A stretch of 64,000 nt of DNA from Bacillus sp. SJS. GTDB taxonomy: Bacteria > Bacillota > Bacilli > Bacillales > Bacillaceae. The position numbers and the translations under genes were made by a program. The DNA is taken from positions 124,001 to 188,000 of the forward strand of contig NZ_JAQV02000024.1 of NCBI RefSeq assembly GCF_000732485.2, written 5' to 3'. How positions within the stretch are numbered: position 1 is the stretch's first letter; every line of letters starts with the position of its first letter. Of the stretch, positions 1 to 64,000 are shown in pieces. The notes beneath the pieces are model-generated. The model was not told the origin of the DNA. It made no database searches and was given only the letters and a program-made list of their open reading frames with translations.

Positions 1-1
1 G

Positions 2-607
2 GTATTTTTCGCAGCCATTGTTGGGATTCCCACCGGGATTTTCATTGCCCGATATCGAAAGCTCAGCAAGTGGATTTTTTCCATAACAAATGTCATTCAA
101 ACGATTCCGGCCCTTGCCATGCTTGCTGTCCTAATGCTTGTAATGGGGCTTGGAGTCAATACAGTCATTCTATCATTATTCTTCTATTCGCTTCTCCCGA
201 TCATCCGGAATACATATACCGGGATTGTGAGCATCGAAAATGCATATTTAGAATCTGGTAAAGCAATGGGGATGACAAAGCTTCAGATTCTGACGATGGT
301 CGAATTGCCGCTCTCGCTATCGGTCATCATGGCAGGACTTCGTACTGCACTGGTTATCGCAATCGGGATCACCGCCATCGGAACATTTGTAGGCGCAGGC
401 GGACTGGGTGACATCATAGTGCGCGGAACAAATGCTACAAACGGGACGGCGATTATATTGGCTGGAGCCATACCGACAGCTTTGATGGCTGTTCTGGCTG
501 ACTTGCTTTTAGGCTGGCTTGAAAAGGTTCTTTCACCGGCTAAAAAGAAAAAGATATGGAGCAGCGGTTCAGAAAAAACTGCCACTTCAGAAGTCCGTAC
601 TTCATAA
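2..607 (+). CDS. ABC transporter permease, OpuB/OpuC type (5' partial)
   Basis: Inner-membrane permease of a glycine betaine/carnitine/choline-type osmoprotectant importer. The frame is open from base 2, so the N-terminus lies outside the window. About 201 residues are visible. They are hydrophobic and carry the binding-protein-dependent permease EAA-type loop (SGKAMGMTKLQIL), which contacts the ATPase, then the conserved GAGGLGDIIVRG stretch typical of OpuCB/OpuCD and OpuBB/OpuBD. The C-terminus is short and lysine-rich. As the last gene before a hairpin it could be the CD/BD member, but CB and CD cannot be separated from this fragment. Confidence 0.88.
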   Translation, partial: VFFAAIVGIPTGIFIARYRKLSKWIFSITNVIQTIPALAMLAVLMLVMGLGVNTVILSLFFYSLLPIIRNTYTGIVSIENAYLESGKAMGMTKLQILTMVELPLSLSVIMAGLRTALVIAIGITAIGTFVGAGGLGDIIVRGTNATNGTAIILAGAIPTALMAVLADLLLGWLEKVLSPAKKKKIWSSGSEKTATSEVRTS

Positions 608-628
608 TTGGCATAAACAGCACAGTAG

Positions 629-656
629 AAAGGCTTGGATGATTCCAAGCCTTTCC
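629..656. terminator. hairpin between convergent genes
   Basis: An 11-bp perfect stem (AAAGGCTTGGA with TCCAAGCCTTT) and a 4-base loop lie between the convergent permease and DinB genes. The T-tract is weak on both strands, so terminator strength is uncertain. Confidence 0.6.
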
Positions 657-689
657 TGTGCTATCCTTTCCCTTACCAAAAAACAAAAT

Positions 690-1181
690 TTAATCATCTG
701 TTCCTAAAATATCTGTATTAGGAGGTTCATACCCCATCTCCCGGAGCATCGCTGCTATTTGCCCTTTGTGATGAAACTCGTGCGTAATGGCGTGCGCCAG
801 CAGTTTTCCAGGAGTAATCGAAATTCGTTCAGAAGCTTCTCTCCAAGGAATCTCACTCTCAATTTGCACATTCAAGTTATGACCATGATGCTCTAATAAC
901 TCCATTACAATTTTATCCACTTGCTCAAATCGAAGCGTGATTTCTTCTATACCATAATGATATAATTCTTCCTTAGGTGTAAGTGGTTTTTTAGTCTTCA
1001 ATAAAACAAATGATCCAAGCCATGCCACGTAGCAATCTGCTGTATGTACAAATGTGTCTCTTATACTCTGCCAACCGAAACCATTTAATTGATTAAGATG
1101 AACATGGTTTATTTCTCTGCAGTAATCCAATAAAATTTTTCTGGTTTGCCGGACCCACTCATATTCTTGGTGCAGCATCAC
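690..1181 (-). CDS. DinB/YfiT-family putative metal-dependent protein
   Basis: 163-residue four-helix DinB-superfamily protein. The likely metal triad is visible: H46 in the VHTADCYVAW helix, and H134 and H138 in HAITHEFHHKGQI. Members include bacillithiol-dependent S-transferases (BstA/YfiT) and damage-inducible proteins of unknown role, so the reaction is not assignable. A close paralogue lies at 23343-23846 (shared THEFHHKGQI core) and a more distant one at 46327-46800. It is transcribed alone, facing the upstream permease. Confidence 0.82.
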   Translation of the reverse strand: MMLHQEYEWVRQTRKILLDYCREINHVHLNQLNGFGWQSIRDTFVHTADCYVAWLGSFVLLKTKKPLTPKEELYHYGIEEITLRFEQVDKIVMELLEHHGHNLNVQIESEIPWREASERISITPGKLLAHAITHEFHHKGQIAAMLREMGYEPPNTDILGTDD

Positions 1182-1311
1182 AACACCCGCCTATAACAAA
1201 GATATAAAGACTACTTCAGTAAAAGGGATTAATAAACCTCTATTTACTGGAGGATTATTAATGTTGTTTAATCCTTCTCAGGTTTGAGTGGAAACCTGGT
1301 TTCACCACAAT

Positions 1312-1923
1312 CTAATATGGAACCCAATAAACCAAAAATTTCTCCGAGGGATTATTCTCATACAAACCAGGCAGCTGAATTTCTTCTTTTAACTCAAAAA
1401 TTGTCTGGTTTTCCAGAAACATAATGTACTCTTCTGAAGGATAATATAATACCAGTTCTACATCTCTACCTGACTGCTCCATGGAGAGCAATATATTTCG
1501 AATGATTTTATAAAATACCTGGATGGAAAATGGATTAAAAAAATAAAAGCGGTTATCGAGCGGATGAATGTCATACTCTTCTGCCAGGCAGCAGCAGAAT
1601 TGAATCTGCTCTTCCCCATCAGGAACCTGTTCCACGTAATAGTCTTTATTTTCAACGGCTTCATTGTAGAGCGCCTCACTCATTTCAACACCCGTCACAG
1701 CTGCATGAAAAAAGTAATGGATGTAAAAAGCAAGCCGTCCTTTCCCGCACCCAAAGTCTACGATTTGGTCACTGCTATCCAGTTTATATTGCTGAAATAA
1801 TATGTCCAGAGCAGCGTACGGCGTCGGTTCATAGGGATTGTAATGGACATTCATTTTCTGCTTTATATCTTCTAAATGAATCCCTGTCCGGATATTCATA
1901 AGCTGCTCGTACTCTTCTTCCAT
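1312..1923 (-). CDS. class I SAM-dependent methyltransferase-like protein
   Basis: 203-residue protein with methyltransferase motif I in VDFGCGKGRLAFYIH (near residue 55 from this start) followed by a TGVEMSE acidic motif II, both typical of the Rossmann-fold SAM site. The C-terminal half has NPFSIQVFYKIIRNIL, as in small Bacillus methyltransferases of unknown substrate. An upstream TTG at 1986 keeps the frame open, but ATG at 1923 has a well-placed AGAAGGGA ribosome site and was chosen. It has no operon partner. Confidence 0.78.
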   Translation of the reverse strand: MEEEYEQLMNIRTGIHLEDIKQKMNVHYNPYEPTPYAALDILFQQYKLDSSDQIVDFGCGKGRLAFYIHYFFHAAVTGVEMSEALYNEAVENKDYYVEQVPDGEEQIQFCCCLAEEYDIHPLDNRFYFFNPFSIQVFYKIIRNILLSMEQSGRDVELVLYYPSEEYIMFLENQTIFELKEEIQLPGLYENNPSEKFLVYWVPY

Positions 1924-2030
1924 GTAGTCCCTTCTTTCTGCAGCCAATTTACCTTCTCTTTTCTGCGATACAACTATACTACACAATATTTCCGCATAAC
2001 AAAACTAAGCACCTTATCCCAGCAACAAAT

Positions 2031-2063
2031 AACAGCCTGGATTCTTTCTCCATCCAGGCTGTT
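2031..2063 (-). terminator. terminator of the alpha/beta hydrolase gene
   Basis: Twelve-base-pair perfect stem (AACAGCCTGGAT with ATCCAGGCTGTT) around a 9-base loop, just after the hydrolase stop codon at 2075. The minus-strand tail ATTTGTTG is moderately T-rich. Confidence 0.7.
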
Positions 2064-2074
2064 GTCATCTATTA

Positions 2075-3607
2075 TTAACGGGGATCAGTTTCCTTCCCTG
2101 TTTTCAAATCAATCACCTTGACCGGGTCTTTTGGCAATGGAATGGTTCTGCTTGAAGGGGCGTTTTTCTTATTTTCCACCCAATCTATCAGCAAATCAAA
2201 GGATTGATGCGCATACGGCAATAATGGCTGCAGTTTTTGCTCTGGATCCGTTTGCTTGTTCCAAACCAGGCTGTCTACGTGATTGCCGCCTTCAATGGTA
2301 TAAAGGCGATGGAATTTTTCTTTGTCCTGCCATCTTACCATCTTCTCATAGCCTTTTGCATGAATATCCGGGAAAATGAGGGAATCAAGCGAACCTGTAA
2401 AACTGATTAGAGGCACTTCAATATCTCCTGTGTTGGCAATTTTGCTGATGTTTTTCTTAACCTCTTTCTTACGGCTGCTGTAATCATAGTCTTCGAAAAT
2501 ATAATCATAGCTGCGGTCCCGTTTCCCTTCTGCCGTAAAGTTCAAATAGTTTCTCCAATTAATTCTGCCAGGTGCACTCGAGTCAAAATGGTCACGGTAT
2601 ATATTCAGCGACACAAACCAATAAACCTGGTCATGATAAGTCCAAAGCTTTTCAGAGCCTTTAGGCAGACCTGCTTTATACATTTGCCTCATTGCTTTTT
2701 CCTTCAATTCACCCTGCCCGTAAAGTGCCTCATCCGCATTGTTTACCACCGTTGTCAGCGAACTGATCAGATTCGGTTCCTTTGCCGTCCATAAAACGCC
2801 TTCCCAATCGACTCCGCCGTCAAAAAGACGGGGCTCTCCGGTTTTTTCAGGTCCGTCATTCTCAAGTGCATACCTGACAACATATCCTCCATTTGAAATC
2901 CCGATGGCATATGTAGGCACTTTATGATCTTTTTTAATCAATTTACTCGCAGGATTTTTTTTATCACTGGCTTTGATGAGCTTGTCCGGATAGTTGTCTG
3001 CCAAATATTTTTGAGCCGCCTTCGTTACCTGCCTGAAACGCACATGCCATTCAGCCACACTGTCATCTTCATTGACCAGCGCATTTTTGACCTTTGCAAA
3101 AGGATCAGCCGAATCGATCTCTCCCTGCGTCCCTTTATCAATGGCGGCAAAAGCGTACCCTTTTTCCAGAACATAATCACTAAACAGCAAATCAGTGGAC
3201 GTTTCATTCCGTGTGGCTGGAATTCCTGCCGTCACCAGTTTTCCATTCCAATGGTCCGGTACACGGATAACAAATTTAGCGTCATCAAACATTCCCGTTA
3301 CCTGAGTACCCGTGACTTCTGCTGGCTTATACATTTGATGCCATCCCGTTCCGCCTGCAGCACTTCCCCAATTGTACGGGGCCAGTCCAAGATTTCCATA
3401 CAAAACAGCCTGCTCATACTGCTTTGGATTCTTTGTAGTCAGCCAGCTGCTGTTTTTCCCGTCAAAATAGGTTTCCGATACATTCACTGCACCTTTTACC
3501 AACGCTTGTTCTTCCATTGTTTGAGCAACAGCATTCACATTTATTACAGGACCAGCAGTAAAGACTAAAGAAGACACCAAAGTAAGCGCTGCCATTTTCT
3601 TTTTCAA
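2075..3607 (-). CDS. secreted alpha/beta-hydrolase
   Basis: 510-residue exported serine hydrolase. It starts with a Sec signal peptide ([19 protein letters not shown], then hydrophilic sequence). The nucleophile elbow is GISNGG (S238). Plausible partners are D408 in [10 protein letters not shown] and H443 in EGGNHVDS, in the right order for the fold. Length and layout resemble the large tannase/feruloyl-esterase or hydroxybutyrate-oligomer hydrolase groups, but the substrate is not readable. The start is TTG at 3607, seven bases after AGGAGG. An in-frame ATG four codons later has worse spacing. Monocistronic, with its own hairpin. Confidence 0.82.
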
Positions 3608-3776
3608 CCAGCTTCCTCCTGACAGAATTACGATTTTCTTTTCATTCTATATCCAATTATTTACTTGCGCATGGGCATTTGGCACTTATATTTAGAACTG
3701 AAAATCATGAGAATTTGACAGCATCTTCTTAAAGGAACAGATCGGTCGTCTTAAACTAAGTCCTGCTGAGTGGATT

Positions 3777-3826
3777 GAAAAAAAAGAAACCACCGGGATG
3801 CTTCATTTAAGCATACCGAGGGTTTT
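3777..3826 (-). terminator. probable terminator of ggt
   Basis: On the minus strand a stem built on ATGCTT/AAGCAT, extended with one mismatch by GG/CC and C-G pairs, runs into TTTCTTTTTTTTT. It is the first good terminator after ggt, about 280 bases beyond its stop. The 21-bp repeat array lies between the two. Confidence 0.6.
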
Positions 3827-3930
3827 GGCTATTACATAACTTCTTTCAAAATTATGGATTTTGCTAATTGTCCTGCTGGAGCAGCAGATTAAAGGATGAT
3901 ATTGTCGCATTTAGTCGAGTTGGCTGTAAT

Positions 3931-4014
3931 CGACACGTGATTGCCCGTTATCGACACGAGTTTGCCCGTTATCGACACAAATCTGCCCGCTATCGACAAA
4001 AATTTGCCCGTTCT
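3931..4014. repeat. 21-bp tandem repeat array (array 1)
   Basis: Four units begin at 3931, 3952, 3973 and 3994, exactly 21 bases apart, each close to CGACACGAGTTTGCCCGTTAT. Degenerate copies flank the array on both sides (about 3910 and 4015). It fills the gap between ggt and the hydrolase gene. The rest of 3608-4099 holds the hydrolase promoter region and the ggt terminator. Confidence 0.9.
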
Positions 4015-4099
4015 ATACAAACACACGCCTCTTCAGCTTTTGGCAAAACCAATCCAATTTTAAATTACGAGGCAGCTTTGAAAAATCCATCTTCCTCCA

Positions 4100-5848
4100 T
4101 CAATCTACCCCAATCGCCGCCCCATTCCTGCTCGAATCCGCGACTCCTTTATACCTTCCTTCAGGTCCATTGATCTCAATGCTTTGTACATTTCCAATCT
4201 CTTCAGAAGGCTTAATGAATTTATGTCCCATTCCGTTAAGTTTTTCAAGGATCTCTTTTGGGACTCCATTCTCCTGACTGTAGGATGTAACGCTGTTTGT
4301 GTAAATTCTCGGCTCCTCTACTGCCGCCTTAAGCTCCATCCCATATTCCAGTTTGTTAATAATGGTTTGAAGCACAGAGGTAATGATGGTCGGTCCTCCC
4401 GGGGAGCCAACAGACAGCGCCGGCTTTCCATCCTTGAATACGATGGTCGGGCTCATGCTGCTCAATGGACGCTTATTTGGCTGAACTTCGTTTGCGCCTC
4501 CAGGAACTGCATCAAAGTCCGTCAGCTCATTATTCAGCATAAATCCATAGCCCGGCACCATAATCCCTGAGCCGAAAACTTGTTCAATCGTTGTTGTATA
4601 GGAAACTACATTTCCCCACCGGTCCGCTACGGTAAAGTGGGTGGTCTGTCCCACTGCTTTTTTATCCTGCTTTGGCTGCTGATCGTAATTTGCCTGTCCA
4701 TTTTCATATTTCCAAGGATCTCCCGCTTTTGGAGATGAATTTACTTTGTCTAATGAGATCTGTTTCTGCCTTTCGGAGATGTATTTAGGATCCAGCAAGC
4801 CTTTGGCAGGAACTTTGACAAACTCCGGATCCCCTGCATAGACGGCCCTGTCTGCATAGGATAAATGCATAGCCTCTGCAAGAAGGTGATATTTTTGCCA
4901 TGATTTTTGAGGGTATTGAGATAAATCAAACCCATCTAGCGTTTCAAGCATTTGCAGAAGAAAAATTCCGCCTGAGCTTGGAGGCGGCATACTTGCAATC
5001 TGATAGCCCTGGTACTCACCCCAGATTGGCTTGTCCCAGGTAATGCCGTACTTTTTTAAATCTTTTTCATTAAGTGATCCTCCGCGCTTTTGAACCTCTT
5101 CCGATAAAGCGCTTGCTATTTTCCCTTTATATAATGCAGCTGATCCATTTTTCTGAATCAGTTTAAATGTTTTCGCCAAGTCTTTCTGCTTCAGTTTTTC
5201 CCCTTCTTTAAGCGGTCTGCCGTTTGGTACAAATACCCTTCCGGCTGCTGTTTTCTGAAGCTTGTCTTTATTATCGATGATGGCTTTTGCTAAAACAGAG
5301 TCGATTGGGAAGCCCTTCTCAGCAAGCTTCACGGAAGGAGCGATGAGCTTTTTCATCGGCCTTGTTCCCCATCTGTCTAATGCAGCTTCGAGGCCTTTCA
5401 GTGTTCCCGGCACTCCCACCGCATTCCCATGTGTATGCCTTTCAGCAAAAGGAATGGGGCTGCCGTTCTTGTCCAAAAACATATCCGGCTTTGCCCCTGC
5501 TGGAGCCCGTTCTCTGCTGTCTACAATGGAAGTCTTCTTTGTCTTTGCATCATACACCATCATGAAGCCGCCTCCGCCGATTCCCGACATCATCGGTTCG
5601 GTCGTATTGAGGGCAAATTGAATGGCGACAGCAGCATCTACCGCATTTCCTCCATCTTTTAATACATCCGCTCCAATTTGAGAAGCCTGAGGAGTAGCGG
5701 CAGATACCATTCCTTTGCTGCCTGTATCAACCTGGCTGGTTTTTTGATGCTTCGATCCAGGCGCTGCCTCAGCCATGAAAGGACATGCCCCAATAAAAAC
5801 GCCTAAACTAATGAAAAGGGCTACACTCTTTTTAAAAATATTTCCCAT
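4100..5848 (-). CDS. ggt: gamma-glutamyltranspeptidase
   Basis: 582-residue secreted N-terminal-nucleophile hydrolase that transfers or hydrolyses the gamma-glutamyl group of glutathione and poly-gamma-glutamate. A Sec signal peptide ends near residue 28 (MAEAA). The autoprocessing and catalytic threonine is T402 in QTTHFTVADRWGN, splitting it into large (about 29-401) and small (402-582) subunits. Substrate-site motifs DSRERAPAGA, GFMLNNELTDF, RPLSSMSPT and GSPGGPTI are all present. Full length for the family. ATG at 5848 follows GGGAGGAAAAAAG. It stands alone and ends before a tandem repeat array. Confidence 0.96.
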   Translation of the reverse strand: MGNIFKKSVALFISLGVFIGACPFMAEAAPGSKHQKTSQVDTGSKGMVSAATPQASQIGADVLKDGGNAVDAAVAIQFALNTTEPMMSGIGGGGFMMVYDAKTKKTSIVDSRERAPAGAKPDMFLDKNGSPIPFAERHTHGNAVGVPGTLKGLEAALDRWGTRPMKKLIAPSVKLAEKGFPIDSVLAKAIIDNKDKLQKTAAGRVFVPNGRPLKEGEKLKQKDLAKTFKLIQKNGSAALYKGKIASALSEEVQKRGGSLNEKDLKKYGITWDKPIWGEYQGYQIASMPPPSSGGIFLLQMLETLDGFDLSQYPQKSWQKYHLLAEAMHLSYADRAVYAGDPEFVKVPAKGLLDPKYISERQKQISLDKVNSSPKAGDPWKYENGQANYDQQPKQDKKAVGQTTHFTVADRWGNVVSYTTTIEQVFGSGIMVPGYGFMLNNELTDFDAVPGGANEVQPNKRPLSSMSPTIVFKDGKPALSVGSPGGPTIITSVLQTIINKLEYGMELKAAVEEPRIYTNSVTSYSQENGVPKEILEKLNGMGHKFIKPSEEIGNVQSIEINGPEGRYKGVADSSRNGAAIGVD

Positions 5849-5996
5849 CTTTTTTCCTCCCTTAGTCCATAGTTACCTTTTAACCTTATGGGGAAAAATG
5901 AGAGAATTCAAATCAAAAGTCATTTTATTCTGAATTTTGTGAGTTTTTATCCTGATTGATTTAAGCCCTATTATGCCATTGATCCTAAAGAAGGGC

Positions 5997-7085
5997 TTAA
6001 TCAAGCTTCCGATCCAATTGCTCAAGCACTGGAATGTTTTGCAATACTTCGGGATCATTCGGTATAAATTTGAGCACTGCACGGTTGTGGACCAAAGACT
6101 TCCCATAGTCTCCAAGATGGAAATAGCAAAGGCCAAGCTGTTTGTGTGGAAGCCAGGTCTTGTAGGGCATTGTCTCATCCGCCCAAAGATCATCCGGAAC
6201 AGGCACTTCAAGTGCTAATCTATACCAGAAAGCTGCCTGGCTGTATTGCTGGCTTTTAAGGAAATGCTCTCCAAGCCGGCAGCAGGATTCCGGCCTTGGG
6301 GTATCCCATTCAAGAGTTTTTAGTGTAATTTCAAGCTCTTTATCCTGTTTTCCCAAATGATAATAACAGCTGGCAAGCTTTCCGCTTACATAAATGCGGT
6401 TCTCCAAAGGAATCCCATCTATGGCCAAAAACCGTTTATAAGCACTGACAGCTTTTTCATACATTTTGTGTTTATGCAGCTCTCTTGCATAATGAAACAA
6501 ATCATGAGGGGTCAGCTGTATTCCTTTCTTTCGCTGTTTCTCATAAATCCTCAGGTTCCGGTCTGAATCCATCCTTTTCTCTTGCTTATTGTGAGTAACC
6601 ACAATGTCACTCTCATAAAGCTGATACGATTCAGCAGCAGCTAAATCCTCATGCACATACCCATGCCATCTGAACTTCCCGCGTTTAACAAGGCGAATCC
6701 TTTTGACTGTTGAAAGTACGTTGTTGTTTTCATCTAACAGAATATGATAAGGCATCGTCACAGCATCAATGGCTGAATCCAAAGTCTCCTTCAGTGCAAG
6801 TAATTTCTGTGCGTTCTCAGAAGTTAAAAAATCATCCGCATCAAGCCATAAAATGTAATCCATTTCTGCTTGGTCAAAAACATAATTTCTTGCTGTTGAA
6901 AAATTATCTGACCATTTAAAATCCAGAATTTTTGATGTCCATTCCGATGCTATGGCTTTCGTTTGGTCTTTAGAGCCGGTATCGGCAATAATAATTTCAT
7001 CCGGAATTCCTTTTATAGATTGTAAACAATTTGCAAGATTCTCCTCTTCATCCTTTACAATCATGCATAAACTGATGGTTGCCAA
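5997..7085 (-). CDS. GT2 glycosyltransferase with C-terminal TPR repeats
   Basis: 362-residue cytoplasmic protein. Residues 1-110 form a GT-A nucleotide-sugar domain: SLCMIVKDEEENL, the IIADTGSKD strand and the metal-binding LDADD (D82, D84, D85). Residues about 190-350 are TPR helices (ALEV, YHLGKQ, CYFHLGDYGKS). The layout matches the SunS-like family that glycosylates peptides or cysteine residues, and other Bacillus GT2-TPR proteins, but no peptide substrate gene is adjacent. TTG at 7085 follows GAGG by eight bases. The 3' end overlaps a 9-bp inverted repeat (5963-6000) without a clear T-tract. Confidence 0.85.
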   Translation of the reverse strand: MATISLCMIVKDEEENLANCLQSIKGIPDEIIIADTGSKDQTKAIASEWTSKILDFKWSDNFSTARNYVFDQAEMDYILWLDADDFLTSENAQKLLALKETLDSAIDAVTMPYHILLDENNNVLSTVKRIRLVKRGKFRWHGYVHEDLAAAESYQLYESDIVVTHNKQEKRMDSDRNLRIYEKQRKKGIQLTPHDLFHYARELHKHKMYEKAVSAYKRFLAIDGIPLENRIYVSGKLASCYYHLGKQDKELEITLKTLEWDTPRPESCCRLGEHFLKSQQYSQAAFWYRLALEVPVPDDLWADETMPYKTWLPHKQLGLCYFHLGDYGKSLVHNRAVLKFIPNDPEVLQNIPVLEQLDRKLD

Positions 7086-7384
7086 TTGTCCGTCCTCATT
7101 TCAATAATTTAGCGTAAATAACCAAATTTACAGGTTTACTTATGAAGGATAAAATTTGCAAAGTACATTCAGAAACAGGTCCTTATATTTTCTGTTTCAT
7201 TACCTCACTCAGGTCGTCTTCCGGCAAGCATTGTTTAAGTTCTGGCCATATATATAGATAGTTTATTCAAGGCTGCATGTTCCGGATTCTAAATTACTAT
7301 CCCAACTGATCATTTATGTATAAACTTCCATCCCTCAGCAAAAAATGACATCATACCATACTAATGATCGCAAAGGATGTTTTC

Positions 7385-7876
7385 ATGGAAAAATTGCTGA
7401 TAAGAGGGCTGTTCGCAGCTTGTACTGTTGCTTTGCCTTTTGTATTTAAAAGCAAATATTTCAAAGAGCTGCTCATTGTCTTTTTTGCAAAAGGATCGCT
7501 ATCAACCATCTTGGATTTAGTTTATATCCGCCATAAAAGAATTGAATATCCGGTTCGTCCTTTTCCAAAAATTTTTCAAACGAACATCCTGTTTGATATG
7601 TTTTTCTTCCCATTACTGAGTGTTATTTGGGTTCGGCAATCGTATAGAGACGGAATAGGCGGGATTCTATTAAAAAGCCTTACGTGGAGTGTGCCGATGA
7701 GTATCGCTCAATGGTATATGGAGAAAAAAACAAAGCTTTTCAAGTGGAAAAAATGGAACATCTTTTACACGTTCAGCTGTACCAGCTTTACGCTATTAAC
7801 GATACGGGCGCTTCATGCAGCAGTAAAAAAAATTGAAGCCTTTAAAAATGATCATAACCACAGCGAAAGAAGCTGA
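7385..7876 (+). CDS. small integral membrane protein, unknown function
   Basis: 163 residues with about four hydrophobic segments (LFAACTVALPFVF, LLIVFFAKGSL, NILFDMFFFPLLSVIW, FYTFSCTSFTLL) and a basic charged C-terminus. It resembles the CBO0543-type small membrane proteins common in Bacillus, from memory only. The ATG at 7385 has AAAGGA seven bases upstream and is preferred over the in-frame ATG at 7364. The 280 bases upstream show nothing else recognisable. Confidence 0.65.
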   Translation: MEKLLIRGLFAACTVALPFVFKSKYFKELLIVFFAKGSLSTILDLVYIRHKRIEYPVRPFPKIFQTNILFDMFFFPLLSVIWVRQSYRDGIGGILLKSLTWSVPMSIAQWYMEKKTKLFKWKKWNIFYTFSCTSFTLLTIRALHAAVKKIEAFKNDHNHSERS

Positions 7877-7915
7877 CCCATAAGGTAATAAACCTTTTGG
7901 GCCAGCTTCTTTTTC
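7866..7915. terminator. bidirectional terminator
   Basis: Long imperfect stem AAAGAAGCTG...CCAGCTTCTTTTT directly after the stop at 7876, with inner AAGGT/ACCTT pairing. It serves the convergent membrane-protein gene and the sugar ABC operon. Confidence 0.8.
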
Positions 7916-7961
7916 GGTGTTATGGAAAGGATAGTGGAGCAATCCTGTCTGCCATTAAATC

Positions 7962-8786
7962 TTATTTTCCCCCTGTAAAGGATATTCCTTTAATAAAGTA
8001 CCGGTTAAAGAATCCGTACAGAAGCAATACAGGAAGAGTAAATACCATTGAAGCTGCCATAATATAGTTCCAGTAGGAAATATATTGGCCTTTAAATGTA
8101 TTAAGACCAAGCGGCAGCGTAAACATTGTTGGATCGGACATGATAATCAGCGGTCTCATAAAGTCGTTCCAGAAGCCCATGAAAACAAAGATTGCCTGGG
8201 CAGCAAGTGCAGGTTTTGCAAGCGGAAGCACGATCCGGAAGAAAACACCGAAACGGTTCAAACCATCAATCTCTGCAGCTTCTTCGAGTTCTTTAGGGAA
8301 GTTAATAAAGAACTGGCGCATCATAAAGATAAAGGTAACGTTGATCATCGCAGGAATAATCATTCCCTGATACGTATTAAGCCAGCCAAATTCCTTAAGA
8401 ATTAAGTAGTTCGGAATCATCGTGACCTGAGCAGGAATCATCAAAATGGCAAGGATTAAAATAAACAGCGGCTTCTTCCCAGGAAAGCTCAGCCTTGCCA
8501 GAGCATAGCCCGCCATACTGTTGAACAGGAGATTCAGCAGGGTACCGGCTACTCCGATGAATAAACTGTTAAAGAGCCATCGCGGGAAAAGCTTTTGCTC
8601 AAGGAAAATTTGCTTATAGTTATCAAATGTAAACTCTTTCGGAAAAAAATTGATGGATCCGCTCACGATTTCTCCAAGTGTTTTAAACGATGAGCCAAGT
8701 GCCCATAGGAATGGGATAAGCGTGACGACTGCGTATAGGATAAGGATTACATACAGCAAGAGTTTTCCTGGCTTGAATTTTTTCAC
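7962..8786 (-). CDS. sugar ABC transporter permease, MalG type
   Basis: 274-residue inner-membrane permease with six predicted helices and the MalG-type EAA loop (EEAAEIDGLNRFGVFFRIVLPLAKP) near residue 190. It pairs with the MalF-type permease just upstream (15-base gap). Last gene of the LacI-controlled oligosaccharide operon. The start is GTG at 8786, after GAGGAGGGACAGTCA. No ATPase is encoded, so a shared MsmX-type ATPase elsewhere probably powers it. Confidence 0.93.
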   Translation of the reverse strand: MKKFKPGKLLLYVILILYAVVTLIPFLWALGSSFKTLGEIVSGSINFFPKEFTFDNYKQIFLEQKLFPRWLFNSLFIGVAGTLLNLLFNSMAGYALARLSFPGKKPLFILILAILMIPAQVTMIPNYLILKEFGWLNTYQGMIIPAMINVTFIFMMRQFFINFPKELEEAAEIDGLNRFGVFFRIVLPLAKPALAAQAIFVFMGFWNDFMRPLIIMSDPTMFTLPLGLNTFKGQYISYWNYIMAASMVFTLPVLLLYGFFNRYFIKGISFTGGK

Positions 8787-8801
8787 TGACTGTCCCTCCT
8801 C

Positions 8802-9704
8802 TTAGTATAGTGATTCTTCTTTTGAAAATTTTCTTTGGATGAGCGTAGCAATCAGAATGACGATTGCGAGCGCAAAGGCGATGGCTGCTGCATATCCCAT
8901 CGTTCCCATGCTCTTAAAAGCATATTGATAAATAAGCAGAACCACCGTTAACGTGGAATTGTTCGGCCCTCCGGATCCTCCTGAGAAAATGTAGGATTGA
9001 TCAAAAAGCTGGAATGTTCCAATCAGTCCCATGATGACGACAAAAGAAGTGACAGGACGCAGATTCGGGACGGTAATAAATAAGAATTTCTGAAATACAT
9101 TTGCTCCGTCCAGTTCAGCTGCTTCATATAATGATTCAGGAATATCCTGAAGTGCCGCCAGGTAAATGACCATGTAGAATGGGGCAGTCGACCAGATATT
9201 CATCATCATGATGGCATTCAATGCAATGGATGGATCTCCAATCCAATTGTAGCCAGGTAATCCGAAAATGGATAAAAATTTATTAAACAAACCGTTTTGG
9301 TTATACATCCACATGAAGATCAGCGTTAAAACAGCTGATGACGTTAATGTCGGAAGAAAGTAGATAATTCGGAAGAACTTCTGTCCTTTTATTCCGGCAT
9401 TTAGTGTAGCGGCCAGCACTAAGGCTAAGATTGTTTGGACCGGCACAACGATGATGACATATTTGAATGTATTCCAAAGGGCAATTTTCGCTTTTTCATC
9501 ATTCATGATTTTCGTGAAATTATCAAAGCCGACGTATTGAAAGTCAGCTGCGCCGAGCAGCTGTACCTTGTGGAAGGCAAGGAAGATGGCATATAAAATA
9601 GGTCCGATGATAAACAAAAGCAGGACAAGCAATGTCGGGCTCATAAATACATAACCTTGACCGGCTTCTCTTGCTTTAGCTTTTGAAAAGTTTCGATTGC
9701 TCAT
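8802..9704 (-). CDS. sugar ABC transporter permease, MalF type
   Basis: 300-residue CUT1-family permease with six helices and an EAA loop (YEAAELDGANVFQKFLFITVP). It forms the heterodimeric channel with the downstream MalG-type protein. The ATG at 9704 follows AGGAG by ten bases. A hairpin separates it from the binding-protein gene upstream, a usual means of making more binding protein than permease. Confidence 0.93.
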   Translation of the reverse strand: MSNRNFSKAKAREAGQGYVFMSPTLLVLLLFIIGPILYAIFLAFHKVQLLGAADFQYVGFDNFTKIMNDEKAKIALWNTFKYVIIVVPVQTILALVLAATLNAGIKGQKFFRIIYFLPTLTSSAVLTLIFMWMYNQNGLFNKFLSIFGLPGYNWIGDPSIALNAIMMMNIWSTAPFYMVIYLAALQDIPESLYEAAELDGANVFQKFLFITVPNLRPVTSFVVIMGLIGTFQLFDQSYIFSGGSGGPNNSTLTVVLLIYQYAFKSMGTMGYAAAIAFALAIVILIATLIQRKFSKEESLY

Positions 9705-9744
9705 GTGTTAACCACTCCTTTTCCTTAATGTGCAGGAACAAAGA

Positions 9745-9765
9745 AAAGAGGATGGTCTCCTCTTT
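9745..9765 (-). promoter_or_regulatory. intercistronic stem-loop in the sugar ABC operon
   Basis: AAAGAGGA/TCCTCTTT, an 8-bp perfect stem with a 5-base loop, followed on the minus strand by TCTTTGTT. It sits between the binding-protein stop (9782) and the permease start (9704). Likely a partial terminator or RNA-stabilising hairpin. Confidence 0.55.
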
Positions 9766-9781
9766 CCTTCTTTATTGCATC

Positions 9782-11032
9782 TTATTGGTTTTCAATTTCT
9801 TTATTGGCTTGCGTCTCAGCAGCTTTCAGTGCTTTATCAAGCGGCTGTTCACCAAGGAAGGAGCTGATGAACTGATTATTAAAGTTATTGAAAATGATTG
9901 GCAGGTTGGTGTCATCTGCCCAAACCGTAGCATAAGGCGCTCCCGCTACAAGTGGTCCGCGGATTTCATCCTCAGCAAAACCGGATTTTTCTGCGACAGA
10001 TTTCCGGCTTGGAAGTTCAAAACCTTTTGATGTCCATTTTTCCATTCCTTCTTTACCAGTCAGGTAAGATATCAATTCCCATGAAGCCTCTTTCTTTTCG
10101 GATGCTGCGTTCATTACATAGGAAACGGTGTATGCCATCGTTCCTTTTTTCCCATTGATTTCAGGAAGCTCAGCGGTACCATACTCCAAATCCGGGAAAG
10201 TTGCCTTTAAGTAAGGAATTGCCCAGTTTCCTTCAAATACAAATGCAGCTTTTCCCTGACCGAACATTTCTCCCGTCCATGTTTCCCCTGTTTCTTTCGG
10301 TTCAGCTGCAGATTTTTCAACGTTGTGCATATCAACAATTGGCTGCAGACTGTCTACTACTTTTTGATCTGCAAATGTTGCTTTGTTATCCGTTGCTACC
10401 TTTCCGCCTTTTGCCTGAGCAATATGGTAAAGACGGGCAAGCTCTGGAGATGCTCCGAAACCGTATACACCTTTTCCATTAGAAAGTTTTTTTGATGCAG
10501 CCTGGAACTCTTCCCATGTTTTTGGAACTTCAACGCCTGCTTCTTCCAGCATTTTTTTATTGTAGAACATCGCAAGTGTGGAATAGCCTTTAGGTACACC
10601 GTACGTTTTGCCTTCGTTTTGGAATGCTTTGATTAAAGGTTCCTCAAAATCCTTCAAATCGAAATCTTCTTTGATGTATTCATCAAGCGGCTGCACAGTG
10701 CCGGTGGAAATGAGGCCTGGTGCTTCAAATGCGTCCAGATAAAATACATCCGGGCCCTCTCCGCCAATCAGCCGCGTCTTAATCACATCCATATACTGAT
10801 CGGCTATGGTTTCTCTCTTCACTTTTATATTTGGATGCGAGGATTCGAAATCTTTCAGGATTTCATCCAGGAGTTTTGTCTCTTCAGGAGAGGATCCCCA
10901 TCCCGCAAGTGTGATTTCTGTCTTTTCCCCATTTGATGCCGTCTTTTCTTTGTCTCCGCTGCATCCCGTAAGTGCCGTACCAAGCAGCAGGGCTGTCATA
11001 CTCATTCCTGCAAGCATTTTTCTGATTTTCAT
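9782..11032 (-). CDS. extracellular sugar-binding lipoprotein
   Basis: 416-residue CUT1 solute-binding protein. The signal peptide ends in lipobox LTGC (cysteine about residue 24), so it is lipid-anchored outside the membrane. The mature part has the ITLAGWGSSPEE start and the family motif GEGPDVFYLDAFEAPGL. It should capture an alpha-glucan or related oligosaccharide for the two permeases downstream, given the debranching-type enzyme upstream. ATG at 11032 is eight bases from AAGGGG. The in-frame ATG at 11038 is too close. Confidence 0.92.
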   Translation of the reverse strand: MKIRKMLAGMSMTALLLGTALTGCSGDKEKTASNGEKTEITLAGWGSSPEETKLLDEILKDFESSHPNIKVKRETIADQYMDVIKTRLIGGEGPDVFYLDAFEAPGLISTGTVQPLDEYIKEDFDLKDFEEPLIKAFQNEGKTYGVPKGYSTLAMFYNKKMLEEAGVEVPKTWEEFQAASKKLSNGKGVYGFGASPELARLYHIAQAKGGKVATDNKATFADQKVVDSLQPIVDMHNVEKSAAEPKETGETWTGEMFGQGKAAFVFEGNWAIPYLKATFPDLEYGTAELPEINGKKGTMAYTVSYVMNAASEKKEASWELISYLTGKEGMEKWTSKGFELPSRKSVAEKSGFAEDEIRGPLVAGAPYATVWADDTNLPIIFNNFNNQFISSFLGEQPLDKALKAAETQANKEIENQ

Positions 11033-11047
11033 ATACATATCCCCTTC

Positions 11048-13171
11048 TTATTTGTTTTTAACGGGTGAAGCGATTCCCGCTGTAATGACTTCAAAACCAG
11101 TCGTATTCTCTATTATTTCGCACTCTGTTGTCTCCCCTGACCGTCTGAGAGAAAGCGATAAAATTCCATTGCCAATTGAAATATTGCTGACTAGCAGTTC
11201 ATTCATTTCATCTAATAGATTTGGAGACAAATCAATTTTTTTATTCAGACTGTCCGGGAACAGTCCGAGAATGGATTGGATAAAAACAAGAGGTGTTCCC
11301 GCTGCCCATGCTTGAGGAGAACATGCTACAGGGTATTTCACGGCTTTGCCTATCGATGCAGGGTATCCGCAGAATAATTCAGGAAGCCGTTCGTATTCAA
11401 AATGATCTGCTGCCTTAATCAGTCCTGACATCACCGTTTTTGCATGGCTTTGCTGTTTTAGCTTGCTCATGCCGATCAAGGTCATGCTATTGTCATGCGG
11501 CCATACGCTTCCATCGTGATAGCTCATCGGATTATATCCTGCTTCTCCTTCGCCCATCGTCCTGATTCCAAATCCGGAAAACATTTTTTCTGAAGTAAGC
11601 ATTTCCGCCACAGCGTCCGCCCGATTTTGCTCAAGCATTCCTGAGAAAAGAACGTGGCCCGGGTTGGAGGTTACCGTTCCAACCTGTTCCTTATTTTGAT
11701 CCAGCGCAATGGCGTAAAATTGTTTATCTTCCATCCAGAATTCTTCCTCGAATTTCTGTTTAAGCTCTTGGGCCTGGTGTCTCAATTCTGATGCTTTTTC
11801 TGTCTGTCCGAGCGCTTCCAAAATCTCAGCGATGCCGGTTTTAGCCTGATAAACATATCCTTGAACTTCAGCAAGAGCAATCGGAGTTTCTGCGTAATCC
11901 CCGTTTCGGTGAACAATCGAGTCACCTGAGTCCTTCCAGCCCTGATTCGCTATTCCCTTGCTCGACTCCTGATGGTATTCCACGAATAGGTCGCCATCCC
12001 GGTCCCCGTATTCATCAATCCATTTCAGAGCCTTCTCGACACTGTCCATCAATTCTTCTGCAAGCTTTAAATCACCAGTCCATTTTACGTACTCTGTCAG
12101 CAGAATCAGGTATAACGGGGTTGCATCGATGGTTCCATAATAAGGAGTAAATGGAATTTGGTCCGTATTGGCAAGTTCGCCGAATCTCATTTCATGCATG
12201 ATTTTTCCCGGCTGCTCATCGCGCCATGGATCCACCTTCGTGCCTTGAGTGCTTGCCATTGTCTTCAATGTGCCTTTTGCTACTTCCGGGTTGAAGGCAA
12301 GCATTTGCAGAGCAGCTATTAAACTATCACGTCCGAACGGAACCCCAAACCACGGGAGACCTGCGACCGGAAAAATTCCATGCCCTATGTCAGTCATCAA
12401 TACTCGTAAATCCGCCATTCCTCTGTCTACAAGTTTTTGCAAAGGTAAGAGATCTGTAGAAATGGAGGCGGAAGCGTTCTTCCACTCTTCATAAGAAGAG
12501 GTTAGTTTCTGCAAGGCTTTTTGCGGCTGAACAGCATTTGTTTTATCCTCGTCACCGGCTAAAGGCTCAACCATGATGGTAAAAGAATCCTCCTGGCCGT
12601 GTTCCAAATCGAAAACATATGTAATCAGCCCATGCTCCTGAATTTCGCCAGGCTGCAGGTCCCAGGAAACTCTTGTAGCCCGCTTGATTTTATCAGAACC
12701 TTCATACATTATTTTGAAGGCGTTTTCATTGAATTTCTGGCCCGTTCTCTCTCCAACTTTACCTGTTTGAAATCCTCTAACTATGAACATATCGCTGAAA
12801 TCTGCGTCAAAAGAAACCTCGATCGAGAATGAAACTGGCTTTGGAAAATAGTTTTTAAGACGAATGGTTTCATATAAAGTATCTTCAGATATAAAACGCT
12901 CTCTTTCTAACTGAATGGATTCTCTCCAAAGAATTAATTCACCATTTTTCTCCATATGCGGATTTGTGAGAAGAACTTTGGAGATCCGGTTGTCTGAACC
13001 ATCTGATGAGAGAAGGATTGGCTTTTCCCCGTTAATTGTCAGCTCCAGCTTGCTTAAAAATCTGGTGTCTTTCGAGTAAAGTCCTAATCCGTAAGAATGG
13101 TTTCCTGTAATATCTCCGTTCGGTTCAGATAATAAAAATAGATCGTTTTCTTTGATTACAAGGTAGTCCAT
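11048..13171 (-). CDS. amylo-alpha-1,6-glucosidase family (glycogen debranching-type) glycoside hydrolase
   Basis: 707-residue cytoplasmic enzyme. An N-terminal beta-rich domain (GLYSKDTRFLSKLELTING) is followed by an (alpha/alpha)6 catalytic barrel with GLPWFGVPFGRDSLI, YGTIDATPLYLILLTEYVKWTGD, KDSGDSI and YHDGSVWPHDNSM. These are typical of the Amylo-alpha-1,6-glucosidase family. It likely trims imported oligosaccharides. The exact linkage is unknown. ATG at 13171 follows AGGAGGAGACAG. The frame is open to 13243, but that part overlaps the operators. The gap to the lipoprotein start is 15 bases. Confidence 0.88.
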   Translation of the reverse strand: MDYLVIKENDLFLLSEPNGDITGNHSYGLGLYSKDTRFLSKLELTINGEKPILLSSDGSDNRISKVLLTNPHMEKNGELILWRESIQLERERFISEDTLYETIRLKNYFPKPVSFSIEVSFDADFSDMFIVRGFQTGKVGERTGQKFNENAFKIMYEGSDKIKRATRVSWDLQPGEIQEHGLITYVFDLEHGQEDSFTIMVEPLAGDEDKTNAVQPQKALQKLTSSYEEWKNASASISTDLLPLQKLVDRGMADLRVLMTDIGHGIFPVAGLPWFGVPFGRDSLIAALQMLAFNPEVAKGTLKTMASTQGTKVDPWRDEQPGKIMHEMRFGELANTDQIPFTPYYGTIDATPLYLILLTEYVKWTGDLKLAEELMDSVEKALKWIDEYGDRDGDLFVEYHQESSKGIANQGWKDSGDSIVHRNGDYAETPIALAEVQGYVYQAKTGIAEILEALGQTEKASELRHQAQELKQKFEEEFWMEDKQFYAIALDQNKEQVGTVTSNPGHVLFSGMLEQNRADAVAEMLTSEKMFSGFGIRTMGEGEAGYNPMSYHDGSVWPHDNSMTLIGMSKLKQQSHAKTVMSGLIKAADHFEYERLPELFCGYPASIGKAVKYPVACSPQAWAAGTPLVFIQSILGLFPDSLNKKIDLSPNLLDEMNELLVSNISIGNGILSLSLRRSGETTECEIIENTTGFEVITAGIASPVKNK

Positions 13172-13190
13172 CTGTCTCCTCCTGGCTGAA

Positions 13191-13224
13191 TCGAAACGTT
13201 TTGGAAAAATCCGAAACGTTTCGG
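13191..13224. promoter_or_regulatory. two LacI-family operators before the GH gene
   Basis: CGAAACGTTTTGG (13192-13204) and the perfect 14-bp palindrome CCGAAACGTTTCGG (13211-13224) lie 20 bases apart between the lacI-type gene and the GH gene. CG-centred palindromes of this form are classic LacI/GalR targets, and the same sequence recurs at 14284-14297 before the regulator gene. Confidence 0.85.
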
Positions 13225-13261
13225 TTTTTAGATAGCAATTCATGCAGTGAATGAAGAGTTA

Positions 13262-14272
13262 TTAAATTCCTGCAGTAGATTGCCTGATTTTAAGCTCCGT
13301 TTCCAATATTATATGTGCAGGAGCTGATTCTTTTTCAAGCATTTCAATCAGCTGCTGAGCGGCATGGAACCCAAGTTGTTGTTTATTTTGTGCAATAGTG
13401 GTCAAACTCGGTGAAACGTAAGAAGAAAGCAAAATATCATCATAGCCGATAACAGATAAACTTTCAGGTACTTTCCTGCCTGATTTTCCTGCAGCTTTTA
13501 TTGAACCTAACGCCATCAAGTCACTTGCGCAAAAAACAGCGGTTACCTCGGGGTAATCATTCAAAAGTTTGTGAGTGACCTCTTCTGATTTTCCCTCTTC
13601 AAAGGCTCCATTTATTACTAGTTCTTTCCTGAAGGATAATCCCGCCTCGGAAAGTGCACGCTTATACCCTTCCAAGCGCTCCTGGCTTACAAATGCTAAA
13701 TCGTGACCGTTAACCATGGCAATGTTCTTATGTCCAAGCTCAATCAAATAACGCACCGCGCTTTTCGCACCGGCAATGTTATCTGTCGTAACAAACCCAA
13801 CATTCTCTGTCTGAATAGGAATATCGATTAGTACACATGGGATGTTGCTTTCAACAACTTCCTGCAAGTATGGATCATCTGTCTTTATCCCCTGCAGGAT
13901 AACACCGTCCACCCGTCTTTCGCGGCACAGCTGTGCATATGTTTTTTCCCGCTGTTTCGTGGAAGTAGTATTAAACAGCACCAAGTCGTAATCTGTCTCT
14001 GCCGCATACTGGTTAATACCAGATAGAACTTCAAAGGTGAAGTTGTCTTTAATGCTTTCTTTATTAAATCCAGAAACGAGCAATCCGATTGTTTTGGATT
14101 TGTTCATTACGAGACCTCTAGCGAGAATGTTCGGGCTGTAATTCAGCTCTTTAGAAATCTCAATAATTTTCTTCCTTGTTTTTTCATTTACATCGGAATA
14201 TCCGTTCAAGGCTCTAGAAACCGTTGTAACAGACACCCCTGCAGCTTTTGCAATATCTTTGATCGTCGTCAA
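13262..14272 (-). CDS. LacI-family transcriptional regulator
   Basis: 336-residue repressor. The N-terminal HTH is TTIKDIAKAAGVSVTTVSRAL, with a hinge helix (SPNILARGLVMNKSKTIGLL) and a periplasmic-binding-protein-like sensor domain to the end. It should repress the downstream GH/ABC operon until a sugar binds. The start is TTG at 14272, eight bases after GGAGG, giving the usual MTTIKDIAK start. The open frame to 14287 begins with another TTG inside the operator. An operator overlaps its own leader, so autoregulation is likely. Confidence 0.93.
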   Translation of the reverse strand: MTTIKDIAKAAGVSVTTVSRALNGYSDVNEKTRKKIIEISKELNYSPNILARGLVMNKSKTIGLLVSGFNKESIKDNFTFEVLSGINQYAAETDYDLVLFNTTSTKQREKTYAQLCRERRVDGVILQGIKTDDPYLQEVVESNIPCVLIDIPIQTENVGFVTTDNIAGAKSAVRYLIELGHKNIAMVNGHDLAFVSQERLEGYKRALSEAGLSFRKELVINGAFEEGKSEEVTHKLLNDYPEVTAVFCASDLMALGSIKAAGKSGRKVPESLSVIGYDDILLSSYVSPSLTTIAQNKQQLGFHAAQQLIEMLEKESAPAHIILETELKIRQSTAGI

Positions 14273-14283
14273 TCCAAAAACCT

Positions 14284-14297
14284 CCAAAACGTTTCGG
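14284..14297. promoter_or_regulatory. LacI-family operator at the regulator gene
   Basis: CCAAAACGTTTCGG, one mismatch from the perfect palindrome at 13211-13224. It lies directly before the GGAGG ribosome site of the regulator. Confidence 0.8.
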
Positions 14298-14435
14298 ATA
14301 CCGTTTATGGGTCCATCATACTCTCGTTTGCAAGCGATTGCAACTATTTTTTACCTGCAAAAAAATTGCTTATGTGAAATCCCTGCCGATTTCTCGAAAC
14401 TTAACATAGCCGGAATGATATTTAAAACTCATATA

Positions 14436-14475
14436 AAAAGCCGGACAGGAAAAGCCATTTTTTCCGAGCCCGGCA
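14436..14475 (-). terminator. terminator of the GGDEF gene
   Basis: Minus-strand stem GCCGG...GGAAAA with TTTTCC...CCGGC followed by TTTTTATATG, just after the stop at 14484. Confidence 0.75.
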
Positions 14476-14483
14476 TTGACATT

Positions 14484-15437
14484 TTAAGCATTCGTTTTTG
14501 TTTTTTCATTTATTACCTGATTGCCGCCTAAATCTTTGGCAAGGTATAAAGCTTGGTCAGCCTCATCAATCAATTCTTTATAGGCCGTTATTCCATCCAT
14601 ACTTCCGCCGGCAACCCCTATACTAATGGTTACCTTTGGTTTTTCCCCCGATTCGCTAGGGATTTTCAATTTTTCTACTTCTCTTCTGATTTCATCTGCC
14701 AGTTGTACAACTTTCTTCTCATCATGATTTTCAATAACGACGATAAATTCTTCTCCGCCATAACGGGCCGTTATGCCATTAAGTTTTTGGGATAATTCTT
14801 TCATGCATTCAGCTACTTGCTTTAAGCATTGATCCCCTTTTACATGACCGTATGTATCATTGAACGCTTTAAAAGCGTCAATATCTGCCATCATAATAAA
14901 GATACGGTTATGATCCGTCTTTGGATTGTCCCATTTTTTTGATAGATAAGTGTGGAAGTATCTCCGGTTAAAAATCCCAGTCAAGGAGTCCAAGTCAGTC
15001 AAGCTTTTCAGCCGCTCATTTGTCTTTTCAAGCTGCCGTATAGCTTTCAGCAGTTCTTCTTCGCGGTCGAGCTCTGTTTTTCCGGAGGAGATGCGATTCA
15101 ACCGGAATAGCAGCTTGCTTTCTGTTAAAGGTTTTACAAGGTAATCATTAGCTCCAGCACGATATAGCTGCTCTACCTTTTCTGACGTCTCGTTTTCAAG
15201 AATGGCAATAATGCAGCCATCCTCTTTCAGGATTCCCCTCTTGAGTTTAAGAATGACCTCCGCCGGGCTATCCAGCCATATTTCCTCGGAAATCAATATG
15301 AGGTCGAATAAACTGCAGCCACTTTCCTTTAAATGAAAAGCTTCCGGCATTGAAGAGGCAGTAATGATCTCACCCAGCCAATCCAACCCTGTAATCGGTG
15401 CTTGTGTTTCTTCAATTCCAATATGCAAAATCCTCAT
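14484..15437 (-). CDS. diguanylate cyclase with a degenerate receiver domain
   Basis: 317 residues. Residues 1-115 have a CheY-like fold (LFDLILIS strand, K102 in VKPLT), but the acidic pair is missing and S50 sits where the phosphorylated aspartate normally is. A coiled linker (120-145) leads to a GGDEF domain (145-312) with the active loop GGEEF (227-231), DLDSLTGIFNRR and the metal-binding D185 in MADIDAFK. The RxxD product-inhibition site is absent. It probably makes cyclic di-GMP in response to a non-phosphorylation signal. Monocistronic. Confidence 0.9.
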   Translation of the reverse strand: MRILHIGIEETQAPITGLDWLGEIITASSMPEAFHLKESGCSLFDLILISEEIWLDSPAEVILKLKRGILKEDGCIIAILENETSEKVEQLYRAGANDYLVKPLTESKLLFRLNRISSGKTELDREEELLKAIRQLEKTNERLKSLTDLDSLTGIFNRRYFHTYLSKKWDNPKTDHNRIFIMMADIDAFKAFNDTYGHVKGDQCLKQVAECMKELSQKLNGITARYGGEEFIVVIENHDEKKVVQLADEIRREVEKLKIPSESGEKPKVTISIGVAGGSMDGITAYKELIDEADQALYLAKDLGGNQVINEKTKTNA

Positions 15438-15700
15438 ATTCTGCCACTCCCTTGCTGCCTATATTACGCTAACAGACTCTTATCTTTGTATAACGTATAT
15501 TTTATGTATTTAGATCATTCTCTTGAAAAAATAATTATCATTTACTATATATACCCAGTTCAGCCTCTTAACCTAACGGATTAATGTGCTCAATTTTGAA
15601 AATGCTGTAATCGCGACTTTTGGCGGATTCCCATTCAATCATCTTGCAGGCTGCAAGGCGCTTCTATATTCGCCTGTCCCCCCTCTCAATTGTTACTTTT

Positions 15701-15731
15701 CAGTACCTATCAGACTTTGAAGTGCGTACTG
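15701..15731. promoter_or_regulatory. inverted repeat before the mdaB-like gene
   Basis: CAGTAC (15701-15706) and GTACTG (15726-15731) form a 6-bp inverted repeat about 55 bases before the TTG start. This could be an operator, as quinone reductases are often controlled by MarR/DUF24-type sensors. The rest of the 350-base gap from 15438 shows nothing recognisable. Confidence 0.3.
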
Positions 15732-15787
15732 TTAATAGGAAGGCATCTTCCCCATACTTCAAGTGAGTAAACAAAGGAGGATGCCAT

Positions 15788-16333
15788 TTGAAAAATATAC
15801 TCATAGTCAATGGACACGAATATTACAGAAAATCCAAAGGCAATTTGAATTCAGCTTTATTCCAAACCATCCGAGAGTCACTCCATGATCGTTTTGATCT
15901 TCAGGAGACCATTGTCCAAATGGGCTATGATTCTGAGGAAGAGATTGGTAAATGGCAGCGGGCAGACGCTGTAATCTTACAGACACCCATCTGTTGGTTC
16001 AGTATCCCCGGACTGTTTAAACATTATATTGATCAAGTGTACATGGATAATATTTTCTTTAAAGGCTCTGAATTCTATGGAAAAGGCGGACAGTTTAAGG
16101 AGAAGCATTATATGTTTTCCGTTACATGGAATGCATATGAAAATGCATTTAATAACGAAAATGATTTTTTTGAAGGGAAAAGCGTAGATGAGGCATTGTA
16201 TCATCTTCACAAAATGCAGGAATTTATCGGATTGAAACCCCTGCCAACATTCGCATGTTATGATGTGGTGAAAAATCCTCAGGTTGAAAAGGTGCAGAGG
16301 GAATTAAGGGCGCATTTGAACGAGGTATTTTAG
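15788..16333 (+). CDS. MdaB-like NAD(P)H quinone oxidoreductase (flavodoxin fold)
   Basis: 181-residue cytoplasmic flavoprotein. It has the N-terminal strand NILIVNGHEYYRKSKGNLN and the QTPICWFSIPGLFKHYIDQV segment that binds FMN/FAD in the MdaB/WrbA/KefF family, plus MFSVTWNAYENAF near residue 110. It likely reduces quinones with two electrons, limiting redox stress. TTG at 15788 is seven bases after AAAGGAGG. Single gene with its own terminator. Confidence 0.87.
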   Translation: MKNILIVNGHEYYRKSKGNLNSALFQTIRESLHDRFDLQETIVQMGYDSEEEIGKWQRADAVILQTPICWFSIPGLFKHYIDQVYMDNIFFKGSEFYGKGGQFKEKHYMFSVTWNAYENAFNNENDFFEGKSVDEALYHLHKMQEFIGLKPLPTFACYDVVKNPQVEKVQRELRAHLNEVF

Positions 16334-16340
16334 CAGCTAA

Positions 16341-16375
16341 CAAGCTTGAGAAACATATTCTCAAGCTTGTTCTTT
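16341..16375 (+). terminator. terminator of the mdaB-like gene
   Basis: Perfect 12-bp stem CAAGCTTGAGAA/TTCTCAAGCTTG with a 5-base loop, followed by TTCTTT. Confidence 0.85.
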
Positions 16376-16425
16376 CATAGCGAATCTCTGCAGTTTTATG
16401 GTCTTATAGAAAATACAACAATCTT

Positions 16426-16881
16426 CTAAATCCAAACCTTTACTAAAATGGCATCCTTCTTCATCTCAAAGGACTTCAGCTTTCCAAAAGGCACATTTTT
16501 TATTTTCTCCCAGGCATTTAAATCAAGTTTGATCATTTTCTGTCTATATTCTGCAAATGGAGGTTTATTCAAGATTATGCGGTTAATTAAGCTGATGTTT
16601 AAAGGCTTAACATCCTCAAGCTCCATCAGTATGGTTCTTCCTTCTAAACTAATAGGCTTCAGGGTAGCACGGAACACAATATCCTTCTTCATCATCATTT
16701 TCGTTACGGTGATTTTCCCATGAAGAATGATGAGATGACCGACTATTTCCACCTTCACATCCTGAACATCTTTCGCTTTCATTTGAATGGCTTTTTCAAG
16801 CATCTGACTCGTTATCGGTATTCCCAGTCCATGTTCAGAGACACCGGCTAATCGTTCCTTGAACTTAGTAAACAACGTCAT
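16426..16881 (-). CDS. conserved hypothetical protein
   Basis: 151 residues, not recognised. It has no signal peptide or membrane helix and an alternating beta pattern (VKVEIVGHLIILHGKITVTK, RTILMELEDVKPLNIS), as in lipid-binding-like beta proteins. The C-terminus is basic. ATG at 16881 follows a GAGAAA-type weak ribosome site. It lies alone between the mdaB-like gene and the YdcZ pair. Length and codon use look like a real gene. Confidence 0.6.
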   Translation of the reverse strand: MTLFTKFKERLAGVSEHGLGIPITSQMLEKAIQMKAKDVQDVKVEIVGHLIILHGKITVTKMMMKKDIVFRATLKPISLEGRTILMELEDVKPLNISLINRIILNKPPFAEYRQKMIKLDLNAWEKIKNVPFGKLKSFEMKKDAILVKVWI

Positions 16882-16965
16882 TTCTCCTTTCTCTAAACAA
16901 GGCTAAAGAAGGAAACAAATACTTCACCGCCCTTATACGTTATGCCTATACTTGCTTTTGTGGTC

Positions 16966-16997
16966 AAAAAAAAGAAACCTCTATTTTGAGGTTTCCG
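16966..16997 (-). terminator. terminator of the ydcZ pair
   Basis: Minus-strand perfect stem GAAACCTC/GAGGTTTC with a 6-base loop and a run of eight Ts, immediately after the stop at 16999. Confidence 0.9.
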
Positions 16998-16998
16998 G

Positions 16999-17451
16999 TT
17001 ATTTTGATGCTTTTACATTACCCTGAAAAATAAAAAATAAGGCTAGAATCATGAGCAGGACACCAGATGCACGGTCCCATTCAAACGGGATTTGCGTGCT
17101 TCCAAACCAGCCAAAGTGATCGACTAGCATACTCCCTCCCAGCTGCCCGATAACTGTCGCTATGCTTGCAGCGGTAACGCCGATAAATGGAACAGAAAGA
17201 ACGGTTAATAACATATACGCCGTTCCGAGAATCGCGCAAATAAGCTGCCACTTCGGAACTTCAACTAAATTCAAAATGTTCCCTTCACCAAAGAAAATAA
17301 CAATAACCGTTAGAAACATGAATCCTGTTAAAAATGTAAAAAATGATGTTTCGAATGTTCCGGTCTTCTTGCTGAATGCCCCATTTATGGAGGATTGCGC
17401 ACTTAACGTTACTCCTCCAAAAAGAGCCAAAACCGCCATAATGATACTCAT
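16999..17451 (-). CDS. DMT-superfamily YdcZ (DUF606) transporter subunit, second of a pair
   Basis: 150-residue membrane protein with five hydrophobic helices (IIMAVLALFGGVTL, FFTFLTGFMFLTVIVIFF, AILGTAYMLLTVLSV, IATVIGQLGGSMLVDHFGWFG, LLMILALFFIF). The GQLGGSMLVDHFGW motif marks the YdcZ/DUF606 family of half-size DMT transporters. It is a paralogue of the gene just upstream (10-base gap), so the two likely form a heterodimer. ATG at 17451 follows TAGGAGGGAAATC. The open frame further upstream is spurious. Confidence 0.85.
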   Translation of the reverse strand: MSIIMAVLALFGGVTLSAQSSINGAFSKKTGTFETSFFTFLTGFMFLTVIVIFFGEGNILNLVEVPKWQLICAILGTAYMLLTVLSVPFIGVTAASIATVIGQLGGSMLVDHFGWFGSTQIPFEWDRASGVLLMILALFFIFQGNVKASK

Positions 17452-17461
17452 GATTTCCCTC

Positions 17462-17890
17462 CTAGAATATAAAGAACAGCGCAGCGCCCATACAGACAAT
17501 CGCTGCAATTCGTTCCTTGCTGATGGTTATTTTTTCGCTTCCAAGCCATCCAAAATGTTCGATGACCATCGAAGTGATCATTTGGCCAACAATGACCGAA
17601 ACCATGGATACACCAATTCCTACAAAAGGAATGCTTATGACGAGGATCGTTAAGTAAACGGTCCCGAGCAATCCGCCTGTCAGGTTCCACTTGGGTGCTT
17701 TAAAAATATTCGACAGATTTCCTTTCCCGAAAAATACCGTGATCAGCCCAAGAAGAATCGTTCCCATCATAAAAATATAATAGCTGCTCTCCAGTTCACC
17801 AATGACCGTTCCGAGCTGGCCGGCAATCGCCCCTTCGAATGCAAGGGAGCCCCCTGCAAGCACTGCAGCAGCGTAAAATATAATTTTCAT
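17462..17890 (-). CDS. DMT-superfamily YdcZ (DUF606) transporter subunit, first of a pair
   Basis: 142-residue membrane protein with the same five-helix plan and GQMITSMVIEHFGWLGS motif as its downstream partner. The substrate is unknown. YdcZ proteins are mostly uncharacterised. ATG at 17890 follows AAAGGTGGG. A GTG five codons earlier is possible. An inverted repeat at 17918-17937 lies in the leader, and an ArsR-type regulator gene follows upstream on the same strand. Confidence 0.85.
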   Translation of the reverse strand: MKIIFYAAAVLAGGSLAFEGAIAGQLGTVIGELESSYYIFMMGTILLGLITVFFGKGNLSNIFKAPKWNLTGGLLGTVYLTILVISIPFVGIGVSMVSVIVGQMITSMVIEHFGWLGSEKITISKERIAAIVCMGAALFFIF

Positions 17891-17917
17891 TACACAGTTT
17901 CCCACCTTTATATTTAC

Positions 17918-17937
17918 ATATCTAGAAATTTAGATAT
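17918..17937. promoter_or_regulatory. inverted repeat, candidate ArsR-type operator
   Basis: ATATCTA (17918-17924) and TAGATAT (17931-17937) form a perfect inverted repeat with a 6-base AT spacer, in the gap between the arsR-type gene and the ydcZ pair. AT-rich palindromes of this size are typical ArsR-family sites. Confidence 0.55.
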
Positions 17938-18024
17938 ATAAGATAAAAATTATAGAGCTATTTGCAATAGCTCCCAGCAAGATTAACATGATGATCAGGA
18001 AGTGTCTATAATTAAGTGCTCAAA

Positions 18025-18339
18025 TCAAAGATCTTTGGATATATAGTTCGAGAGCTCCTGAATCAGCTCTTCATTTCTGCGATAATAGGTCCACTGGCCA
18101 TGACGGACTGAATGAAGAAGACCGGCTTTTTGCAGCATGGATAAATAATTTGAAACGGTAGACTGAGAAAGGTTTGCTTTTTCCTGAATATCTCCAACAC
18201 AAACTCCGCCCTGATTATAAACCTCCTTCGGCAGATGAGCTTGCTTATTCTGAAAATGCTTCTCAGGTTCACGAAGCCACTCTAATATACTCAAACGTGT
18301 ATCATTTGAAAGTGCTTTAAAAATGGTTAATAGGTCCAT
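18025..18339 (-). CDS. ArsR-family winged-helix regulator
   Basis: 104 residues: FKALSNDTRLSILEWL at the start and a recognition helix in ANLSQSTVSNYLSMLQKAGLL, followed by a wing (RHGQWTYYRRNEE). The GVCVGDI stretch has one cysteine. A full ArsR metal site CxC is absent, so a non-metal ligand is possible. It lies 134 bases upstream of the ydcZ pair on the same strand and probably controls it. Confidence 0.87.
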   Translation of the reverse strand: MDLLTIFKALSNDTRLSILEWLREPEKHFQNKQAHLPKEVYNQGGVCVGDIQEKANLSQSTVSNYLSMLQKAGLLHSVRHGQWTYYRRNEELIQELSNYISKDL

Positions 18340-18391
18340 GGATTTTATTTTAATGGTTTTAAGCGGGAAGTCAAATACAGATCCTCATTAA

Positions 18392-18787
18392 CTAAAGGAT
18401 TGATAATCTGCTGGTGAAATTACATGCGCTTCTGCCTTTAATAAATAAGATTTCCCCCTGGTCATCCACTACAGGTTTAATTAATACAATGAGGTAAATA
18501 TCCGGATTCAGTCTGGGAATCATATAATATACAACCGTCTTTCCGCCCCATGCTCTATTAAAGACATTTATATAAAATTGAAGCGATTTTTCATTCAGAT
18601 AGTCGAATTCAGCCAATGGCTTTCCAATGTGGAGTAAAGACAATTTCGACAGGTCCAGTAATCTTTCATCCATTTCTGTAAAGGCAAATTCACCATTCAT
18701 CTTTTCAACCGAGAAATGGAGCGGTCCGAAATTTTCCTCATATTCCAAAATAATTTCCCCTAAAAAAGATGCCATATCTATATTCAT
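18392..18787 (-). CDS. hypothetical protein, PAS-like
   Basis: 131 residues, no helix in the membrane. HIGKPLAEFDYLNEKSLQFYINVFNRAWGGKTVVYYM followed by strands YLIVLIKPVVDDQGEILFI suggests a single PAS-like sensor fold; this is a weak inference. It has ATG at 18787 after GGGAGGACATTTTC. It is divergent from the XRE regulator at 18983, with which it shares a 195-base AT-rich promoter region. Confidence 0.55.
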   Translation of the reverse strand: MNIDMASFLGEIILEYEENFGPLHFSVEKMNGEFAFTEMDERLLDLSKLSLLHIGKPLAEFDYLNEKSLQFYINVFNRAWGGKTVVYYMIPRLNPDIYLIVLIKPVVDDQGEILFIKGRSACNFTSRLSIL

Positions 18788-18982
18788 GAAAATGTCCTCC
18801 CTCCATCAAAAATTTAAACACTAAAGATAGTTTATGAATACATCTTTTGGCTGATTACACCAATAATGAAATTTCTTGACCAATAATGTATACCTTATTA
18901 AATTCCTAAATAAAATGATAAAAAACCCACTGTTTAGGTCAAATATGACAATATAAAACCTCTCAAGGCAGGGATCAGCATT

Positions 18983-19351
18983 ATGAAAAAGATTAAAGAA
19001 TTGAGAAAAAGTCACGGTCACACCCTAAAAGACCTAGCCGAAAAAGTGAATTATGACCCAAGCAACCTTTCCAAAATTGAACGGGGCATTAATCAGCCAT
19101 CTTTGACGCTATTAACAAGGATTGCGGAGGTTTATTCAAAAGATCTGAACTATTTTGTGGAGGATGAAAAAAAATGGTACTCCGATAGTGAAAGAACCCT
19201 TATGCATGAATTGGATTTAGCCTCAAGCAACGTCCTGGAGAACTTTGATTTTTATATAGATGGAAAAATTATAACTAGGGAAGAATTGGAGTTTATGCTG
19301 GAGCTTACACGCAACCTTAGGAACATCATAAACAAGAAGGAAAAAAAATGA
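18983..19351 (+). CDS. XRE-family HTH regulator
   Basis: 122 residues. Residues 4-58 are a canonical HTH_3 domain (IKELRKSHGHTLKDLAEKV, DPSNLSKIERGINQPSLTLLTRIAEVY). The C-terminal half (EELEFMLELTRNLRNIINKKEKK) is helical and acidic, probably for dimerisation or ligand sensing. The target is unknown; the divergent PAS-like gene is a candidate. The 320 bases after it hold no gene I can support. Confidence 0.85.
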   Translation: MKKIKELRKSHGHTLKDLAEKVNYDPSNLSKIERGINQPSLTLLTRIAEVYSKDLNYFVEDEKKWYSDSERTLMHELDLASSNVLENFDFYIDGKIITREELEFMLELTRNLRNIINKKEKK

Positions 19352-19671
19352 ATTCTTAGCAGTAGACTCCGGTGAAATTCCGGTATCTGCGGAGCAGTTT
19401 TCTGTTATTTGTCATTAAATAAAAAGATGCCCGTATTCTAAATACCACAGCAGAGGTACCCCTTTTTTCACTCTTCATTTCATGACCCGGCACCAATCCC
19501 TAAGACATGCAGAGCAAAAATCCTTTCTTCTCAAGCAGCCAATTTTTTCAAAAAGCAATTCTCCGTTAATGATGAATGAAATCTTTCTCCCGAAATTCAA
19601 TACCTCTCCTACTTCCATTTTTTCGGTATAATCAATGTGGTCCCTACCTAAAAAAGAAATCAGGAGATACT

Positions 19672-21138
19672 ATGAAAACAATGATAAGCATCACAAAGAA
19701 ACCATGGTTTCTAGCCCTCCTCGTCATAATTTTTGCAAGTATGTCTGCTTGGAATATCCCGATTGAAAAAAGAAAATACGGTTTGTCTCAAAGCGGGCTT
19801 GCTACAGATTACACTGGCCTTCTTCCTGGGAAAATCGAACAAGTTATTCCATCCGAAAATATTGAGCAGCTGCAAAAAATAATAAAAGATTCAAATAAGC
19901 ACGGGAAGCACATATCCATAGCCGGCCTCCAGCACTCCCAGGGCGGTCATACCTATTATAAAAACGGAACAGTACTTGACATGAAAAATATGAATAAGAT
20001 TCTCGAAATCAATGAACAGGAGAAAACCGTTCGTGTTGAGGCCGGGGCTTCATGGGGAGATATTCAAGAGTCCATCAATCCATATGGACTTGCCTTAAAA
20101 GTAACTCAATCACAATCGATATTCACCGTTGGGGGATCCCTATCCGTCAACGCACATGGCAGAGATATCAGAAATGGCTCTATGGCGGGTACTGTGAAAG
20201 AGATGACGCTGATTACTCCAGCAGGAGAAGTGAAGAAATTAAAGCGTGGAGATCAATTGATGCAGGAAGTGCTCGGAGGATATGGATTATTCGGAGTGAT
20301 TGCCGATGTGACGCTTGAGCTTACTGATAACGATGTTTATTCCATGCATACGAAAGAGCTCCAGACAAAAGAATACGAAGAATATTTTCATAAAGCAGTA
20401 GAAAACGAGAAAGTCGGGTTTCACTATGCAAGAGTTAGTGTGGCGCCTGGTTCATTCTTAAATGAAATGTATGCAATTGATTACAATGTGACCGGAGAAA
20501 AGGATAACTCCACTCCGCTTAAAGGGGAAAGTGCTGTCAGACTCAGTAAGTTTGCACTCGATCTCGGAAGAAGCGGGGGGAGGCTTGAAGATTTTTTCTG
20601 GGAGAGCCAAAAACAATTCAGCAGGTCTTTTAACGGGGATACTGTTACGCGGAATAATGCCATGCGTTCTGAATCTGATTTTATGGAATTCACTGTTCCA
20701 GGGAGGGTTGAAGTCCTGCAGGAGTTTTTTGTTCCAGTTGATTCGTTTGAGGAATATATAAATGAGCTGAAAAATACCCTCCCCTCCAATGACAAACACG
20801 AGGATTTTAAAGTTCATAATATAACCGTCCGTTTCACAGAAAGAGATTCGTTTACACATCTTCGCTATGCTAAAAAAGACATGCTTGGATTGGTCGTCCT
20901 GATCCAGCATGGAGTAAATGACAAGCAAATGCAGCACGCAGAGAATATGATTCAAAAATGGACCGAAGCAACCTTAAAATTTGGAGGTACATATTATCTT
21001 CCTTATTACCCTTATCAAACAAAAGATCAATTTAGGAGAGCCTATCCGGAATGGGAAGCATTTAAAGAGCAGAAAAAAAGGGTTGATCCAAACGAAGTTT
21101 TTGTCAATTTGTTTTATAATCATTATCTGAAAGATTAA
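19672..21138 (+). CDS. membrane-anchored FAD-binding (PCMH-type) oxidoreductase
   Basis: 488 residues. One N-terminal membrane anchor (PWFLALLVIIFASMSAW) is followed by a FAD_binding_4 domain: ISIAGLQHSQGGHTY, VRVEAGASWGDIQESI and FTVGGSLSVNAHGRDIRNGSMAGTV hold the flavin. The C-terminal half resembles sugar-lactone or cytokinin-dehydrogenase-like oxidases (ARVSVAPGSFLNEM, YPYQTKDQFRRAYPEW). The substrate is unknown. ATG at 19672 follows AGGAGATACT; the longer frame from 19576 lacks a ribosome site. It is followed after 9 bases by a small membrane-protein gene, a likely operon partner. Confidence 0.85.
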   Translation: MKTMISITKKPWFLALLVIIFASMSAWNIPIEKRKYGLSQSGLATDYTGLLPGKIEQVIPSENIEQLQKIIKDSNKHGKHISIAGLQHSQGGHTYYKNGTVLDMKNMNKILEINEQEKTVRVEAGASWGDIQESINPYGLALKVTQSQSIFTVGGSLSVNAHGRDIRNGSMAGTVKEMTLITPAGEVKKLKRGDQLMQEVLGGYGLFGVIADVTLELTDNDVYSMHTKELQTKEYEEYFHKAVENEKVGFHYARVSVAPGSFLNEMYAIDYNVTGEKDNSTPLKGESAVRLSKFALDLGRSGGRLEDFFWESQKQFSRSFNGDTVTRNNAMRSESDFMEFTVPGRVEVLQEFFVPVDSFEEYINELKNTLPSNDKHEDFKVHNITVRFTERDSFTHLRYAKKDMLGLVVLIQHGVNDKQMQHAENMIQKWTEATLKFGGTYYLPYYPYQTKDQFRRAYPEWEAFKEQKKRVDPNEVFVNLFYNHYLKD

Positions 21139-21147
21139 GGGGCTGCC

Positions 21148-21672
21148 ATGGAAAAGAATAGTCAGCGGCTGATTCCGCTTATCGTAACAGTTGGGCAGGT
21201 TGTCATCTTCCCCTATTATATTATCTGGCTAAAAGAAGTTTCGATGAGCTTTACCCTTTTTGCCTGGCTTTTTGCGGTGTTTTCCTTTTCCGCCGCGTGG
21301 GGATTCCGGACTTATTCTGTAAAAAAGCCGGACTCATCTGCCTATATATCTGCCATTTATAGTGGGATGGGTCTGGTCTATATAGCAGCAGGATGGATGG
21401 TTTTCCCGGTCGAAATGCTTCCATATGCAGCACTTCTAATGCAAATCGGTTTGGGCTTTCTGCAAGGGTATTTCCGGGCATGGCATATTCAAAAGCCTTC
21501 CTACCGGGTACATGCTGTCCATCACTATTTACTGGTGGGAATCATCATGATTGGGCTTTCGTTTGTAAAAATTTTCTCTCCCTCTATTTTTCTGATCTTT
21601 TTTGGAGTTCTCCTTTTCATCAGCGGATGGTGGGAATGGCGTTATCGAAAAGGAGAACGTAAATATGACTAA
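21148..21672 (+). CDS. hypothetical membrane protein
   Basis: 174 residues with about six hydrophobic segments and a strongly basic C-terminus (WEWRYRKGERKYD). No family recognised. Start codon ATG follows AAGGGGCTGCC. It is nine bases after the FAD oxidoreductase gene, and a strong terminator follows, so the two form a bicistronic unit. A membrane electron-carrier partner role is possible but only inferred. Confidence 0.65.
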   Translation: MEKNSQRLIPLIVTVGQVVIFPYYIIWLKEVSMSFTLFAWLFAVFSFSAAWGFRTYSVKKPDSSAYISAIYSGMGLVYIAAGWMVFPVEMLPYAALLMQIGLGFLQGYFRAWHIQKPSYRVHAVHHYLLVGIIMIGLSFVKIFSPSIFLIFFGVLLFISGWWEWRYRKGERKYD

Positions 21673-21675
21673 CAA

Positions 21676-21709
21676 AAGGGGCACTGCAGAAAACCTGCTG
21701 TGCCCCTTT
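21676..21709 (+). terminator. terminator of the oxidoreductase operon
   Basis: Stem AAAGGGGCAC.GCAG / CTGC.GTGCCCCTTT just after the stop at 21672. Confidence 0.88.
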
Positions 21710-21829
21710 GCTGACTCTTTTCGTTTTGTAATGACTTTTCGTGGATTTATGATGATTTATTAAATGTTATGCTGAATTGACACAAAACAAGGGTCCAGGC
21801 TTCCAGAGCCGCCTGCACATTATTCCCAA

Positions 21830-23029
21830 TTATGATTTAACCGGTACCGACTTTTTTTGCGTCTGCTTTTGCCAGCCGATTGTTATAAAAAGAGTAATAA
21901 CCAGCAGGACAAACCCCAGCATAAAAGGATAGAGAATTTGGACGTCATAGAGGACTCCCGCGAACGTTGGTCCTAAAATATTCCCTATGCTCATATAAGA
22001 ATTGTTCAAGCCCATGGCAAAACCTTGTTCATTTCCAGCCATTTTTGAAATAAGCGTGTTTAGGACAGGTCTTAAAATGGAGGTAGCCAGGAAAATGAGC
22101 AATGTGATGCCGAAGAAAAGTACGTAATCCTTTGCAAAAAGGCTAAAAAGGAATCCTGCAGCGGCTACCCCTATGAAAATGTTGAGAACCACTTGTTCGC
22201 CGAACTTCTGAACGATTCGATCCACGATAAAGAGTTGAACAATAACACTGATAATTCCTGTCGAGGTAATCATTAATGCAATCTCCTGCGGGGATGCTCC
22301 GAATTGATTATCAACGAAAAGACCGAGCACCGATTCATAGGCCATTAGACCAAAACTCATTATTAACGTAATAACCAGCGGAATGAAATATGGCTTTCTT
22401 ACAGACAAAGCAAGCTTTTTCAGCATGGACTCTGTATCGGCATGGACCATTTGCTGATCCGGGGCTTGAATGGACTCGCTCTCTTTCAAAACCACAACGG
22501 AAAAAATAACAGCGGCCAGAGAGACAATCGCTGAAACGAGAAATGGCACCTTAAGGCCATAGTCTGCCAAAAATCCGCCAATTCCTGGTCCAATTACAAT
22601 TCCCAGCGACATGGCGGCTGAGATATAACTGTTTCCCTTTGCCCGCTGCTCAATAGTGGTAATATCAGCAATATAAGCAAAAATAGCCGGAATTAACAGA
22701 GCTGCGCCGATTCCCCCGATCACCCGTGAGGCATACAGCCAAAGAATCGAATCCGTAGCGTAAAAGATGAACATGGACAAAGTAAGACCCGCGAGGCCAT
22801 ATACGATCATTTTTCTCCGTCCGTGCTGATCAGCCCATCTTCCTGCAATCGGAGAAAAAACAAGCTGTGCTCCGGCAAAAATGGCAATCATAAGACCGGC
22901 AGCCATGCCTCCCTGATTAATTGATTTTAAATAAGCTGGCAAAATCGGGATGATGATACCAAAGCTGCCGATGGCAATAAACATGTTGATCATCAAAATA
23001 AATAGCTGCTTTCGCTGATTTCCTGACAT
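21830..23029 (-). CDS. MFS multidrug-type efflux transporter
   Basis: 399 residues, 12 predicted helices, DHA1 family. Motif A is GRWADQHGRRKMIVYG, after helix 2, and motif C is GIVIGPGIGGFLADYG in helix 5, the marker of antiporter drug exporters such as NorA, Bmr and Blt. ATG at 23029 follows AAGAAGGGATCAGCACC. The leader has a perfect TATAAT, a candidate leader peptide and an attenuator-type terminator, so drug-inducible antitermination is plausible. Confidence 0.9.
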   Translation of the reverse strand: MSGNQRKQLFILMINMFIAIGSFGIIIPILPAYLKSINQGGMAAGLMIAIFAGAQLVFSPIAGRWADQHGRRKMIVYGLAGLTLSMFIFYATDSILWLYASRVIGGIGAALLIPAIFAYIADITTIEQRAKGNSYISAAMSLGIVIGPGIGGFLADYGLKVPFLVSAIVSLAAVIFSVVVLKESESIQAPDQQMVHADTESMLKKLALSVRKPYFIPLVITLIMSFGLMAYESVLGLFVDNQFGASPQEIALMITSTGIISVIVQLFIVDRIVQKFGEQVVLNIFIGVAAAGFLFSLFAKDYVLFFGITLLIFLATSILRPVLNTLISKMAGNEQGFAMGLNNSYMSIGNILGPTFAGVLYDVQILYPFMLGFVLLVITLFITIGWQKQTQKKSVPVKS

Positions 23030-23077
23030 GGTGCTGATCCCTTCTTTCTGTTATGAACTTGATGAACTTCCTCCCAA

Positions 23078-23110
23078 AAATAAAAAAAATGCTATCACAA
23101 TCCGGATAGC
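23078..23110 (-). terminator. attenuator-like terminator in the MFS leader
   Basis: Minus-strand stem GCTATC/GATAGC, 8-base loop, then ATTTTTTTTATTTTT. It lies between the TATAAT (23175-23180) and the MFS ribosome site, on the same strand as the pump gene, so read-through must be regulated or partial. Confidence 0.75.
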
Positions 23111-23174
23111 AGGTCTCACAAAGCAAAATCGAACAGTCCTCCCTTTCGGAAGAAATGGAAATTTTCGCTTATGT

Positions 23175-23240
23175 ATTATAGACACACCGATCCTATCCAG
23201 AAAAGAATTCGTCTCCTATACGAATGATTTAAGATAGGAT
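23175..23240 (-). promoter_or_regulatory. promoter and nested inverted repeats before the MFS pump
   Basis: Perfect -10 TATAAT at 23175-23180. Directly upstream are nested inverted repeats: ATCCTATC (23190-23197) with GATAGGAT (23233-23240), and ATTCGT (23207-23212) with ACGAAT (23220-23225). The inner arm of the outer repeat falls in the -35/-10 spacer, as expected for an operator. The -35 hexamer itself is poor. Confidence 0.55.
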
Positions 23241-23342
23241 TAGCTGATCATGGCGATTGGGTCACCCTTCCATTATTTGTAGACTTTATATTACCTTATT
23301 CTCTGGGGCAAATCAAATTTTTAAACCGGCAAAGCCTCATAG

Positions 23343-23846
23343 TTATTGTGCAGTTAACGGTTCGGTATCTGCCGGAATAATAAGATCGGTATCCGGTGGA
23401 GTGTAGCCCAAATGACGTGCAATGGACACAATTTGTCCTTTGTGGTGGAATTCATGCGTCATCGTATGAGTCAGCAGCCAGAGAACGGACAGCTCTTCCT
23501 CTTCTTCCTGCCAGGAGACCTTGCCTTTTAGCAAGCTATTAGGGACATCTTCATATTTCGTTAGAAATTGAAGAACGAGCTGGTCCACCTTCTCAAATAA
23601 ATAACGCATCTCTTCAACATTCTTTATTTGTCCATCTTCAATATTTACATGCTCCTGTTTCAACCCGAATCTTTTCAGCCACGCTTGATAGCACATCGCA
23701 ACATGAACATGCAGGTTCCTGATAGATCCCCAGCCGAATGCTTCTAGCTCCTGTATATAGTGACTCGAATCCAATCCTTCACAAAACTCAAACAGCCGCT
23801 CTCTTGTCTGCTTTACTAGCTCATACTGATCTCTTAACATACTCAT
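23343..23846 (-). CDS. DinB/YfiT-family putative metal-dependent protein
   Basis: 167 residues, paralogue of 690-1181: shared FGWGSIRNLHVHVAMCYQAWL and THTMTHEFHHKGQI. The likely metal ligands are H48, H131 and H135. Function unknown; the family includes thiol-dependent transferases. ATG at 23846 follows AAGGAGCGGAAAAAT. Single gene divergent from uspA-like. Confidence 0.82.
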   Translation of the reverse strand: MSMLRDQYELVKQTRERLFEFCEGLDSSHYIQELEAFGWGSIRNLHVHVAMCYQAWLKRFGLKQEHVNIEDGQIKNVEEMRYLFEKVDQLVLQFLTKYEDVPNSLLKGKVSWQEEEEELSVLWLLTHTMTHEFHHKGQIVSIARHLGYTPPDTDLIIPADTEPLTAQ

Positions 23847-23883
23847 ATTTTTCCGCTCCTTAATAAGTAAAATTTTCGAATCC

Positions 23884-23909
23884 GTTTTGCAAAACTTTCC
23901 ATAGGGAAA
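23884..23909 (+). promoter_or_regulatory. candidate sigma-B promoter of the usp gene
   Basis: GTTTTG (23884-23889), 14-base spacer, GGGAAA (23904-23909), close to the sigma-B pattern GTTTAA-N12-15-GGGTAT and fitting for a universal stress protein. It is only about 30 bases before the start codon. Confidence 0.45.
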
Positions 23910-23941
23910 AGACCTTTTAAAAACGGCTTGGGGGTATGCAG

Positions 23942-24373
23942 ATGATTACAGCTGTTTCTATAATAGTCGTTCCGTATGATCATTCTGAATCAAGCAAAAA
24001 AGCACTGGCAAAAGCTGCAGCCCTAGCACAGGCAGATGAGAGAATTGAACTGAACATTATCACCGTTGTGGAAACTCATCTATTATATTCTGAACACCTT
24101 TCTGTAAAAGGAATTAGAGACGATCTATTAGCCGAAGCCCGGGAGCATTTGGATGAAGCAAAAAGGAACCTGAGCCAGCTGCCGAACACGATTAAAACCG
24201 CTGTTCTTATAGGAACGCCTTCTTTATCAATTGTTGAGTATGCTATTCAGAAAGATGCCGAACTCATTATTATGGGGAGCCGCGGCGTTACAGGACTGAA
24301 GGAATTGTTTTTAGGAAGCGTCAGTCATTATGTCGTTCAGAAATCATCTTGCCCGGTTTACATTGTTAAATAA
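23942..24373 (+). CDS. UspA-family universal stress protein
   Basis: 143 residues, single Usp domain. The ATP-binding signature G-2x-G-9x-G-S is present near the C-terminus (GSRGVTGLKELFLGSVS), preceded by DAELIIMG and followed by CPVYIVK. It binds ATP and aids survival under stress; the precise role is unclear. ATG at 23942 is seven bases from GGGGG; an ATG two codons earlier is too close. A sigma-B-like promoter precedes it. Confidence 0.9.
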   Translation: MITAVSIIVVPYDHSESSKKALAKAAALAQADERIELNIITVVETHLLYSEHLSVKGIRDDLLAEAREHLDEAKRNLSQLPNTIKTAVLIGTPSLSIVEYAIQKDAELIIMGSRGVTGLKELFLGSVSHYVVQKSSCPVYIVK

Positions 24374-24387
24374 GAGATGTTATATCC

Positions 24388-25285
24388 CTATTTTTGGAAT
24401 GAACGAATTAATGGATCCAATACTTCATCAAGCTTTGAAAAGCTAAAGCCCAGGCTTTTTGCCTTCCCTGTATGGACAGACCAGGAGCCTGGAAGTGCGT
24501 AAGGGGATCCTTTATCACCCGTTTGATTGGATTGAATAAGTGGTTTCCTCTCAACAATCCTTCCAATTTTCTGGACAAGTTCATCTAAACTAATATCTTC
24601 ACTGCATCCTGGGTTAATTGAACCTGTGAAATCGCTGTTTCCTAATTGGAATAGAAATTCAGCTGCCTCTTCAGCATGGATAAAACTGTATCGAAACTTA
24701 GGATCCTCTATCACAATAGGGTTTGACTGCTTGATTTTATCCACATAAAATTTAAGCCTTTCCGTATAATCATCTTGGGATACAACGATTGGCATTCTTA
24801 CAGCAGCTATTTTAAAGTACCCCTGCTGGAATAAAACAGCTTCAGCTGCGCGTTTGGCCTCCTGATAACCTTCGTACCCTTGATATTCAGCCCTTTTCTT
24901 AAGCCGATAGGTGAAAGACATTGGGTCAAAGTTCTCTTCCCTATGATTGGTTCCAAATTCATAAACTGCTTGAGTGGACGTGAAAATATACCGGCTGCAT
25001 TTTTCCTTAAGAGCTTTTGCTGCATCCCATGCTTCTTGTGAAGCTAAACAAGATTGATCATAAACAAGATTGATCATAAACAAGATCCCAGTTTTTGCCC
25101 TCGAACGCGGTCATCATGGATTGTTTATCTTCCCTGTCAATTTTCAATCGATCCACTTGCATTCCAAATCCGTCATCGTGTGACTCCCTGGTTGCAAGGG
25201 TCACACGATCATCGTTTTTTAGTAACCGCTGAACCAATTTTTTTCCGAAATAGTTTGTTCCCCCGAGAACAAGGATTTTTCTCAT
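24388..25285 (-). pseudogene. NAD-dependent epimerase/dehydratase, frameshifted by a 16-bp tandem duplication
   Basis: Extended short-chain dehydrogenase. The first part (from ATG 25285, after AAGAAGGAGAAGTGTCAA) has the NAD motif ILVLGGTNYFGKKL and ends in DLVYDQSCL then a stop. The second part, in another frame, repeats LVYDQSCL and continues ASQEAWDAAKAL through YRLKKRAEYQGYEGYQEAKR and RYSFIHAEEAAEF. The 16-bp unit TAAACAAGATTGATCA is duplicated at 25045-25076. Removing one copy gives a continuous 293-codon gene. Other residues look intact, so the lesion is recent or reversible. Confidence 0.9.
25045..25086. repeat. 16-bp tandem duplication inside the epimerase gene
   Basis: TAAACAAGATTGATCA at 25045-25060 and again at 25061-25076, then a 10-base partial third copy (25077-25086). 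The partial copy means the ancestral gene already had a short direct repeat, which favours slippage. Confidence 0.97.
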
Positions 25286-25313
25286 TTGACACTTCTCCTT
25301 CTTCTACTTGGCT

Positions 25314-26240
25314 TTAGCTAAGTATTTTCTGCCCATTTAAAAGAATCTGTAAGTCATATTTATCTTCAACATACCTCAATGGCAGTTCCATTCTGGCGGT
25401 TTTATTCGGATCAACAACCTGGCAGATCTTTAGATCTCCTGCGAGTGATAAAAGGAATATGGCTTCATCCTTTTTGAAATTCAGTTCGCCTACTAAAAAC
25501 TCTGCCATATTTTTCACTGCCTGATTAGCTGCTTCGTCCAATTCTTTTTTAGAAGCAATGGTCATAATGGCGGAATCATTTATCAGCATGGGCAGCGGCA
25601 GTCTCTTACCTTTAATAACGTGGATTGTTACGGTTACTTCTCCCGCTGTTTCCACGCCGCACACCGCCACTTCCCCATCTGCCATCGCTCCATGAAGATC
25701 ACCGAGTGCAAGCAAGCCGCCTTCCACATTTACAGGAAGCAAAAGAGTGGCTCCTTCTTTGATTTCCTTGCAATCCATATTTCCGCCGTGAAGATCAGGT
25801 GTTCCGCAGGAAATTTCTTCACTGGCAGGAGCCGTTCCAATAACTCCAATCATTTTATTGACTGGGACCTTGAGAGAATCATTTAAATAAGCGTAATTAT
25901 TCCGGATAGGGAGAATTCGGATTGAATTGGTATTAAGCTCCCCTCCCAGCACACCTAATTCCGGTCCTGTGACCATTACTCCATGGTCTGCGATCGTTAT
26001 TTTCTCAATCGTGACTGATAGAATATCCCCCGGCTCCGCTCCTTCTACAAATACCGGTCCGGTAGCAGGATTAACCCGGTCCCAATTCAATGAATCAAAC
26101 GCAATATCCATAGAGGTGATTTGGTCCTCAAAACAGTCACACGTCTCAAAAACTACTCTTTCTCCTGTCTTCACCCTAAGAACAGGTTCCCGGTTTGGAC
26201 CCATAGTATATATTAAATGCTGTTTTCCTACTTTATGCAT
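25314..26240 (-). CDS. acetamidase/formamidase family protein
   Basis: 308-residue cytoplasmic FmdA/AmdA-family amidohydrolase that should release ammonia from acetamide or formamide. Family motifs are GTPDLHGGNMDCKEI, LLPVNVEGGLLALGDLHGAMADGEVAVCGVE and the N-terminal MDIAFDSLNWDRVNPATGPVFVEGAEPGD. Substrate range cannot be read. ATG at 26240 is eight bases from AAGGGG; an ATG six codons upstream has no site. Monocistronic, ending 28 bases before the epimerase pseudogene start. Confidence 0.9.
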   Translation of the reverse strand: MHKVGKQHLIYTMGPNREPVLRVKTGERVVFETCDCFEDQITSMDIAFDSLNWDRVNPATGPVFVEGAEPGDILSVTIEKITIADHGVMVTGPELGVLGGELNTNSIRILPIRNNYAYLNDSLKVPVNKMIGVIGTAPASEEISCGTPDLHGGNMDCKEIKEGATLLLPVNVEGGLLALGDLHGAMADGEVAVCGVETAGEVTVTIHVIKGKRLPLPMLINDSAIMTIASKKELDEAANQAVKNMAEFLVGELNFKKDEAIFLLSLAGDLKICQVVDPNKTARMELPLRYVEDKYDLQILLNGQKILS

Positions 26241-26378
26241 CTGCTTCACCCCTTCCATTCCTACAATTACAGACTACTTATTACAGCTGAAAATTTCAAC
26301 TTTTCTGAAATATTTAAAGAGATTGGTTAATGTATAATTTTTGTACAACCATTGCAAGAATATTTTAAAAGTTTATAC

Positions 26379-26403
26379 GTTTACATACTTGAACACCGGG
26401 TAT
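26379..26403 (+). promoter_or_regulatory. sigma-B-type promoter of the DUF3243 gene
   Basis: GTTTAC (26379-26384), 13-base spacer, GGGTAT (26398-26403): one mismatch from the sigma-B consensus GTTTAA-N12-15-GGGTAT, 35 bases before the ATG. This points to general stress control. Confidence 0.75.
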
Positions 26404-26437
26404 TGTTACATATACCAAATCCAAGGAGGTTTTTTTT

Positions 26438-26737
26438 ATGCCAAACATTAATAATGTTGATGAAAAAGTGGATCAAATGGACTCCGAGAAAAAAGATCGT
26501 ATTTTACAAGACTTTGAAACGTTCAAGAGTTATCTGTCTGATAAGGTAAGCAAAGGTGAAAAGCTTGGTTTAGGTGAAGAACAGCTTGCAAAGGCAGCGG
26601 AGAAAGTGGCTGATTACTTAGCGAAGCATGAAGAGCCTCGTAATTCAGAAGAATACTTATTGAATGAGTTATGGAAAGTGGGAGACAAGGAACAGCAGCA
26701 CGCACTGGCTCACATGCTAGTGAAACTCGTAAAATAA
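26438..26737 (+). CDS. DUF3243 (YmfJ-like) small protein
   Basis: 99 residues, charged and helical. DRILQDFETFKSYLSDKVSKGEKLGL and LAKHEEPRNSEEYLLNELWKVGDKEQQHALAHMLVKLV are the hallmark of DUF3243, as in B. subtilis YmfJ. Molecular function unknown. Strong ribosome site AAGGAGG and a sigma-B-like promoter upstream. Confidence 0.88.
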   Translation: MPNINNVDEKVDQMDSEKKDRILQDFETFKSYLSDKVSKGEKLGLGEEQLAKAAEKVADYLAKHEEPRNSEEYLLNELWKVGDKEQQHALAHMLVKLVK

Positions 26738-26742
26738 CAGTC

Positions 26743-26775
26743 AAGCACCCCTGAAATCTACCGGGGTGCTTTTTT
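26743..26775. terminator. terminator shared by the DUF3243 and hpaF genes
   Basis: Stem AAGCACCCC (26743-26751) / GGGGTGCTT (26763-26771) followed by Ts on the plus strand. The right arm also encodes the last codons of hpaF on the other strand. Confidence 0.88.
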
Positions 26776-27153
26776 AAAGCGCTCATGGATATTATTATGC
26801 TTATAGGTCCCCGCTTCACTGAATTCTGCGAGTTCCATCGACAGGGCCAGATATCGTGATGAAAACAGCAGCTGAAAATGATGTTTCACCATTTCGAATA
26901 GCTTTTCACAGACTTCCTTTTTGTCTTCATCCGACCGCCCAGCACCTATTTTCAATGAAATATGAACAAAAGCATCATCTTCTTGACCATCTGCAATCAA
27001 GTAGTCCTGAAGCTCAATTGCTCTGGAACGGATCCCTCCTTTTGGAAAGAGGTCGCTTCTTAATAGGAGGATGCCGTTTATTTTTTTCAAAAGCGCTGGA
27101 ATGTCCGCCTGATCCTTAATGTTCTTCGTGTATTCGACCACGATGTGAGGCAT
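26758..27153 (-). CDS. hpaF: 5-carboxymethyl-2-hydroxymuconate delta-isomerase
   Basis: 131-residue tautomerase-fold enzyme that isomerises 5-carboxymethyl-2-hydroxymuconate in the homoprotocatechuate meta-cleavage pathway. The processed N-terminus PHIVVEYT supplies the catalytic proline, and ISLKIGAGRSDEDKKEV is the family core. It is the last gene of the hpa operon. Start ATG 27153 follows AAAAGGAGGAGTCCC. It overlaps the end of hpaG2 by 38 bases, implying coupled translation. Its stop lies within the terminator hairpin. Confidence 0.88.
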   Translation of the reverse strand: MPHIVVEYTKNIKDQADIPALLKKINGILLLRSDLFPKGGIRSRAIELQDYLIADGQEDDAFVHISLKIGAGRSDEDKKEVCEKLFEMVKHHFQLLFSSRYLALSMELAEFSEAGTYKHNNIHERFKKAPR

Positions 27154-27931
27154 GGGACTCCTCCTTTTTTACCTCTTGGATGCCAAATACTTCATCGCTG
27201 ACAACCGTGTTTTCCAGTCTTCCTATTCCTTCAATTTCAGTTACAACTATGTCGCCTGCAGCAGTGTCCGAAAGTCCTTCCGGGGTTCCAGTGAGAATGA
27301 TATCGTTTTCTTCCAAGGTCATAAACCGGCTGAGGTATTCGATCAAGTCCCGTATACCAAACACCATATCTCTCGTATTTCCTTCCTGCGTCAGCTTCCC
27401 GTTTACAAATGTGCGGAGTGCCAGATTCATAGGATCCGTAATATCTGCCGCATCCGTCAGCCATGGCCCGATTGGTGTGCAGCCATCCCGGTTTTTCACA
27501 CGCAAATTCGGCCGGAAGTAGTTTTCGAGATAATCACGAATGGCATAGTCATTGGCAATCGTATATCCCTTCACATACTGATACGCTTCCTCACGCTTTA
27601 CGTGCCGCGCCTTTTTCCCGATGACAACAGCAAGCTCACATTCATAATGCATGTATTCGGCTCCTGCAGGCCGTCTCGACTGGCCGCGGTGGCCGACGAA
27701 TGCATGAGGTCCTTTTAAAAATATGAGCGGCTCGGGGGGCGCTTGAAAGTCAAGCTCCTTCGCATGATCGGCATAATTCAGTCCGAGGGCAAAAACGGTA
27801 CGGGGGTTGACTGGAGGAAGCCAGACAACTTCATTTTCTTTGACCAAACGTCCGTCATCCAGTTTTACATCTCCATTTGATTCCACTGCTTCATGAACGG
27901 CTCCTGCATAGGCGACCCTCGCTCTTTTCAT
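27116..27931 (-). CDS. hpaG2: HpaG C-terminal-type FAH-family enzyme (isomerase/decarboxylase)
   Basis: 271-residue fumarylacetoacetate-hydrolase-superfamily enzyme. It matches the C-terminal half of E. coli HpaG: ALGLNYADHAKELDF, EYMHYECELAVVIGKKA (metal-binding acidic residues), YAIRDYLENYFRPNLRVKNRDG and LTGTPEGLSDT. HpaG decarboxylates 5-oxo-pent-3-ene-1,2,5-tricarboxylate and isomerises the product. ATG at 27931 overlaps the previous stop as ATGA, favoured over the ATG at 27946. Confidence 0.9.
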   Translation of the reverse strand: MKRARVAYAGAVHEAVESNGDVKLDDGRLVKENEVVWLPPVNPRTVFALGLNYADHAKELDFQAPPEPLIFLKGPHAFVGHRGQSRRPAGAEYMHYECELAVVIGKKARHVKREEAYQYVKGYTIANDYAIRDYLENYFRPNLRVKNRDGCTPIGPWLTDAADITDPMNLALRTFVNGKLTQEGNTRDMVFGIRDLIEYLSRFMTLEENDIILTGTPEGLSDTAAGDIVVTEIEGIGRLENTVVSDEVFGIQEVKKEESHASHRGRIHEEH

Positions 27932-28707
27932 AGCTGCACCATCCATTCCTCTTCTTTTGCCACTCGGTTCTGCAGCGAACCTACACTTTCTATGGAAATT
28001 TTGACCGTATCTCCGTCTTTCAAATGAGGAGGATTTTCAGGAACCCCTGCCAGCAGGATGTCTCCTTCGTCCAGCGTCATGAATTCCGTCACATCAGCAA
28101 TCAGCTTTGAAACGGGACGGATCAGGTTCGCCGTCGTCGTTTCCTGCTGAAGAACTTCATTGACATATACTCGAATTATTAATGCATCCGGATTTTCCAC
28201 ATTTTCACGAGCTGCAATCCAAGGACCTGCCGGGCAAAAACCATCTCTGCACTTTTGCATAATGGGAGGCCGGTATACACTCGAATACGGAATACTCACA
28301 TCATTTACCACTGTATATCCTGCAACATATTCAAGGGCTTCCTCTTCCTTTAACCGCATCGCTTTTTTTCCTATTACGATTCCAAGAGCAGCACCAGCCT
28401 GTAATTCCTCTACCCCTTCCGGCAGCGGAATGGGCATGCCATGCCCGGAGATTGTGTTGGCAGGCTTCATATATAAAACGGGTGCTTCGGGAGGTTTTTT
28501 GTAGGGAGGCTGGTATACGGAATCACCAAGCTGCTCCAATTCTCCCCGAAAGTTCAGAGCGGTTCCATAAACGGTACCGGAAATAGGTGATTCCAAGATT
28601 AGCCCATTTGTAAAATAAGAGGTTCCATTGTAAATAAACTCCTCTCCCTGAACCTCCACCTTTTCGATCCGGGAGGTTCCTGGGATTTTTACTATCGCTG
28701 TTTTCAT
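27928..28707 (-). CDS. hpaG1: HpaG N-terminal-type FAH-family enzyme
   Basis: 259-residue FAH-superfamily protein corresponding to the N-terminal half of enterobacterial HpaG: YMKPANTISGHGMPIPLPEG, YVAGYTVVNDVSIPYSSVYRPP and QKCRDGFCPAGPW. In E. coli the two halves are one fused polypeptide; here they are separate, coupled genes and presumably act as a heteromer. ATG at 28707 follows GGGAGGAAACCGA; the open frame to 28818 overlaps hpaD and is spurious. Gap to hpaD is 16 bases. Confidence 0.9.
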   Translation of the reverse strand: MKTAIVKIPGTSRIEKVEVQGEEFIYNGTSYFTNGLILESPISGTVYGTALNFRGELEQLGDSVYQPPYKKPPEAPVLYMKPANTISGHGMPIPLPEGVEELQAGAALGIVIGKKAMRLKEEEALEYVAGYTVVNDVSIPYSSVYRPPIMQKCRDGFCPAGPWIAARENVENPDALIIRVYVNEVLQQETTTANLIRPVSKLIADVTEFMTLDEGDILLAGVPENPPHLKDGDTVKISIESVGSLQNRVAKEEEWMVQL

Positions 28708-28723
28708 TCGGTTTCCTCCCAGA

Positions 28724-29710
28724 CTAAATGATAAACTCAGGCTTCTTCTGCTCAAGCGTCGGAGGAGCAGTTCCAACGGGTTTCCCTGTCTCGATATCCA
28801 AAAACGGTGCCGTTTCATTAAACCAGCTGTCCGGTGCTTTCGTTCCCCAGAACGTTTGCCGTCTCGGATCGTTTAAATCCCAGCGAATCGGCTTGAAATC
28901 AGGGTCGCTTGTTAAATAGTCTCCGCTGTACAGCTCGATCCGGTAGCCATCTGGATCCCTTAAGTATAGGAAGAAGGCGTTCGATAATCCGTGGCGCCCC
29001 GGACCGCGTTCGATGCTTGCAGCATACCCAAGAGATGCCAGCACATCGCAGCAATGAATGATCGCCATCGGATCCGGCAGCCAATAGCCAATGTGATGGA
29101 GACAAGGTCCCTCCCCATTCATAAAAGCCTGGTCATGAACCGTTTGCTTGCGGTGCAGCCATGCTGCCCAAATCCGATCCTGATCGGCCGCGGTATATTC
29201 CGAGCATGCAAACCCGAGTTCATTTACAAAGAAGCTAAACGCTTTTTCCACATCCGGAACACTGCAGTTGACGTGGTCAATGCGCTGTATTTTCGCTCCT
29301 TTATAAAGATCGTATCGCTGCAGCATTCTCTCAGCCGCATCCATTTTGCAGAAAAATTCGAGCGGCATGCCGGAAATATCATGAACATGAAGGGCTCTTC
29401 CAAGTGCATGCTGGGTCCCTTCCTCCATCCATTTAGTTTTCAGCCCTTTCGATTGGAACAATGCCTGAAGGCGATCCAGGTCTTCATTCGACCCCACCTT
29501 GTATCCAAGAGCATGAACACCGTACTGTTCAGATTTTTTCAGGACAAGGCTGTGGTGGGTATGCTCTTCCAAGCCTCTTAAGTAAATGGCCTCATCTGTC
29601 CGCTCTGTCTCAATGAATCCAAGTGCGTTCACATAAAACTTCCGGGAACGGTCGAGGTCCTTTACATTTAAAACTGTTCTGGCAACTCGAATAATGTTAA
29701 AGTCCGTCAA
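28724..29710 (-). CDS. hpaD: 3,4-dihydroxyphenylacetate 2,3-dioxygenase
   Basis: 328-residue extradiol dioxygenase of the vicinal-oxygen-chelate type, which opens the homoprotocatechuate ring. Two glyoxalase-like modules are visible (residues 8-120 and 140-265). The Fe/Mn ligands should be H146 (RIDHVNC), H205 or H206 (GPCLHHIGYW) and E259 (YRIELYSGDY). It resembles the Brevibacterium and Bacillus HPCD group rather than the enterobacterial LigB-type HpaD. TTG at 29710 is seven bases from GAGGG. Confidence 0.93.
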   Translation of the reverse strand: MTDFNIIRVARTVLNVKDLDRSRKFYVNALGFIETERTDEAIYLRGLEEHTHHSLVLKKSEQYGVHALGYKVGSNEDLDRLQALFQSKGLKTKWMEEGTQHALGRALHVHDISGMPLEFFCKMDAAERMLQRYDLYKGAKIQRIDHVNCSVPDVEKAFSFFVNELGFACSEYTAADQDRIWAAWLHRKQTVHDQAFMNGEGPCLHHIGYWLPDPMAIIHCCDVLASLGYAASIERGPGRHGLSNAFFLYLRDPDGYRIELYSGDYLTSDPDFKPIRWDLNDPRRQTFWGTKAPDSWFNETAPFLDIETGKPVGTAPPTLEQKKPEFII

Positions 29711-29725
29711 TGACGATCCCTCTTT

Positions 29726-31201
29726 TCATCCATTATTTTTGATCAGTTCCTCTGATCGGTCCAGGAATGCTTTTACCCGGTCGACATGCTCCTGCTTGTC
29801 ATATCCGGTGTAGAGGGCGCTTGCCATCCTGACCGGATCGCCGAAGAAAAAGCGCTCGTACAGCGTTTGCCTTGAGCCGAATGAGCTCATGCAAACGTCC
29901 CATGCAAGGCGGTACAGCTTGACGCGGCTTTCTGCATCACCAGTTGCAGACTGCAGGTATTTATCCAGGTCAGGACGGATTGCCGATTGGAAATCTGCTT
30001 GAGAAGGAAGAGCCATCAGCCCGCTTGCCCCCATAAGCTGCATAATTTCTGTGAACCGCGGATAAATTTTCGGAAAATAATTGCGCGCTGCGTTCAGCGG
30101 AGCGAAATCCGGCGTCATCGTGCCCCAGCGGTCAAGGTTTGCATTGGCCTCTGATGCCGTAACATACGCTTTCATCGTCTCAAGAGCGATGATGACCTCC
30201 GAAATTTTTTCCTGAATATGCTGATACTGTCCAATGTTGATCGTCTCAGCCATAAGCTGCAAAATGCCGAGAACGAACTCCGTTTTTGCAATGTTTTTCG
30301 CTACAACCTGATGCGTCATATGAACGACGGCGCTGCTCTCGTTATATGCCTGATTGCACACCGACACATCACCGAGGGAGAATACTCTGTCCCACGGAAC
30401 GGTGACGTCATCAAAAACGACGATTGTATCCATCTCCTCAAAACGTGAGCCCAGCGGATGATCGAAGCTTGTTTTTCCATAGTCGAAGGATTCGCGGCAA
30501 ATGAATTTCAGGCCAGGCGTGTTGTTTGGAATACAAAAGGCGTAGGCATACGGATTTTCTTCCTCCGACTGCTTAAGCAGCGTAGAAGGAAAAACCATGA
30601 TTTCATCGGTAATTCCGCCTTGGGTTGCAAGCAGTCTTGCTCCTTTAATGACAACACCATCCGGAGTTTTCTCTTTTATTCTTGCTGCAATAAACGGATC
30701 CGGCAGCTGGGACGCATTGACTGCCCGGTTGACCTGCGGCTGAATGAGCGTATGGGTGAGAGATAAATCGTTCTCGCGGGCGTATTCATAGTAATTCTTC
30801 ATATTTTTTGCATACATCGGATCCTGGCTGCCGAACATTTCGGATGCCGCTCCATATGCCATAAGGCCAGCGTTAATGTAATCAGGCGAACGCCCCATCA
30901 TTCCCCCGTTATACCGGGCCCACTCCTGCATCATTCGGCGTCGCATCACAAGCTCTTCCTTTGTGGAAGGCTTCATAAAGGATGTGCCAACCCGTTCTCC
31001 GCTAGATGGCGACACATATGTCATATAATCCTTCTTTTCGGAATCAAGCTGCATATCATATAGCTCAGCCTGTGATTTCATGACTCCTTTAAAAGCCGGA
31101 TGCTCAGAGATGCTGCCTTTAACCTGCTCCCCATCAATCCAGATTTCCGCCTGCGCTTTGTCCACGCGTTCAATATACTGTTTTCCCGTTTTTGCCGGCA
31201 T
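29726..31201 (-). CDS. hpaB: 4-hydroxyphenylacetate 3-monooxygenase, oxygenase component
   Basis: 491-residue FADH2-using hydroxylase, first step of the pathway (4-hydroxyphenylacetate to 3,4-dihydroxyphenylacetate). Recognised from AWARYNGGMMGRSPDYINAG, HTLIQPQVNR, FDDVTVPWDRVFSLGD and MQLMGASGLMALPSQADF. It needs a flavin reductase (HpaC), and none is encoded in this window. ATG at 31201 follows AAAGGGGAGTTAAGC and sits two bases after the hpaE stop. Confidence 0.95.
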   Translation of the reverse strand: MPAKTGKQYIERVDKAQAEIWIDGEQVKGSISEHPAFKGVMKSQAELYDMQLDSEKKDYMTYVSPSSGERVGTSFMKPSTKEELVMRRRMMQEWARYNGGMMGRSPDYINAGLMAYGAASEMFGSQDPMYAKNMKNYYEYARENDLSLTHTLIQPQVNRAVNASQLPDPFIAARIKEKTPDGVVIKGARLLATQGGITDEIMVFPSTLLKQSEEENPYAYAFCIPNNTPGLKFICRESFDYGKTSFDHPLGSRFEEMDTIVVFDDVTVPWDRVFSLGDVSVCNQAYNESSAVVHMTHQVVAKNIAKTEFVLGILQLMAETINIGQYQHIQEKISEVIIALETMKAYVTASEANANLDRWGTMTPDFAPLNAARNYFPKIYPRFTEIMQLMGASGLMALPSQADFQSAIRPDLDKYLQSATGDAESRVKLYRLAWDVCMSSFGSRQTLYERFFFGDPVRMASALYTGYDKQEHVDRVKAFLDRSEELIKNNG

Positions 31202-31203
31202 GC

Positions 31204-32715
31204 TTAACTCCCCTTTCTTTTTCCGAATTGCGGAATGTGATGATCGCCAAGTGCGACGTGAATAACTTTTGGCTCGCAGTAAAACTCCAGCATCGCATAA
31301 TGACCGCCTTCTCTTCCAATCCCGCTTGATTTCATCCCTCCGAAAGGAATGCGGAGATCGCGTACATTTTGCGAATTTACCCAGAGCATTCCTGCCTCTA
31401 CCGCCTGTGCAACCCGGTGTCCCCGCTTCAAATCATTTGTCCACACGTAACCTGCCAAGCCATACGGAACATCATTTGCAAGCTCAACCGCCTCTTCCTC
31501 TGTCTCAAATTCAATCACAGACATGACCGGCCCGAAGATCTCTTCCTGGCACACTCTCATATCATTGCGTGCGTTCAGGAGCAAGGTTGGCGGCACGAAA
31601 TTTCCTGCTTTGAGCTCCTCCGGTATTTCCCCCTGGAAAACCGTGCAGCCTTCTTCTTTCGCTAAATCAATGTAATCGCGTACCTTGCGGCAATGCGCTT
31701 TATCAATAAGCGGTCCAAGCTGAGTTCCCATGTCCAGCGGGTCGCCGACTACAAGATTTTGGACACGCTCTTTCAGCTTTGCAATAAAAGATTCTTTAAT
31801 GTTCTTTTGCAAAAATAAGCGGGAGTTCGCTGTGCATCGTTCTCCATTAAAAGAAAAAATTCCCCAAACCGCCGCGTCCAGCGCCCTTTCCTGGTCCGCA
31901 TCGTCAAAAACGATAAGAGGAGACTTTCCGCCAAGCTCCATCGATGTTTTTTTCAGGCTGTCGGCTGCATTTTTTATGATGATTGATCCAGTCTTTGTCT
32001 CCCCTGTGAACGAGATGGCCTTCACATCAGGATGAGCGACAAGCGCGGCCCCGGCTGTTTCTCCAAATCCATGTACGACGTTAAAAACGCCTGGAGGAAG
32101 CTCTGCTTTATGAATAATCTCTGCAAGTTTATTGGCGGTAAGCGGAGAAAGCTCTGCTGGTTTCAAAATGACGGTATTTCCGGTAGCAAGCGCCGGTGCG
32201 ACCTTCCATGTTTCCAGCATGAACGGTGCATTCCACGGTGTAATTAGACCGATTGGACCAAGGGGTTTATACACGGTGTAGTTTATAAACTCATCGTCTG
32301 CCGCATACGATTCTCCATGCAGCTTCGTCTGAACCATCCGTGAATAAAACCGGAAGTTCTCCGCCGCCCTTGCCGTCATTTTTCTTGTCTGGCTGATGGG
32401 CAGGCCGGTATCAAGCGATTCCAAATAAGCAATCTCCTCAATTTCCTCATCAATCAGTGCGGCAATCCGCTCAATGAACTTCATCCGTTTCTCTATTTTC
32501 ATGGAGCCCCACTGAACAAAGGCACGTTTAGCAGAAGCGACGGCTTGATCGATTTCCTCCTTCCGTCCCTCTGCTACTTCATTCATTCTGTCATTCTTAT
32601 ACGGATTGATATTTTCAAAAGTCTGATCCGAATTCAGAAATGCCCCGTTTATATACTGCATAACAGGCTGAAGCAGTTTATGCTCTGCAGCCGTCTTATT
32701 GGATTGTGTCTGCAT
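31204..32715 (-). CDS. hpaE: 5-carboxymethyl-2-hydroxymuconate semialdehyde dehydrogenase
   Basis: 503-residue NAD-dependent aldehyde dehydrogenase. Catalytic C294 is in FNGERCTANSR, general base E260 in MELGGKSP, and the oxyanion asparagine N162 in TPWNAPF. By position it oxidises the semialdehyde made by HpaD. Full family length. ATG at 32715 follows AGGAGGGTAAAT. Second gene of the operon. Confidence 0.93.
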   Translation of the reverse strand: MQTQSNKTAAEHKLLQPVMQYINGAFLNSDQTFENINPYKNDRMNEVAEGRKEEIDQAVASAKRAFVQWGSMKIEKRMKFIERIAALIDEEIEEIAYLESLDTGLPISQTRKMTARAAENFRFYSRMVQTKLHGESYAADDEFINYTVYKPLGPIGLITPWNAPFMLETWKVAPALATGNTVILKPAELSPLTANKLAEIIHKAELPPGVFNVVHGFGETAGAALVAHPDVKAISFTGETKTGSIIIKNAADSLKKTSMELGGKSPLIVFDDADQERALDAAVWGIFSFNGERCTANSRLFLQKNIKESFIAKLKERVQNLVVGDPLDMGTQLGPLIDKAHCRKVRDYIDLAKEEGCTVFQGEIPEELKAGNFVPPTLLLNARNDMRVCQEEIFGPVMSVIEFETEEEAVELANDVPYGLAGYVWTNDLKRGHRVAQAVEAGMLWVNSQNVRDLRIPFGGMKSSGIGREGGHYAMLEFYCEPKVIHVALGDHHIPQFGKRKGS

Positions 32716-32733
32716 ATTTACCCTCCTGTTTTC

Positions 32734-33660
32734 TTAAAGCGTTCCTGCCTCTTCGGGAAGTTCTACGTACATTTTCAGTACTTCCCGGATCTCATCCTGA
32801 AGCTGTTTTGTTGGAAGATCCATCGGCATGCGGAGCACCGGCTTAATTTTGTGCATCATTCCAAGGGCAGCTTTGAGCGGTGCCGGATTTGTGTCTTTGA
32901 ACAAAACATCATTCAGCGGCATCAGCTCATAATGCAGATTAATGGCGCGGGTAATATCGCCTTCATTCCAGGCGTTGTATACATCCGCCACCTTTTTCGG
33001 CTCAACGTTTGCCGTGGCACTGATGTAGCCGGCTCCGCCAATGGCAAGCATCGGATAGCAAAGCAATTCAATGCCTGAGTAAAGAAGAAAATCTCTTCCG
33101 CACTCTAAAAGCACACGGTTCACATGTTCGAAATCCTTATTGGATTCCTTTGCTCCAATAATGTTCGGCACCTCTTTTGCCAGCCGGGCCATCGTTTTCA
33201 CTTCCAGGTTCACCGCTGTCCGGCCCGGAATATTGTAGATGATGACTGGGATCTCTACAGATTCAGCCACCGTTTTAAAATATTTGTAAAGAGCGTGCTG
33301 GGAAGGCTTATTATAATAAGGAACGATGACCATCGCTGCATCTGCACCAAGCTCCTGAGCCTTTTTCGTTAAATAAAGCGTTTCTTCATAATTTGCCGAT
33401 CCCGTTCCCGGTACGAAAGGAACCTGTTTGTTGACCGCCTTTGCTGCGATTCCCATCACCTGAACGCGTTCCTCTACAGTCAAAGAACTCGGTTCACCCG
33501 TCGTCCCCGTCACAGAAATTCCATGGCTGCCGCTCTCGATATGCCAATGAATCAGTTTTTCAAGAGTTTGAAAATCAATCGATCCATCCTCGTGGAACGG
33601 TGTAATAATCGGGGCGATGGATCCTCTTAATCTCTTTTTTACATCCTCATATCCAGTCAC
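32734..33660 (-). CDS. DapA-family class I aldolase, probable HpaI substitute
   Basis: 308-residue (beta/alpha)8 enzyme of the dihydrodipicolinate synthase/NAL family. Schiff-base lysine K171 (IIGAKESNKD), Y142 (IIYNIPGRT), pyruvate motif VTGTTGEPSSLT and VPYYNKPSQ are all present. As first gene of the hpa operon it most likely performs the last step, cleaving 2,4-dihydroxyhept-2-ene-1,7-dioate to pyruvate and succinic semialdehyde, in place of class II HpaI. A genuine lysine-pathway role is less likely here. GTG at 33660 is eight bases from AGGAG; an earlier GTG at 33666 is too close. Confidence 0.85.
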   Translation of the reverse strand: MTGYEDVKKRLRGSIAPIITPFHEDGSIDFQTLEKLIHWHIESGSHGISVTGTTGEPSSLTVEERVQVMGIAAKAVNKQVPFVPGTGSANYEETLYLTKKAQELGADAAMVIVPYYNKPSQHALYKYFKTVAESVEIPVIIYNIPGRTAVNLEVKTMARLAKEVPNIIGAKESNKDFEHVNRVLLECGRDFLLYSGIELLCYPMLAIGGAGYISATANVEPKKVADVYNAWNEGDITRAINLHYELMPLNDVLFKDTNPAPLKAALGMMHKIKPVLRMPMDLPTKQLQDEIREVLKMYVELPEEAGTL

Positions 33661-33704
33661 ATGCACTCTCTCCTTTTTGTAAGAACTATCATCCGATCTA
33701 ATTT

Positions 33705-33735
33705 GTTTTCAAACAAAACTTGAAAACGCTTACAA
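33705..33735. promoter_or_regulatory. perfect cre site and inverted repeat in the hpa promoter region
   Basis: TTGAAAACGCTTACAA (33720-33735) fits the CcpA cre consensus WTGNNARCGNWWWCAW at every position. It overlaps a perfect 8-bp inverted repeat GTTTTCAA-N7-TTGAAAAC (33705-33727). Both lie 45-75 bases before the hpa operon start, so carbon catabolite repression is expected. Confidence 0.8.
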
Positions 33736-33783
33736 AATTAATCTAACATGTGCTACCATATATGGAAAATACATAAAAGATAG

Positions 33784-33810
33784 CGTATCGATACAAAAAA
33801 CGTATGGATA
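33784..33810. promoter_or_regulatory. direct repeats at the lysR-type gene, candidate LTTR sites
   Basis: CGTATCGATA (33784-33793) and CGTATGGATA (33801-33810) are direct repeats 17 bases apart. The first is part of the palindrome GTATCGATAC. They lie between the divergent promoters, just before the regulator start, consistent with LysR autoregulation. Confidence 0.5.
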
Positions 33811-33821
33811 GGGTGAGTGGT

Positions 33822-34703
33822 TTGGATCTAAAACAGCTCCGGTATTTTTGTATCATCGCAGAAGAAGGCCAAGTGACACGTGCTGCAAAAAAACTGCACA
33901 TGGCCCAGCCTCCGCTAAGCTACCAGCTAAAGTCGCTCGAGGAAGAACTCGGTGTTTTACTGATGGAAAGGAACGGCAAAAAAATGGAACTGACCGAAGC
34001 CGGAACCATTCTTTACGAACGGGCCAACTCACTTCTGCTCCAAATGGAAGCCGCTGTATCCGAGGTGAAAGAGGCAGGTGAAGGCTTATCCGGCCTGCTT
34101 TCCATCGGCTGTGTAAAAACTGGCTTCTCCTATATCCCCGAGCGGATTCGCTTTTTTCGGGAACAGTATCCGAACGTCTCGTTCAGACTGCATGAAGGAG
34201 ATTCCTACCGGCTGGCAGAGGATGTGCGAAACCGAAGCATTGAACTGGCTCTCGTCCGCCTCCCTCTTGACCTGAACGATTTTGACTGCCTCCCACTCTC
34301 CAAAGATCCTTTCGCTGCAATCGTACCTGAGCATTTGGAAATGAACAGCACCATTGATATGGCGGATCTTTCCGAGCTGCCGCTTATGCTGCTTCACCGG
34401 GTCAGCGGAATCGGGCTGTTTGAGTTAGTAGTGAACGCGTTTCAAAAGCACGGTTTAAAACCGGCCATCGTTTGCCAATGCCCTGATGCAGCGATGCTGA
34501 TGGCACTCGTCAGAGAAGGCGTCGGCGTTGCCATTCTGCCCGAGTCCACACTCCGATCCTTTCCAAATAGCGGACTGAAGGCTGTTCCTATAAGAAACAG
34601 TGAACTTCTATCAGACTGTGCGCTGATTTGGCTGAAGGACCGGTATTTATCGAAGAAAGCGGTGCGGTTTCGGGAGACGTTTTTGGGGGAGGGGGGGAAC
34701 TGA
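33822..34703 (+). CDS. LysR-family regulator, divergent from the hpa operon
   Basis: 293 residues. The N-terminal winged HTH is LKQLRYFCIIAEEGQVTRAAKKLHMAQPPLS, followed by the linker helix and the two-lobed effector domain (LLSIGCVKTGFSYIPERI, ELALVRLPLD, VREGVGVAILPEST). The divergent position makes it the probable 4-hydroxyphenylacetate-responsive activator, unlike the MarR-type HpaR of enterobacteria. TTG at 33822 with AGGGTG upstream gives the typical MDLKQLRYF start. ATG at 33804 is the longer alternative. Confidence 0.9.
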   Translation: MDLKQLRYFCIIAEEGQVTRAAKKLHMAQPPLSYQLKSLEEELGVLLMERNGKKMELTEAGTILYERANSLLLQMEAAVSEVKEAGEGLSGLLSIGCVKTGFSYIPERIRFFREQYPNVSFRLHEGDSYRLAEDVRNRSIELALVRLPLDLNDFDCLPLSKDPFAAIVPEHLEMNSTIDMADLSELPLMLLHRVSGIGLFELVVNAFQKHGLKPAIVCQCPDAAMLMALVREGVGVAILPESTLRSFPNSGLKAVPIRNSELLSDCALIWLKDRYLSKKAVRFRETFLGEGGN

Positions 34704-34750
34704 GCGGGGTGGCGCCTGGTCTAATATCCCTGTCTGAAAACTCTTGGTTT

Positions 34751-35003
34751 GCACTGACCCCCAACACAGCACCGTATCGGGGGACAGAGGAAGACTTCGC
34801 TAAAGATACGGAGGACAAGAGCTGGCAGTGATCGGGGACGGAGATTTAGTGTGGTAGAGAAATGGGGGTCAGTGCATTGCACTGACCCCCAACACAGCAC
34901 CGCATCGGGGGACAAAGGAAGACTTCGCTAAAGATACGGAGGACAAGAGCTTGCAGTGAGCGGGGACGGAGATTTAGTGCGTTAGAGAAGCGGGGGTCAG
35001 TGC
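34751..35003. repeat. REP-like element, two 128-bp tandem units with inverted ends
   Basis: Two copies begin at 34751 and 34879. Each starts with GCACTGACCCCC and ends with GGGGGTCAGTGC, a perfect 12-bp terminal inverted repeat. At the junction (34864-34890) the ends form a back-to-back palindrome. The inner parts share AAGACTTCGCTAAAGATACG with few differences. No open reading frame of note. The element occupies the 370-base gap between the lysR-type gene and the acetyltransferase. Confidence 0.9.
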
Positions 35004-35010
35004 ACAACAA

Positions 35011-35043
35011 TAAAAAAACACACCCAAAATCAGGTGTGTTTTA
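35011..35043. terminator. bidirectional terminator
   Basis: AAACACACC (35017-35025) / GGTGTGTTT (35033-35041), with a longer T-run on the minus strand, between the convergent lysR-type and acetyltransferase genes. Confidence 0.85.
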
Positions 35044-35076
35044 CATTCCTCTCATACGCATCAAACAATTCCTTCA

Positions 35077-35958
35077 CTAAACCCCATTAATCCGCATCCC
35101 TGACAAATCACTTTGCTGAATCTCCACCTCTTGCAGATTACACTCCACAAATCGGCTTCCTTTCAGGTCACAACGTTCAAATGTGACAGACGGCTGATTC
35201 TCATCAAGGCTCGTATCCTTAAACTGAACCCCGCCCATCGTTACATGGTCGATCCGACTGCCGGACATATTCAAATCAGCCAGCAGACTGTTTCTGAAAT
35301 TGATATTTTGAAACTTGGACTGGCTCAGATTGCAATTGCTGAAATGGCTGTTCATCACATTGCTGCTGCTGATGGAGCTGCCGGCTATATTCACTTTAAA
35401 GAAGTCGCTTTCGTCCATCCCGCAGCTTTCATATTGAGTGCCTGAGAGATCACGATTTTGTACTTTTTCGGTTTCATCATTCGTATTTGTCCGCTTCTCA
35501 TAGCAAAACTCATCTTCGGATTCATACACTCTATTAAAACCTGCTTTTTCATAAAAATAATGATTATTCAGCTGCCTGCTGGACGTTTCCAGCTCCCAGG
35601 AAGTGACCTTCGGGTACGCCTCTTCTGCCAATTTAAGCGCAATCGATCCAATCCCTCTCCCCTGTAAGGAAGGGCTTACAAAAATACGGTCGATTCTCGC
35701 GTGCAAATTGCCTGCGAGTGTCATAATCAATCCGCCTGCTATCTTTTCATCTTCGAGGATTTTGTAATAGACTAAATCCCGAATACTGTACTCCGTCATA
35801 TGAATGGACTGATATCCTGGCGGCTGGATATTGTAATCTATGATTTCATCCTCTTCACAAAGCCATTTCTTTGCTTCTTCATTAAAGGTTTCCTTCATGA
35901 TGCTTGTCAGGGTTTCAGCGTCCGATAAGGAAGCTCTTTTTATCGTTATGTTGGACAT
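35077..35958 (-). CDS. GNAT acetyltransferase fused to pentapeptide repeats
   Basis: 293 residues with two modules. Residues 1-155 are a GNAT N-acetyltransferase: acetyl-CoA loop VSPSLQGRGIGSIALKLAEE and the C-terminal YFYEKAGFNRVYE. Residues about 165-290 are pentapeptide repeats of the A(D/N)LXX type (DLSGTQYES, SHFSNCNLSQSKFQNINFRNS, DLKGSRFVECNLQEVEIQQSDLSG) that should fold as a right-handed beta-helix. Such helices mimic DNA or act as scaffolds. Start ATG 35958 has GGGAGATTAAGAGAAAT upstream. The combined function is unknown; resistance or tRNA/protein modification are options. Confidence 0.87.
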   Translation of the reverse strand: MSNITIKRASLSDAETLTSIMKETFNEEAKKWLCEEDEIIDYNIQPPGYQSIHMTEYSIRDLVYYKILEDEKIAGGLIMTLAGNLHARIDRIFVSPSLQGRGIGSIALKLAEEAYPKVTSWELETSSRQLNNHYFYEKAGFNRVYESEDEFCYEKRTNTNDETEKVQNRDLSGTQYESCGMDESDFFKVNIAGSSISSSNVMNSHFSNCNLSQSKFQNINFRNSLLADLNMSGSRIDHVTMGGVQFKDTSLDENQPSVTFERCDLKGSRFVECNLQEVEIQQSDLSGMRINGV

Positions 35959-35984
35959 ATTTCTCTTAATCTCCCTATTATGTA

Positions 35985-36533
35985 TTATGATTCATTCCAT
36001 CTGCCCATGAGAATAGTGCTGTAGAATTTGCCGTCTGATAAAAGCTTATCCTTTTTTAAAATACCTTCTGTTTCAAATCCCAGTCTGCTATAAATCTTTA
36101 TCGCCCGGTCATTCGTTTCCAGTACCTTTAAATTCATTTTCTTTATTCCAATGGAGTCTGCCCAGGTAATCGATTCTTTTAATAGATTCACGCCAATCCC
36201 ATACCCCCAGAAATCCATCAGTACGCCCACTCCAAATTCTGCTTTATGCGAGGATCTTTTCAATTGATTTCCTTCACACCTCGAAAATCCCACAATTTCT
36301 CCATCCACTTCGGCAACTAAAAACAAATGGCTCGGCATTTCCGTATCAGTCTTAATCAGCCGTTCAAAGCCTGTTTCATCAATAAATCCCTCTCCCTCCT
36401 CCCTGTCTAAATTTTCTGTTTCTCCATCAATGCGGGCTCTTACTTTGGACAGCATCCTTGCGTCACTATTTACGGCAGACCTGATTGAATATTCAAGGTC
36501 CTTCACTTTAAATGTTCGATTCTTATTCTTCAC
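35985..36533 (-). CDS. GNAT-family N-acetyltransferase
   Basis: 182 residues. The acetyl-CoA site is FGVGVLMDFWGYGIGVNLLKESI (WGYGIG in place of the usual RGxGxG/A), followed by NDRAIKIYSRLGFETEG near the C-terminus. Closest in style to RimJ/RimL- or phosphinothricin-type acetyltransferases; substrate unknown. GTG at 36533 follows GATAGGAGAATCCC. It lies 26 bases upstream of the fused GNAT-pentapeptide gene, a likely two-gene operon. Confidence 0.87.
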   Translation of the reverse strand: MKNKNRTFKVKDLEYSIRSAVNSDARMLSKVRARIDGETENLDREEGEGFIDETGFERLIKTDTEMPSHLFLVAEVDGEIVGFSRCEGNQLKRSSHKAEFGVGVLMDFWGYGIGVNLLKESITWADSIGIKKMNLKVLETNDRAIKIYSRLGFETEGILKKDKLLSDGKFYSTILMGRWNES

Positions 36534-36637
36534 GGGATTCTCCTATCTTGATTTGTTCACATCTTCTCTATCCATATTAAGGGAGTTACGATTAATCGGG
36601 CAATATTTTCTTTGGTAAGGGGCAACTCTATACTATT

Positions 36638-36895
36638 TCAGCTTTTTCTAATGATTAAAGCAGTCATTCCATTTACGATTACTCCAAATAAAAAAGCATA
36701 AGAAAAGTACATGCTGGATATGACCAGCACTTATCCTTATGCATCCAGAAAAAACGGCAGCAGAAAGACAAGAATTCCTGCTCCAAGAAGGATCAAAGCC
36801 GGAAGAAAACGATATTTCACTGAAATTTCCAATGTTACCTAGATAAAAATCATAATTAAGAAGATAGGTAAAATAAAACTAAAGATTGTGTTCAT
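36638..36895 (-). pseudogene. small membrane-protein gene with three in-frame stops
   Basis: From ATG 36895 (AGGAAG five bases upstream) one reading frame gives MNTIFSFILPIFLIMIFI, stop (TAG at codon 19), then hydrophobic VKYRFLPALILLGAGILVFL...LDA, stops at codons 53 and 55, then SYAFLFGVIVNGMTALIIRK and a stop at codon 86. The pieces join in one frame into a plausible three-helix protein of about 85 residues. It looks like the small YesK-like membrane proteins, from memory only. Alternatively it is three tiny membrane peptides. Confidence 0.6.
36696..36742 (-). terminator. terminator-like hairpin within the decayed gene
   Basis: GCATAAG/CTTATGC outer stem and TGCTGG/CCAGCA inner stem, followed on the minus strand by TTTTTTATT. 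It overlaps the region after the second in-frame stop of the decayed membrane-protein gene, so it may stop transcription there. Confidence 0.5.
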
Positions 36896-37024
36896 TTAAT
36901 CTTCCTATCTCCATACCTCATTCCTATTTTACCATTTCCTTCTAAACACAAAGAATCATTTTCCTATTTTCATATTGACGCGCTGTTAAAATCCTCTATA
37001 ATTCAAACTAATTCAATACGAAAA

Positions 37025-37137
37025 CTCTTTTATCAAGAGCAGGCGGAGGGACAAGCCCTATGAAGCCCGGCAACCGGTTGACCATGGTCAATACGGTGCT
37101 AATTCTTGCAGCGTTTACGCTGACAGATAAGAGAGAG
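37025..37137 (+). promoter_or_regulatory. SAM-I riboswitch (S box) aptamer
   Basis: Core blocks are in order: ATCAAGAGCAGGCGGAGGGAC, GCCCTATGAAGCCCGGCAACC, a P3 hairpin on TTGACC/GGTCAA, GGTGCTAATTCTTGCAG and the closing GATAAGAGAG. It is on the plus strand, directly before the M14 carboxypeptidase gene. Its 3' strand GATAAGAGAGAGG can pair with the terminator 5' arm with one mismatch, so SAM binding should turn the gene off. Confidence 0.93.
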
Positions 37138-37153
37138 GGATCCCTTTGTGTGC

Positions 37154-37188
37154 AAAGCCTCTTTCTTATCCGGAAAGAGGCTTTTCTG
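37154..37188 (+). terminator. SAM-controlled terminator
   Basis: Perfect 12-bp stem AAAGCCTCTTTC/GAAAGAGGCTTT, 7-base loop, then TTCTGTGTTGT. It lies between the aptamer and the ribosome site. CCTCTTTCTTATC within it is the alternative partner of the aptamer P1 strand. Confidence 0.9.
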
Positions 37189-37215
37189 TGTTGTAAAACC
37201 TTTAGGAGGAAAGAA

Positions 37216-39570
37216 ATGAACAAGAAGCCGATTTTATCCGTTTTACTGAGCGCAAGTTTATTGGGAAGCCTTCTTCCCGCTCAAGCACTGGCCGGGGAGA
37301 CCGGAAGAAAGCAGAGTCTTTTCAATTCCGAACAATATGACTACATAACGTATGATGCTCTTAATGGGAAATTAGAGTCCTTTGAAAAGCAAAGCAGCCG
37401 TGTTCAATTGGACATTACAGGAAAATCTTCCACCGGCAAAAATTTATACACGGTCACTATTTCTGACAGCAAGTCTAAGGAAAGTGAACTTAAGTACAAG
37501 GGATTACGGAAGCTCATGAGAGAAAATCCGGAAAAAGCGCAGCGCTACCTGAAAGCAAATCCGGATATTAAGCCCCCGATTTTAATTCACGCGTCTATTC
37601 ATGGAACCGAATTTGTCGGTACAGATGCAGCACTCCGGTTAATTGAACGGTATGGATTTAAGAACGATCAGGAAACGAGGGAGATTTTGAAGAACTTCAC
37701 CCTGATTATCAATGTGGACGCGAATCCTGACGGACGTGTCGATGCTACCCGCTTTAATGGAAACGGGATTGATCTAAACCGTGATTTCGTGACACAGTCC
37801 CAGCTTGAAACGCAGGCTGCAGTAAAGCAAATCGCCGAGCTTAACCCTCTCGTACTTCTTGACCTTCACGGATATGTCAGACAGCGTGGAGAAGCAAAGC
37901 ATCCAGGACTGATTCTTCCGGGTACACCCCCTCATAACCCGAATTATGAATATGATTTGCTTTATAAGTGGATGAATCAGCAGGCAGAAGCGATGGAATC
38001 GAATATTGTCAGCGAAAAAGATAACTATGAGACCGAATTGTACAAAACACTGGAAGGCACTCACATCCCATTAAGAGATTCAAAATCCGGCTGGGATGTC
38101 TACCCTCCCATTTACACTCCCGCTTATGCCATGCTTCATGGCGGCCTTGGCTATACATTGGAAGCACCAACGAATGATTGGGATGGTGTGAAATGGCAGG
38201 TTGATGCTGTGAATGGCGCCCTGAAATTCGCTTTACAGAATAAGCAGGCAATGCTTCATGACCAGCTTGAAGTTTTTGACCGCGGAGTAAAGGGTGAGCA
38301 TCCGAACAATAAAGATGGCTTCTATCCTGACAGCTACATCATCCCGGAAAATAAAAAAGATAACAGCGCTGTGCAAAAGGTGGTCCATCATTTACTTAAA
38401 AATGATGTGAAAGTGGAGCAAGCGGCTAAACCATTTCGCGCAGATGGAAAGCGCTATGAAAAAGGGACCTATATTATCGATCTTAACCAGCCAAAGGCAG
38501 GTCTGGCTAACGCTTTTCTATGGGACGGAGAGGATATTACAAACGAAATTGATGCCATGTATGATATTTCCGCCTGGAATCTCTCTGAACTTTGGGGCTT
38601 TGATGCCATCCAAAGTAAAGAAGATTTGACCGTCCAAACAAAAGAAGTTCGGGCGGAAAGTGTCCGCGGAAAGCTGATTGGCAAAGGACCCTACTTGATT
38701 CCGAATACATCTGTAAATGCAGTTCGCCTTGTTAACTCTCTCATTGATCAGGGCGTTTCCGTCAAAAAAGATAACGAAGGAAATTTTTATGCTGAGGGAA
38801 AAGGAAAAGAGATTCAGAGAACTGTTCAGGCTTCCGGATTAACCATACGGACAAAAGCAGCCCCTAAAGAAGCAATCCCTCTTAAAAAACACAGGGTTGC
38901 CATTTTAAAGGATGGCGGCATGGGCAAAGTCCAGTCCCATTCAGGCACAAAGCTCGCACTCGAACGACTTGGATTTCAAGTATCTGAGGTTCATCCGAGA
39001 GATGTAGCCAATAATGGATTAAATGGATTTGATACCTTTATTTACAGCGGAAGCGCAAGCCTTACATCCTATAAGCTCAGTGAAGCAAATAAGGAATTCG
39101 GCTTAACTGGCGAAGATGAACTTATAAAGTTTAATGAACAGATCAAGCAGTTTGTCGAACAGAACGGCCATTTTATCGCGATTGGTGCAGGCGGTTCGCA
39201 GGCAGCTAAAGCTGCAGGATTGACGGAAGTGGAGATTAATAAAGGCTTTTCCAGCAGCAACGGAATTGTAAAAGTGGATTATCTCCCTTCCCCTCTCACA
39301 GCCGGGTACAGCAAAAACGATGCTGGTTTCGTATATGGTCCTGTTTGGTATTCAAATACAGAAGGCACAAACATTGCCGCCTCTTTTGTAAACAATGACT
39401 CCTTTTTTACCGCCGGCCACTGGAAAGACCGGTTACCGGCTAAAGGCCAGCCAGTCATCGTGCAGGAAAAAGACAAGCCGGTTACATTAATCGGCATTGA
39501 AGCAGGCTTTAGAAACCATACGGATTATTTATTCAGGCTGATTTCAAATGCCGTATTTGAGAAAGAATAG
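37216..39570 (+). CDS. secreted M14 zinc carboxypeptidase with C-terminal GATase-like domain
   Basis: 784 residues. Signal peptide 1-26 (LLSASLLGSLLPAQALAG). The M14 domain spans about 40-340 with zinc ligands H129 and E132 (SIHGTEFVG) and H218 (LDLHGYV), substrate arginine R174 (NPDGR), GIDLNRDF and catalytic glutamate E316 (TLEAPTND). Residues about 600-780 start HRVAILKDGG and resemble a class I glutamine-amidotransferase-like fold (GHFIAIGAGGSQAAK). It should trim peptides outside the cell. A SAM-I riboswitch controls it. ATG at 37216 follows AGGAGGAAAGAA; the longer frame runs into the riboswitch. Confidence 0.92.
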   Translation: MNKKPILSVLLSASLLGSLLPAQALAGETGRKQSLFNSEQYDYITYDALNGKLESFEKQSSRVQLDITGKSSTGKNLYTVTISDSKSKESELKYKGLRKLMRENPEKAQRYLKANPDIKPPILIHASIHGTEFVGTDAALRLIERYGFKNDQETREILKNFTLIINVDANPDGRVDATRFNGNGIDLNRDFVTQSQLETQAAVKQIAELNPLVLLDLHGYVRQRGEAKHPGLILPGTPPHNPNYEYDLLYKWMNQQAEAMESNIVSEKDNYETELYKTLEGTHIPLRDSKSGWDVYPPIYTPAYAMLHGGLGYTLEAPTNDWDGVKWQVDAVNGALKFALQNKQAMLHDQLEVFDRGVKGEHPNNKDGFYPDSYIIPENKKDNSAVQKVVHHLLKNDVKVEQAAKPFRADGKRYEKGTYIIDLNQPKAGLANAFLWDGEDITNEIDAMYDISAWNLSELWGFDAIQSKEDLTVQTKEVRAESVRGKLIGKGPYLIPNTSVNAVRLVNSLIDQGVSVKKDNEGNFYAEGKGKEIQRTVQASGLTIRTKAAPKEAIPLKKHRVAILKDGGMGKVQSHSGTKLALERLGFQVSEVHPRDVANNGLNGFDTFIYSGSASLTSYKLSEANKEFGLTGEDELIKFNEQIKQFVEQNGHFIAIGAGGSQAAKAAGLTEVEINKGFSSSNGIVKVDYLPSPLTAGYSKNDAGFVYGPVWYSNTEGTNIAASFVNNDSFFTAGHWKDRLPAKGQPVIVQEKDKPVTLIGIEAGFRNHTDYLFRLISNAVFEKE

Positions 39571-39575
39571 ACAGG

Positions 39576-39605
39576 AGAGAGCATCGGATACCGGTGCTCT
39601 TTTTA
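39576..39605 (+). terminator. terminator of the M14 gene
   Basis: Stem AGAGCATCGG / CCGGTGCTCT, one mismatch, loop of three, then TTTTT, directly after the stop at 39570. Confidence 0.85.
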
Positions 39606-39657
39606 ATGGAATAATATGATAGAATACGGGTAAAACGGCAAACATAGAGGAGATTCA

Positions 39658-40023
39658 ATGGAAAAAGAAAAAACCATCAGTTCAAAATACATCCAGCAGC
39701 ATCTGGCAAATGAACGGACGTATCTCGCCTGGGTGAGAACGGCTATCGCCATCATAGGGATTGGGTTTTTAATAACCAATCTCCACTTCAGCTTTATGGA
39801 CAAAGCATCTCCTGAAGCGAATACGCTGACCATCATCATAGGTCTATTTTCCATTATCTGCGGATTTTCTCTCATTCTGTTTTCTACATTCGATTATCGA
39901 AGGAAAACAAAGCAAATTGACGAGCAGACCTTTCGTCCTTCACGCCATATTGTCACTTGGGTTTCCGCTTTGCTTGTCATCATTATTTTGATTTTTTCCC
40001 TTTATTTCTTTTTAATTTTTTAG
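39658..40023 (+). CDS. DUF202 (YidH-type) membrane protein
   Basis: 121 residues, three membrane helices (AIIGIGFLITNL, TIIIGLFSIICGFSLILF, SALLVIIILIFSLYFF). The start HLANERTYLAWVRTAIAIIGIGF is the DUF202 signature. Function unknown. ATG at 39658 follows AGAGGAGATTCA. Followed after 56 bases by the FAD monooxygenase gene. Confidence 0.87.
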   Translation: MEKEKTISSKYIQQHLANERTYLAWVRTAIAIIGIGFLITNLHFSFMDKASPEANTLTIIIGLFSIICGFSLILFSTFDYRRKTKQIDEQTFRPSRHIVTWVSALLVIIILIFSLYFFLIF

Positions 40024-40079
40024 CTCTACTCGTTGCAGGAGGATCATGTTTTTATTCAGTTCATTAAGGGGGAAACGTT

Positions 40080-41576
40080 ATGTCTGCTCAAGTATTAATT
40101 ACAGGAGCTGGCCCTACCGGTCTGGTGCTCGCCCTTCGTCTGGCCAAGCACGGGATTTCGTTCCGGATTATTGATCAAAACAAAGGACCTGGTGAATCCT
40201 CCCGCGCTCTTGTCGTTCATGCGAGGACACTGGAATTTTACCATCAGCTGGGCTTTGCTGATGAGGTCATTCAACTAGGAATCAAAATGAAATCCGTCCA
40301 CCTTCTTGAAAACGGACAGGAAAAGGCTGAGCTGGAGCTGGCTGATTTAGGAGAAGGTTTAAGCCCTTATCCGTTTATCCTTAGTCTCGCTCAGGATGTT
40401 CACGAACAATTTTTAGTTAAGAAACTGCAAGAGCAAGGCATTGAAGTGGAATGGGAAACAGAGCTCCTCTCCTTTACGGACCATGGAGATGAGGTGGAGG
40501 CTGTCATCCGCAAAAACGGACAGACAGAATGTGCTCGTTTTGACTACATATGCGGCTGCGACGGAGCCCACAGTACGGTCCGGAAAACCCTGAACTTCAA
40601 CTTCCCCGGCGGGACATATGAAGAGCTGTTTTATGTAGCGGATGTAAAAGCAGCCGATGACGGGATTGAAAAAGACGGATTTTACATGTTCATTGATCAT
40701 GGCGGATTTTGTGCATTTATCCCGGTCCGCACAACCGGGATGAGGAGAGTCGTTGGAATTGTACCGAAAGAAATGAGAAATTCACAGGATCTTTCCTTTC
40801 AAAACCTACGGCCTATCGCTGAAAAACAAGTTGGTTTATCTATTCTCGATGTGAACTGGTTCTCCACCTATCGGGTTCATCATCGCGTCAGTGAACATTT
40901 CCGCAAAGGCAGAGCGTTTATCGCCGGAGATGCCGGCCATATCCACAGTCCCGCTGGGGGTCAGGGAATGAACACCGGAATTGGGGACGCCGTCAATCTC
41001 TCCTGGAAGCTCGCCGCCGTCCTGCAAGGAAAAGCAGATCCGGATATTTTAGACACGTACGAATCCGAGCGGATCGCTTTCGCACGGCTGCTCGTTTCCA
41101 CTACCGACAGGGCCTTCCAGCCACTGGTCGGCAGAGGCATTCAAAGTAAGCTAATCCGCAAGGTCCTCTTCCCTATTGTTATACCAGCTCTGCTTAAGGT
41201 ATCGAATGCACGTAAAAGAGCGTTTAACCTGCTCTCTCAAACCCGTATTCATTACAGAGGCAGCAAGATAAGCGATGGTAAAGCAGGAAACATCCATGGC
41301 GGGGACAGGCTGCCATGGATCAAGACAGAAAGCGGGGATAACTATGAACCCCTGAAGTCGATGGAATGGCAGATACATGTGTACGGGGAGGCAAGCCGAA
41401 ATCTGCGGGAATTTGCCGTTGAAAAAGATATTGAGCTGATAGAGTTTGAGTGGAATTCCGAGATGGCGAAGGCTGGATTTGAAAAGGATGCGGTCTATTG
41501 GGTAAGGCCGGATGGACATGTGGGGTTTGCTTTTGGGAGGGATCAGGATAGAGAGGTTCGGGACTTTATTTTATAG
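40080..41576 (+). CDS. FAD-dependent aromatic monooxygenase-like protein
   Basis: 498 residues of the group A flavoprotein hydroxylase class (PheA/TfdB/MhpA-like). FAD motifs: GAGPTGLVLALRLAKHG at 7-23, the DG motif CGCDGAHSTVRKTL near 157, and the GD motif AGDAGHIHSPAGGQGMNTG near 282. The C-terminal thioredoxin-like part is short and divergent. It hydroxylates an unknown aromatic or polyketide. ATG at 40080 follows GGGGGAAACGTT. Confidence 0.9.
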   Translation: MSAQVLITGAGPTGLVLALRLAKHGISFRIIDQNKGPGESSRALVVHARTLEFYHQLGFADEVIQLGIKMKSVHLLENGQEKAELELADLGEGLSPYPFILSLAQDVHEQFLVKKLQEQGIEVEWETELLSFTDHGDEVEAVIRKNGQTECARFDYICGCDGAHSTVRKTLNFNFPGGTYEELFYVADVKAADDGIEKDGFYMFIDHGGFCAFIPVRTTGMRRVVGIVPKEMRNSQDLSFQNLRPIAEKQVGLSILDVNWFSTYRVHHRVSEHFRKGRAFIAGDAGHIHSPAGGQGMNTGIGDAVNLSWKLAAVLQGKADPDILDTYESERIAFARLLVSTTDRAFQPLVGRGIQSKLIRKVLFPIVIPALLKVSNARKRAFNLLSQTRIHYRGSKISDGKAGNIHGGDRLPWIKTESGDNYEPLKSMEWQIHVYGEASRNLREFAVEKDIELIEFEWNSEMAKAGFEKDAVYWVRPDGHVGFAFGRDQDREVRDFIL

Positions 41577-41611
41577 TAATGGTTTTTGTAAAACAAGGTA
41601 AAGTCAACAAG

Positions 41612-41660
41612 TAAGACCACCATTTGAGCTGTGACGGCGATTAGGCTGGTCTTTCTTATT
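41612..41660 (+). terminator. terminator of the monooxygenase gene
   Basis: AAGACCA (41613-41619) / TGGTCTT (41647-41653) with TTCTTATT following; long inner loop with possible extra pairing. Confidence 0.65.
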
Positions 41661-41790
41661 CCGATTCTGATTAAAGCCTTCCCTTTTTCAAGGTGACACT
41701 TACGTATAAACCCAAAATTTATTATATTCTCAAGTATAAGAGGGAGGGTTGTTCAACCTTAAATGGAATAGTACATGGCAAGTAGCTTTT

Positions 41791-42342
41791 TCAGGAATTG
41801 AAATAATGAATGATTTCAAAGCCCACATAGTCTCTTTTCTCTGGATATTTACTTCGATAATAACAATCCCAGTAACTCACGACTTGACTTTCTATTGTAT
41901 TGTAGAATCTTTTATTTTCTGAAATGAAAGACTTTATCTCCCGCTTATCAAGATGATTTATATTATCTTTTATCACTTCTAGGATTTCTAATACATATTC
42001 TCCTGTAAGCCGGATTAAATAAGGAACATTCCAATTATAGGTACTTGTTTGATCCATCATTTTTCTAACATGATTCTCTCTAATAAAACCATTTTCATGC
42101 CTTGTAAACAGGCAATTTAATATTGCTTGCTGTCTGTCAGTTAATAAACTGTAAGACGATAGATATGGCTCATTATAGTAAATTCGTTCAGGAATAAATA
42201 ACTTAGATCCCCTAAAATTAACCTTGAAGCAGTGAGAAAAGCGTAACTTATTAGTTGCTTCAAGCACACTTAACACTTTGCTGACATCTTCTTCTAGTTC
42301 AGCTGGAAATGCTTTAAATAATTCATATTTCTTATCAATCAT
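41791..42342 (-). CDS. hypothetical protein, AT-rich
   Basis: 183 residues, no family recognised. No signal peptide or membrane helix. A central helical segment (LLTDRQQAILNCLFTRHENGFIRENHVRKMM) could be a winged-helix-like DNA-binding fold, followed by helical EYVLEILEVIKDNINHLDKREIKSF. Base composition is lower in GC than its neighbours, which may mean recent acquisition. ATG at 42342 has only a weak AAAAAGTT-type upstream site. Confidence 0.6.
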   Translation of the reverse strand: MIDKKYELFKAFPAELEEDVSKVLSVLEATNKLRFSHCFKVNFRGSKLFIPERIYYNEPYLSSYSLLTDRQQAILNCLFTRHENGFIRENHVRKMMDQTSTYNWNVPYLIRLTGEYVLEILEVIKDNINHLDKREIKSFISENKRFYNTIESQVVSYWDCYYRSKYPEKRDYVGFEIIHYFNS

Positions 42343-42383
42343 ATCCGCACCAACTTTTTAAGGGCATTGTTTTTTAGAGTTTA

Positions 42384-42420
42384 AAATAAAAATAGAGCTG
42401 CTTCAAAAAAGCAACTCCAT
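42384..42420 (-). terminator. terminator of the tRNA-Val gene
   Basis: Minus-strand stem GAGTTGCTT/AAGCAGCTC followed by TATTTTTATTTT, eight bases after the tRNA. Confidence 0.8.
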
Positions 42421-42427
42421 TTCCATA

Positions 42428-42499
42428 TGATCTGGGAGGGATTCGAACCCCCGACCCCCACGCTGTCAACGTGATGTTCTCCCACTGAACTACCAGATC
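42428..42499 (-). tRNA. tRNA-Val (anticodon GAC)
   Basis: 72-base cloverleaf: acceptor GATCTGG/CCAGATC, D stem GTTC/GAAC, anticodon stem TCACG/CGTGG with loop TTGACAG (anticodon GAC, reads GUC and GUU), T arm with GGTTCGAATCC. Discriminator A. The CCA tail is not encoded. It is a lone tRNA gene, followed by its own terminator. Confidence 0.93.
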
Positions 42500-42644
42500 G
42501 CGATATGTAATTGTGCCCGCCCTTCAGCTGACTTTCTCTATTATATTTCTCCGCCCCTGCCCTGTCAATAACTTATCCAAATAAATCGTCTTCTCTGAGC
42601 CCTTTTGCTACAATGAGTCTATCAATAACGAGGAGGAACTTTAG

Positions 42645-43280
42645 ATGACGGTTAAGATTCAGGTGTTTTCAGATTTTGTATGCCCTTTCTGTTTTATTGG
42701 AGAGGAGCCGCTTCGGCAGGCGGTGGAAGGAAAGGATGTCGAGGTAGAGTTTATGCCGTTTGAGCTTCGTCCTTATCCGATGGAGGGAATGTCTCCGAAT
42801 AGCGATTATATTCAGCAGGCATACAAGCAGTCGGTTCAGCCGCTGGCACAGCGGTTTGGGGTTCAGATGGAGCTTCCGATGGATTTGGATCCTGTGCCGC
42901 ATACGCATCTTGCGCATCAGGGCTATCAGTTTGCAAAGGAGCATGGTGTGGGTCAGGCTTATGTGGATGCGGTGTTTAAGGCTTATTGGCAGGAGGGGCA
43001 AAACATTGGAGATGTTACCGTTCTGACGGGCATTGTCCGCGAGCTTGGCTTAAATGAAGCCGCTTTTCAGGATGCGATTACTGGCGGCACGTATGTACAG
43101 GATCACAAAGAGGCATTGAATTTGGCAAAAAATGCTGAAGTTCAAGCGGTTCCGACCTTTATAATTGGGAACCAAAAGCTTCAGGGTCTTCATTCAAAGG
43201 AATCCATTGAACAGGTAATTGAAGATGAGGCGAACGGCGGTATGTTCGAGGGAGCCTCTTGCGGACCTGAAGGCTGCTGA
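42645..43280 (+). CDS. DsbA-family (FrnE-like) thioredoxin-fold oxidoreductase
   Basis: 211 residues, cytoplasmic. Active-site CPFC at C13-C16 (SDFVCPFCFIGEEPLR), helical insertion, cis-proline loop VQAVPTFIIG near 170. This is the FrnE/2-hydroxychromene-2-carboxylate isomerase-like branch of DsbA proteins. The C-terminus ends in SCGPEGC, an extra cysteine pair possibly for metal or disulfide. ATG at 42645 follows GAGGAGGAACTTTAG. A 25-base gap separates it from the next gene. Confidence 0.88.
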   Translation: MTVKIQVFSDFVCPFCFIGEEPLRQAVEGKDVEVEFMPFELRPYPMEGMSPNSDYIQQAYKQSVQPLAQRFGVQMELPMDLDPVPHTHLAHQGYQFAKEHGVGQAYVDAVFKAYWQEGQNIGDVTVLTGIVRELGLNEAAFQDAITGGTYVQDHKEALNLAKNAEVQAVPTFIIGNQKLQGLHSKESIEQVIEDEANGGMFEGASCGPEGC

Positions 43281-43305
43281 ACTTTTTAATAGGGAGTGAT
43301 TTAAA

Positions 43306-43845
43306 ATGGCTAAAACAGAAGCTTTTACAGATGCCATCTATGACGCGATTGATGAGGTAACTGGTGTACAGGACGGCAAGCAATGGATTGTGACCCGGTC
43401 AGGGAAGCTTGGAATTAAAAGCCATCTCACGGAAATTGAGAACGAGTTTGATGCGAGTTTTCAGGAATTTGAAGCATGGCTGACAGATCTTCTCTCAGCA
43501 AAAAAACCTCCTGCCTCTTTAGAAGCGATAACCTTTTCGCTCTATGAGACGGCTGACACGATCAGCTTGTATGTGGCAGGATCAGAAGAATGGGATGAGG
43601 AGGGCGACTGGGCGCTGGCAAAGGATTATGCACCGCTGTCAGTCGAGCCTTATTTTCCGGTCTATAAGCCAATTTATCAGCTATTAGAGGATCATCTACC
43701 TGCTGGTTTATTTTTAGGTGCGGCGACGATGATTATTTTTGTGAAAGAGTTCGTATCGAAGCATGCGGAGCTTTTTCCGGATGGTGTAATTCTTGGAGCC
43801 GGATTTGACGGCGGAGATGTGTATGACTTTATGGAATTGAATTAA
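43306..43845 (+). CDS. conserved hypothetical protein
   Basis: 179 residues, acidic, no membrane helix. It starts MAKTEAFTDAIYDAIDEVTG and ends LGAGFDGGDVYDFMELN. No domain recognised. ATG follows GGGAGTGATTTAAA. Probably cotranscribed with the DsbA-like gene just upstream and ended by a strong hairpin. Confidence 0.65.
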   Translation: MAKTEAFTDAIYDAIDEVTGVQDGKQWIVTRSGKLGIKSHLTEIENEFDASFQEFEAWLTDLLSAKKPPASLEAITFSLYETADTISLYVAGSEEWDEEGDWALAKDYAPLSVEPYFPVYKPIYQLLEDHLPAGLFLGAATMIIFVKEFVSKHAELFPDGVILGAGFDGGDVYDFMELN

Positions 43846-43852
43846 CCGAAAT

Positions 43853-43880
43853 GACTGCCGCTCTGGCAGTCTTTTTCTTT
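43853..43880 (+). terminator. terminator
   Basis: Perfect 7-bp stem GACTGCC/GGCAGTC, 5-base loop, then TTTTTCTTTT. Confidence 0.88.
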
Positions 43881-43954
43881 TCGCTTTCCCCCTTGCTTCT
43901 ATTCTGCTTTTGCTATAAAGTGGATAAAATATCCTTTTAAAGGGGGAGCAGACA

Positions 43955-45178
43955 ATGAAGAAAAAAGCCGCACTCCTCTTAACCTCAACCGGGATCTCCA
44001 ATCTCGGAGACTGGATCTATTTCATCCCCTTGAACATGATGGTTTACAGCATGACGGGTTCTGCTGCCGCAGTAGCCGGGCTTTACATGATCCGTCCGCT
44101 GGCTGGCATAATGACTTCCTTTTGGGCTGGAAGTTTAATAGACCGGTATTCTCAGAGGAACCTGATGATGGGGCTCGATTTGATAAGGGCGATCCTCGTT
44201 TTGCTTTTATTAGCCGCTCCTTCCCTTCCTGTTATTTACGCTCTCGTCTTTTTCATCTGTATGGCGGATGCGTTTTATGATCCTGCTGCAGCAGCTTATA
44301 CAGTCAGGCTGATTCCATCTAAAGACCGTCAAGTTTTTAACTCCTATAAGAGCCTCGTCTGGTCCGGTTCATTTATACTCGGTCCCGCTCTTGCCGGACT
44401 GCTGTTTATGACCGGTCGGCCGGAATTTGCGTTTTTTTCTAACTCTTTATCCTTTGTTCTTTCTGCAATTCTTCTCTTTCGGTTGCCCGATCTCAGAACG
44501 GAGGAGCATTCTTCTGAAAAAAGAATTTCTTTTTCCGTTTTGGCAGAGGATTGGCGAATAGTCATGAGATATATGAAATCCGAAAGCTATGTGATGACTG
44601 TATATCTCCTCTTTAACGGACTCATGATGATGGCGGCCGCTCTCGACTCCCAGGAAGTGGTGTTTTCCCGGGAAATCCTGAAGCTCTCTGACAGCGTTTA
44701 TGGTCTGCTTGTTAGTATTTCCGGCGTAGGATTACTGATTGGATCTTTTATTAATCGGTTAGCTGTAAAGAAACTGTCTCCATCCGTACTGATCGCCAGC
44801 GGAGGCTTGATGATTGCTGTAGGCTATCTCGTGTACTCCCTCTCCTCCACGTTTATAATGGCAGCCATCGGGTTTTTCATTCTCGCCTTCTTTATGGCGT
44901 TTGCGAACACCGGGATCTGGACGTTTTATCAGGATCACGTTCCGGCAGACATCATGGGACGGGTCGGAAGTGCGCTAGGCATGGTGATCTCGCTCATTCA
45001 AGTGATTTTTGTATCTGGAATTGGACTTGCTGGGGATTGGTTTCCTTTGAGAATCGTGATTATTTCGGGGGCAGGTGTTATGGTGCTCCTCTCCCTGCTC
45101 CTGTTCACAGCGGCAATGAAGCCTTTTTCACACATGCCCCAACTGGGAAAGCAGCTTAATAAAAGTGATGTGAGGTGA
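43955..45178 (+). CDS. MFS transporter (MFS_3, YfiS-like)
   Basis: 407 residues, about 12 helices. Motif A-like SLIDRYSQRNLMMGLDLIRA after helix 2 and FYQDHVPADIMGRVGSALGM in the second half place it in the MFS_3/EntS-like exporter group. Substrate unknown; siderophores or macrolides are handled by relatives. ATG at 43955 follows AAAGGGGGAGCAGACA. A 46-codon gene follows after four bases. Confidence 0.85.
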   Translation: MKKKAALLLTSTGISNLGDWIYFIPLNMMVYSMTGSAAAVAGLYMIRPLAGIMTSFWAGSLIDRYSQRNLMMGLDLIRAILVLLLLAAPSLPVIYALVFFICMADAFYDPAAAAYTVRLIPSKDRQVFNSYKSLVWSGSFILGPALAGLLFMTGRPEFAFFSNSLSFVLSAILLFRLPDLRTEEHSSEKRISFSVLAEDWRIVMRYMKSESYVMTVYLLFNGLMMMAAALDSQEVVFSREILKLSDSVYGLLVSISGVGLLIGSFINRLAVKKLSPSVLIASGGLMIAVGYLVYSLSSTFIMAAIGFFILAFFMAFANTGIWTFYQDHVPADIMGRVGSALGMVISLIQVIFVSGIGLAGDWFPLRIVIISGAGVMVLLSLLLFTAAMKPFSHMPQLGKQLNKSDVR

Positions 45179-45182
45179 GAAC

Positions 45183-45323
45183 ATGACATTTTTAATCACG
45201 ATTATTCTGATTGTATTCTTATATGATTTCACCAAATTAAGACAGCAAAACAAAGAAATCATTGAACAAAATGACAAAATCATCTCCGTGCTGGAGGAAA
45301 TAAACAAGAAGGAAAAAATGTAA
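45183..45323 (+). CDS. 46-residue membrane-anchored coiled-coil peptide
   Basis: One N-terminal membrane helix (FLITIILIVFLYDF) followed by a charged helix with a heptad-like pattern (LRQQNKEIIEQNDKIISVLEEINKKEK). ATG at 45183, with GAGGTGAGAAC upstream inside the 3' end of the MFS gene, and a strong terminator immediately after the stop. Translation is probably coupled to the transporter, suggesting an accessory subunit. No family known to me. Confidence 0.75.
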   Translation: MTFLITIILIVFLYDFTKLRQQNKEIIEQNDKIISVLEEINKKEKM

Positions 45324-45353
45324 AAACCGCGGTGATCGTAACCGCGGTTTTCC
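45323..45353. terminator. bidirectional terminator
   Basis: AACCGCGGT (45325-45333) / ACCGCGGTT (45341-45349), A-tract on one side and T-tract on the other, between convergent genes. Confidence 0.88.
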
Positions 45354-45363
45354 CTTTTCATCA

Positions 45364-45783
45364 TTACGTATCAATTACTGTATCCACCGCAAGCGTATTT
45401 GTTGCAGTAGAGGCAGACGTAACATTGCTGAAATTCAGGTACTCCAGCACGACTGGTGCTCCGAGCAGAATGGATGCACGGATGAGTAGATTGTTCGCTG
45501 ATAATGTAGAGAGGCCCCCCTGCTGCAGAACCCCATTTACGTAGACATTTACCACCGTTTCGGTATTTGGAACCGGCAGTCCGCCTGCGGCCAAACTATT
45601 CCCATTGTCATCCCGAAACGATGTCGCAGGGATGGTAGTATTGCCGCCTAAAATCATAAGGGCCGTCACGTTGGCTGCATACCGGGAAGCGATCGGAGCA
45701 ACATCTGTAACCGTGCTCACATTTACATCCCCGCTTACCGTATTGGAAGCAGAAAGGACGAGTTTAATCAATTCAGCTGGCAT
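45364..45783 (-). CDS. DUF4183 family protein
   Basis: 139 residues rich in small and beta-forming residues; VVNVYVNGVLQQGG, LSANNLLIRASILLGAPVVLEYLNF match the DUF4183 core. Members are often spore-surface or exosporium associated in the B. cereus group. ATG at 45783 follows AAGAAGGATTTAG. Fifteen bases after the neighbouring DUF4183 gene, so a two-gene operon. Confidence 0.78.
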   Translation of the reverse strand: MPAELIKLVLSASNTVSGDVNVSTVTDVAPIASRYAANVTALMILGGNTTIPATSFRDDNGNSLAAGGLPVPNTETVVNVYVNGVLQQGGLSTLSANNLLIRASILLGAPVVLEYLNFSNVTSASTATNTLAVDTVIDT

Positions 45784-45798
45784 CTAAATCCTTCTTTC

Positions 45799-46119
45799 TT
45801 AATGAAGTTTGACAAACTGAATAATAATGGCTGTCCCATCTAGAGGAACATCTCGTGTTTTGAGCGTAAAAAGGCCTTTTTGAACTTCATAATTATGCTC
45901 CGGCTGCAGAACAGCATTAATAAAGACATTCAGATAGGAAACATCTTTTGGGTCGAGAATCTCTGTATTGCTGTATGGGAGCAGCGCATCTGCATTTGTG
46001 TAATGCAGGCTCTTCCCATTGGAGAGTGCATAGTAAGCAAGAACCTCCGTCTTTCTTGGCAGCCTTTTGCGAATGAAGCCGGAAGCAATCTTAGGAATCA
46101 TGGTCAGCGGCGGATTCAA
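45799..46119 (-). CDS. DUF4183 family protein
   Basis: 106 residues. AYYALSNGKSLHYTNADALLPYSN, ILDPKDVSYLNVFINAVLQPEHNYEV and FTLKTRDVPLDGTAIIIQFV are the standard DUF4183 pattern, more typical than the downstream partner. Probable TTG start at 46119 with GGGGGAG upstream; an ATG six codons later is possible. Confidence 0.78.
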   Translation of the reverse strand: MNPPLTMIPKIASGFIRKRLPRKTEVLAYYALSNGKSLHYTNADALLPYSNTEILDPKDVSYLNVFINAVLQPEHNYEVQKGLFTLKTRDVPLDGTAIIIQFVKLH

Positions 46120-46326
46120 CCCTTCTCTCCCCCTTCAGCGTTTTTCTATCTGCTGCTATTTTATTTTCCATTGAATAAAAGGGTTCTTACGTCGAACCTG
46201 CTGAATAAACTATTCCGGCAAGCAAATGGTATAATTACCCATGCAAAAATAATAGAGAGGGCGACGAATGATACATTATTAAGATATATCTTTATTTCAG
46301 ATCTGGCAGCCAGAGGTTCTTGATCC

Positions 46327-46800
46327 TCACTCGAATAATAGCACCCGCGGCCTTATTCCAAGCAATTCCAAATACATATGCAGCTGGGCTCTGTGATGGT
46401 ATATGTGACCCAGGATTTCAAGAAGCCATTCATATCTGGAGTAGCCTGTCCCCCAATAAGAGATTTTTTCCTCCATCAGCTCTGCTTCACTGAAGGAATA
46501 AAAAGCTTCTTTCAGCGCATTAAAATTCTTATAGAGCTCGGTTCCCGCATTTTCTGCTCTTCTAAATGGATGAGAGAGATAATAGTCCGCCATCTCATCC
46601 TTCGAGGCTTCTTCCATAATTAAATAATCCGCGCGGTAGAGAAGGGATAGATGATTCAGCAGTTCACCAAGGGATCTCTTATTTTCTAGATAGCTCCAAT
46701 TTAAATCACTCTCTTCTGCTAAAATGGCCATTTCTATAATAGAACGATTTGCAACTTCAAGCTGGCTAAAGATGGAACTTAATAGAATTCGTTGATGCAT
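46327..46800 (-). CDS. DinB-like four-helix protein
   Basis: 157 residues, third DinB-superfamily gene in the window but divergent from the other two. Candidate metal histidines are H50 (LLNHLSLL), H131 and H135 (LGHIYHHRAQLH). Role unknown. ATG at 46800 follows ACAGGTGAACAGAG. Confidence 0.75.
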   Translation of the reverse strand: MHQRILLSSIFSQLEVANRSIIEMAILAEESDLNWSYLENKRSLGELLNHLSLLYRADYLIMEEASKDEMADYYLSHPFRRAENAGTELYKNFNALKEAFYSFSEAELMEEKISYWGTGYSRYEWLLEILGHIYHHRAQLHMYLELLGIRPRVLLFE

Positions 46801-46851
46801 CTCTGTTCACCTGTCGATCTTTTTGGGATTTATTACAATGATCAAAAATTT

Positions 46852-47110
46852 AGTGCCTGACCCTTAATGCTTTACCGCAGCAGGGGTCAGAGGGATAGGT
46901 TCTCGATCCTATCCGCCGCAAGACTTCGCAAGTTTGGTGCCGGAGCTTTAGTCCGGTAAAATTTAAGGGGACTGGCACTGTGCCAGTCCCCACATTCTTC
47001 ACCGCAGCAGGGGACAAAGACTGTTCTCTGCCAGCCCTTGCCGCAGTATGGTTGAAGCCATATGGTGCCGAAGCTTTACTTCTTTAGCAGAGTAGGGGTC
47101 AGACACTTCC
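46852..47110. repeat. REP-like palindromic repeat cluster
   Basis: Contains TGACCC...GGGGTCA pairs, the 25-base palindrome GGGGACTGGCAC-T-GTGCCAGTCCCC (46967-46991), a GGATAGG/CCTATCC hairpin, and repeated pieces CCGCAGCAGGGG and GTGCCG.AGCTTTA. It shares AAGACTTCGC and the TGACCCC/GGGGTCA ends with the element at 34751-35003. It fills the gap between metC and the third dinB-like gene. Confidence 0.8.
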
Positions 47111-47201
47111 ATACCCGATTTCACCCTTTTAAGATTATGAATCTAACACCGCCAAAACCGGTTCCACCTTTATCAGAGCGGCAACAACAACACCCGCCCC
47201 T

Positions 47202-48407
47202 TTATCTCCGCCCGCTTCCCTGAACACGCGCGTACTGCAGCGGCTTTGTTTTTGGCAGCAAATCCAGAGCTGACCCAAAGTCCTGAATCAGGTCCTCTGC
47301 TTTCTCAAGACCCACACTGACACGGAGCAGTCCGTCTGTAATTCCTCTTGCGTACCGCTCTTCCCTCGGCATTGCTGCATGTGACATTTTAGCCGGATAT
47401 GAAAGAATCGTTTCTACGGCGCCAAGGCTGACGGCAAAAACCGGAAGCTGAACGTTTTGGACGAGCTTTCGAACGGCATCTTCATCTGACAGTCTGAATG
47501 AGAGCACGGCACCCGGTCCGTCTGCCTGATAGCGCTGTACGGAACAGCCGGGGTGGAAGGAAAGACCCGGATAATAGACTTCCTCTACGGCCGGATGCCT
47601 TGATAGGAAGGCGGCCAGCTTAAGGGCAGATTCGGTCGATTGCTTTAAACGGACGTGAAGGGTTTTCAACCCCCTTAATACGAGCCAGGAATCCTGTGCT
47701 CCAAGTATAGCTCCAAATGAATTTTGCAGTTTGTAAAGCTGGTTTCCCAGTTCTTCGTCATTCACAGCCGCGAGCCCCGCCACGACATCACTGTGGCCTG
47801 CCAAAAATTTCGTTGCACTGTGAAGCACAACGTCTACTCCTAAATTGAGCGGACGCTGAAGTGCCGGTGTCAGAAAAGTATTATCCAGAAACGTTAAACA
47901 GTTATTAGCTTTCGCAAGTTTAACAATCCCTTGGATATCGGTAATTTTAAGCAGCGGATTAGAGGGTGTTTCTAAATAAATCACTTTTGTATTCGGACGA
48001 ATTTTAGACGCTACATTGTGCAGATCGGTCATATCCACAAATGTATATTCAATTCCAAACCGGCTCAAAACCTCTGTCACCATCCGGTACGTACCGCCGT
48101 AGACATCCTCCGTCACGAGGACATGATCTCCTTTTGATAATAAAAGAAAGGCTGTAGAGATTGCGCTCATACCCGATGAAAATGCAAATCCTCTCGTTCC
48201 CCCTTCAAGATCGGCAATTGCTTTTTCAAGTACTTCCCTAGTCGGGTTGCCTGAACGGGCGTAATCATATTTTCCGAACTGATCAAAATCAGACTGATGG
48301 AAGGTGGACGATAAGTGGACCGGAACGCTTACCCCTCCTGTTTCTTTATCCGTCTTATGGCTATTGTGCAGCAGCTTCGTCTGGATGGACCAATCAGTAT
48401 TGCTCAA
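47202..48407 (-). CDS. metC: cystathionine beta-lyase
   Basis: 401-residue PLP enzyme of the Cys/Met metabolism family that cleaves cystathionine to homocysteine. Schiff-base lysine K200 in SATKFLAGHSDV, phosphate-binding SSGMSA near 78 and YLETPSNPLLKITDI are diagnostic. TTG at 48407, behind AAGGAGGAGG, overlaps the end of metI by 14 bases. The order metI-metC matches B. subtilis (yjcI-yjcJ). Confidence 0.93.
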   Translation of the reverse strand: MSNTDWSIQTKLLHNSHKTDKETGGVSVPVHLSSTFHQSDFDQFGKYDYARSGNPTREVLEKAIADLEGGTRGFAFSSGMSAISTAFLLLSKGDHVLVTEDVYGGTYRMVTEVLSRFGIEYTFVDMTDLHNVASKIRPNTKVIYLETPSNPLLKITDIQGIVKLAKANNCLTFLDNTFLTPALQRPLNLGVDVVLHSATKFLAGHSDVVAGLAAVNDEELGNQLYKLQNSFGAILGAQDSWLVLRGLKTLHVRLKQSTESALKLAAFLSRHPAVEEVYYPGLSFHPGCSVQRYQADGPGAVLSFRLSDEDAVRKLVQNVQLPVFAVSLGAVETILSYPAKMSHAAMPREERYARGITDGLLRVSVGLEKAEDLIQDFGSALDLLPKTKPLQYARVQGSGRR

Positions 48408-49518
48408 TTTTTTCCTCCTCCTTCACAGCCTGGAATGCCTGATGCAAATCAGCTTTGAGATCTTCTGCGTGCTCGATTCCTACCGAGAAACGCAGAAGCC
48501 GATTACAGACACCGTTTGCCGTACGTATTTCTTCTGGTATATCCATATGCGTCTGAGTGGCTGGATACGTCATCAAACTCTCAACCCCGCCAAGACTTTC
48601 TGCGAACGTAATCGTCTTCAAATTTTTCAGGAATGGATTCACCCATTCCTCTTTCGCGACCCGGAACGACAGCATGCCCCCTCTTCCCGGATACAGTACA
48701 TCACTTACTTCCGGGACTTCTTCTAAAAATTCGGCTATATCAGCTGCATTCTGTTCATGCTGCCTCATCCGAAGTGCCAGTGTTTTTAATCCCCGGATTA
48801 AAAGCCATGAATCAAACGGAGCGAGAACGGCGCCGATTGCATTGTGATGGGAAGCAAGCTCCGCACAAAGTTCCTTACCTTTTGCCACAACGATTCCAGC
48901 AAGGAGATCATTATGTCCTCCGAGATATTTAGTTGCACTGTGAATGACGATATCAGCTCCGCTCTTTAATGGCTGCTGGATGACAGGAGTATAGAATGTA
49001 TTATCCACAATCAGCAGCAGGCCGTGGCGCTTCGCTACTTCTGCAACTGCTGCAATATCCACCTCCTGCATAAGCGGATTCGTTGGAGTTTCCAGAAAGA
49101 TCGCCTTCGTATTCGGAAGGATCCTAGCCTCTGTACTCACAGGATCTGCAAATGAATCATATTGGAATGTCAGTCCATACTTACGCCATTCCTGTTCAAA
49201 CAGCCTGTAGGTTCCTCCGTAAATATCGGATGAGGCAATAATGTCATCTCCGGTTTTAAATAGCGCCATAATGGTCTGAATGGCTCCCATCCCTGAGCTG
49301 AAGGCAAACCCCTGATTTCCGCCTTCTAAGTCCGCCAAAGCCTTTTCAGCGATGGCACGTGTCGGATTGCCGGTTCGTATGTAATCAAAACCGGTCGATT
49401 CCCCGATTCCTGAATGACGGTAAGCTGTCGTTAAATAAATGGGAGGATTAACGGCGCCTGTCGTCTGTTCACTTCGGTTGCCGATTTGGGCTAAGATCGT
49501 TTCTGTATGTTTTGTCAT
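48394..49518 (-). CDS. metI: cystathionine gamma-synthase/O-acetylhomoserine thiolyase
   Basis: 374-residue PLP enzyme, paralogue of metC. Schiff-base lysine K197 in SATKYLGGHNDL, FSSGMGAIQT and LETPTNPLMQEVDI are present. It makes cystathionine (or homocysteine from sulfide) from O-acylhomoserine. It is first gene of the SAM-riboswitch-controlled metIC operon, so it is repressed when SAM is abundant. Confidence 0.93.
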   Translation of the reverse strand: MTKHTETILAQIGNRSEQTTGAVNPPIYLTTAYRHSGIGESTGFDYIRTGNPTRAIAEKALADLEGGNQGFAFSSGMGAIQTIMALFKTGDDIIASSDIYGGTYRLFEQEWRKYGLTFQYDSFADPVSTEARILPNTKAIFLETPTNPLMQEVDIAAVAEVAKRHGLLLIVDNTFYTPVIQQPLKSGADIVIHSATKYLGGHNDLLAGIVVAKGKELCAELASHHNAIGAVLAPFDSWLLIRGLKTLALRMRQHEQNAADIAEFLEEVPEVSDVLYPGRGGMLSFRVAKEEWVNPFLKNLKTITFAESLGGVESLMTYPATQTHMDIPEEIRTANGVCNRLLRFSVGIEHAEDLKADLHQAFQAVKEEEKIEQY

Positions 49519-49551
49519 TTTACACCCTCGCTTCTGCAGATTAAGAATACA

Positions 49552-49586
49552 AAAAAGCCTTCCCCTAAAATAAGAAGAAGGCTTGT
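49552..49586 (-). terminator. SAM-controlled terminator of metIC
   Basis: Minus-strand AAGCCTTC/GAAGGCTT stem, 14-base loop, then TTTTTTGTATT, between the aptamer and the metI start. Confidence 0.88.
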
Positions 49587-49604
49587 CGCTTAACAGTTCT
49601 TCTT

Positions 49605-49710
49605 CTCATCTCCCAAGCTCGCTTGCTGGATTTAGCACCTTGGCACGCCTAGAGCGTTCTGCCGGTTGCTGAGGTTTCGCAGGGCCAGTCCCTCCACCTC
49701 TCTGGATAAG
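49605..49710 (-). promoter_or_regulatory. SAM-I riboswitch of metI-metC
   Basis: Minus-strand core: TTATCCAGAGAGGTGGAGG, GACTGGCCCTGCGAAACC, CAGCAACCGG and AAGGTGCTAAATCCAGCA, with closing GGGAGATGAG. It matches the known S-box leader position of metIC in Bacillus. Confidence 0.95.
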
Positions 49711-49860
49711 AATAAATCGTAAGGAATATTATGAATTTTTTATAACTTTAACGCAATTTTATAAATTTTACAAGTGATTCATGTAAACTTTCCCTGATTT
49801 TCCGGAAAAGCATTTTTTTAAAAATCATGATAAAATAAGTGGAAGCGAATACAACTCAAA

Positions 49861-50050
49861 AGCGGAGGCGCTCTAGTAAGGTAGTTCTGCTAAATGCGCG
49901 GCGTCCTGCCGCAACGCAGAACTGACCGGCCTCCTGCCGGCCCCCGACAAGCATAAGACAATCAGCCGTGGGAAAGACGTGGGAACTGACCCGCATCCTG
50001 CGGGCCCGGAGGTTGAGTGGCATATGACCTCGAGGGGCTAGGCGCCGGAG
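49861..50050. other. GC-rich structured element with three same-loop hairpins
   Basis: Outer stem GGCGC.CTAG (49867-49876) with CTAGGCGCC (50038-50046). Inside are AGTTCTGC/GCAGAACT (49883-49890, 49916-49923) and three 5-bp hairpins with pentaloops: GCGGC-gtcct-GCCGC (49898-49912), CCGGC-ctcct-GCCGG (49926-49940) and CCCGC-atcct-GCGGG (49990-50004). Read on the other strand the loops are AGGAN. It lies between the metI riboswitch and yjcH. From memory, Bacillaceae genomes carry dispersed intergenic repeats with CCCCGACAAGCATAAG, also present here. Confidence 0.75.
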
Positions 50051-50104
50051 CTAGATACAAAAACTATGTACAAACCTTACTTAATTCATCTGGAGGACTT
50101 ATCT

Positions 50105-50827
50105 GTGGAGAAGCAAACTGGAGTTGTCAAAGAAGCTTCCTTTTTTTCAGGCGCATTGAACGAAGATCTGACTGTCCTTACATATTTGCCAAAAAGCTAT
50201 TCCCCTCTGTATAAGTACAGTCTGCTGATTGCGCAGGATGGGCAGGATTATTTCAGGCTTGGGAGGATTGCCCGCCAGTATGAATCCCTGCTTGAGAACG
50301 GCGGACTGGAGAATGTAATCATTGTCGGCATTCCATACAAGAATGTACAGGACCGCCGGGCAAAATACCATCCCGACGGTGAGAAATTCCCTGCTTATAA
50401 ACGGTTTCTTGCCCATGAGCTTGTCCCGTTTCTGGACAGGGAGTTCCCAACATATCAGGTTGGACAGGGACGCGCACTCATTGGTGATTCGCTCGCCGCA
50501 ACAGTCGGATTCATGACAGCACTCGACTATCCGAGTATTTTTGGTAAAATCATTATGCAGTCCCCTTATGTTGACGAAAAGGTCCTAAATGCTGTCATGC
50601 AATACGATGCAGAGCCGAATTTGACTATCTATCATCAGATTGGCGAAAAGGAAACTGATGTTAAGACAACGGCTGGAGAAGTGCAGAATTTCATCGAACC
50701 GAATCGCAAATTGCAAAAAGCGATCGAAAAAAAAGGATTTCCTTACACATATGAAGAATTTGATGGGGACCACACATGGACACATTGGCAGCCTTTACTG
50801 CCTAAGGCGCTTAAAGCCATGTTTTAA
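50105..50827 (+). CDS. yjcH: alpha/beta-hydrolase-fold esterase, YjcH
   Basis: 240 residues from this start, cytoplasmic, of the putative esterase (Fes/IroE-like) family. Nucleophile in [11 protein letters not shown], with acid near GEKETD and histidine in [10 protein letters not shown]. Substrate unknown. GTG at 50105 is eight bases after GGAGG and gives the family's usual start near [14 protein letters not shown] at 50066 extends it by 13 residues but has only a distant GGAG. First gene of yjcH-yjcG-yjcF, in B. subtilis order. Confidence 0.85.
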
Positions 50828-50859
50828 TTAACTACTACTTACTACTGGAGGGAACCTGT

Positions 50860-51378
50860 ATGAAATATGGAATTGTCCTATTTCCGGCAAAAAAACTTCA
50901 AGATCTGGCGAATTCCTACCGAAAACGCTATGACCCTCATTACGCGCTTATTCCGCCGCACTTGACTCTGAAGACGCCATTTGAAGCGTCAGATGAAGAA
51001 ATAAAGGCGATTTCCAAAGAACTTCGATCTGTTGCAAACAAGCTGAGCCCGATTAAGCTTGAGGTGCAAAAAATCAGTTCATTCTCACCTGTAAACAACG
51101 TGATCTACCTTAAGGTGGAGCCTAATGATGAATTAATGGAGCTTCATACCGAGCTTCATTCAGGATCTCTTACTTCCGAGCCTGAATATTCTTTTGTTCC
51201 GCACATCACAATTGGCCAAAAGCTATCTGATGCAGAAATGGCAGATGTTTTGGGACAGCTGAAAATGCAGGATAATCATCATATTGAACTGATTGACCGT
51301 TTCCACCTGCTCTATCAGCTTGATAACGGAGCTTGGACTGTTTATGAAACGTTCATCCTGGAAAAAGGAGAACTCTAA
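50860..51378 (+). CDS. yjcG: 2H phosphoesterase-family protein YjcG
   Basis: 172-residue member of the 2'-5' RNA ligase/cyclic phosphodiesterase superfamily. The two HxTx motifs are H34-L-T36 ([10 protein letters not shown]) and H115-I-T117 (FVPHITIGQ). A bacterial substrate is not established; RNA 2',3'-cyclic phosphate is plausible. ATG at 50860 follows GGAGGGAACCTGT. The stop overlaps the yjcF start (TAATG). Confidence 0.92.
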
Positions 51379-51800
51379 TGCTCGCAAAAGTTGTACAGAC
51401 GGAAAAAGAAATGCAGGATGCCTTCTCAATCAGAATGAAGGTATTCGTTGAAGAACAAAAAGTACCGGCAGAGGAAGAGGTAGATGAAAACGAGGAAATG
51501 TCCGTGCATGTCGTCCTATACGATGAAAGCATGCCAGTCGGCACCGGCCGGATTCGTGAAGCAGACGGCTACGGAAAGCTCGAGCGCATCTGCATTCTCC
51601 CCTCTTACCGGGGAAAAGGCGCAGGCAGCCTGATTATGAAGGAACTTGAAATTGTCGCCGCTCCAAACATTGAGAAATTCAAGCTGAATGCACAGACTCA
51701 AGCGATTCCCTTTTATGAAAAGCTTGGCTATGAAGTGCGTTCCGGTGTATTCATGGATGCCGGCATCCCTCACGTAACGATGATCAAAAGCCGTTTATGA
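51378..51800 (+). CDS. yjcF: GNAT acetyltransferase YjcF
   Basis: 140 residues. AFSIRMKVFVEEQKVPAEEEVDE and acetyl-CoA loop CILPSYRGKGAGSLIMKELE are typical of the ElaA/YjcF subgroup. The C-terminal FYEKLGYEVRSGVFMDAGIPH confirms the fold. Substrate unknown. Translation coupled to yjcG through TAATG. Confidence 0.92.
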   Translation: MLAKVVQTEKEMQDAFSIRMKVFVEEQKVPAEEEVDENEEMSVHVVLYDESMPVGTGRIREADGYGKLERICILPSYRGKGAGSLIMKELEIVAAPNIEKFKLNAQTQAIPFYEKLGYEVRSGVFMDAGIPHVTMIKSRL

Positions 51801-51831
51801 CAGACAGCGATTAAGCTGTCTGTTTTTTTTG
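51800..51831 (+). terminator. terminator of yjcHGF
   Basis: CAGACAGC (51801-51808) / GCTGTCTG (51815-51822) followed by TTTTTTTT. Confidence 0.92.
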
Positions 51832-51875
51832 AGTGAAAACCATTGTTAGTGTGCAATCTATAAAGGGTGATTTCG

Positions 51876-52550
51876 ATGGATATGTACAGAATATCAACAG
51901 AATTGGTCGTTGGATTCTTCGGATTGTTTGTCATGTCAAGACTGCTTGGCAAAACTCAAATTACGCAAATTACGACCTTTGACTTCATATCGGCTCTTGT
52001 CCTTGGAGAACTCGTAGGAAATGCCGTATATGACGATGAAATTGGACTATTGGATATTCTTTTTGCCATTTCTATTTGGGGGATTCTTATATTTGTAATT
52101 GAGTGGCTGACTCAAAAATCGAATAAAGCGAGGGTTATGATGGAGGGAAGCCCAACCATCATCATCCGCAATGGAAGAATTTTGAGAGAGCAGCTAAAAA
52201 AAGAAAAGCTTGATTTAAACCAGCTTCAGCATCTGATCCGATCCAAAGGTACGTTTTCCATGCGGGAAATTGAGTTTGCCATTTTAGAAACTGATGGCAG
52301 TGTGAGTATCTTGAAAAAGCCTCAATTTGACATGCCGGTCCGAACTGATTTTTCCATGATGGGCTCCATGCCTGTTCTCCCCTACAGTCTGGTGCTGGAC
52401 GGAGCAGTGCAGAGGGACAATTTAAAAGAAGCAGGTCTCAAGGAAGAATGGCTTGTTAATGAGCTTTCAAATCAGGGCATCCACTCCTATCAGCATGTGC
52501 TTTATGCGGAATGGCGCAAGGGAGACGACCTATATATCCAAAAAAAATAA
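51876..52550 (+). CDS. DUF421 (YetF-type) membrane protein
   Basis: 224 residues: two to three N-terminal helices (LVVGFFGLFVMSRLL, FDFISALVLGELVGNAV, LLDILFAISIWGILIFVIEWL), then a soluble DUF421 domain with EGSPTIIIRNGRILREQLKKEKL and MREIEFAILETDGSVSILKK. Relatives occur as spore or vegetative membrane proteins of unknown role. ATG at 51876 is eight bases after AAGGG; the GTG at 51867 is part of that site. Confidence 0.88.
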   Translation: MDMYRISTELVVGFFGLFVMSRLLGKTQITQITTFDFISALVLGELVGNAVYDDEIGLLDILFAISIWGILIFVIEWLTQKSNKARVMMEGSPTIIIRNGRILREQLKKEKLDLNQLQHLIRSKGTFSMREIEFAILETDGSVSILKKPQFDMPVRTDFSMMGSMPVLPYSLVLDGAVQRDNLKEAGLKEEWLVNELSNQGIHSYQHVLYAEWRKGDDLYIQKK

Positions 52551-52572
52551 GACCAGCTTTATGGTCTTTTTA
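52549..52572 (+). terminator. terminator of the DUF421 gene
   Basis: AAGACCA/TGGTCTT with a 6-base loop and a following T-tract; it overlaps the stop codon. Confidence 0.85.
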
Positions 52573-52620
52573 CGGGCCGCTCATGGGCGTACAGAACGGC
52601 CTCCCCCTTTTATACGGTGA

Positions 52621-52983
52621 TTAAGCAATTGGGGTACCATTTTCAACGGGAACATCAGTGTTAAGCAGGACAACTTCCCCATCACCTGAAACACCGCCCA
52701 GTACAAGCACTTCAGAACGATATCCGGCAATTTTGCGCGGCGGAAAATTCACAACAGCTGCTATTTGCCTTCCGAGAAGAAGGTCTGGAGTGTACCGTTT
52801 TGTAATTTGAGTACTGGACTGCTTTACTCCGATTTCCGCTCCAAAGTCAATTTTCATCTTGATGGCCGGAACTCTGGCTTCTGGAAAATCCTCAGCAGCA
52901 GTAATCGTGCCAATCCGGATGTCCAGCTTTAAAAAATCCTCAATTGACGCCGGTTCTTTGAGCGAACATTCTGACTTTTTCAT
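52621..52983 (-). CDS. csaA: tRNA-binding-domain protein CsaA
   Basis: 120 residues, OB-fold tRNA-binding domain. FLKLDIRIGTITAAEDFPEARVPAIKMKIDFG, GVKQSSTQITKRY and VVNFPPRKIAGYRSEVLVLGG match CsaA, a dimeric chaperone linked to protein export. About ten residues longer at the N-terminus than B. subtilis CsaA; the upstream ribosome site is weak. It directly follows a small gene on the same strand (no gap). Confidence 0.92.
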   Translation of the reverse strand: MKKSECSLKEPASIEDFLKLDIRIGTITAAEDFPEARVPAIKMKIDFGAEIGVKQSSTQITKRYTPDLLLGRQIAAVVNFPPRKIAGYRSEVLVLGGVSGDGEVVLLNTDVPVENGTPIA

Positions 52984-53232
52984 TTATATTCTCGCGTCAA
53001 AGGACAAACCTTTTCCCGGCTCCGAAGGCAAAGCATGAGTGGAAGATTGTTTTACCCGGTCCAATATTCTGGAAAAACGGCTTTCTTCGTGCTTGCGTTC
53101 CTCTTCCATTTTATCGCGCTGAAGATGGATTTTTGAGACACGGTCAAGTGAAGCGTAGTCATCCTTTACCTGCACGGATCGATTAGCATACTGTATGTAC
53201 TGATCGTTTTGAATAGGTGCTATCCAGCTCAT
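52984..53232 (-). CDS. hypothetical 82-residue protein
   Basis: Hydrophilic, helical (RVSKIHLQRDKMEEERKHEESRFSRILDRVKQSS). No domain recognised. ATG at 53232 follows AAGGGAGTGGGAAT, a good ribosome site. Its stop abuts the csaA start, indicating one operon. Confidence 0.65.
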   Translation of the reverse strand: MSWIAPIQNDQYIQYANRSVQVKDDYASLDRVSKIHLQRDKMEEERKHEESRFSRILDRVKQSSTHALPSEPGKGLSFDARI

Positions 53233-53386
53233 ATTCCCACTCCCTTTTGTTTTAAAATATACCCCAAATTTTAAATAGAAAACGCCATAATCACCTTTTT
53301 CTTTCTCTATGAGTCTGTTAAGATGGTTCTTGTCTATTTTACATATAGTTTACGTGCCCAATAGAGATTTTATGGGAGGAAACCCG

Positions 53387-55660
53387 ATGTTTTTTGCAAA
53401 ATATTCAGATAGATTAATAGAACTTCCAACTTACCCGAGAGAAGATTTTCAAAAGGTATATGACTTAGGCAAAGCTGGTTTTCTGACATGCCCTGTCTGC
53501 GGCCGTCCTGTCGTGCTTAAGTTCCGGATTTCCTCGCCGCCTGAGTTTGTGCATAAAGATCAATCAGATTCAGAAGCATGCGTGAATGCTTACATGCCGG
53601 CGGAAAAACCCTTCATCAAGAAAAAGGATCAGCCGGAGTACGAAACGTCCGGAGCCTTTCGAATTCCCAAAAACCGGTCTATTACTGATTCGGAGCAACC
53701 CAAACCTTCTACCGTTTGGAAAAATCCGAACTTCCCGGGAATCATTACCCCGTTTGCTGAAAAAAAGGACCCGCTGATCACGCTTTTTGACGATATTACG
53801 TTAAATCAGGCTCAAGCAGCAGCCGTCACGACGAATGCCTCATCCACCCTTGTCCTGGCTGGAGCGGGCAGCGGAAAGACGAGAGTGCTCACTTCAAGGG
53901 CAGCTTACCTAATCCAGGAAAAAGGTGCAAATCCAGCCTCCATCATGCTCATCACCTTTACGGTAAAAGCTGCGAAGGAAATGAAGGAACGTATGGCCGC
54001 GCTTTATGGACTTTCCATGCAGCAGGTAAACCAAATGGTAACCGGCACGTTCCATGGTATTTTTTACAGAATTCTAACGCACCATGACCGGAGCAAATGG
54101 GATTCAACGCATTTGCTGAAAGAGTGGCAGCGCGAGCAGTATGTGAAACAAGCGGGCAGGGAATTGAAGCTTGATGAAACCGAATTCCCTTTCGACCAGG
54201 CTCTTCAGCAAATCGGCCTTTGGAAAAACTCCCGTCTTTCTCCTGCAGAAGTGAAGCCCGAGGATAAGTGGGAGGAAAAGGCTGCTTTCCTTTACCGAAA
54301 GTATGAGGAATTTAAGGAAGCAAACGGCCAGTTTGATTTTGATGACATGCTGCTGCAATGTCTGCTTTTACTTGAAAACAACGACCAAATTCGCGAATCC
54401 TATCAGAACCGGTTTCAATCCATTTTGATTGACGAGTTCCAGGATATTAACCAAGTTCAGTATGAAATTATTCAACTCTTGTCTGCTAAGCACCAGTCCG
54501 TATTTGCGGTCGGTGATGATGATCAGTCAATCTATGCTTTTCGCGGAAGCAATCCCGCTTTCCTGCTTCAATTTACGAAGGATTTTCCGGATGCAAAGGT
54601 GATTCATCTTGCTTCCAACTACCGATCCAGCCACGAAATTGTCGCAACCGCGAACAAAATGATTGCAAAAAACCGTGAGCGGCACAAGAAGAAAATGGAC
54701 GCCACCTTCACAAACGGAATCAAACCGCTGTTTTTCTATCCATACGATGAAGAGGAAGAAGCAACGCTGATTGTCAATGATCTGAAGGAAAAGATGTTAA
54801 ACGGACGGAAGCCTGAAGAGTTCGCAATCTTGTACCGCACCCATACCGGCGGAAGAGCAATCTTTGAGCGTCTAAGCGAATCAAGCATTCCCTTCGCTGT
54901 CGACCAGGAAACCGGATCCTTTTACGAGCGGAAAATGGTGCGCACCCCACTCGCTTATTTAAGATTAGCGGTAAATCCAGATGATGGGCAAGCGATGAAA
55001 GACCTGATTTTTGCCTTATTTTTGAAATCCCAGGTTCTTCAAGATGTAAAAGCCCTATCCATCATAAATGACTGCACTCTCTTGGAGGCTTTGCTCCACG
55101 TTCAGGACATTAAGCCCTTCCAGCAGAAAAAAATACGGGACATTCTCCCGTATTTTAAACAAATCAGCAAAATGGCTCCCCTGGATGCCCTAAGTTTAAT
55201 AGAGAAGAAGATGGGACTGGCCGACGCCATCAAGAAGCGAGGCAATGAAGGAAACAAAATGGAGAAAGGCTCAGACGATTTGCAAGACCTAAAAGTCGCA
55301 GCCAAAAAGTTTGGTACAATCGCCGAACTTATTGAACATGCTGACCACATGACCGCCCTTTCAGCAGACATTAAAAGAAGCGGCCGCAACCAGTCAAATG
55401 GTGTTCGGCTCATGACCATCCACCGATCCAAAGGACTTGAATTTCCATACGTTTATGTACTGGGAGCCGTCGATGGAAGCATCCCCCACGACTTCTCGCT
55501 TGAATCAGCAAGGAACGGAGATTTCACTTCATTTGAGGAAGAGCGGCGGCTCCTGTATGTCGCCATGACACGGGCTCAATACGAACTCTATTTGTCCGCC
55601 CCGCAAACAAGACGAGGAAAGAAAAGCGCGCCTTCCAGGTTTTTTCAGGCGATTGAATAG
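53387..55660 (+). CDS. yjcD: UvrD/PcrA-like ATP-dependent DNA helicase YjcD
   Basis: 757 residues. An N-terminal segment has a CPVCGRPV zinc-ribbon half and C-rich region (residues 33-70). The SF1A helicase core starts near 140: Q-motif LNQAQAAAV, Walker A LAGAGSGKTRVLTSRAA, motif II LIDEFQDINQVQYE, motif III VGDDDQSIYAFRGSNP, motif V MTIHRSKGLEFPYVYVLG and motif VI EEERRLLYVAMTRAQ. Length matches B. subtilis YjcD. Role in repair or conflict resolution is unproven. ATG at 53387 follows GGAGGAAACCCG. Confidence 0.93.
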   Translation: MFFAKYSDRLIELPTYPREDFQKVYDLGKAGFLTCPVCGRPVVLKFRISSPPEFVHKDQSDSEACVNAYMPAEKPFIKKKDQPEYETSGAFRIPKNRSITDSEQPKPSTVWKNPNFPGIITPFAEKKDPLITLFDDITLNQAQAAAVTTNASSTLVLAGAGSGKTRVLTSRAAYLIQEKGANPASIMLITFTVKAAKEMKERMAALYGLSMQQVNQMVTGTFHGIFYRILTHHDRSKWDSTHLLKEWQREQYVKQAGRELKLDETEFPFDQALQQIGLWKNSRLSPAEVKPEDKWEEKAAFLYRKYEEFKEANGQFDFDDMLLQCLLLLENNDQIRESYQNRFQSILIDEFQDINQVQYEIIQLLSAKHQSVFAVGDDDQSIYAFRGSNPAFLLQFTKDFPDAKVIHLASNYRSSHEIVATANKMIAKNRERHKKKMDATFTNGIKPLFFYPYDEEEEATLIVNDLKEKMLNGRKPEEFAILYRTHTGGRAIFERLSESSIPFAVDQETGSFYERKMVRTPLAYLRLAVNPDDGQAMKDLIFALFLKSQVLQDVKALSIINDCTLLEALLHVQDIKPFQQKKIRDILPYFKQISKMAPLDALSLIEKKMGLADAIKKRGNEGNKMEKGSDDLQDLKVAAKKFGTIAELIEHADHMTALSADIKRSGRNQSNGVRLMTIHRSKGLEFPYVYVLGAVDGSIPHDFSLESARNGDFTSFEEERRLLYVAMTRAQYELYLSAPQTRRGKKSAPSRFFQAIE

Positions 55661-55664
55661 GAAA

Positions 55665-55696
55665 AAGACGTGCTTTTGCCTGCACGTCTTTTTTTT
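55665..55696 (+). terminator. terminator of yjcD
   Basis: Perfect 9-bp stem AAGACGTGC/GCACGTCTT with an 8-base loop and seven Ts, just after the stop. Confidence 0.92.
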
Positions 55697-55802
55697 AAGG
55701 AGATGTCAAAAAATCAAATAACCATGTCCCCATTAAATAGTACGCATGAATAAAAGAAACAGCCATACATATATAGTACATTGCGGAAAGGAGTTGTGGA
55801 AA

Positions 55803-55988
55803 TTGGAATCACTCACAGTGCTGCGGAACATCTTCTTCACTTTTTTCCAAAACGGGATTTGGGCTGTTGGCTTCTTTTATCTTTTAAATCTCACGTTTCC
55901 AAGCAAAAGAGTACTGGATGTATCCAAAATTGTCCTTGCGGTTGCTCTGGTCGTTTACCTGCTTTACGCGTTTGCGGTCAGTATATAG
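55803..55988 (+). CDS. small two-helix membrane protein
   Basis: 61 residues: RNIFFTFFQNGIWAVGFFYLLNLTF and IVLAVALVVYLLYAFAVSI are two membrane helices. TTG at 55803 is nine bases after AAAGGAG; the longer frame from 55746 has no ribosome site. A strong terminator follows. No family recognised. Confidence 0.7.
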   Translation: MESLTVLRNIFFTFFQNGIWAVGFFYLLNLTFPSKRVLDVSKIVLAVALVVYLLYAFAVSI

Positions 55989-55992
55989 CTAG

Positions 55993-56028
55993 AGAAGCAG
56001 AGCGGTACGGTTGCTCTGCTTCTTTTTT
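55993..56028 (+). terminator. terminator
   Basis: Perfect 11-bp stem AGAAGCAGAGC/GCTCTGCTTCT followed by TTTTTT. Confidence 0.92.
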
Positions 56029-56111
56029 GTTTACAGTACTCAGACTTTCACTTAATGTGGAGATTCAGTACAAACCTCGTTTCCTTATTCAACTAGCCTT
56101 TCGGATCTATG

Positions 56112-56237
56112 TATCGGACTCTCCACGCTCGATATCGGACTTTCTTTCTCTTATATCGGACACTCCACGCTGGATATCGGACTTTCATTCCCTTATATCG
56201 GACACTCCGCACCCTATATCGGACACTCGTGACACCC
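56112..56237. repeat. 21-bp tandem repeat array (array 2)
   Basis: Six units starting TATCGGAC at 56112, 56133, 56154, 56175, 56196 and 56217, exactly 21 bases apart. Odd and even units differ (CTCCACGCTCGA against TTTCTTTCTCTTA), giving a 42-bp higher-order period. It lies between convergent genes (small membrane protein and spoVIF) in an otherwise empty 290-base gap, flanked by both terminators. Confidence 0.93.
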
Positions 56238-56275
56238 GATATCCATCATTCCAACAAACACAATCCTGTCATCAA

Positions 56276-56315
56276 AACAAAAGCCTCTCATCCATTCGGA
56301 CGAAAGGCTTTTGTT
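56276..56315. terminator. bidirectional terminator of spoVIF
   Basis: ACAAAAGCCT / AGGCTTTTGT stem with extra inner pairing; T-tract on the minus strand (GTTTTGATG) and on the plus strand (TTTATTTC). Confidence 0.75.
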
Positions 56316-56569
56316 TATTTCTTATTAATCATTTTGGAGATTGTATTAAAGTCGAGCTTTTCTTTTCCATTCACAATCGAGTTGACGATTTTGTCTTCTG
56401 TTTCTTTCGGTACTTTTTTGTTCGCAATTTGGGCAACCTTGCGGATCACGTTTCGGACTGTTGTTTCATCACGGAAGTTTGCATTTTGAAGGGAATTGGC
56501 GAGAGCGAGAATTTCATTCATGTTTACGCCTGTTTTCTTTTCAATATTTTTAAAGAATTTATTATCCAT
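56315..56569 (-). CDS. spoVIF: stage VI sporulation protein F
   Basis: 84 residues; MDNKFFKNIEKKTGV, SLQNANFRDE and NGKEKLDFNTISKMI match B. subtilis SpoVIF (YjcC, 87 residues) almost along its length. SpoVIF is needed for proper late coat assembly, working with GerE in the mother cell. ATG at 56569 follows AAGGAGGCAGAAAA. Confidence 0.94.
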   Translation of the reverse strand: MDNKFFKNIEKKTGVNMNEILALANSLQNANFRDETTVRNVIRKVAQIANKKVPKETEDKIVNSIVNGKEKLDFNTISKMINKK

Positions 56570-56637
56570 TTTTTCTGCCTCCTTACTGTTGATTTATCCT
56601 ATGAAGGTGCCCAAAAAATGGTGCGTTTCCAAAACGG

Positions 56638-56667
56638 AGAAAGTACGGACCATGAGCCCGTACTTTC
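56638..56667 (-). terminator. hairpin after the yjcZ-type gene
   Basis: GAAAGTACGG/CCGTACTTTC perfect 10-bp stem with a 9-base loop, between the yjcZ-type and spoVIF genes. The T-tract is poor. Confidence 0.6.
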
Positions 56668-56705
56668 CTGTTTGCATATCTTTGAAGGAGACTGCAAGTT
56701 TTAAA

Positions 56706-56828
56706 TTAGTTGTAGAAAGAAGCACCAACGATGATCAAAAGAATGAACAATACTACGATAAGTACGAAAGTAGAACCGTAGTATCCGCCACCGCCGTAGC
56801 CGCCACCGCATCCATAACCATAAGACAT
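56706..56828 (-). CDS. YjcZ-family sporulation small protein
   Basis: 40 residues: glycine/tyrosine-rich start ([18 protein letters not shown]) and a C-terminal membrane helix ([19 protein letters not shown]), the hallmark of the YjcZ/SscA family made late in sporulation. ATG at 56828 follows GGGAGGTGCTTGGCTA. The frame upstream to 56903 is spurious. Confidence 0.9.
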
Positions 56829-56915
56829 TAGCCAAGCACCTCCCTTTCGTTCTTCTCTACAACATATGAAGATCGGCCAGAAAGGGTATGGACATTCGCT
56901 CAAAAATAAGCAGAA

Positions 56916-57128
56916 TTATTTTTTTTGATTTCTGCTGCTGATCCATTTTTCGATATCTCCAGCTAATTTCTCCATTTTTGCATCAAACCCATCAGCAGCT
57001 CTCTCCATTTTATTTAAATCCTTTTCCTTTCCCTTAAGCCAGCCATCGCTCTTTTTCATAACCCCGTCATGGCTCTTCATACGATCCCCTATAAATGTTT
57101 CAAATTCCTTGCTGAGTTTCTTCCCCAC
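56916..57128 (-). CDS. small charged coiled-coil protein
   Basis: 70 residues, almost wholly helical and charged (KKLSKEFETFIGDRMKSHDG, KGKEKDLNKMERAADGFDAKMEKLAGDIEKWI). GTG at 57128 is seven bases after AAGGGAG; the longer frame overlaps a terminator-like hairpin. Unknown function, in the spore-gene neighbourhood. Confidence 0.65.
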   Translation of the reverse strand: MGKKLSKEFETFIGDRMKSHDGVMKKSDGWLKGKEKDLNKMERAADGFDAKMEKLAGDIEKWISSRNQKK

Positions 57129-57171
57129 ATCATCACTCCCTTCTATAGAATACGGAATGATCCTTTTGCGG

Positions 57172-57208
57172 ACACAAAAAAAAGCAGGGTAAATGCTCCC
57201 GCTTTTCA
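57172..57208 (-). terminator. terminator of the 35-residue gene
   Basis: Minus-strand AAAGC.GGG / CCC.GCTTT stem followed by a run of Ts (TTTTTTTT), eight bases after the stop at 57216. Confidence 0.7.
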
Positions 57209-57215
57209 CCTTTCA

Positions 57216-57323
57216 TTAACGTTTTTTACTGCCGCAGCCGCAGCCTTTTTTCTTCACTGGTTTTGAAACCTGCTGGGTTTTCGCAGCATTTGCTGGATAA
57301 GCATGCAAATATGGCTTATTCAT
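57216..57323 (-). CDS. 35-residue Cys/Gly-Lys-rich peptide
   Basis: Frame MNKPYLHAYPANAAKTQQ followed by basic KKKGCGCGSKKR at the C-terminus. ATG at 57323 follows AAAGGTGGAGCGGTA, a strong ribosome site, and a terminator follows. Its position among spore-coat genes and the CGC motif suggest a late sporulation structural peptide; this is inference. Confidence 0.7.
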   Translation of the reverse strand: MNKPYLHAYPANAAKTQQVSKPVKKKGCGCGSKKR

Positions 57324-57397
57324 TACCGCTCCACCTTTCTTATTCGGGGATAAATTATGTTATGAAGGTTGGACAGAATGCGTACTGAGTCAAAAAC

Positions 57398-57751
57398 CTA
57401 ATCTAAAAGCCTAGATACCACGGTTTCAATGATTCCAGCGAAGCCTGCCAATGCAAGTACGCAGATAAGCGGTTCAGCACCCGCCGGCCACACTCGCCAG
57501 CTCGTATAAAGAAAAGCTGTGCACCATACTCCTGTACACCAATAGCAGCTTAGCAGCTCTCCAATCCACTTCCTGATGCCATTTCCCTTCATTTTGATAT
57601 AGACCTCTTCTGCACCCGATTCATCCTTCACAACATACTCCTCATGAAACGGTCTGCGCAGCCAATCTGTAATTTTATCAAACACAATCAAACGAGTCAG
57701 GCGAAAAATCGCCAATGCAAACAAAGTAACCGTTAACCAGCTCTCAAGCAT
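57398..57751 (-). CDS. yjcA: DUF1360 sporulation membrane protein YjcA
   Basis: 117 residues with membrane helices at both ends (LTVTLFALAIFRLTRLIVF, LICVLALAGFAGIIETVVSRL) and the family core RKWIGELLSCYWCTGVW with two cysteines. Corresponds to B. subtilis YjcA (about 120 residues), made during sporulation. ATG at 57751 follows AGGTGAGTGAT; an ATG at 57835 adds 28 residues without a ribosome site. Confidence 0.88.
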   Translation of the reverse strand: MLESWLTVTLFALAIFRLTRLIVFDKITDWLRRPFHEEYVVKDESGAEEVYIKMKGNGIRKWIGELLSCYWCTGVWCTAFLYTSWRVWPAGAEPLICVLALAGFAGIIETVVSRLLD

Positions 57752-57893
57752 ATCACTCACCTGCCATTCTTCTATTACGATATGAACGGCCAGAACAGAT
57801 ATGAAAAAAATCGGGAGAAATCTGTATGTTTTCATCAGACCAAATGGAACGAACCTGCATTTACTAGCTATATATGGGAAAGGAGTGAATCAT

Positions 57894-58292
57894 TTGTCTA
57901 ATGAATGGTCAGTCATGGATGAAGCAGTGAGCCAGGACACCGAGCAGAACACAACTTTATTTCAGCTTTCCGACGAAGGAATCTATGTCAAAAATTCCGA
58001 TTACGTCACAATCGAAACTACTGACACTCAGCTTGCTCTATCCATTCAAGCTGCCATCCAGGTGGCCATCGCCCTTGCAATCAATTTAACGATTGCAGAT
58101 AGCGCTCGCGCGGAACAAGTGACCCAGCAGCTTTTAAACAACACTGTCATTCAGCAAACAAAAAAGCAGCGCATTATCGTACTCAATTCAGAAAACGTTA
58201 CCGTAAGATCCACAAACACAGACCTTGCCATTTCCCTTCAGCTGCTCATCCAAATTTTGCTGGCTCTGTTGTTGCAAATCGATATCCTGTAA
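57894..58292 (+). CDS. cotV: spore coat protein V (CotX/CotV family)
   Basis: 132 residues. Two related repeats of the CotX domain: SDYVTIETTDTQLALSIQAAIQVAIALAINLTI and ENVTVRSTNTDLAISLQLLIQILLALLLQIDIL, linked by ADSARAEQVTQQLL. CotV, W, X, Y and Z form the insoluble coat/crust. Start TTG 57894 is eight bases after AAGGAG. Position and order match B. subtilis cotV. Divergent from yjcA. Confidence 0.92.
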   Translation: MSNEWSVMDEAVSQDTEQNTTLFQLSDEGIYVKNSDYVTIETTDTQLALSIQAAIQVAIALAINLTIADSARAEQVTQQLLNNTVIQQTKKQRIIVLNSENVTVRSTNTDLAISLQLLIQILLALLLQIDIL

Positions 58293-58326
58293 CCCTTTCT
58301 TAAATTTTTTAAAAGGAGTGACAACC

Positions 58327-58605
58327 ATGTCAAAAGAAAACCTCAATGAAATCTCCGCTACCCTTATGCAGCTTTTCGTATCTGATGTTTTTAATAAAAA
58401 TAACATCACCAGCGAAACGAAAAAAGAACTAAGCGAAGATCAAAAAGCGAAAATCAAAGCAGTCGTCCTAGATCTTCAAGCAAAAGTGGATGAATTTCTT
58501 GCAGTTCAGAACAAAAAAACAGAAGAAGCAGAAAAAGCCCCTGTTGAAGCACCTAAAAACACCACATTAAGAGACATGCTAAAAAACAAAAAAAACAACG
58601 AATAA
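58327..58605 (+). CDS. cotW: spore coat protein W
   Basis: 92 residues, charged and helical (LSEDQKAKIKAVVLDLQAKVDEFLAVQ, then TLRDMLKNKKNNE). It follows cotV by 34 bases, as in B. subtilis. CotW is needed for placing the crust proteins. ATG at 58327 after AAAAGGAGTGACAACC; the longer frame overlaps cotV. Confidence 0.88.
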   Translation: MSKENLNEISATLMQLFVSDVFNKNNITSETKKELSEDQKAKIKAVVLDLQAKVDEFLAVQNKKTEEAEKAPVEAPKNTTLRDMLKNKKNNE

Positions 58606-58697
58606 CTAAAAAATAGGTGCTTGAATCATGATGTTTGTCTAAACCAAAACGTAAATCCAACATTTAATAGTATTACAATGAAAGGAGGAAAAAGAAC

Positions 58698-59159
58698 ATG
58701 TCAAATTACACATGGGTAGCGAACGACAGAAGCTGCTCTCATCCGACTGAAAACAGTAACAGACTAGGCAATATGTGCAGCAAAGATGGTGAGGTAGATC
58801 AAAACTTTGATCAAGTAAGCAACACTGCTCAGCTTTCTTCTGAGACCATCATCATTAAGGATTCTTGTGACATTGAAGTAACAACTACTGAAACGCAAAT
58901 CGCTGTATCCCTTCAAGCAGCTCTTCAAGTAGCCATCGCTCTTGTAATCAACCTTACAATCGCTGATAGTGCACGTGCTGAAATGGTCACTCAAGATCTT
59001 CTTCAAAAAGCTACAATCACTCAAGCAAACGCTCAAAAATTGGTTATCGAAAACTCCCGCAACGTAAATGTAAAAACTACAGACACAGACGTAGCAGTAT
59101 CTCTTCAATTGCTTATCCAAATTCTTCTTGCGCTTGTTGTTTCCATCGACATTCTGTAA
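58698..59159 (+). CDS. cotX: spore coat protein X
   Basis: 153 residues. N-terminal Cys-containing region (RSCSHPTENSNRLGNMCSKDGE) then two CotX repeats (CDIEVTTTETQIAVSLQAALQVAIALVINL; RNVNVKTTDTDVAVSLQLLIQILLALV) joined by ADSARAEMVTQDLL. Close paralogue of cotV. Major crust component. Strong ribosome site AAAGGAGG and its own terminator. Confidence 0.94.
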   Translation: MSNYTWVANDRSCSHPTENSNRLGNMCSKDGEVDQNFDQVSNTAQLSSETIIIKDSCDIEVTTTETQIAVSLQAALQVAIALVINLTIADSARAEMVTQDLLQKATITQANAQKLVIENSRNVNVKTTDTDVAVSLQLLIQILLALVVSIDIL

Positions 59160-59184
59160 TCTCCCCCAAAATAGCATGAAAGGA

Positions 59185-59217
59185 AAAAGCAGGCTCCCCG
59201 CCTGCTTTTTCTTTTTC
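59185..59217 (+). terminator. terminator of cotX
   Basis: Perfect 10-bp stem AAAAGCAGGC/GCCTGCTTTT, 5-base loop, then TCTTTTT. Confidence 0.92.
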
Positions 59218-59324
59218 CGCACACATCCAGATATTCGTGATGTTCACCCACACCAATAAAGACGTCCGCACATATGTTGTTAAAGACTAATGTCAATCAA
59301 CCAATTAACTAAGGAGATGAAAAC

Positions 59325-59819
59325 ATGAGCTGCGGAAAAAACAATGGAAAACGCGACATCGAAGGCTGCGTATGCGAAGCAGTTGAAAACATCCTCGCAG
59401 AACAAGAAGCAGTTGAGGAAAATTGCCCGACCAGTTGCTTCAGCAACTTGCTTAGTCCATCCGCTTTGCCTGGAAAAGATACGATTCCGTTCTTGTTGTT
59501 CGATAAAAAAGGAAAACTATTCTCAGCATTCGGAAACGTAGGCGGATTCCTGGATGATATGACTTGCTTCGAAACAATCTTCTTCCGTGTAGAAGGCTTG
59601 AGAGGCTGCTGCGCAACTCTTAAACTTTTGAAGCCAGTAGACGTAGAAGGCGACACACTTAGTGTATGCGATCCTTGTGCAGAAGACTTCTTCGGACTAG
59701 AAAAATCCGACTTCTGCATCGAAGTAGATCTTGAATGCTTCTGTGCAATCCAATGTCTATCCCCTGAACTAGTGAACCGCGTATCCCCGATGAGCAAAAA
59801 GAAGCATCACCATGGATAA
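59325..59819 (+). CDS. cotY: spore coat protein Y
   Basis: 164 residues with 14 cysteines, among them [26 protein letters not shown] and LECFCAIQC. CotY self-assembles into disulfide-bonded hexagonal lattices of the crust. It ends in KKKHHHG, a histidine cluster. [17 protein letters not shown] is the conserved core shared with cotZ. ATG at 59325 follows AAGGAGATGAAAAC. A strong terminator follows, unlike the cotYZ cotranscription of B. subtilis. Confidence 0.95.
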
Positions 59820-59824
59820 CATTG

Positions 59825-59860
59825 AATAGACTGCCTAACCGGTAGTCTATTTTTTTTTGG
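59825..59860 (+). terminator. terminator of cotY
   Basis: AATAGACT / AGTCTATT stem with two extra C-G pairs and a G-T pair, then eight or more Ts. Confidence 0.92.
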
Positions 59861-59886
59861 TGTTTGGAGGTTTGGGGTCTTGGTTT

Positions 59887-60231
59887 GTCTGACAAATACA
59901 TGGATTCCGCGTTTGTCTGACTATTTTGTCTGACAAATACATAAATTCCGGAGTTTGCCAGACTATTTTGTCTGACAAGTACATGGATTCCGCGTTTGTC
60001 TGACTATTTTGTCTGACAAATACATAAATTCCGGAGTTTGTCTGACTATTTTGTCTGACAAATACATAAATTCCGGAGTTTGCCAGACTATTTTGTCTGA
60101 CAAATACACAAATCCCGCATTTGTCTGACTATTTTGTCTGACAAATACATGGATTCCTAGATTGTCTGACTATTTTGTCTGACAAATACATAAATTCCGG
60201 AGTTTGTCTGACTATTTTGTCTGACAAACCT
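59887..60231. repeat. 41-42-bp tandem repeat array (array 3)
   Basis: Eight units begin GTCTGACAAATAC at 59887, 59928, 59970, 60011, 60053, 60095, 60136 and 60178, with a partial ninth at 60219. Spacing is 41 or 42 bases. Each unit has TTTGTC-T-GACAAA (near palindrome), a variable middle of two types (GGATTCCGCGTTT or AAATTCCGGAGTT) and a second GTCTGAC or GCCAGAC. It fills most of the 550-base cotY-cotZ gap. Confidence 0.95.
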
Positions 60232-60372
60232 TAACCTTGTGCTACACCATTCCCCAGGTCTTTATGTCGATCATCTAAATTATTTTTCTTAATAGGCGTT
60301 TTTACTAGCACATTTAGCCTTGTACCTGCCTATCCTAGTATAGATAAAAATCCTTAATCGGGAGGGAATAAT

Positions 60373-60819
60373 ATGATCCGTCAAAAAGACCTTAGCTGTG
60401 TATGCGATGCGGTTGAAAACATCAACGATCTCCAGAATGCGGTTGAGGAGCAGTGCTCTACAAGCTGTTACAGCAATCTTCTTTCCCCAGTTAATACTTT
60501 AGGAGATACAATTCCGTTCATTCTATATACGAAAAAAGGGACTCCTTTCAAAGCGTTTGGGAATGTTGGAGGCCTTTCCGCGGGAGATTGCTTTAATACG
60601 ATCTTCTTTCGTGTAGAACAGATTAATGGCTGCTGCGCTACTCTTCGCCTGCTGATAGCATTCAGCGAAAAGAAAGATGTGCTGGATTTCCATAAAGACA
60701 GCGCATGCGATGTTTTCCGTTTGGAAAAGACAGATTCTTGTATTGAAGTGGATTTGAATTGCTTCTGCTCCATTCAGTGCTTGAATCCGCGTTTAATTAA
60801 TCGGACTCATCAGGATTAA
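60373..60819 (+). CDS. cotZ: spore coat protein Z
   Basis: 148 residues with 12 cysteines; paralogue of cotY (LSCVCDAVENINDLQNAVEEQC, CYSNLLSPVN, GCCATLRLL, NCFCSIQCLNP). CotZ nucleates and anchors the crust. ATG at 60373 follows GGGAGGGAATAAT. The gap from cotY holds the tandem array and a cotY terminator, so it should have its own promoter. Confidence 0.94.
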   Translation: MIRQKDLSCVCDAVENINDLQNAVEEQCSTSCYSNLLSPVNTLGDTIPFILYTKKGTPFKAFGNVGGLSAGDCFNTIFFRVEQINGCCATLRLLIAFSEKKDVLDFHKDSACDVFRLEKTDSCIEVDLNCFCSIQCLNPRLINRTHQD

Positions 60820-60821
60820 TA

Positions 60822-60862
60822 AAAAAGAGCTGAATTCGGAGGATCCCGATTCAGCTCTTTTT
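60822..60862. terminator. bidirectional terminator between cotZ and cotO
   Basis: AAAAAGAGCTGAATTCGG / CCGATTCAGCTCTTTTT, one bulge, T-tracts on both sides. Confidence 0.92.
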
Positions 60863-60863
60863 G

Positions 60864-61436
60864 TTAGAAGCCCAGTGGCTGGATAGCCTGGATCTCTTCA
60901 GATCTAATGTTTACCGGCTGGGAGCTTGCGGTTGTTCTGAGATGAACAACGCCGTCTGTTTCACCGATTATGATGCCTCTGTAGGTTTGGTCTGCAAGCT
61001 CAACCTGGCAGAGCGTCCTTGGGATATTGCCAGGCAGATTGGCGAAGAATGCAATTTTTTCAACAACGCTCATTTGATTGAGTACTTTCCTTGTTTTGCG
61101 TTCGTACACAGGCTTAGGAGGTTCAGTAATTGCTGTCTCCTCATCTCCTTCAGTCTTCACTATCTCTGCTAAAACGGCTTCATCTGCTGGCTGATTCTGC
61201 CTGGCTTCGGCTGCTCCTTGCTCTTCAGGGATTGTTTTCGGAGCGTCGAGCACGGCTTCCGCAGATGTTTCCTCAATAGAATCGATTTCTTTGGCTTCTT
61301 GAACTTTTTTGTCAAGCCTAGCTTTTACAGGGTTTTTCTTAACAGCAACCTGCTGCATTTGGGCCTGCGGCTGCATGTTTTCGGGCTGAACAATATACAT
61401 GAGCGGCTGCTGCCGCCTGGCATTTTTCTCGTTCAA
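60864..61436 (-). CDS. cotO: spore coat protein CotO
   Basis: 190 residues. Low-complexity, acidic and glutamine-rich N-terminal two thirds, then the conserved C-terminal module RKVLNQMSVVEKIAFFANLPGNIPRTLCQVEL and YRGIIIGETDGVVHL. Position next to cotZ matches B. subtilis cotO (yjbX), a morphogenetic outer-coat protein. TTG at 61436 is eight bases from GGAGG; the GTG at 61445 overlaps that site. Confidence 0.85.
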   Translation of the reverse strand: MNEKNARRQQPLMYIVQPENMQPQAQMQQVAVKKNPVKARLDKKVQEAKEIDSIEETSAEAVLDAPKTIPEEQGAAEARQNQPADEAVLAEIVKTEGDEETAITEPPKPVYERKTRKVLNQMSVVEKIAFFANLPGNIPRTLCQVELADQTYRGIIIGETDGVVHLRTTASSQPVNIRSEEIQAIQPLGF

Positions 61437-61509
61437 TTTTTCCACCTCCGGATCATAAACTATTCAAGACAGTTTATTCACCTTCGTACCATTTCATGAC
61501 CTTTAAAGA

Positions 61510-62412
61510 TTAGGAGAAAACGACGGTTTTGTTACCATCCACTAAAATCCGGTCCTCTAAATGCCATTTTACCGCACGTGCCAATACACTTCGTTCGATG
61601 GAACGTCCGATCCTCTTCAATTCATCTACATGATCATGATGGGAAACCCGTTCAATATCCTGCTCGATAATCGGTCCTTCGTCGAGCTCGTTCGTTACAT
61701 AATGGGAGGTTGCCCCAATCAGCTTTACCCCTCGCTGATACGCGCGTTCATATGGACTTGCCCCAATGAAGGCAGGGAGGAACGAGTGATGAATGTTAAT
61801 GATCCGGTTCGGATTCGCCGCAACAAATTCCTCGGTCAATATTTGCATATAGCGGGCAAGAATGATGAGTTCAATTCCGTATTCTTTCAGAAGATCCAAT
61901 TGTCTGGCTTCCGCTTCCTTCCTGATCTCCTTTGCGGCAGGAATATAATAGAACGGGATACCGAGCGATTCTACAATCTCCCTGCAATCTTCATGATTGC
62001 TGAGAACAAGGGATAAATCCGCCATGATGTCTCCGCTTTGCCAAGCCCATAAAAGCTCGAGCAGACAGTGAGGTTCCTTTGATACAAAAATAGCTGTTTT
62101 TTTCAGATCTGTCACTTGGACAATTTTCCATTCCATTTGAAAATCGGACCCAATCGGTTTGAAGGCAGTGTTCATGGAAGAAAGCTTTCCCGCAAGATCC
62201 GGGCATTCAAATTCAATCCTTAAGAAAAAGGTGCCTCCTTCGGGATCTGATGAATATTGGCTGGATTCAATGATATTCGCATTGTGCCCGAATAAAAATT
62301 TCGATACGGCTGCCACGATTCCTGGCCGATCTGCGCATTTTAGCAGGATCCTGCCCCTATTTTCGTATTTCCCCTGAAATCTTTTCAAATGAGTTTTGTT
62401 AATTGGCTGCAT
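61510..62412 (-). CDS. purU: formyltetrahydrofolate deformylase
   Basis: 300 residues. An N-terminal ACT domain (residues about 20-100: LLKCADRPGIVAAVSKFLF) is followed by the formyl-transferase-like catalytic domain with N206 and H208 (RIINIHHSFLPAF) and D244 (NELDEGPII). It hydrolyses 10-formyl-THF to formate and THF, supplying formate and balancing one-carbon pools. ATG at 62412 has GGGGAATTTAAG upstream. Not found at this place in B. subtilis, so a local insertion. Confidence 0.95.
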   Translation of the reverse strand: MQPINKTHLKRFQGKYENRGRILLKCADRPGIVAAVSKFLFGHNANIIESSQYSSDPEGGTFFLRIEFECPDLAGKLSSMNTAFKPIGSDFQMEWKIVQVTDLKKTAIFVSKEPHCLLELLWAWQSGDIMADLSLVLSNHEDCREIVESLGIPFYYIPAAKEIRKEAEARQLDLLKEYGIELIILARYMQILTEEFVAANPNRIINIHHSFLPAFIGASPYERAYQRGVKLIGATSHYVTNELDEGPIIEQDIERVSHHDHVDELKRIGRSIERSVLARAVKWHLEDRILVDGNKTVVFS

Positions 62413-62485
62413 CTTAAATTCCCCGCCTCTCTATGTACTATGAATTGTCCCTTATTATAAGGAAATTCCTCACAAGAAAAAAGTA

Positions 62486-62523
62486 AAGTGAACTTGACTA
62501 CCAAATAATAGTAAAGTAAACTT
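62486..62523. promoter_or_regulatory. two 10-bp palindromes, candidate XRE operators
   Basis: AAGTGAACTT (62486-62495) and AAGTAAACTT (62514-62523), both AAGT-NN-ACTT palindromes, 28 bases apart and within an AGTAAAGTRAACTT direct repeat, just before the XRE gene. A related GTAAGCTTTAC lies at 62531-62541. Confidence 0.6.
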
Positions 62524-62564
62524 AACGTACAGTAAGCTTTACATTTATATCGAGGAGGCCGATA

Positions 62565-62774
62565 TTGAAATCACTCATTCGTGAAAAAAGGACAGAGAGC
62601 CATATTACGCAGGAAGAGCTGTCCCAAGTATTAAATGTGTCCAGGCAAACGGTTATTTCGTTGGAAAAGGGCAAGTATAAACCATCCCTTGTTTTAGCAC
62701 ATAAGCTTGCCCAGGTTTTCAAATGCAGCATTGAGGATTTATTTATTTTTGAGGGGGATGAGAATATTGAATGA
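62565..62774 (+). CDS. small XRE-family regulator
   Basis: 69 residues, a lone HTH_3 domain (REKRTESHITQEELSQVLNVSRQTVISLEKGKYKPSLVLAHKLAQVF) and a short tail. The YozG/XRE type that typically sits before small membrane-protein genes. TTG at 62565 follows GAGGAGGCCGATA. Overlaps the next gene, so the three genes to 63278 form an operon, likely autoregulated through the palindromes upstream. Confidence 0.9.
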   Translation: MKSLIREKRTESHITQEELSQVLNVSRQTVISLEKGKYKPSLVLAHKLAQVFKCSIEDLFIFEGDENIE

Positions 62775-63084
62775 AGCACTACTGAACAATTGGATCGGTC
62801 TTTCCGGACTGATTGCAGGCATCATCCTTGCAGGGACTGCAATGTTCCTCGGCAGACGGTTCAGCAAGAATAAGCGCGGTTTAGATGAACGCTATCATTA
62901 TTTGATGTCAAACGCGAAGGCGGTTTCCTGGAATATTACCTTTGTTGTCATCTTAATTGCCTGGGCTCTAGTTATTTTATTTGAGGGAATTTCGGTTTCA
63001 TTCTTTATTATGACTGGGATTTATATTTTTCATTGCTTGTCGCTTATTTTGTCAGCAGCTTATTTTTCGAGGCACGGAGGATGA
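62767..63084 (+). CDS. membrane protein of the XRE operon
   Basis: 105 residues with three hydrophobic helices (WIGLSGLIAGIILAGTAMFL, ITFVVILIAWALVIL, FFIMTGIYIFHCLSLILSAAYF). TTG at 62767 is nine bases after GAGGGGG, overlapping the XRE stop. Function unknown. Confidence 0.72.
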   Translation: MNEALLNNWIGLSGLIAGIILAGTAMFLGRRFSKNKRGLDERYHYLMSNAKAVSWNITFVVILIAWALVILFEGISVSFFIMTGIYIFHCLSLILSAAYFSRHGG

Positions 63085-63278
63085 CAAGTCAACTAAAGGC
63101 CGGACTGATGGCATCGCTGTTCGCTATGATTGGACTTCCCCTTCTTTTTCTTGCTGTTTCGCTCGCTTCTGGCGTGTGGGAATACTTTCTTTTCTCCCTC
63201 TTCCCCTCCTTTTTTGCCGGATTTACAGGACTTTTGTTCACCTTTCAGGAAATCAGAAAACAAAGAAATGCAAAATAA
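63081..63278 (+). CDS. two-helix membrane protein of the XRE operon
   Basis: 65 residues: LMASLFAMIGLPLLFLAVSL and YFLFSLFPSFFAGFTGLLF are membrane helices. ATG at 63081 overlaps the previous stop as ATGA, so it is probably translated by coupling; GGAGG abuts the start. Unknown role. Confidence 0.65.
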   Translation: MTSQLKAGLMASLFAMIGLPLLFLAVSLASGVWEYFLFSLFPSFFAGFTGLLFTFQEIRKQRNAK

Positions 63279-63312
63279 AAGAGCTTGGGGATGTCCCCTC
63301 AAGCTCTTTTGT
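63277..63312. terminator. bidirectional terminator before fabI 3' end
   Basis: AAAAGAGCTTG / CAAGCTCTTTT outer stem with GGGGA/TCCCC inner pairs, between the XRE operon and fabI. Confidence 0.88.
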
Positions 63313-63320
63313 GCGGCTCA

Positions 63321-64000
63321 TTAGCCGCCAATAATATGATACCCTGAATCTACATGCAGGTTTTCGCCTGTCATGCCGCGGGAAAGATCGCTGAATAGAA
63401 ATAGAGCCGTGTCCCCTACTTCCTCTGGAGTTGTCGTACGGCGAAGCGGCGCTTTTTCTTCAATTTCCTTAAGGATGGAGTTGAAATCACTGATTCCTTT
63501 TGCAGATAGTGTACGGATTGGGCCTGCAGAAATCGAATTCACGCGGATTTTCTCTTTGCCCAGATCTTCTGCCAGATAGCGGACGCTTGCATCAAGGGAG
63601 GCTTTGGCTACACCCATAACATTGTAGTTGGAAACAACTCGCTCTCCTCCAAGATAGGTCAAGGTAACGATGCTTCCGCCCTCTGTCATCAAGCCCTTCG
63701 CTTCTTTTGCTACAGCAGTAAGAGAATAAGAGCTTATGTTATGTGCAAGAAGGAAGCCTTCACGGGTCGTATCCATGTAGTCGCCTGCCAGGTCTTCTTT
63801 GTTGGCGAATGCGATACAGTGCGCTACACCGTGCAGAACGTTTACTTCCGCTTTGATGTCAGCGAAGCATTTTTTAATTTCATCATCATTCGTTATGTCG
63901 CAAGGATAAAAAAGAGAATCATCGCGTTCCAGTGTTTCGGCAAGGTCTTTAACTGGTTTTTCAAAACGCTCTCCTGCGTATGTAAAGATAACTCTGGCGC
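63321..64000 (-). CDS. fabI: enoyl-[acyl-carrier-protein] reductase FabI (5' partial)
   Basis: C-terminal 225 residues of an SDR-family NADH/NADPH-dependent enoyl-ACP reductase, last step of each fatty-acid elongation cycle. The frame is open to the window edge. Catalytic Y-x6-K pair in SNYNVMGVAKASL, plus SISAGPIRTLSAKGISDFN and a C-terminal VDSGYHIIGG. The gene is the B. subtilis neighbour of cotO, though purU and the XRE operon now separate them. Target of triclosan in this family. Confidence 0.95.
   Translation of the reverse strand, partial: ARVIFTYAGERFEKPVKDLAETLERDDSLFYPCDITNDDEIKKCFADIKAEVNVLHGVAHCIAFANKEDLAGDYMDTTREGFLLAHNISSYSLTAVAKEAKGLMTEGGSIVTLTYLGGERVVSNYNVMGVAKASLDASVRYLAEDLGKEKIRVNSISAGPIRTLSAKGISDFNSILKEIEEKAPLRRTTTPEEVGDTALFLFSDLSRGMTGENLHVDSGYHIIGG

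Follow-up and report, generated by a model that had tools for sequence, protein, structure and literature searches.

A Bacillaceae-1 module in a mosaic intergenic repeat upstream of yjcH in Bacillus sp. SJS, probably acting as folded DNA

The window analysed here, a 64,000-nt stretch of Bacillus sp. SJS (contig NZ_JAQV02000024.1, positions 124,001 to 188,000, forward strand), contains yjcH and, upstream of it, an intergenic element with three perfect 5-bp hairpins that share an NTCCT pentaloop: GCGGC/GCCGC around gtcct, CCGGC/GCCGG around ctcct, and CCCGC/GCGGG around atcct (Table 1). These hairpins had been pointed out in an earlier note made from the sequence alone, and they stand far beyond shuffle expectation: of 3000 dinucleotide-shuffle trials of the region, each being one shuffle read on each strand, 2992 gave no such hairpin, eight gave one and none gave two, so that chance is excluded for the cluster. 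One further NTCCT hairpin is present in the window on the plus strand (29742) and none on the minus strand, the plus-strand expectation being 0.55 (mean of 20 shuffles). The enclosing stem that the note had drawn is also present (GGCGCT at 49867-49872 with GGCGCC at 50041-50046, five Watson-Crick pairs and one T·G), whereas the GGAG at which it was said to end before yjcH is the conserved terminus of the repeat and not the ribosome-binding site of the gene. The RNA fold of a 227-nt segment is unremarkable (z of -1.60 on the plus strand and -0.83 on the minus strand); the 67-nt core folds unusually well as DNA (z of -4.51 and -3.97) and as RNA too (z of -2.86 and -3.09).

Table 1. Anatomy of the repeat and of the adjoining start of yjcH (positions within the window)
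Feature	Position	Strand	Basis
Whole mosaic repeat: palindromic carrier with one full and one partial B1 unit	49858..50055 (about)	+	Ends AAAGCGGA...AGCTRGA, with a 6-bp stem that covaries next to them on the inner side, seen again in own genome and relatives; missing from the orthologous site of G003
Carrier 5' terminus AAAAGCGGA and 5' arm GGCGCT of outer stem	49858..49872	+	Sequence; recurrent carrier ends
Full Bacillaceae-1 (RF01690, B1) unit: AAGG strand, hairpin I with inner hairpin 49898-49912, hairpin II 49926-49940	49874..49940	+	Rfam 71.7 bits; own model R1 80.6 bits
Carrier inner part, CCCCCGACAAGCATAAGAC..., 5' arms of CCCC/GGGG and CATAAG stems	49941..49968	+	Near-same sequence in B1-free carrier of G001
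Second B1 unit, remnant: hairpin I mostly deleted, hairpin II retained at 49990-50004	49969..50004	+	R1 22.1 bits, E 0.002, internal deletion
Carrier 3' part: GGGG 50034-50037, outer-stem arm GGCGCC 50041-50046, terminus AGCTAGA 50049-50055	50005..50055	+	Sequence; G001 comparison; recurrent ends
Likely yjcH Shine-Dalgarno GGAGG, outside the repeat	50092..50096	+	GGAGG before GTG in G001, G002 and element-free G003
yjcH, likely GTG start	50105..50827	+	ORF; codons upstream to ATG 50066 not common to element-free G003, whose start is the matching GTG

The element is a copy of a known family, RF01690 or Bacillaceae-1 (here B1): the full unit aligns with model positions 1-67 of 67, above the gathering threshold of 35 bits, and has the family's two terminal loops with UCCU-type bases (loop I GTCCT, loop II CTCCT) and covarying stems. 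The three hairpins are consequently not three equal modules, the first two making up one RF01690 unit and the third being the remnant of a second unit. The model R1 was built from 32 copies, with the window copy (L012) among them. In the parts of the literature covered here, the family was described in 2010 by Weinberg et al. and rated 'Y' as RNA and 'n' as cis-regulatory (PMC2864571), its strand was called uncertain and its reverse complement proposed as a CsrA binder (Gardner and Eldai 2014, PMC4333381), and a 2022 survey lists it among the most abundant sRNA families (PMC9029176). RF01690 is thus catalogued as an sRNA gene, whereas here B1 behaves as a mobile DNA module within a larger carrier. 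No statement of Bacillaceae-1 as a mobile DNA element was met in the portions of the RF01690 literature covered, subscription journals being mostly outside that coverage, and the novelty of such a reading is not proven.

The repeat is a bystander at yjcH, lying upstream of the gene's own ribosome-binding site; comparison of the upstream regions indicates that yjcH likely starts at the GTG, with its own Shine-Dalgarno sequence, given in Table 1. Metabacillus mangrovi KCTC 33872 (G003; L202, which equals L303 over 3720 bases), whose YjcH is 83% identical, has a repeat-free upstream region with the GTG start and GGAGG intact, and its closeness makes Metabacillus the probable source of the window too; the upstream regions of the relatives G001 and G002 contain arrays of at least two carriers, some with B1 and some free of it. 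A search with model R1 places B1 close to yjcH at 3 of 30 loci from the own genome and its relatives (own, G001, G002; 271 upstream bases available at L209) and upstream of yjcH at none of 80 loci drawn from named genomes (the best 80 of 88; 45, 978 and 798 upstream bases at L321, L336 and L363), a set that overlaps the first (L303 equals G003) and whose one match, at L348, lies more than 1 kb downstream of the gene. These counts do not support the proposal that the hairpins are a cis element of yjcH. The window also holds two SAM riboswitches (RF00162; 49603-49712, minus strand, and 37027-37133, plus strand), one of which precedes a divergent gene pair adjoining yjcH.

Copies of B1 are numerous and unevenly distributed. 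The own genome has 27 matches to B1 and 35 DNA matches, mostly partial, to the whole element. Searches with Infernal's stricter filters found B1 in 32 of 60 genomes (the own genome included; 0 to 66 copies each), with none in G004, which belongs to the same genus as the own genome, and in 82 genomes of a class-wide sample of 398; plasmids were searched and gave no match. The search of the genome and its relatives with a structural model, which the earlier note had proposed, returned many copies, and their stems change with compensation. The carrier with AAAGCGGA...AGCTRGA ends is found in the own genus and in G044. Just inside its ends the 6-bp stem takes 29 combinations among 108 distinct carriers, where the variety alone is informative because the carriers were selected for at least five of six stem pairs and the pairing is thus forced. 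The carrier of G042 is a different element, ended by TGTTCAAAAAG, and further carriers were seen by eye in other lineages. In G042 (L109-L127) the word TGTTCAAAAAG is found 145 times, against 7 for the reversed control, as an abundant miniature element. The start of the carrier in the window (49858-49866), like that of other carriers in the own genome and in G044, contains AGCGG, which we take to be the Chi sequence of B. subtilis.

The Bacillaceae-1 motif has reportedly been described before as occurring near rRNA operons and as resembling the Desulfotalea-1 motif. In the genus g6, B1 lies just before the 16S rRNA gene: directly before it at 8 of 8 exact 16S sites in G020 and at 3 of 8 in G009, where one of four leaders read contains B1 and three contain another hairpin. 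Four leaders of G015 are free of B1 and one is filled; G026 and G035 each have one filled and one free leader. B1 is co-oriented with 16S in L031, L032, L033, L045 and L059 and opposed to it in L026, L029 and L034; no carrier was seen by eye around B1 in the 16S leaders, and its joints, on reading, resemble few-base replacements rather than clean duplications. The leaders look as if they exchanged hairpin cassettes. A TTCG-loop hairpin sits just before 16S in L155, L164 and L173 (G009) and L172 (G023), where sister operons have B1. Elsewhere B1 is found in a 16S-23S spacer (L043), before 5S (L146 and L149, where it ends at the base preceding the gene) and between tRNAs (L146, L150), and these six copies, from four stable-RNA loci beyond g6, each run in the direction of the RNAs concerned. 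At L146 (G214:C1) three B1 copies share a single tRNA array ahead of 5S, and L149 (G243:C1, around 54 kb) has the odd operon order 16S, B1, 5S, 23S.

The G042 carrier has inverted ends and AT-rich duplications of about 5 bp: in 17 of 18 copies (L110 gave no end match), the five flanking bases match at 68 positions, against a mean of 55.5 in shuffled pairings, of which 1 in 20000 was as good (p=5e-5), with three offsets allowed and picked after viewing the sequences. Inverted arms are seen in the window carrier as well; for the own-genome carrier, comparison with G003, whose flanks are too diverged, yielded no precise insertion site or duplication.

The pairing of the B1 stems bears on whether selection acts on DNA or on RNA. 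Among 32 diverse copies, 163 cells are changed on both sides of a pair and none on one side only (G·U-type), and 98.3% of 544 cells are paired, with nine unpaired, these copies being high scorers, which favours perfect pairs. The earlier note's observation that structure and loop are kept while the stems covary was thus right and strongly so. A wider set of 201 distinct copies (from 223 matches at E up to 0.01 in 167 loci, identical copies being counted once and gapped cells omitted) has, when the first pair of helix I is left out, 2980 Watson-Crick pairs, 30 G·T, 34 A·C and 88 other combinations in 3132 cells. A SAM riboswitch control from the window and its relatives (11 of 12 matches used, L303 being omitted as equal to L202; nine distinct) gave 12 G·T, no A·C and 11 other mismatches in 285 cells, so that the G·T to A·C ratio of 30:34 in B1 differs from 12:0 (Fisher p=0.0004). 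A second control, of 53 tRNAs, has 69 G·T in 1134 cells, the program marking allowed pairs only, such that A·C cannot appear. Since a plus-strand A·C reads as G·U on the opposite strand, RNA-type wobble pairs are in evidence on neither strand, and the pair census speaks against RNA-level selection on B1. With the first pair of helix I included, there are 33 G·T and 65 A·C in 3330 cells (p=0.0016); this A·C excess, which arises at that pair, on its own leans to a minus-strand RNA.

Several bases outside the stems are nearly invariant among the 32 copies, which come from many genera: TAA, TC(C/G)T in the loop and AAC, with AGGA kept less strictly. Invariant loop bases would suit recognition by a protein that binds RNA no less than by one that binds DNA. 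Both loops are TCCT in 128 of the 201 copies and a TCGT loop is present in 47, the remainder including a few alignment artefacts; the loops are therefore not strict mimics of the anti-Shine-Dalgarno sequence on the plus strand, as had been thought. A pseudoknot between the 5' AGGA and the loops was considered and rejected, as copies with TCGT in loop I (L031, L137) have no ACGA in the 5' strand. In L018, L020 and other copies of the own genome, T-A pairs within stem I have flipped to A-T with few mismatched intermediates (by eye), which suggests copying from arm to arm.

B1 is oriented against the replication fork in 59 of 83 loci (59:24) of three complete genomes (p=0.00015), made up of 20 of 26 in G001 (p=0.009), 9 of 13 in G002 (p=0.27; one genus with G001, with which it can share loci) and 30 of 44 in G044 (p=0.023). 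Origins were placed at a dnaA-like ORF (by eye) at base 1, followed by dnaN, in G001, and by dnaN at 332 kb in G002 and 3326 kb in G044; a dif-like site with three mismatches lies at 1991 kb in G001, and none was found in G002 and G044, where termini were assumed opposite the origin. The bias is partly confounded with gene orientation, B1 being antisense to its neighbours in 32 of 48 tandem loci (p=0.03). Where the flanking genes converge or diverge, a setting in which gene direction is no help, 20 of 28 loci are against the fork (p=0.036), and six tandem loci with head-on genes follow the fork rule in four cases and the gene rule in two; this table, in which genes were called by ORF length only, leaves out 7 of the 83 loci (six inside an ORF, one at an edge). 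In an earlier, overlapping set from many genomes, 51 tandem loci were balanced (21 sense, 30 antisense, p=0.26); 92 loci had been entered, of which three with an ORF across the element and seven without a gene on one side stayed unclassified, genes again being called by ORF length only and L025, L026, L029, L031, L034, L043, L045, L146, L149 and L150 (stable-RNA operons or contig ends) being excluded. The tandem leanings differ between genomes, with nine sense and four antisense in G042 against 4:18 in the own genome plus G044 (p=0.004).

Y1 transposases do not fit well as movers of B1. No B1 match (E up to 1) was found in 22 Y1-transposase loci (18 RAYT-like or other, four IS200-like), and a looser motif scan of 18 of the 22 gave one NTCCT hairpin each for L182 and L197, and for L193 the word AAAGCGGA once; a Y1 family match is present in 24 of 32 genomes with B1 and 16 of 28 others (p=0.18), and absent from 8 of the 32. 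The duplications of G042 point instead to a cut-and-paste (DDE-type) carrier, not a single-strand transposase, and the mobilising enzyme may thus differ between carriers. An autonomous parent of the G042 carrier was sought at three places where end words lie 2.5-4.4 kb apart (L229, L230, L231; spacings drawn from the first 100 of the 145 places listed) and at L232 and L233; their long ORFs look like ordinary genes, with no transposase seen by eye.

On balance, these data make it probable that the element at yjcH belongs to an intergenic DNA repeat that is mosaic and non-autonomous, and that its B1 module acts as folded DNA. The elements occur in many copies and in both orientations, vary between close relatives, occupy sites that are filled in one place and free in another, ride in different carriers in different lineages and covary by nearly strand-symmetric Watson-Crick exchanges, in keeping with the mobile repeat that was among the first guesses about this locus. 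A palindromic carrier with AAAGCGGA and AGCTRGA ends holds the 67-bp B1 module, here once whole and once as its last hairpin. The module may work as single-stranded hairpins or as a cruciform, recognised by its shape together with the nearly invariant bases named above, AGGA again less strictly. Exposure of its hairpins probably takes place at the replication fork and would account for the orientation bias; a putative trans-acting transposase or recombinase could then copy or move the module.

Other explanations account for parts of the same evidence. B1 might be a passenger without recognition of its own, moved in carriers by ordinary transposases while template switching between arms (quasi-palindrome correction) keeps the stems perfect; the differing carriers of different lineages, the target duplications in G042 and the nearly strand-symmetric pairs with few intermediates agree with this, which we nevertheless regard as unlikely, since correction of stems cannot explain nearly invariant loops and junctions in 32 copies from many genera, and B1 also stands in rRNA leaders where by eye no carrier is visible. 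Similarly unlikely, in our estimation, is that B1 is an RNA element, for instance a hairpin for processing or protein binding within transcripts of pre-rRNA, tRNA and mRNA, with the other copies as by-products. Its exact placement before 16S in G020, up to 5S and between tRNAs would suit such a hairpin, as would the stability of the core as an RNA fold; eight Bacillaceae-1 annotations are moreover given for B. subtilis in the part covered of PMC8208703. The co-orientation of the six copies at stable RNAs outside g6 we count against the DNA reading. Against the RNA element are the B1-free leaders in sister operons of one genome, the inverted copies at the same place, the different hairpin that takes that place in G009 and G023, and the pair census, which has no G·U excess.

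A further explanation, namely that transcription of the minus strand yields AGGA loops which sequester CsrA in the manner of CsrB and RsmZ, had been raised in the earlier note and is not supported; we consider it very unlikely. The likeness to those CsrA-binding RNAs lies in the AGGA of the minus-strand hairpin loops. The surplus of A·C that the first pair of helix I contributes speaks for it, and the antisense position of B1 in 18 of 22 tandem loci of the own genome and G044 would mean that many copies are transcribed with AGGA loops, while G042 leans the opposite way. CsrA family members are present in 59 of 60 genomes, which suits the idea and at the same time renders co-occurrence of CsrA and B1 uninformative, csrA being present in 27 of 28 genomes without B1, so that B1 has no tie to it. 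In contrast to CsrB and RsmZ, B1 has no general G·U tolerance, the minus-strand tolerance being absent outside the first pair, and GGA is often lost from a loop, as in the 47 copies with TCGT. The CsrA SELEX loop is a hexaloop, and the AGGAY loop is one base shorter. In print, CsrA is favoured by a published motif that the RF01690 reverse complement matches (PMC4333381, as far as that source was covered).

Returning to the folded-DNA repeat, a bolder form of it, which we put forward tentatively and hold to be improbable though tenable, would make Bacillaceae-1 not an RNA family at all but the folded single-stranded DNA site of a candidate hairpin-specific transposase or recombinase of Bacilli, acting at the fork and planting the module in rRNA operons, tRNA arrays and different carriers. 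If the covariation does stem from DNA hairpins, the sRNA annotation of RF01690 and the CsrA hypothesis need revision, and other orphan RNA families could be examined with the wobble-symmetry comparison, which sets G·T against A·C on a single strand. One question would then become testable, namely the identity of the enzyme that folds, cuts and moves such hairpins throughout a bacterial class, rRNA operons included.

Among known repeats, the closest parallels are REP/BIME elements with RAYT (TnpA-REP) and the miniature elements of Bacillus. In the portion covered of PMC6006769, REP/BIME elements resemble B1 in being short palindromes between genes that occur in many copies and in arrays, keep certain bases conserved while their stems vary, and likely fold at the DNA level; lagging-strand targeting is established there for IS200/IS605 elements, and a title cited in that paper reports orientation bias for other transposable elements too. 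B1 differs in lying beside none of the 22 Y1 loci and in having conserved loops and an AAGGA strand instead of a GT[AG]G foot: its consensus 5' strand is AAAGGAA, and AGGA falls within the first 12 bases in 131 of 201 copies. MITEs, bcr1 and other Bacillus stem-loop repeats (Cozzuto et al. 2008, PMC2267715, in part) are alike in size, intergenic placement, copy number and folding, and, in the G042 carriers, in inverted ends and duplications, whereas B1 is common to several unlike carriers and to rRNA leaders. The same source, as covered, lists Bhal-1 of B. halodurans, of 74 bp and 36 copies, and Bhal-1 and B1 may be one thing.
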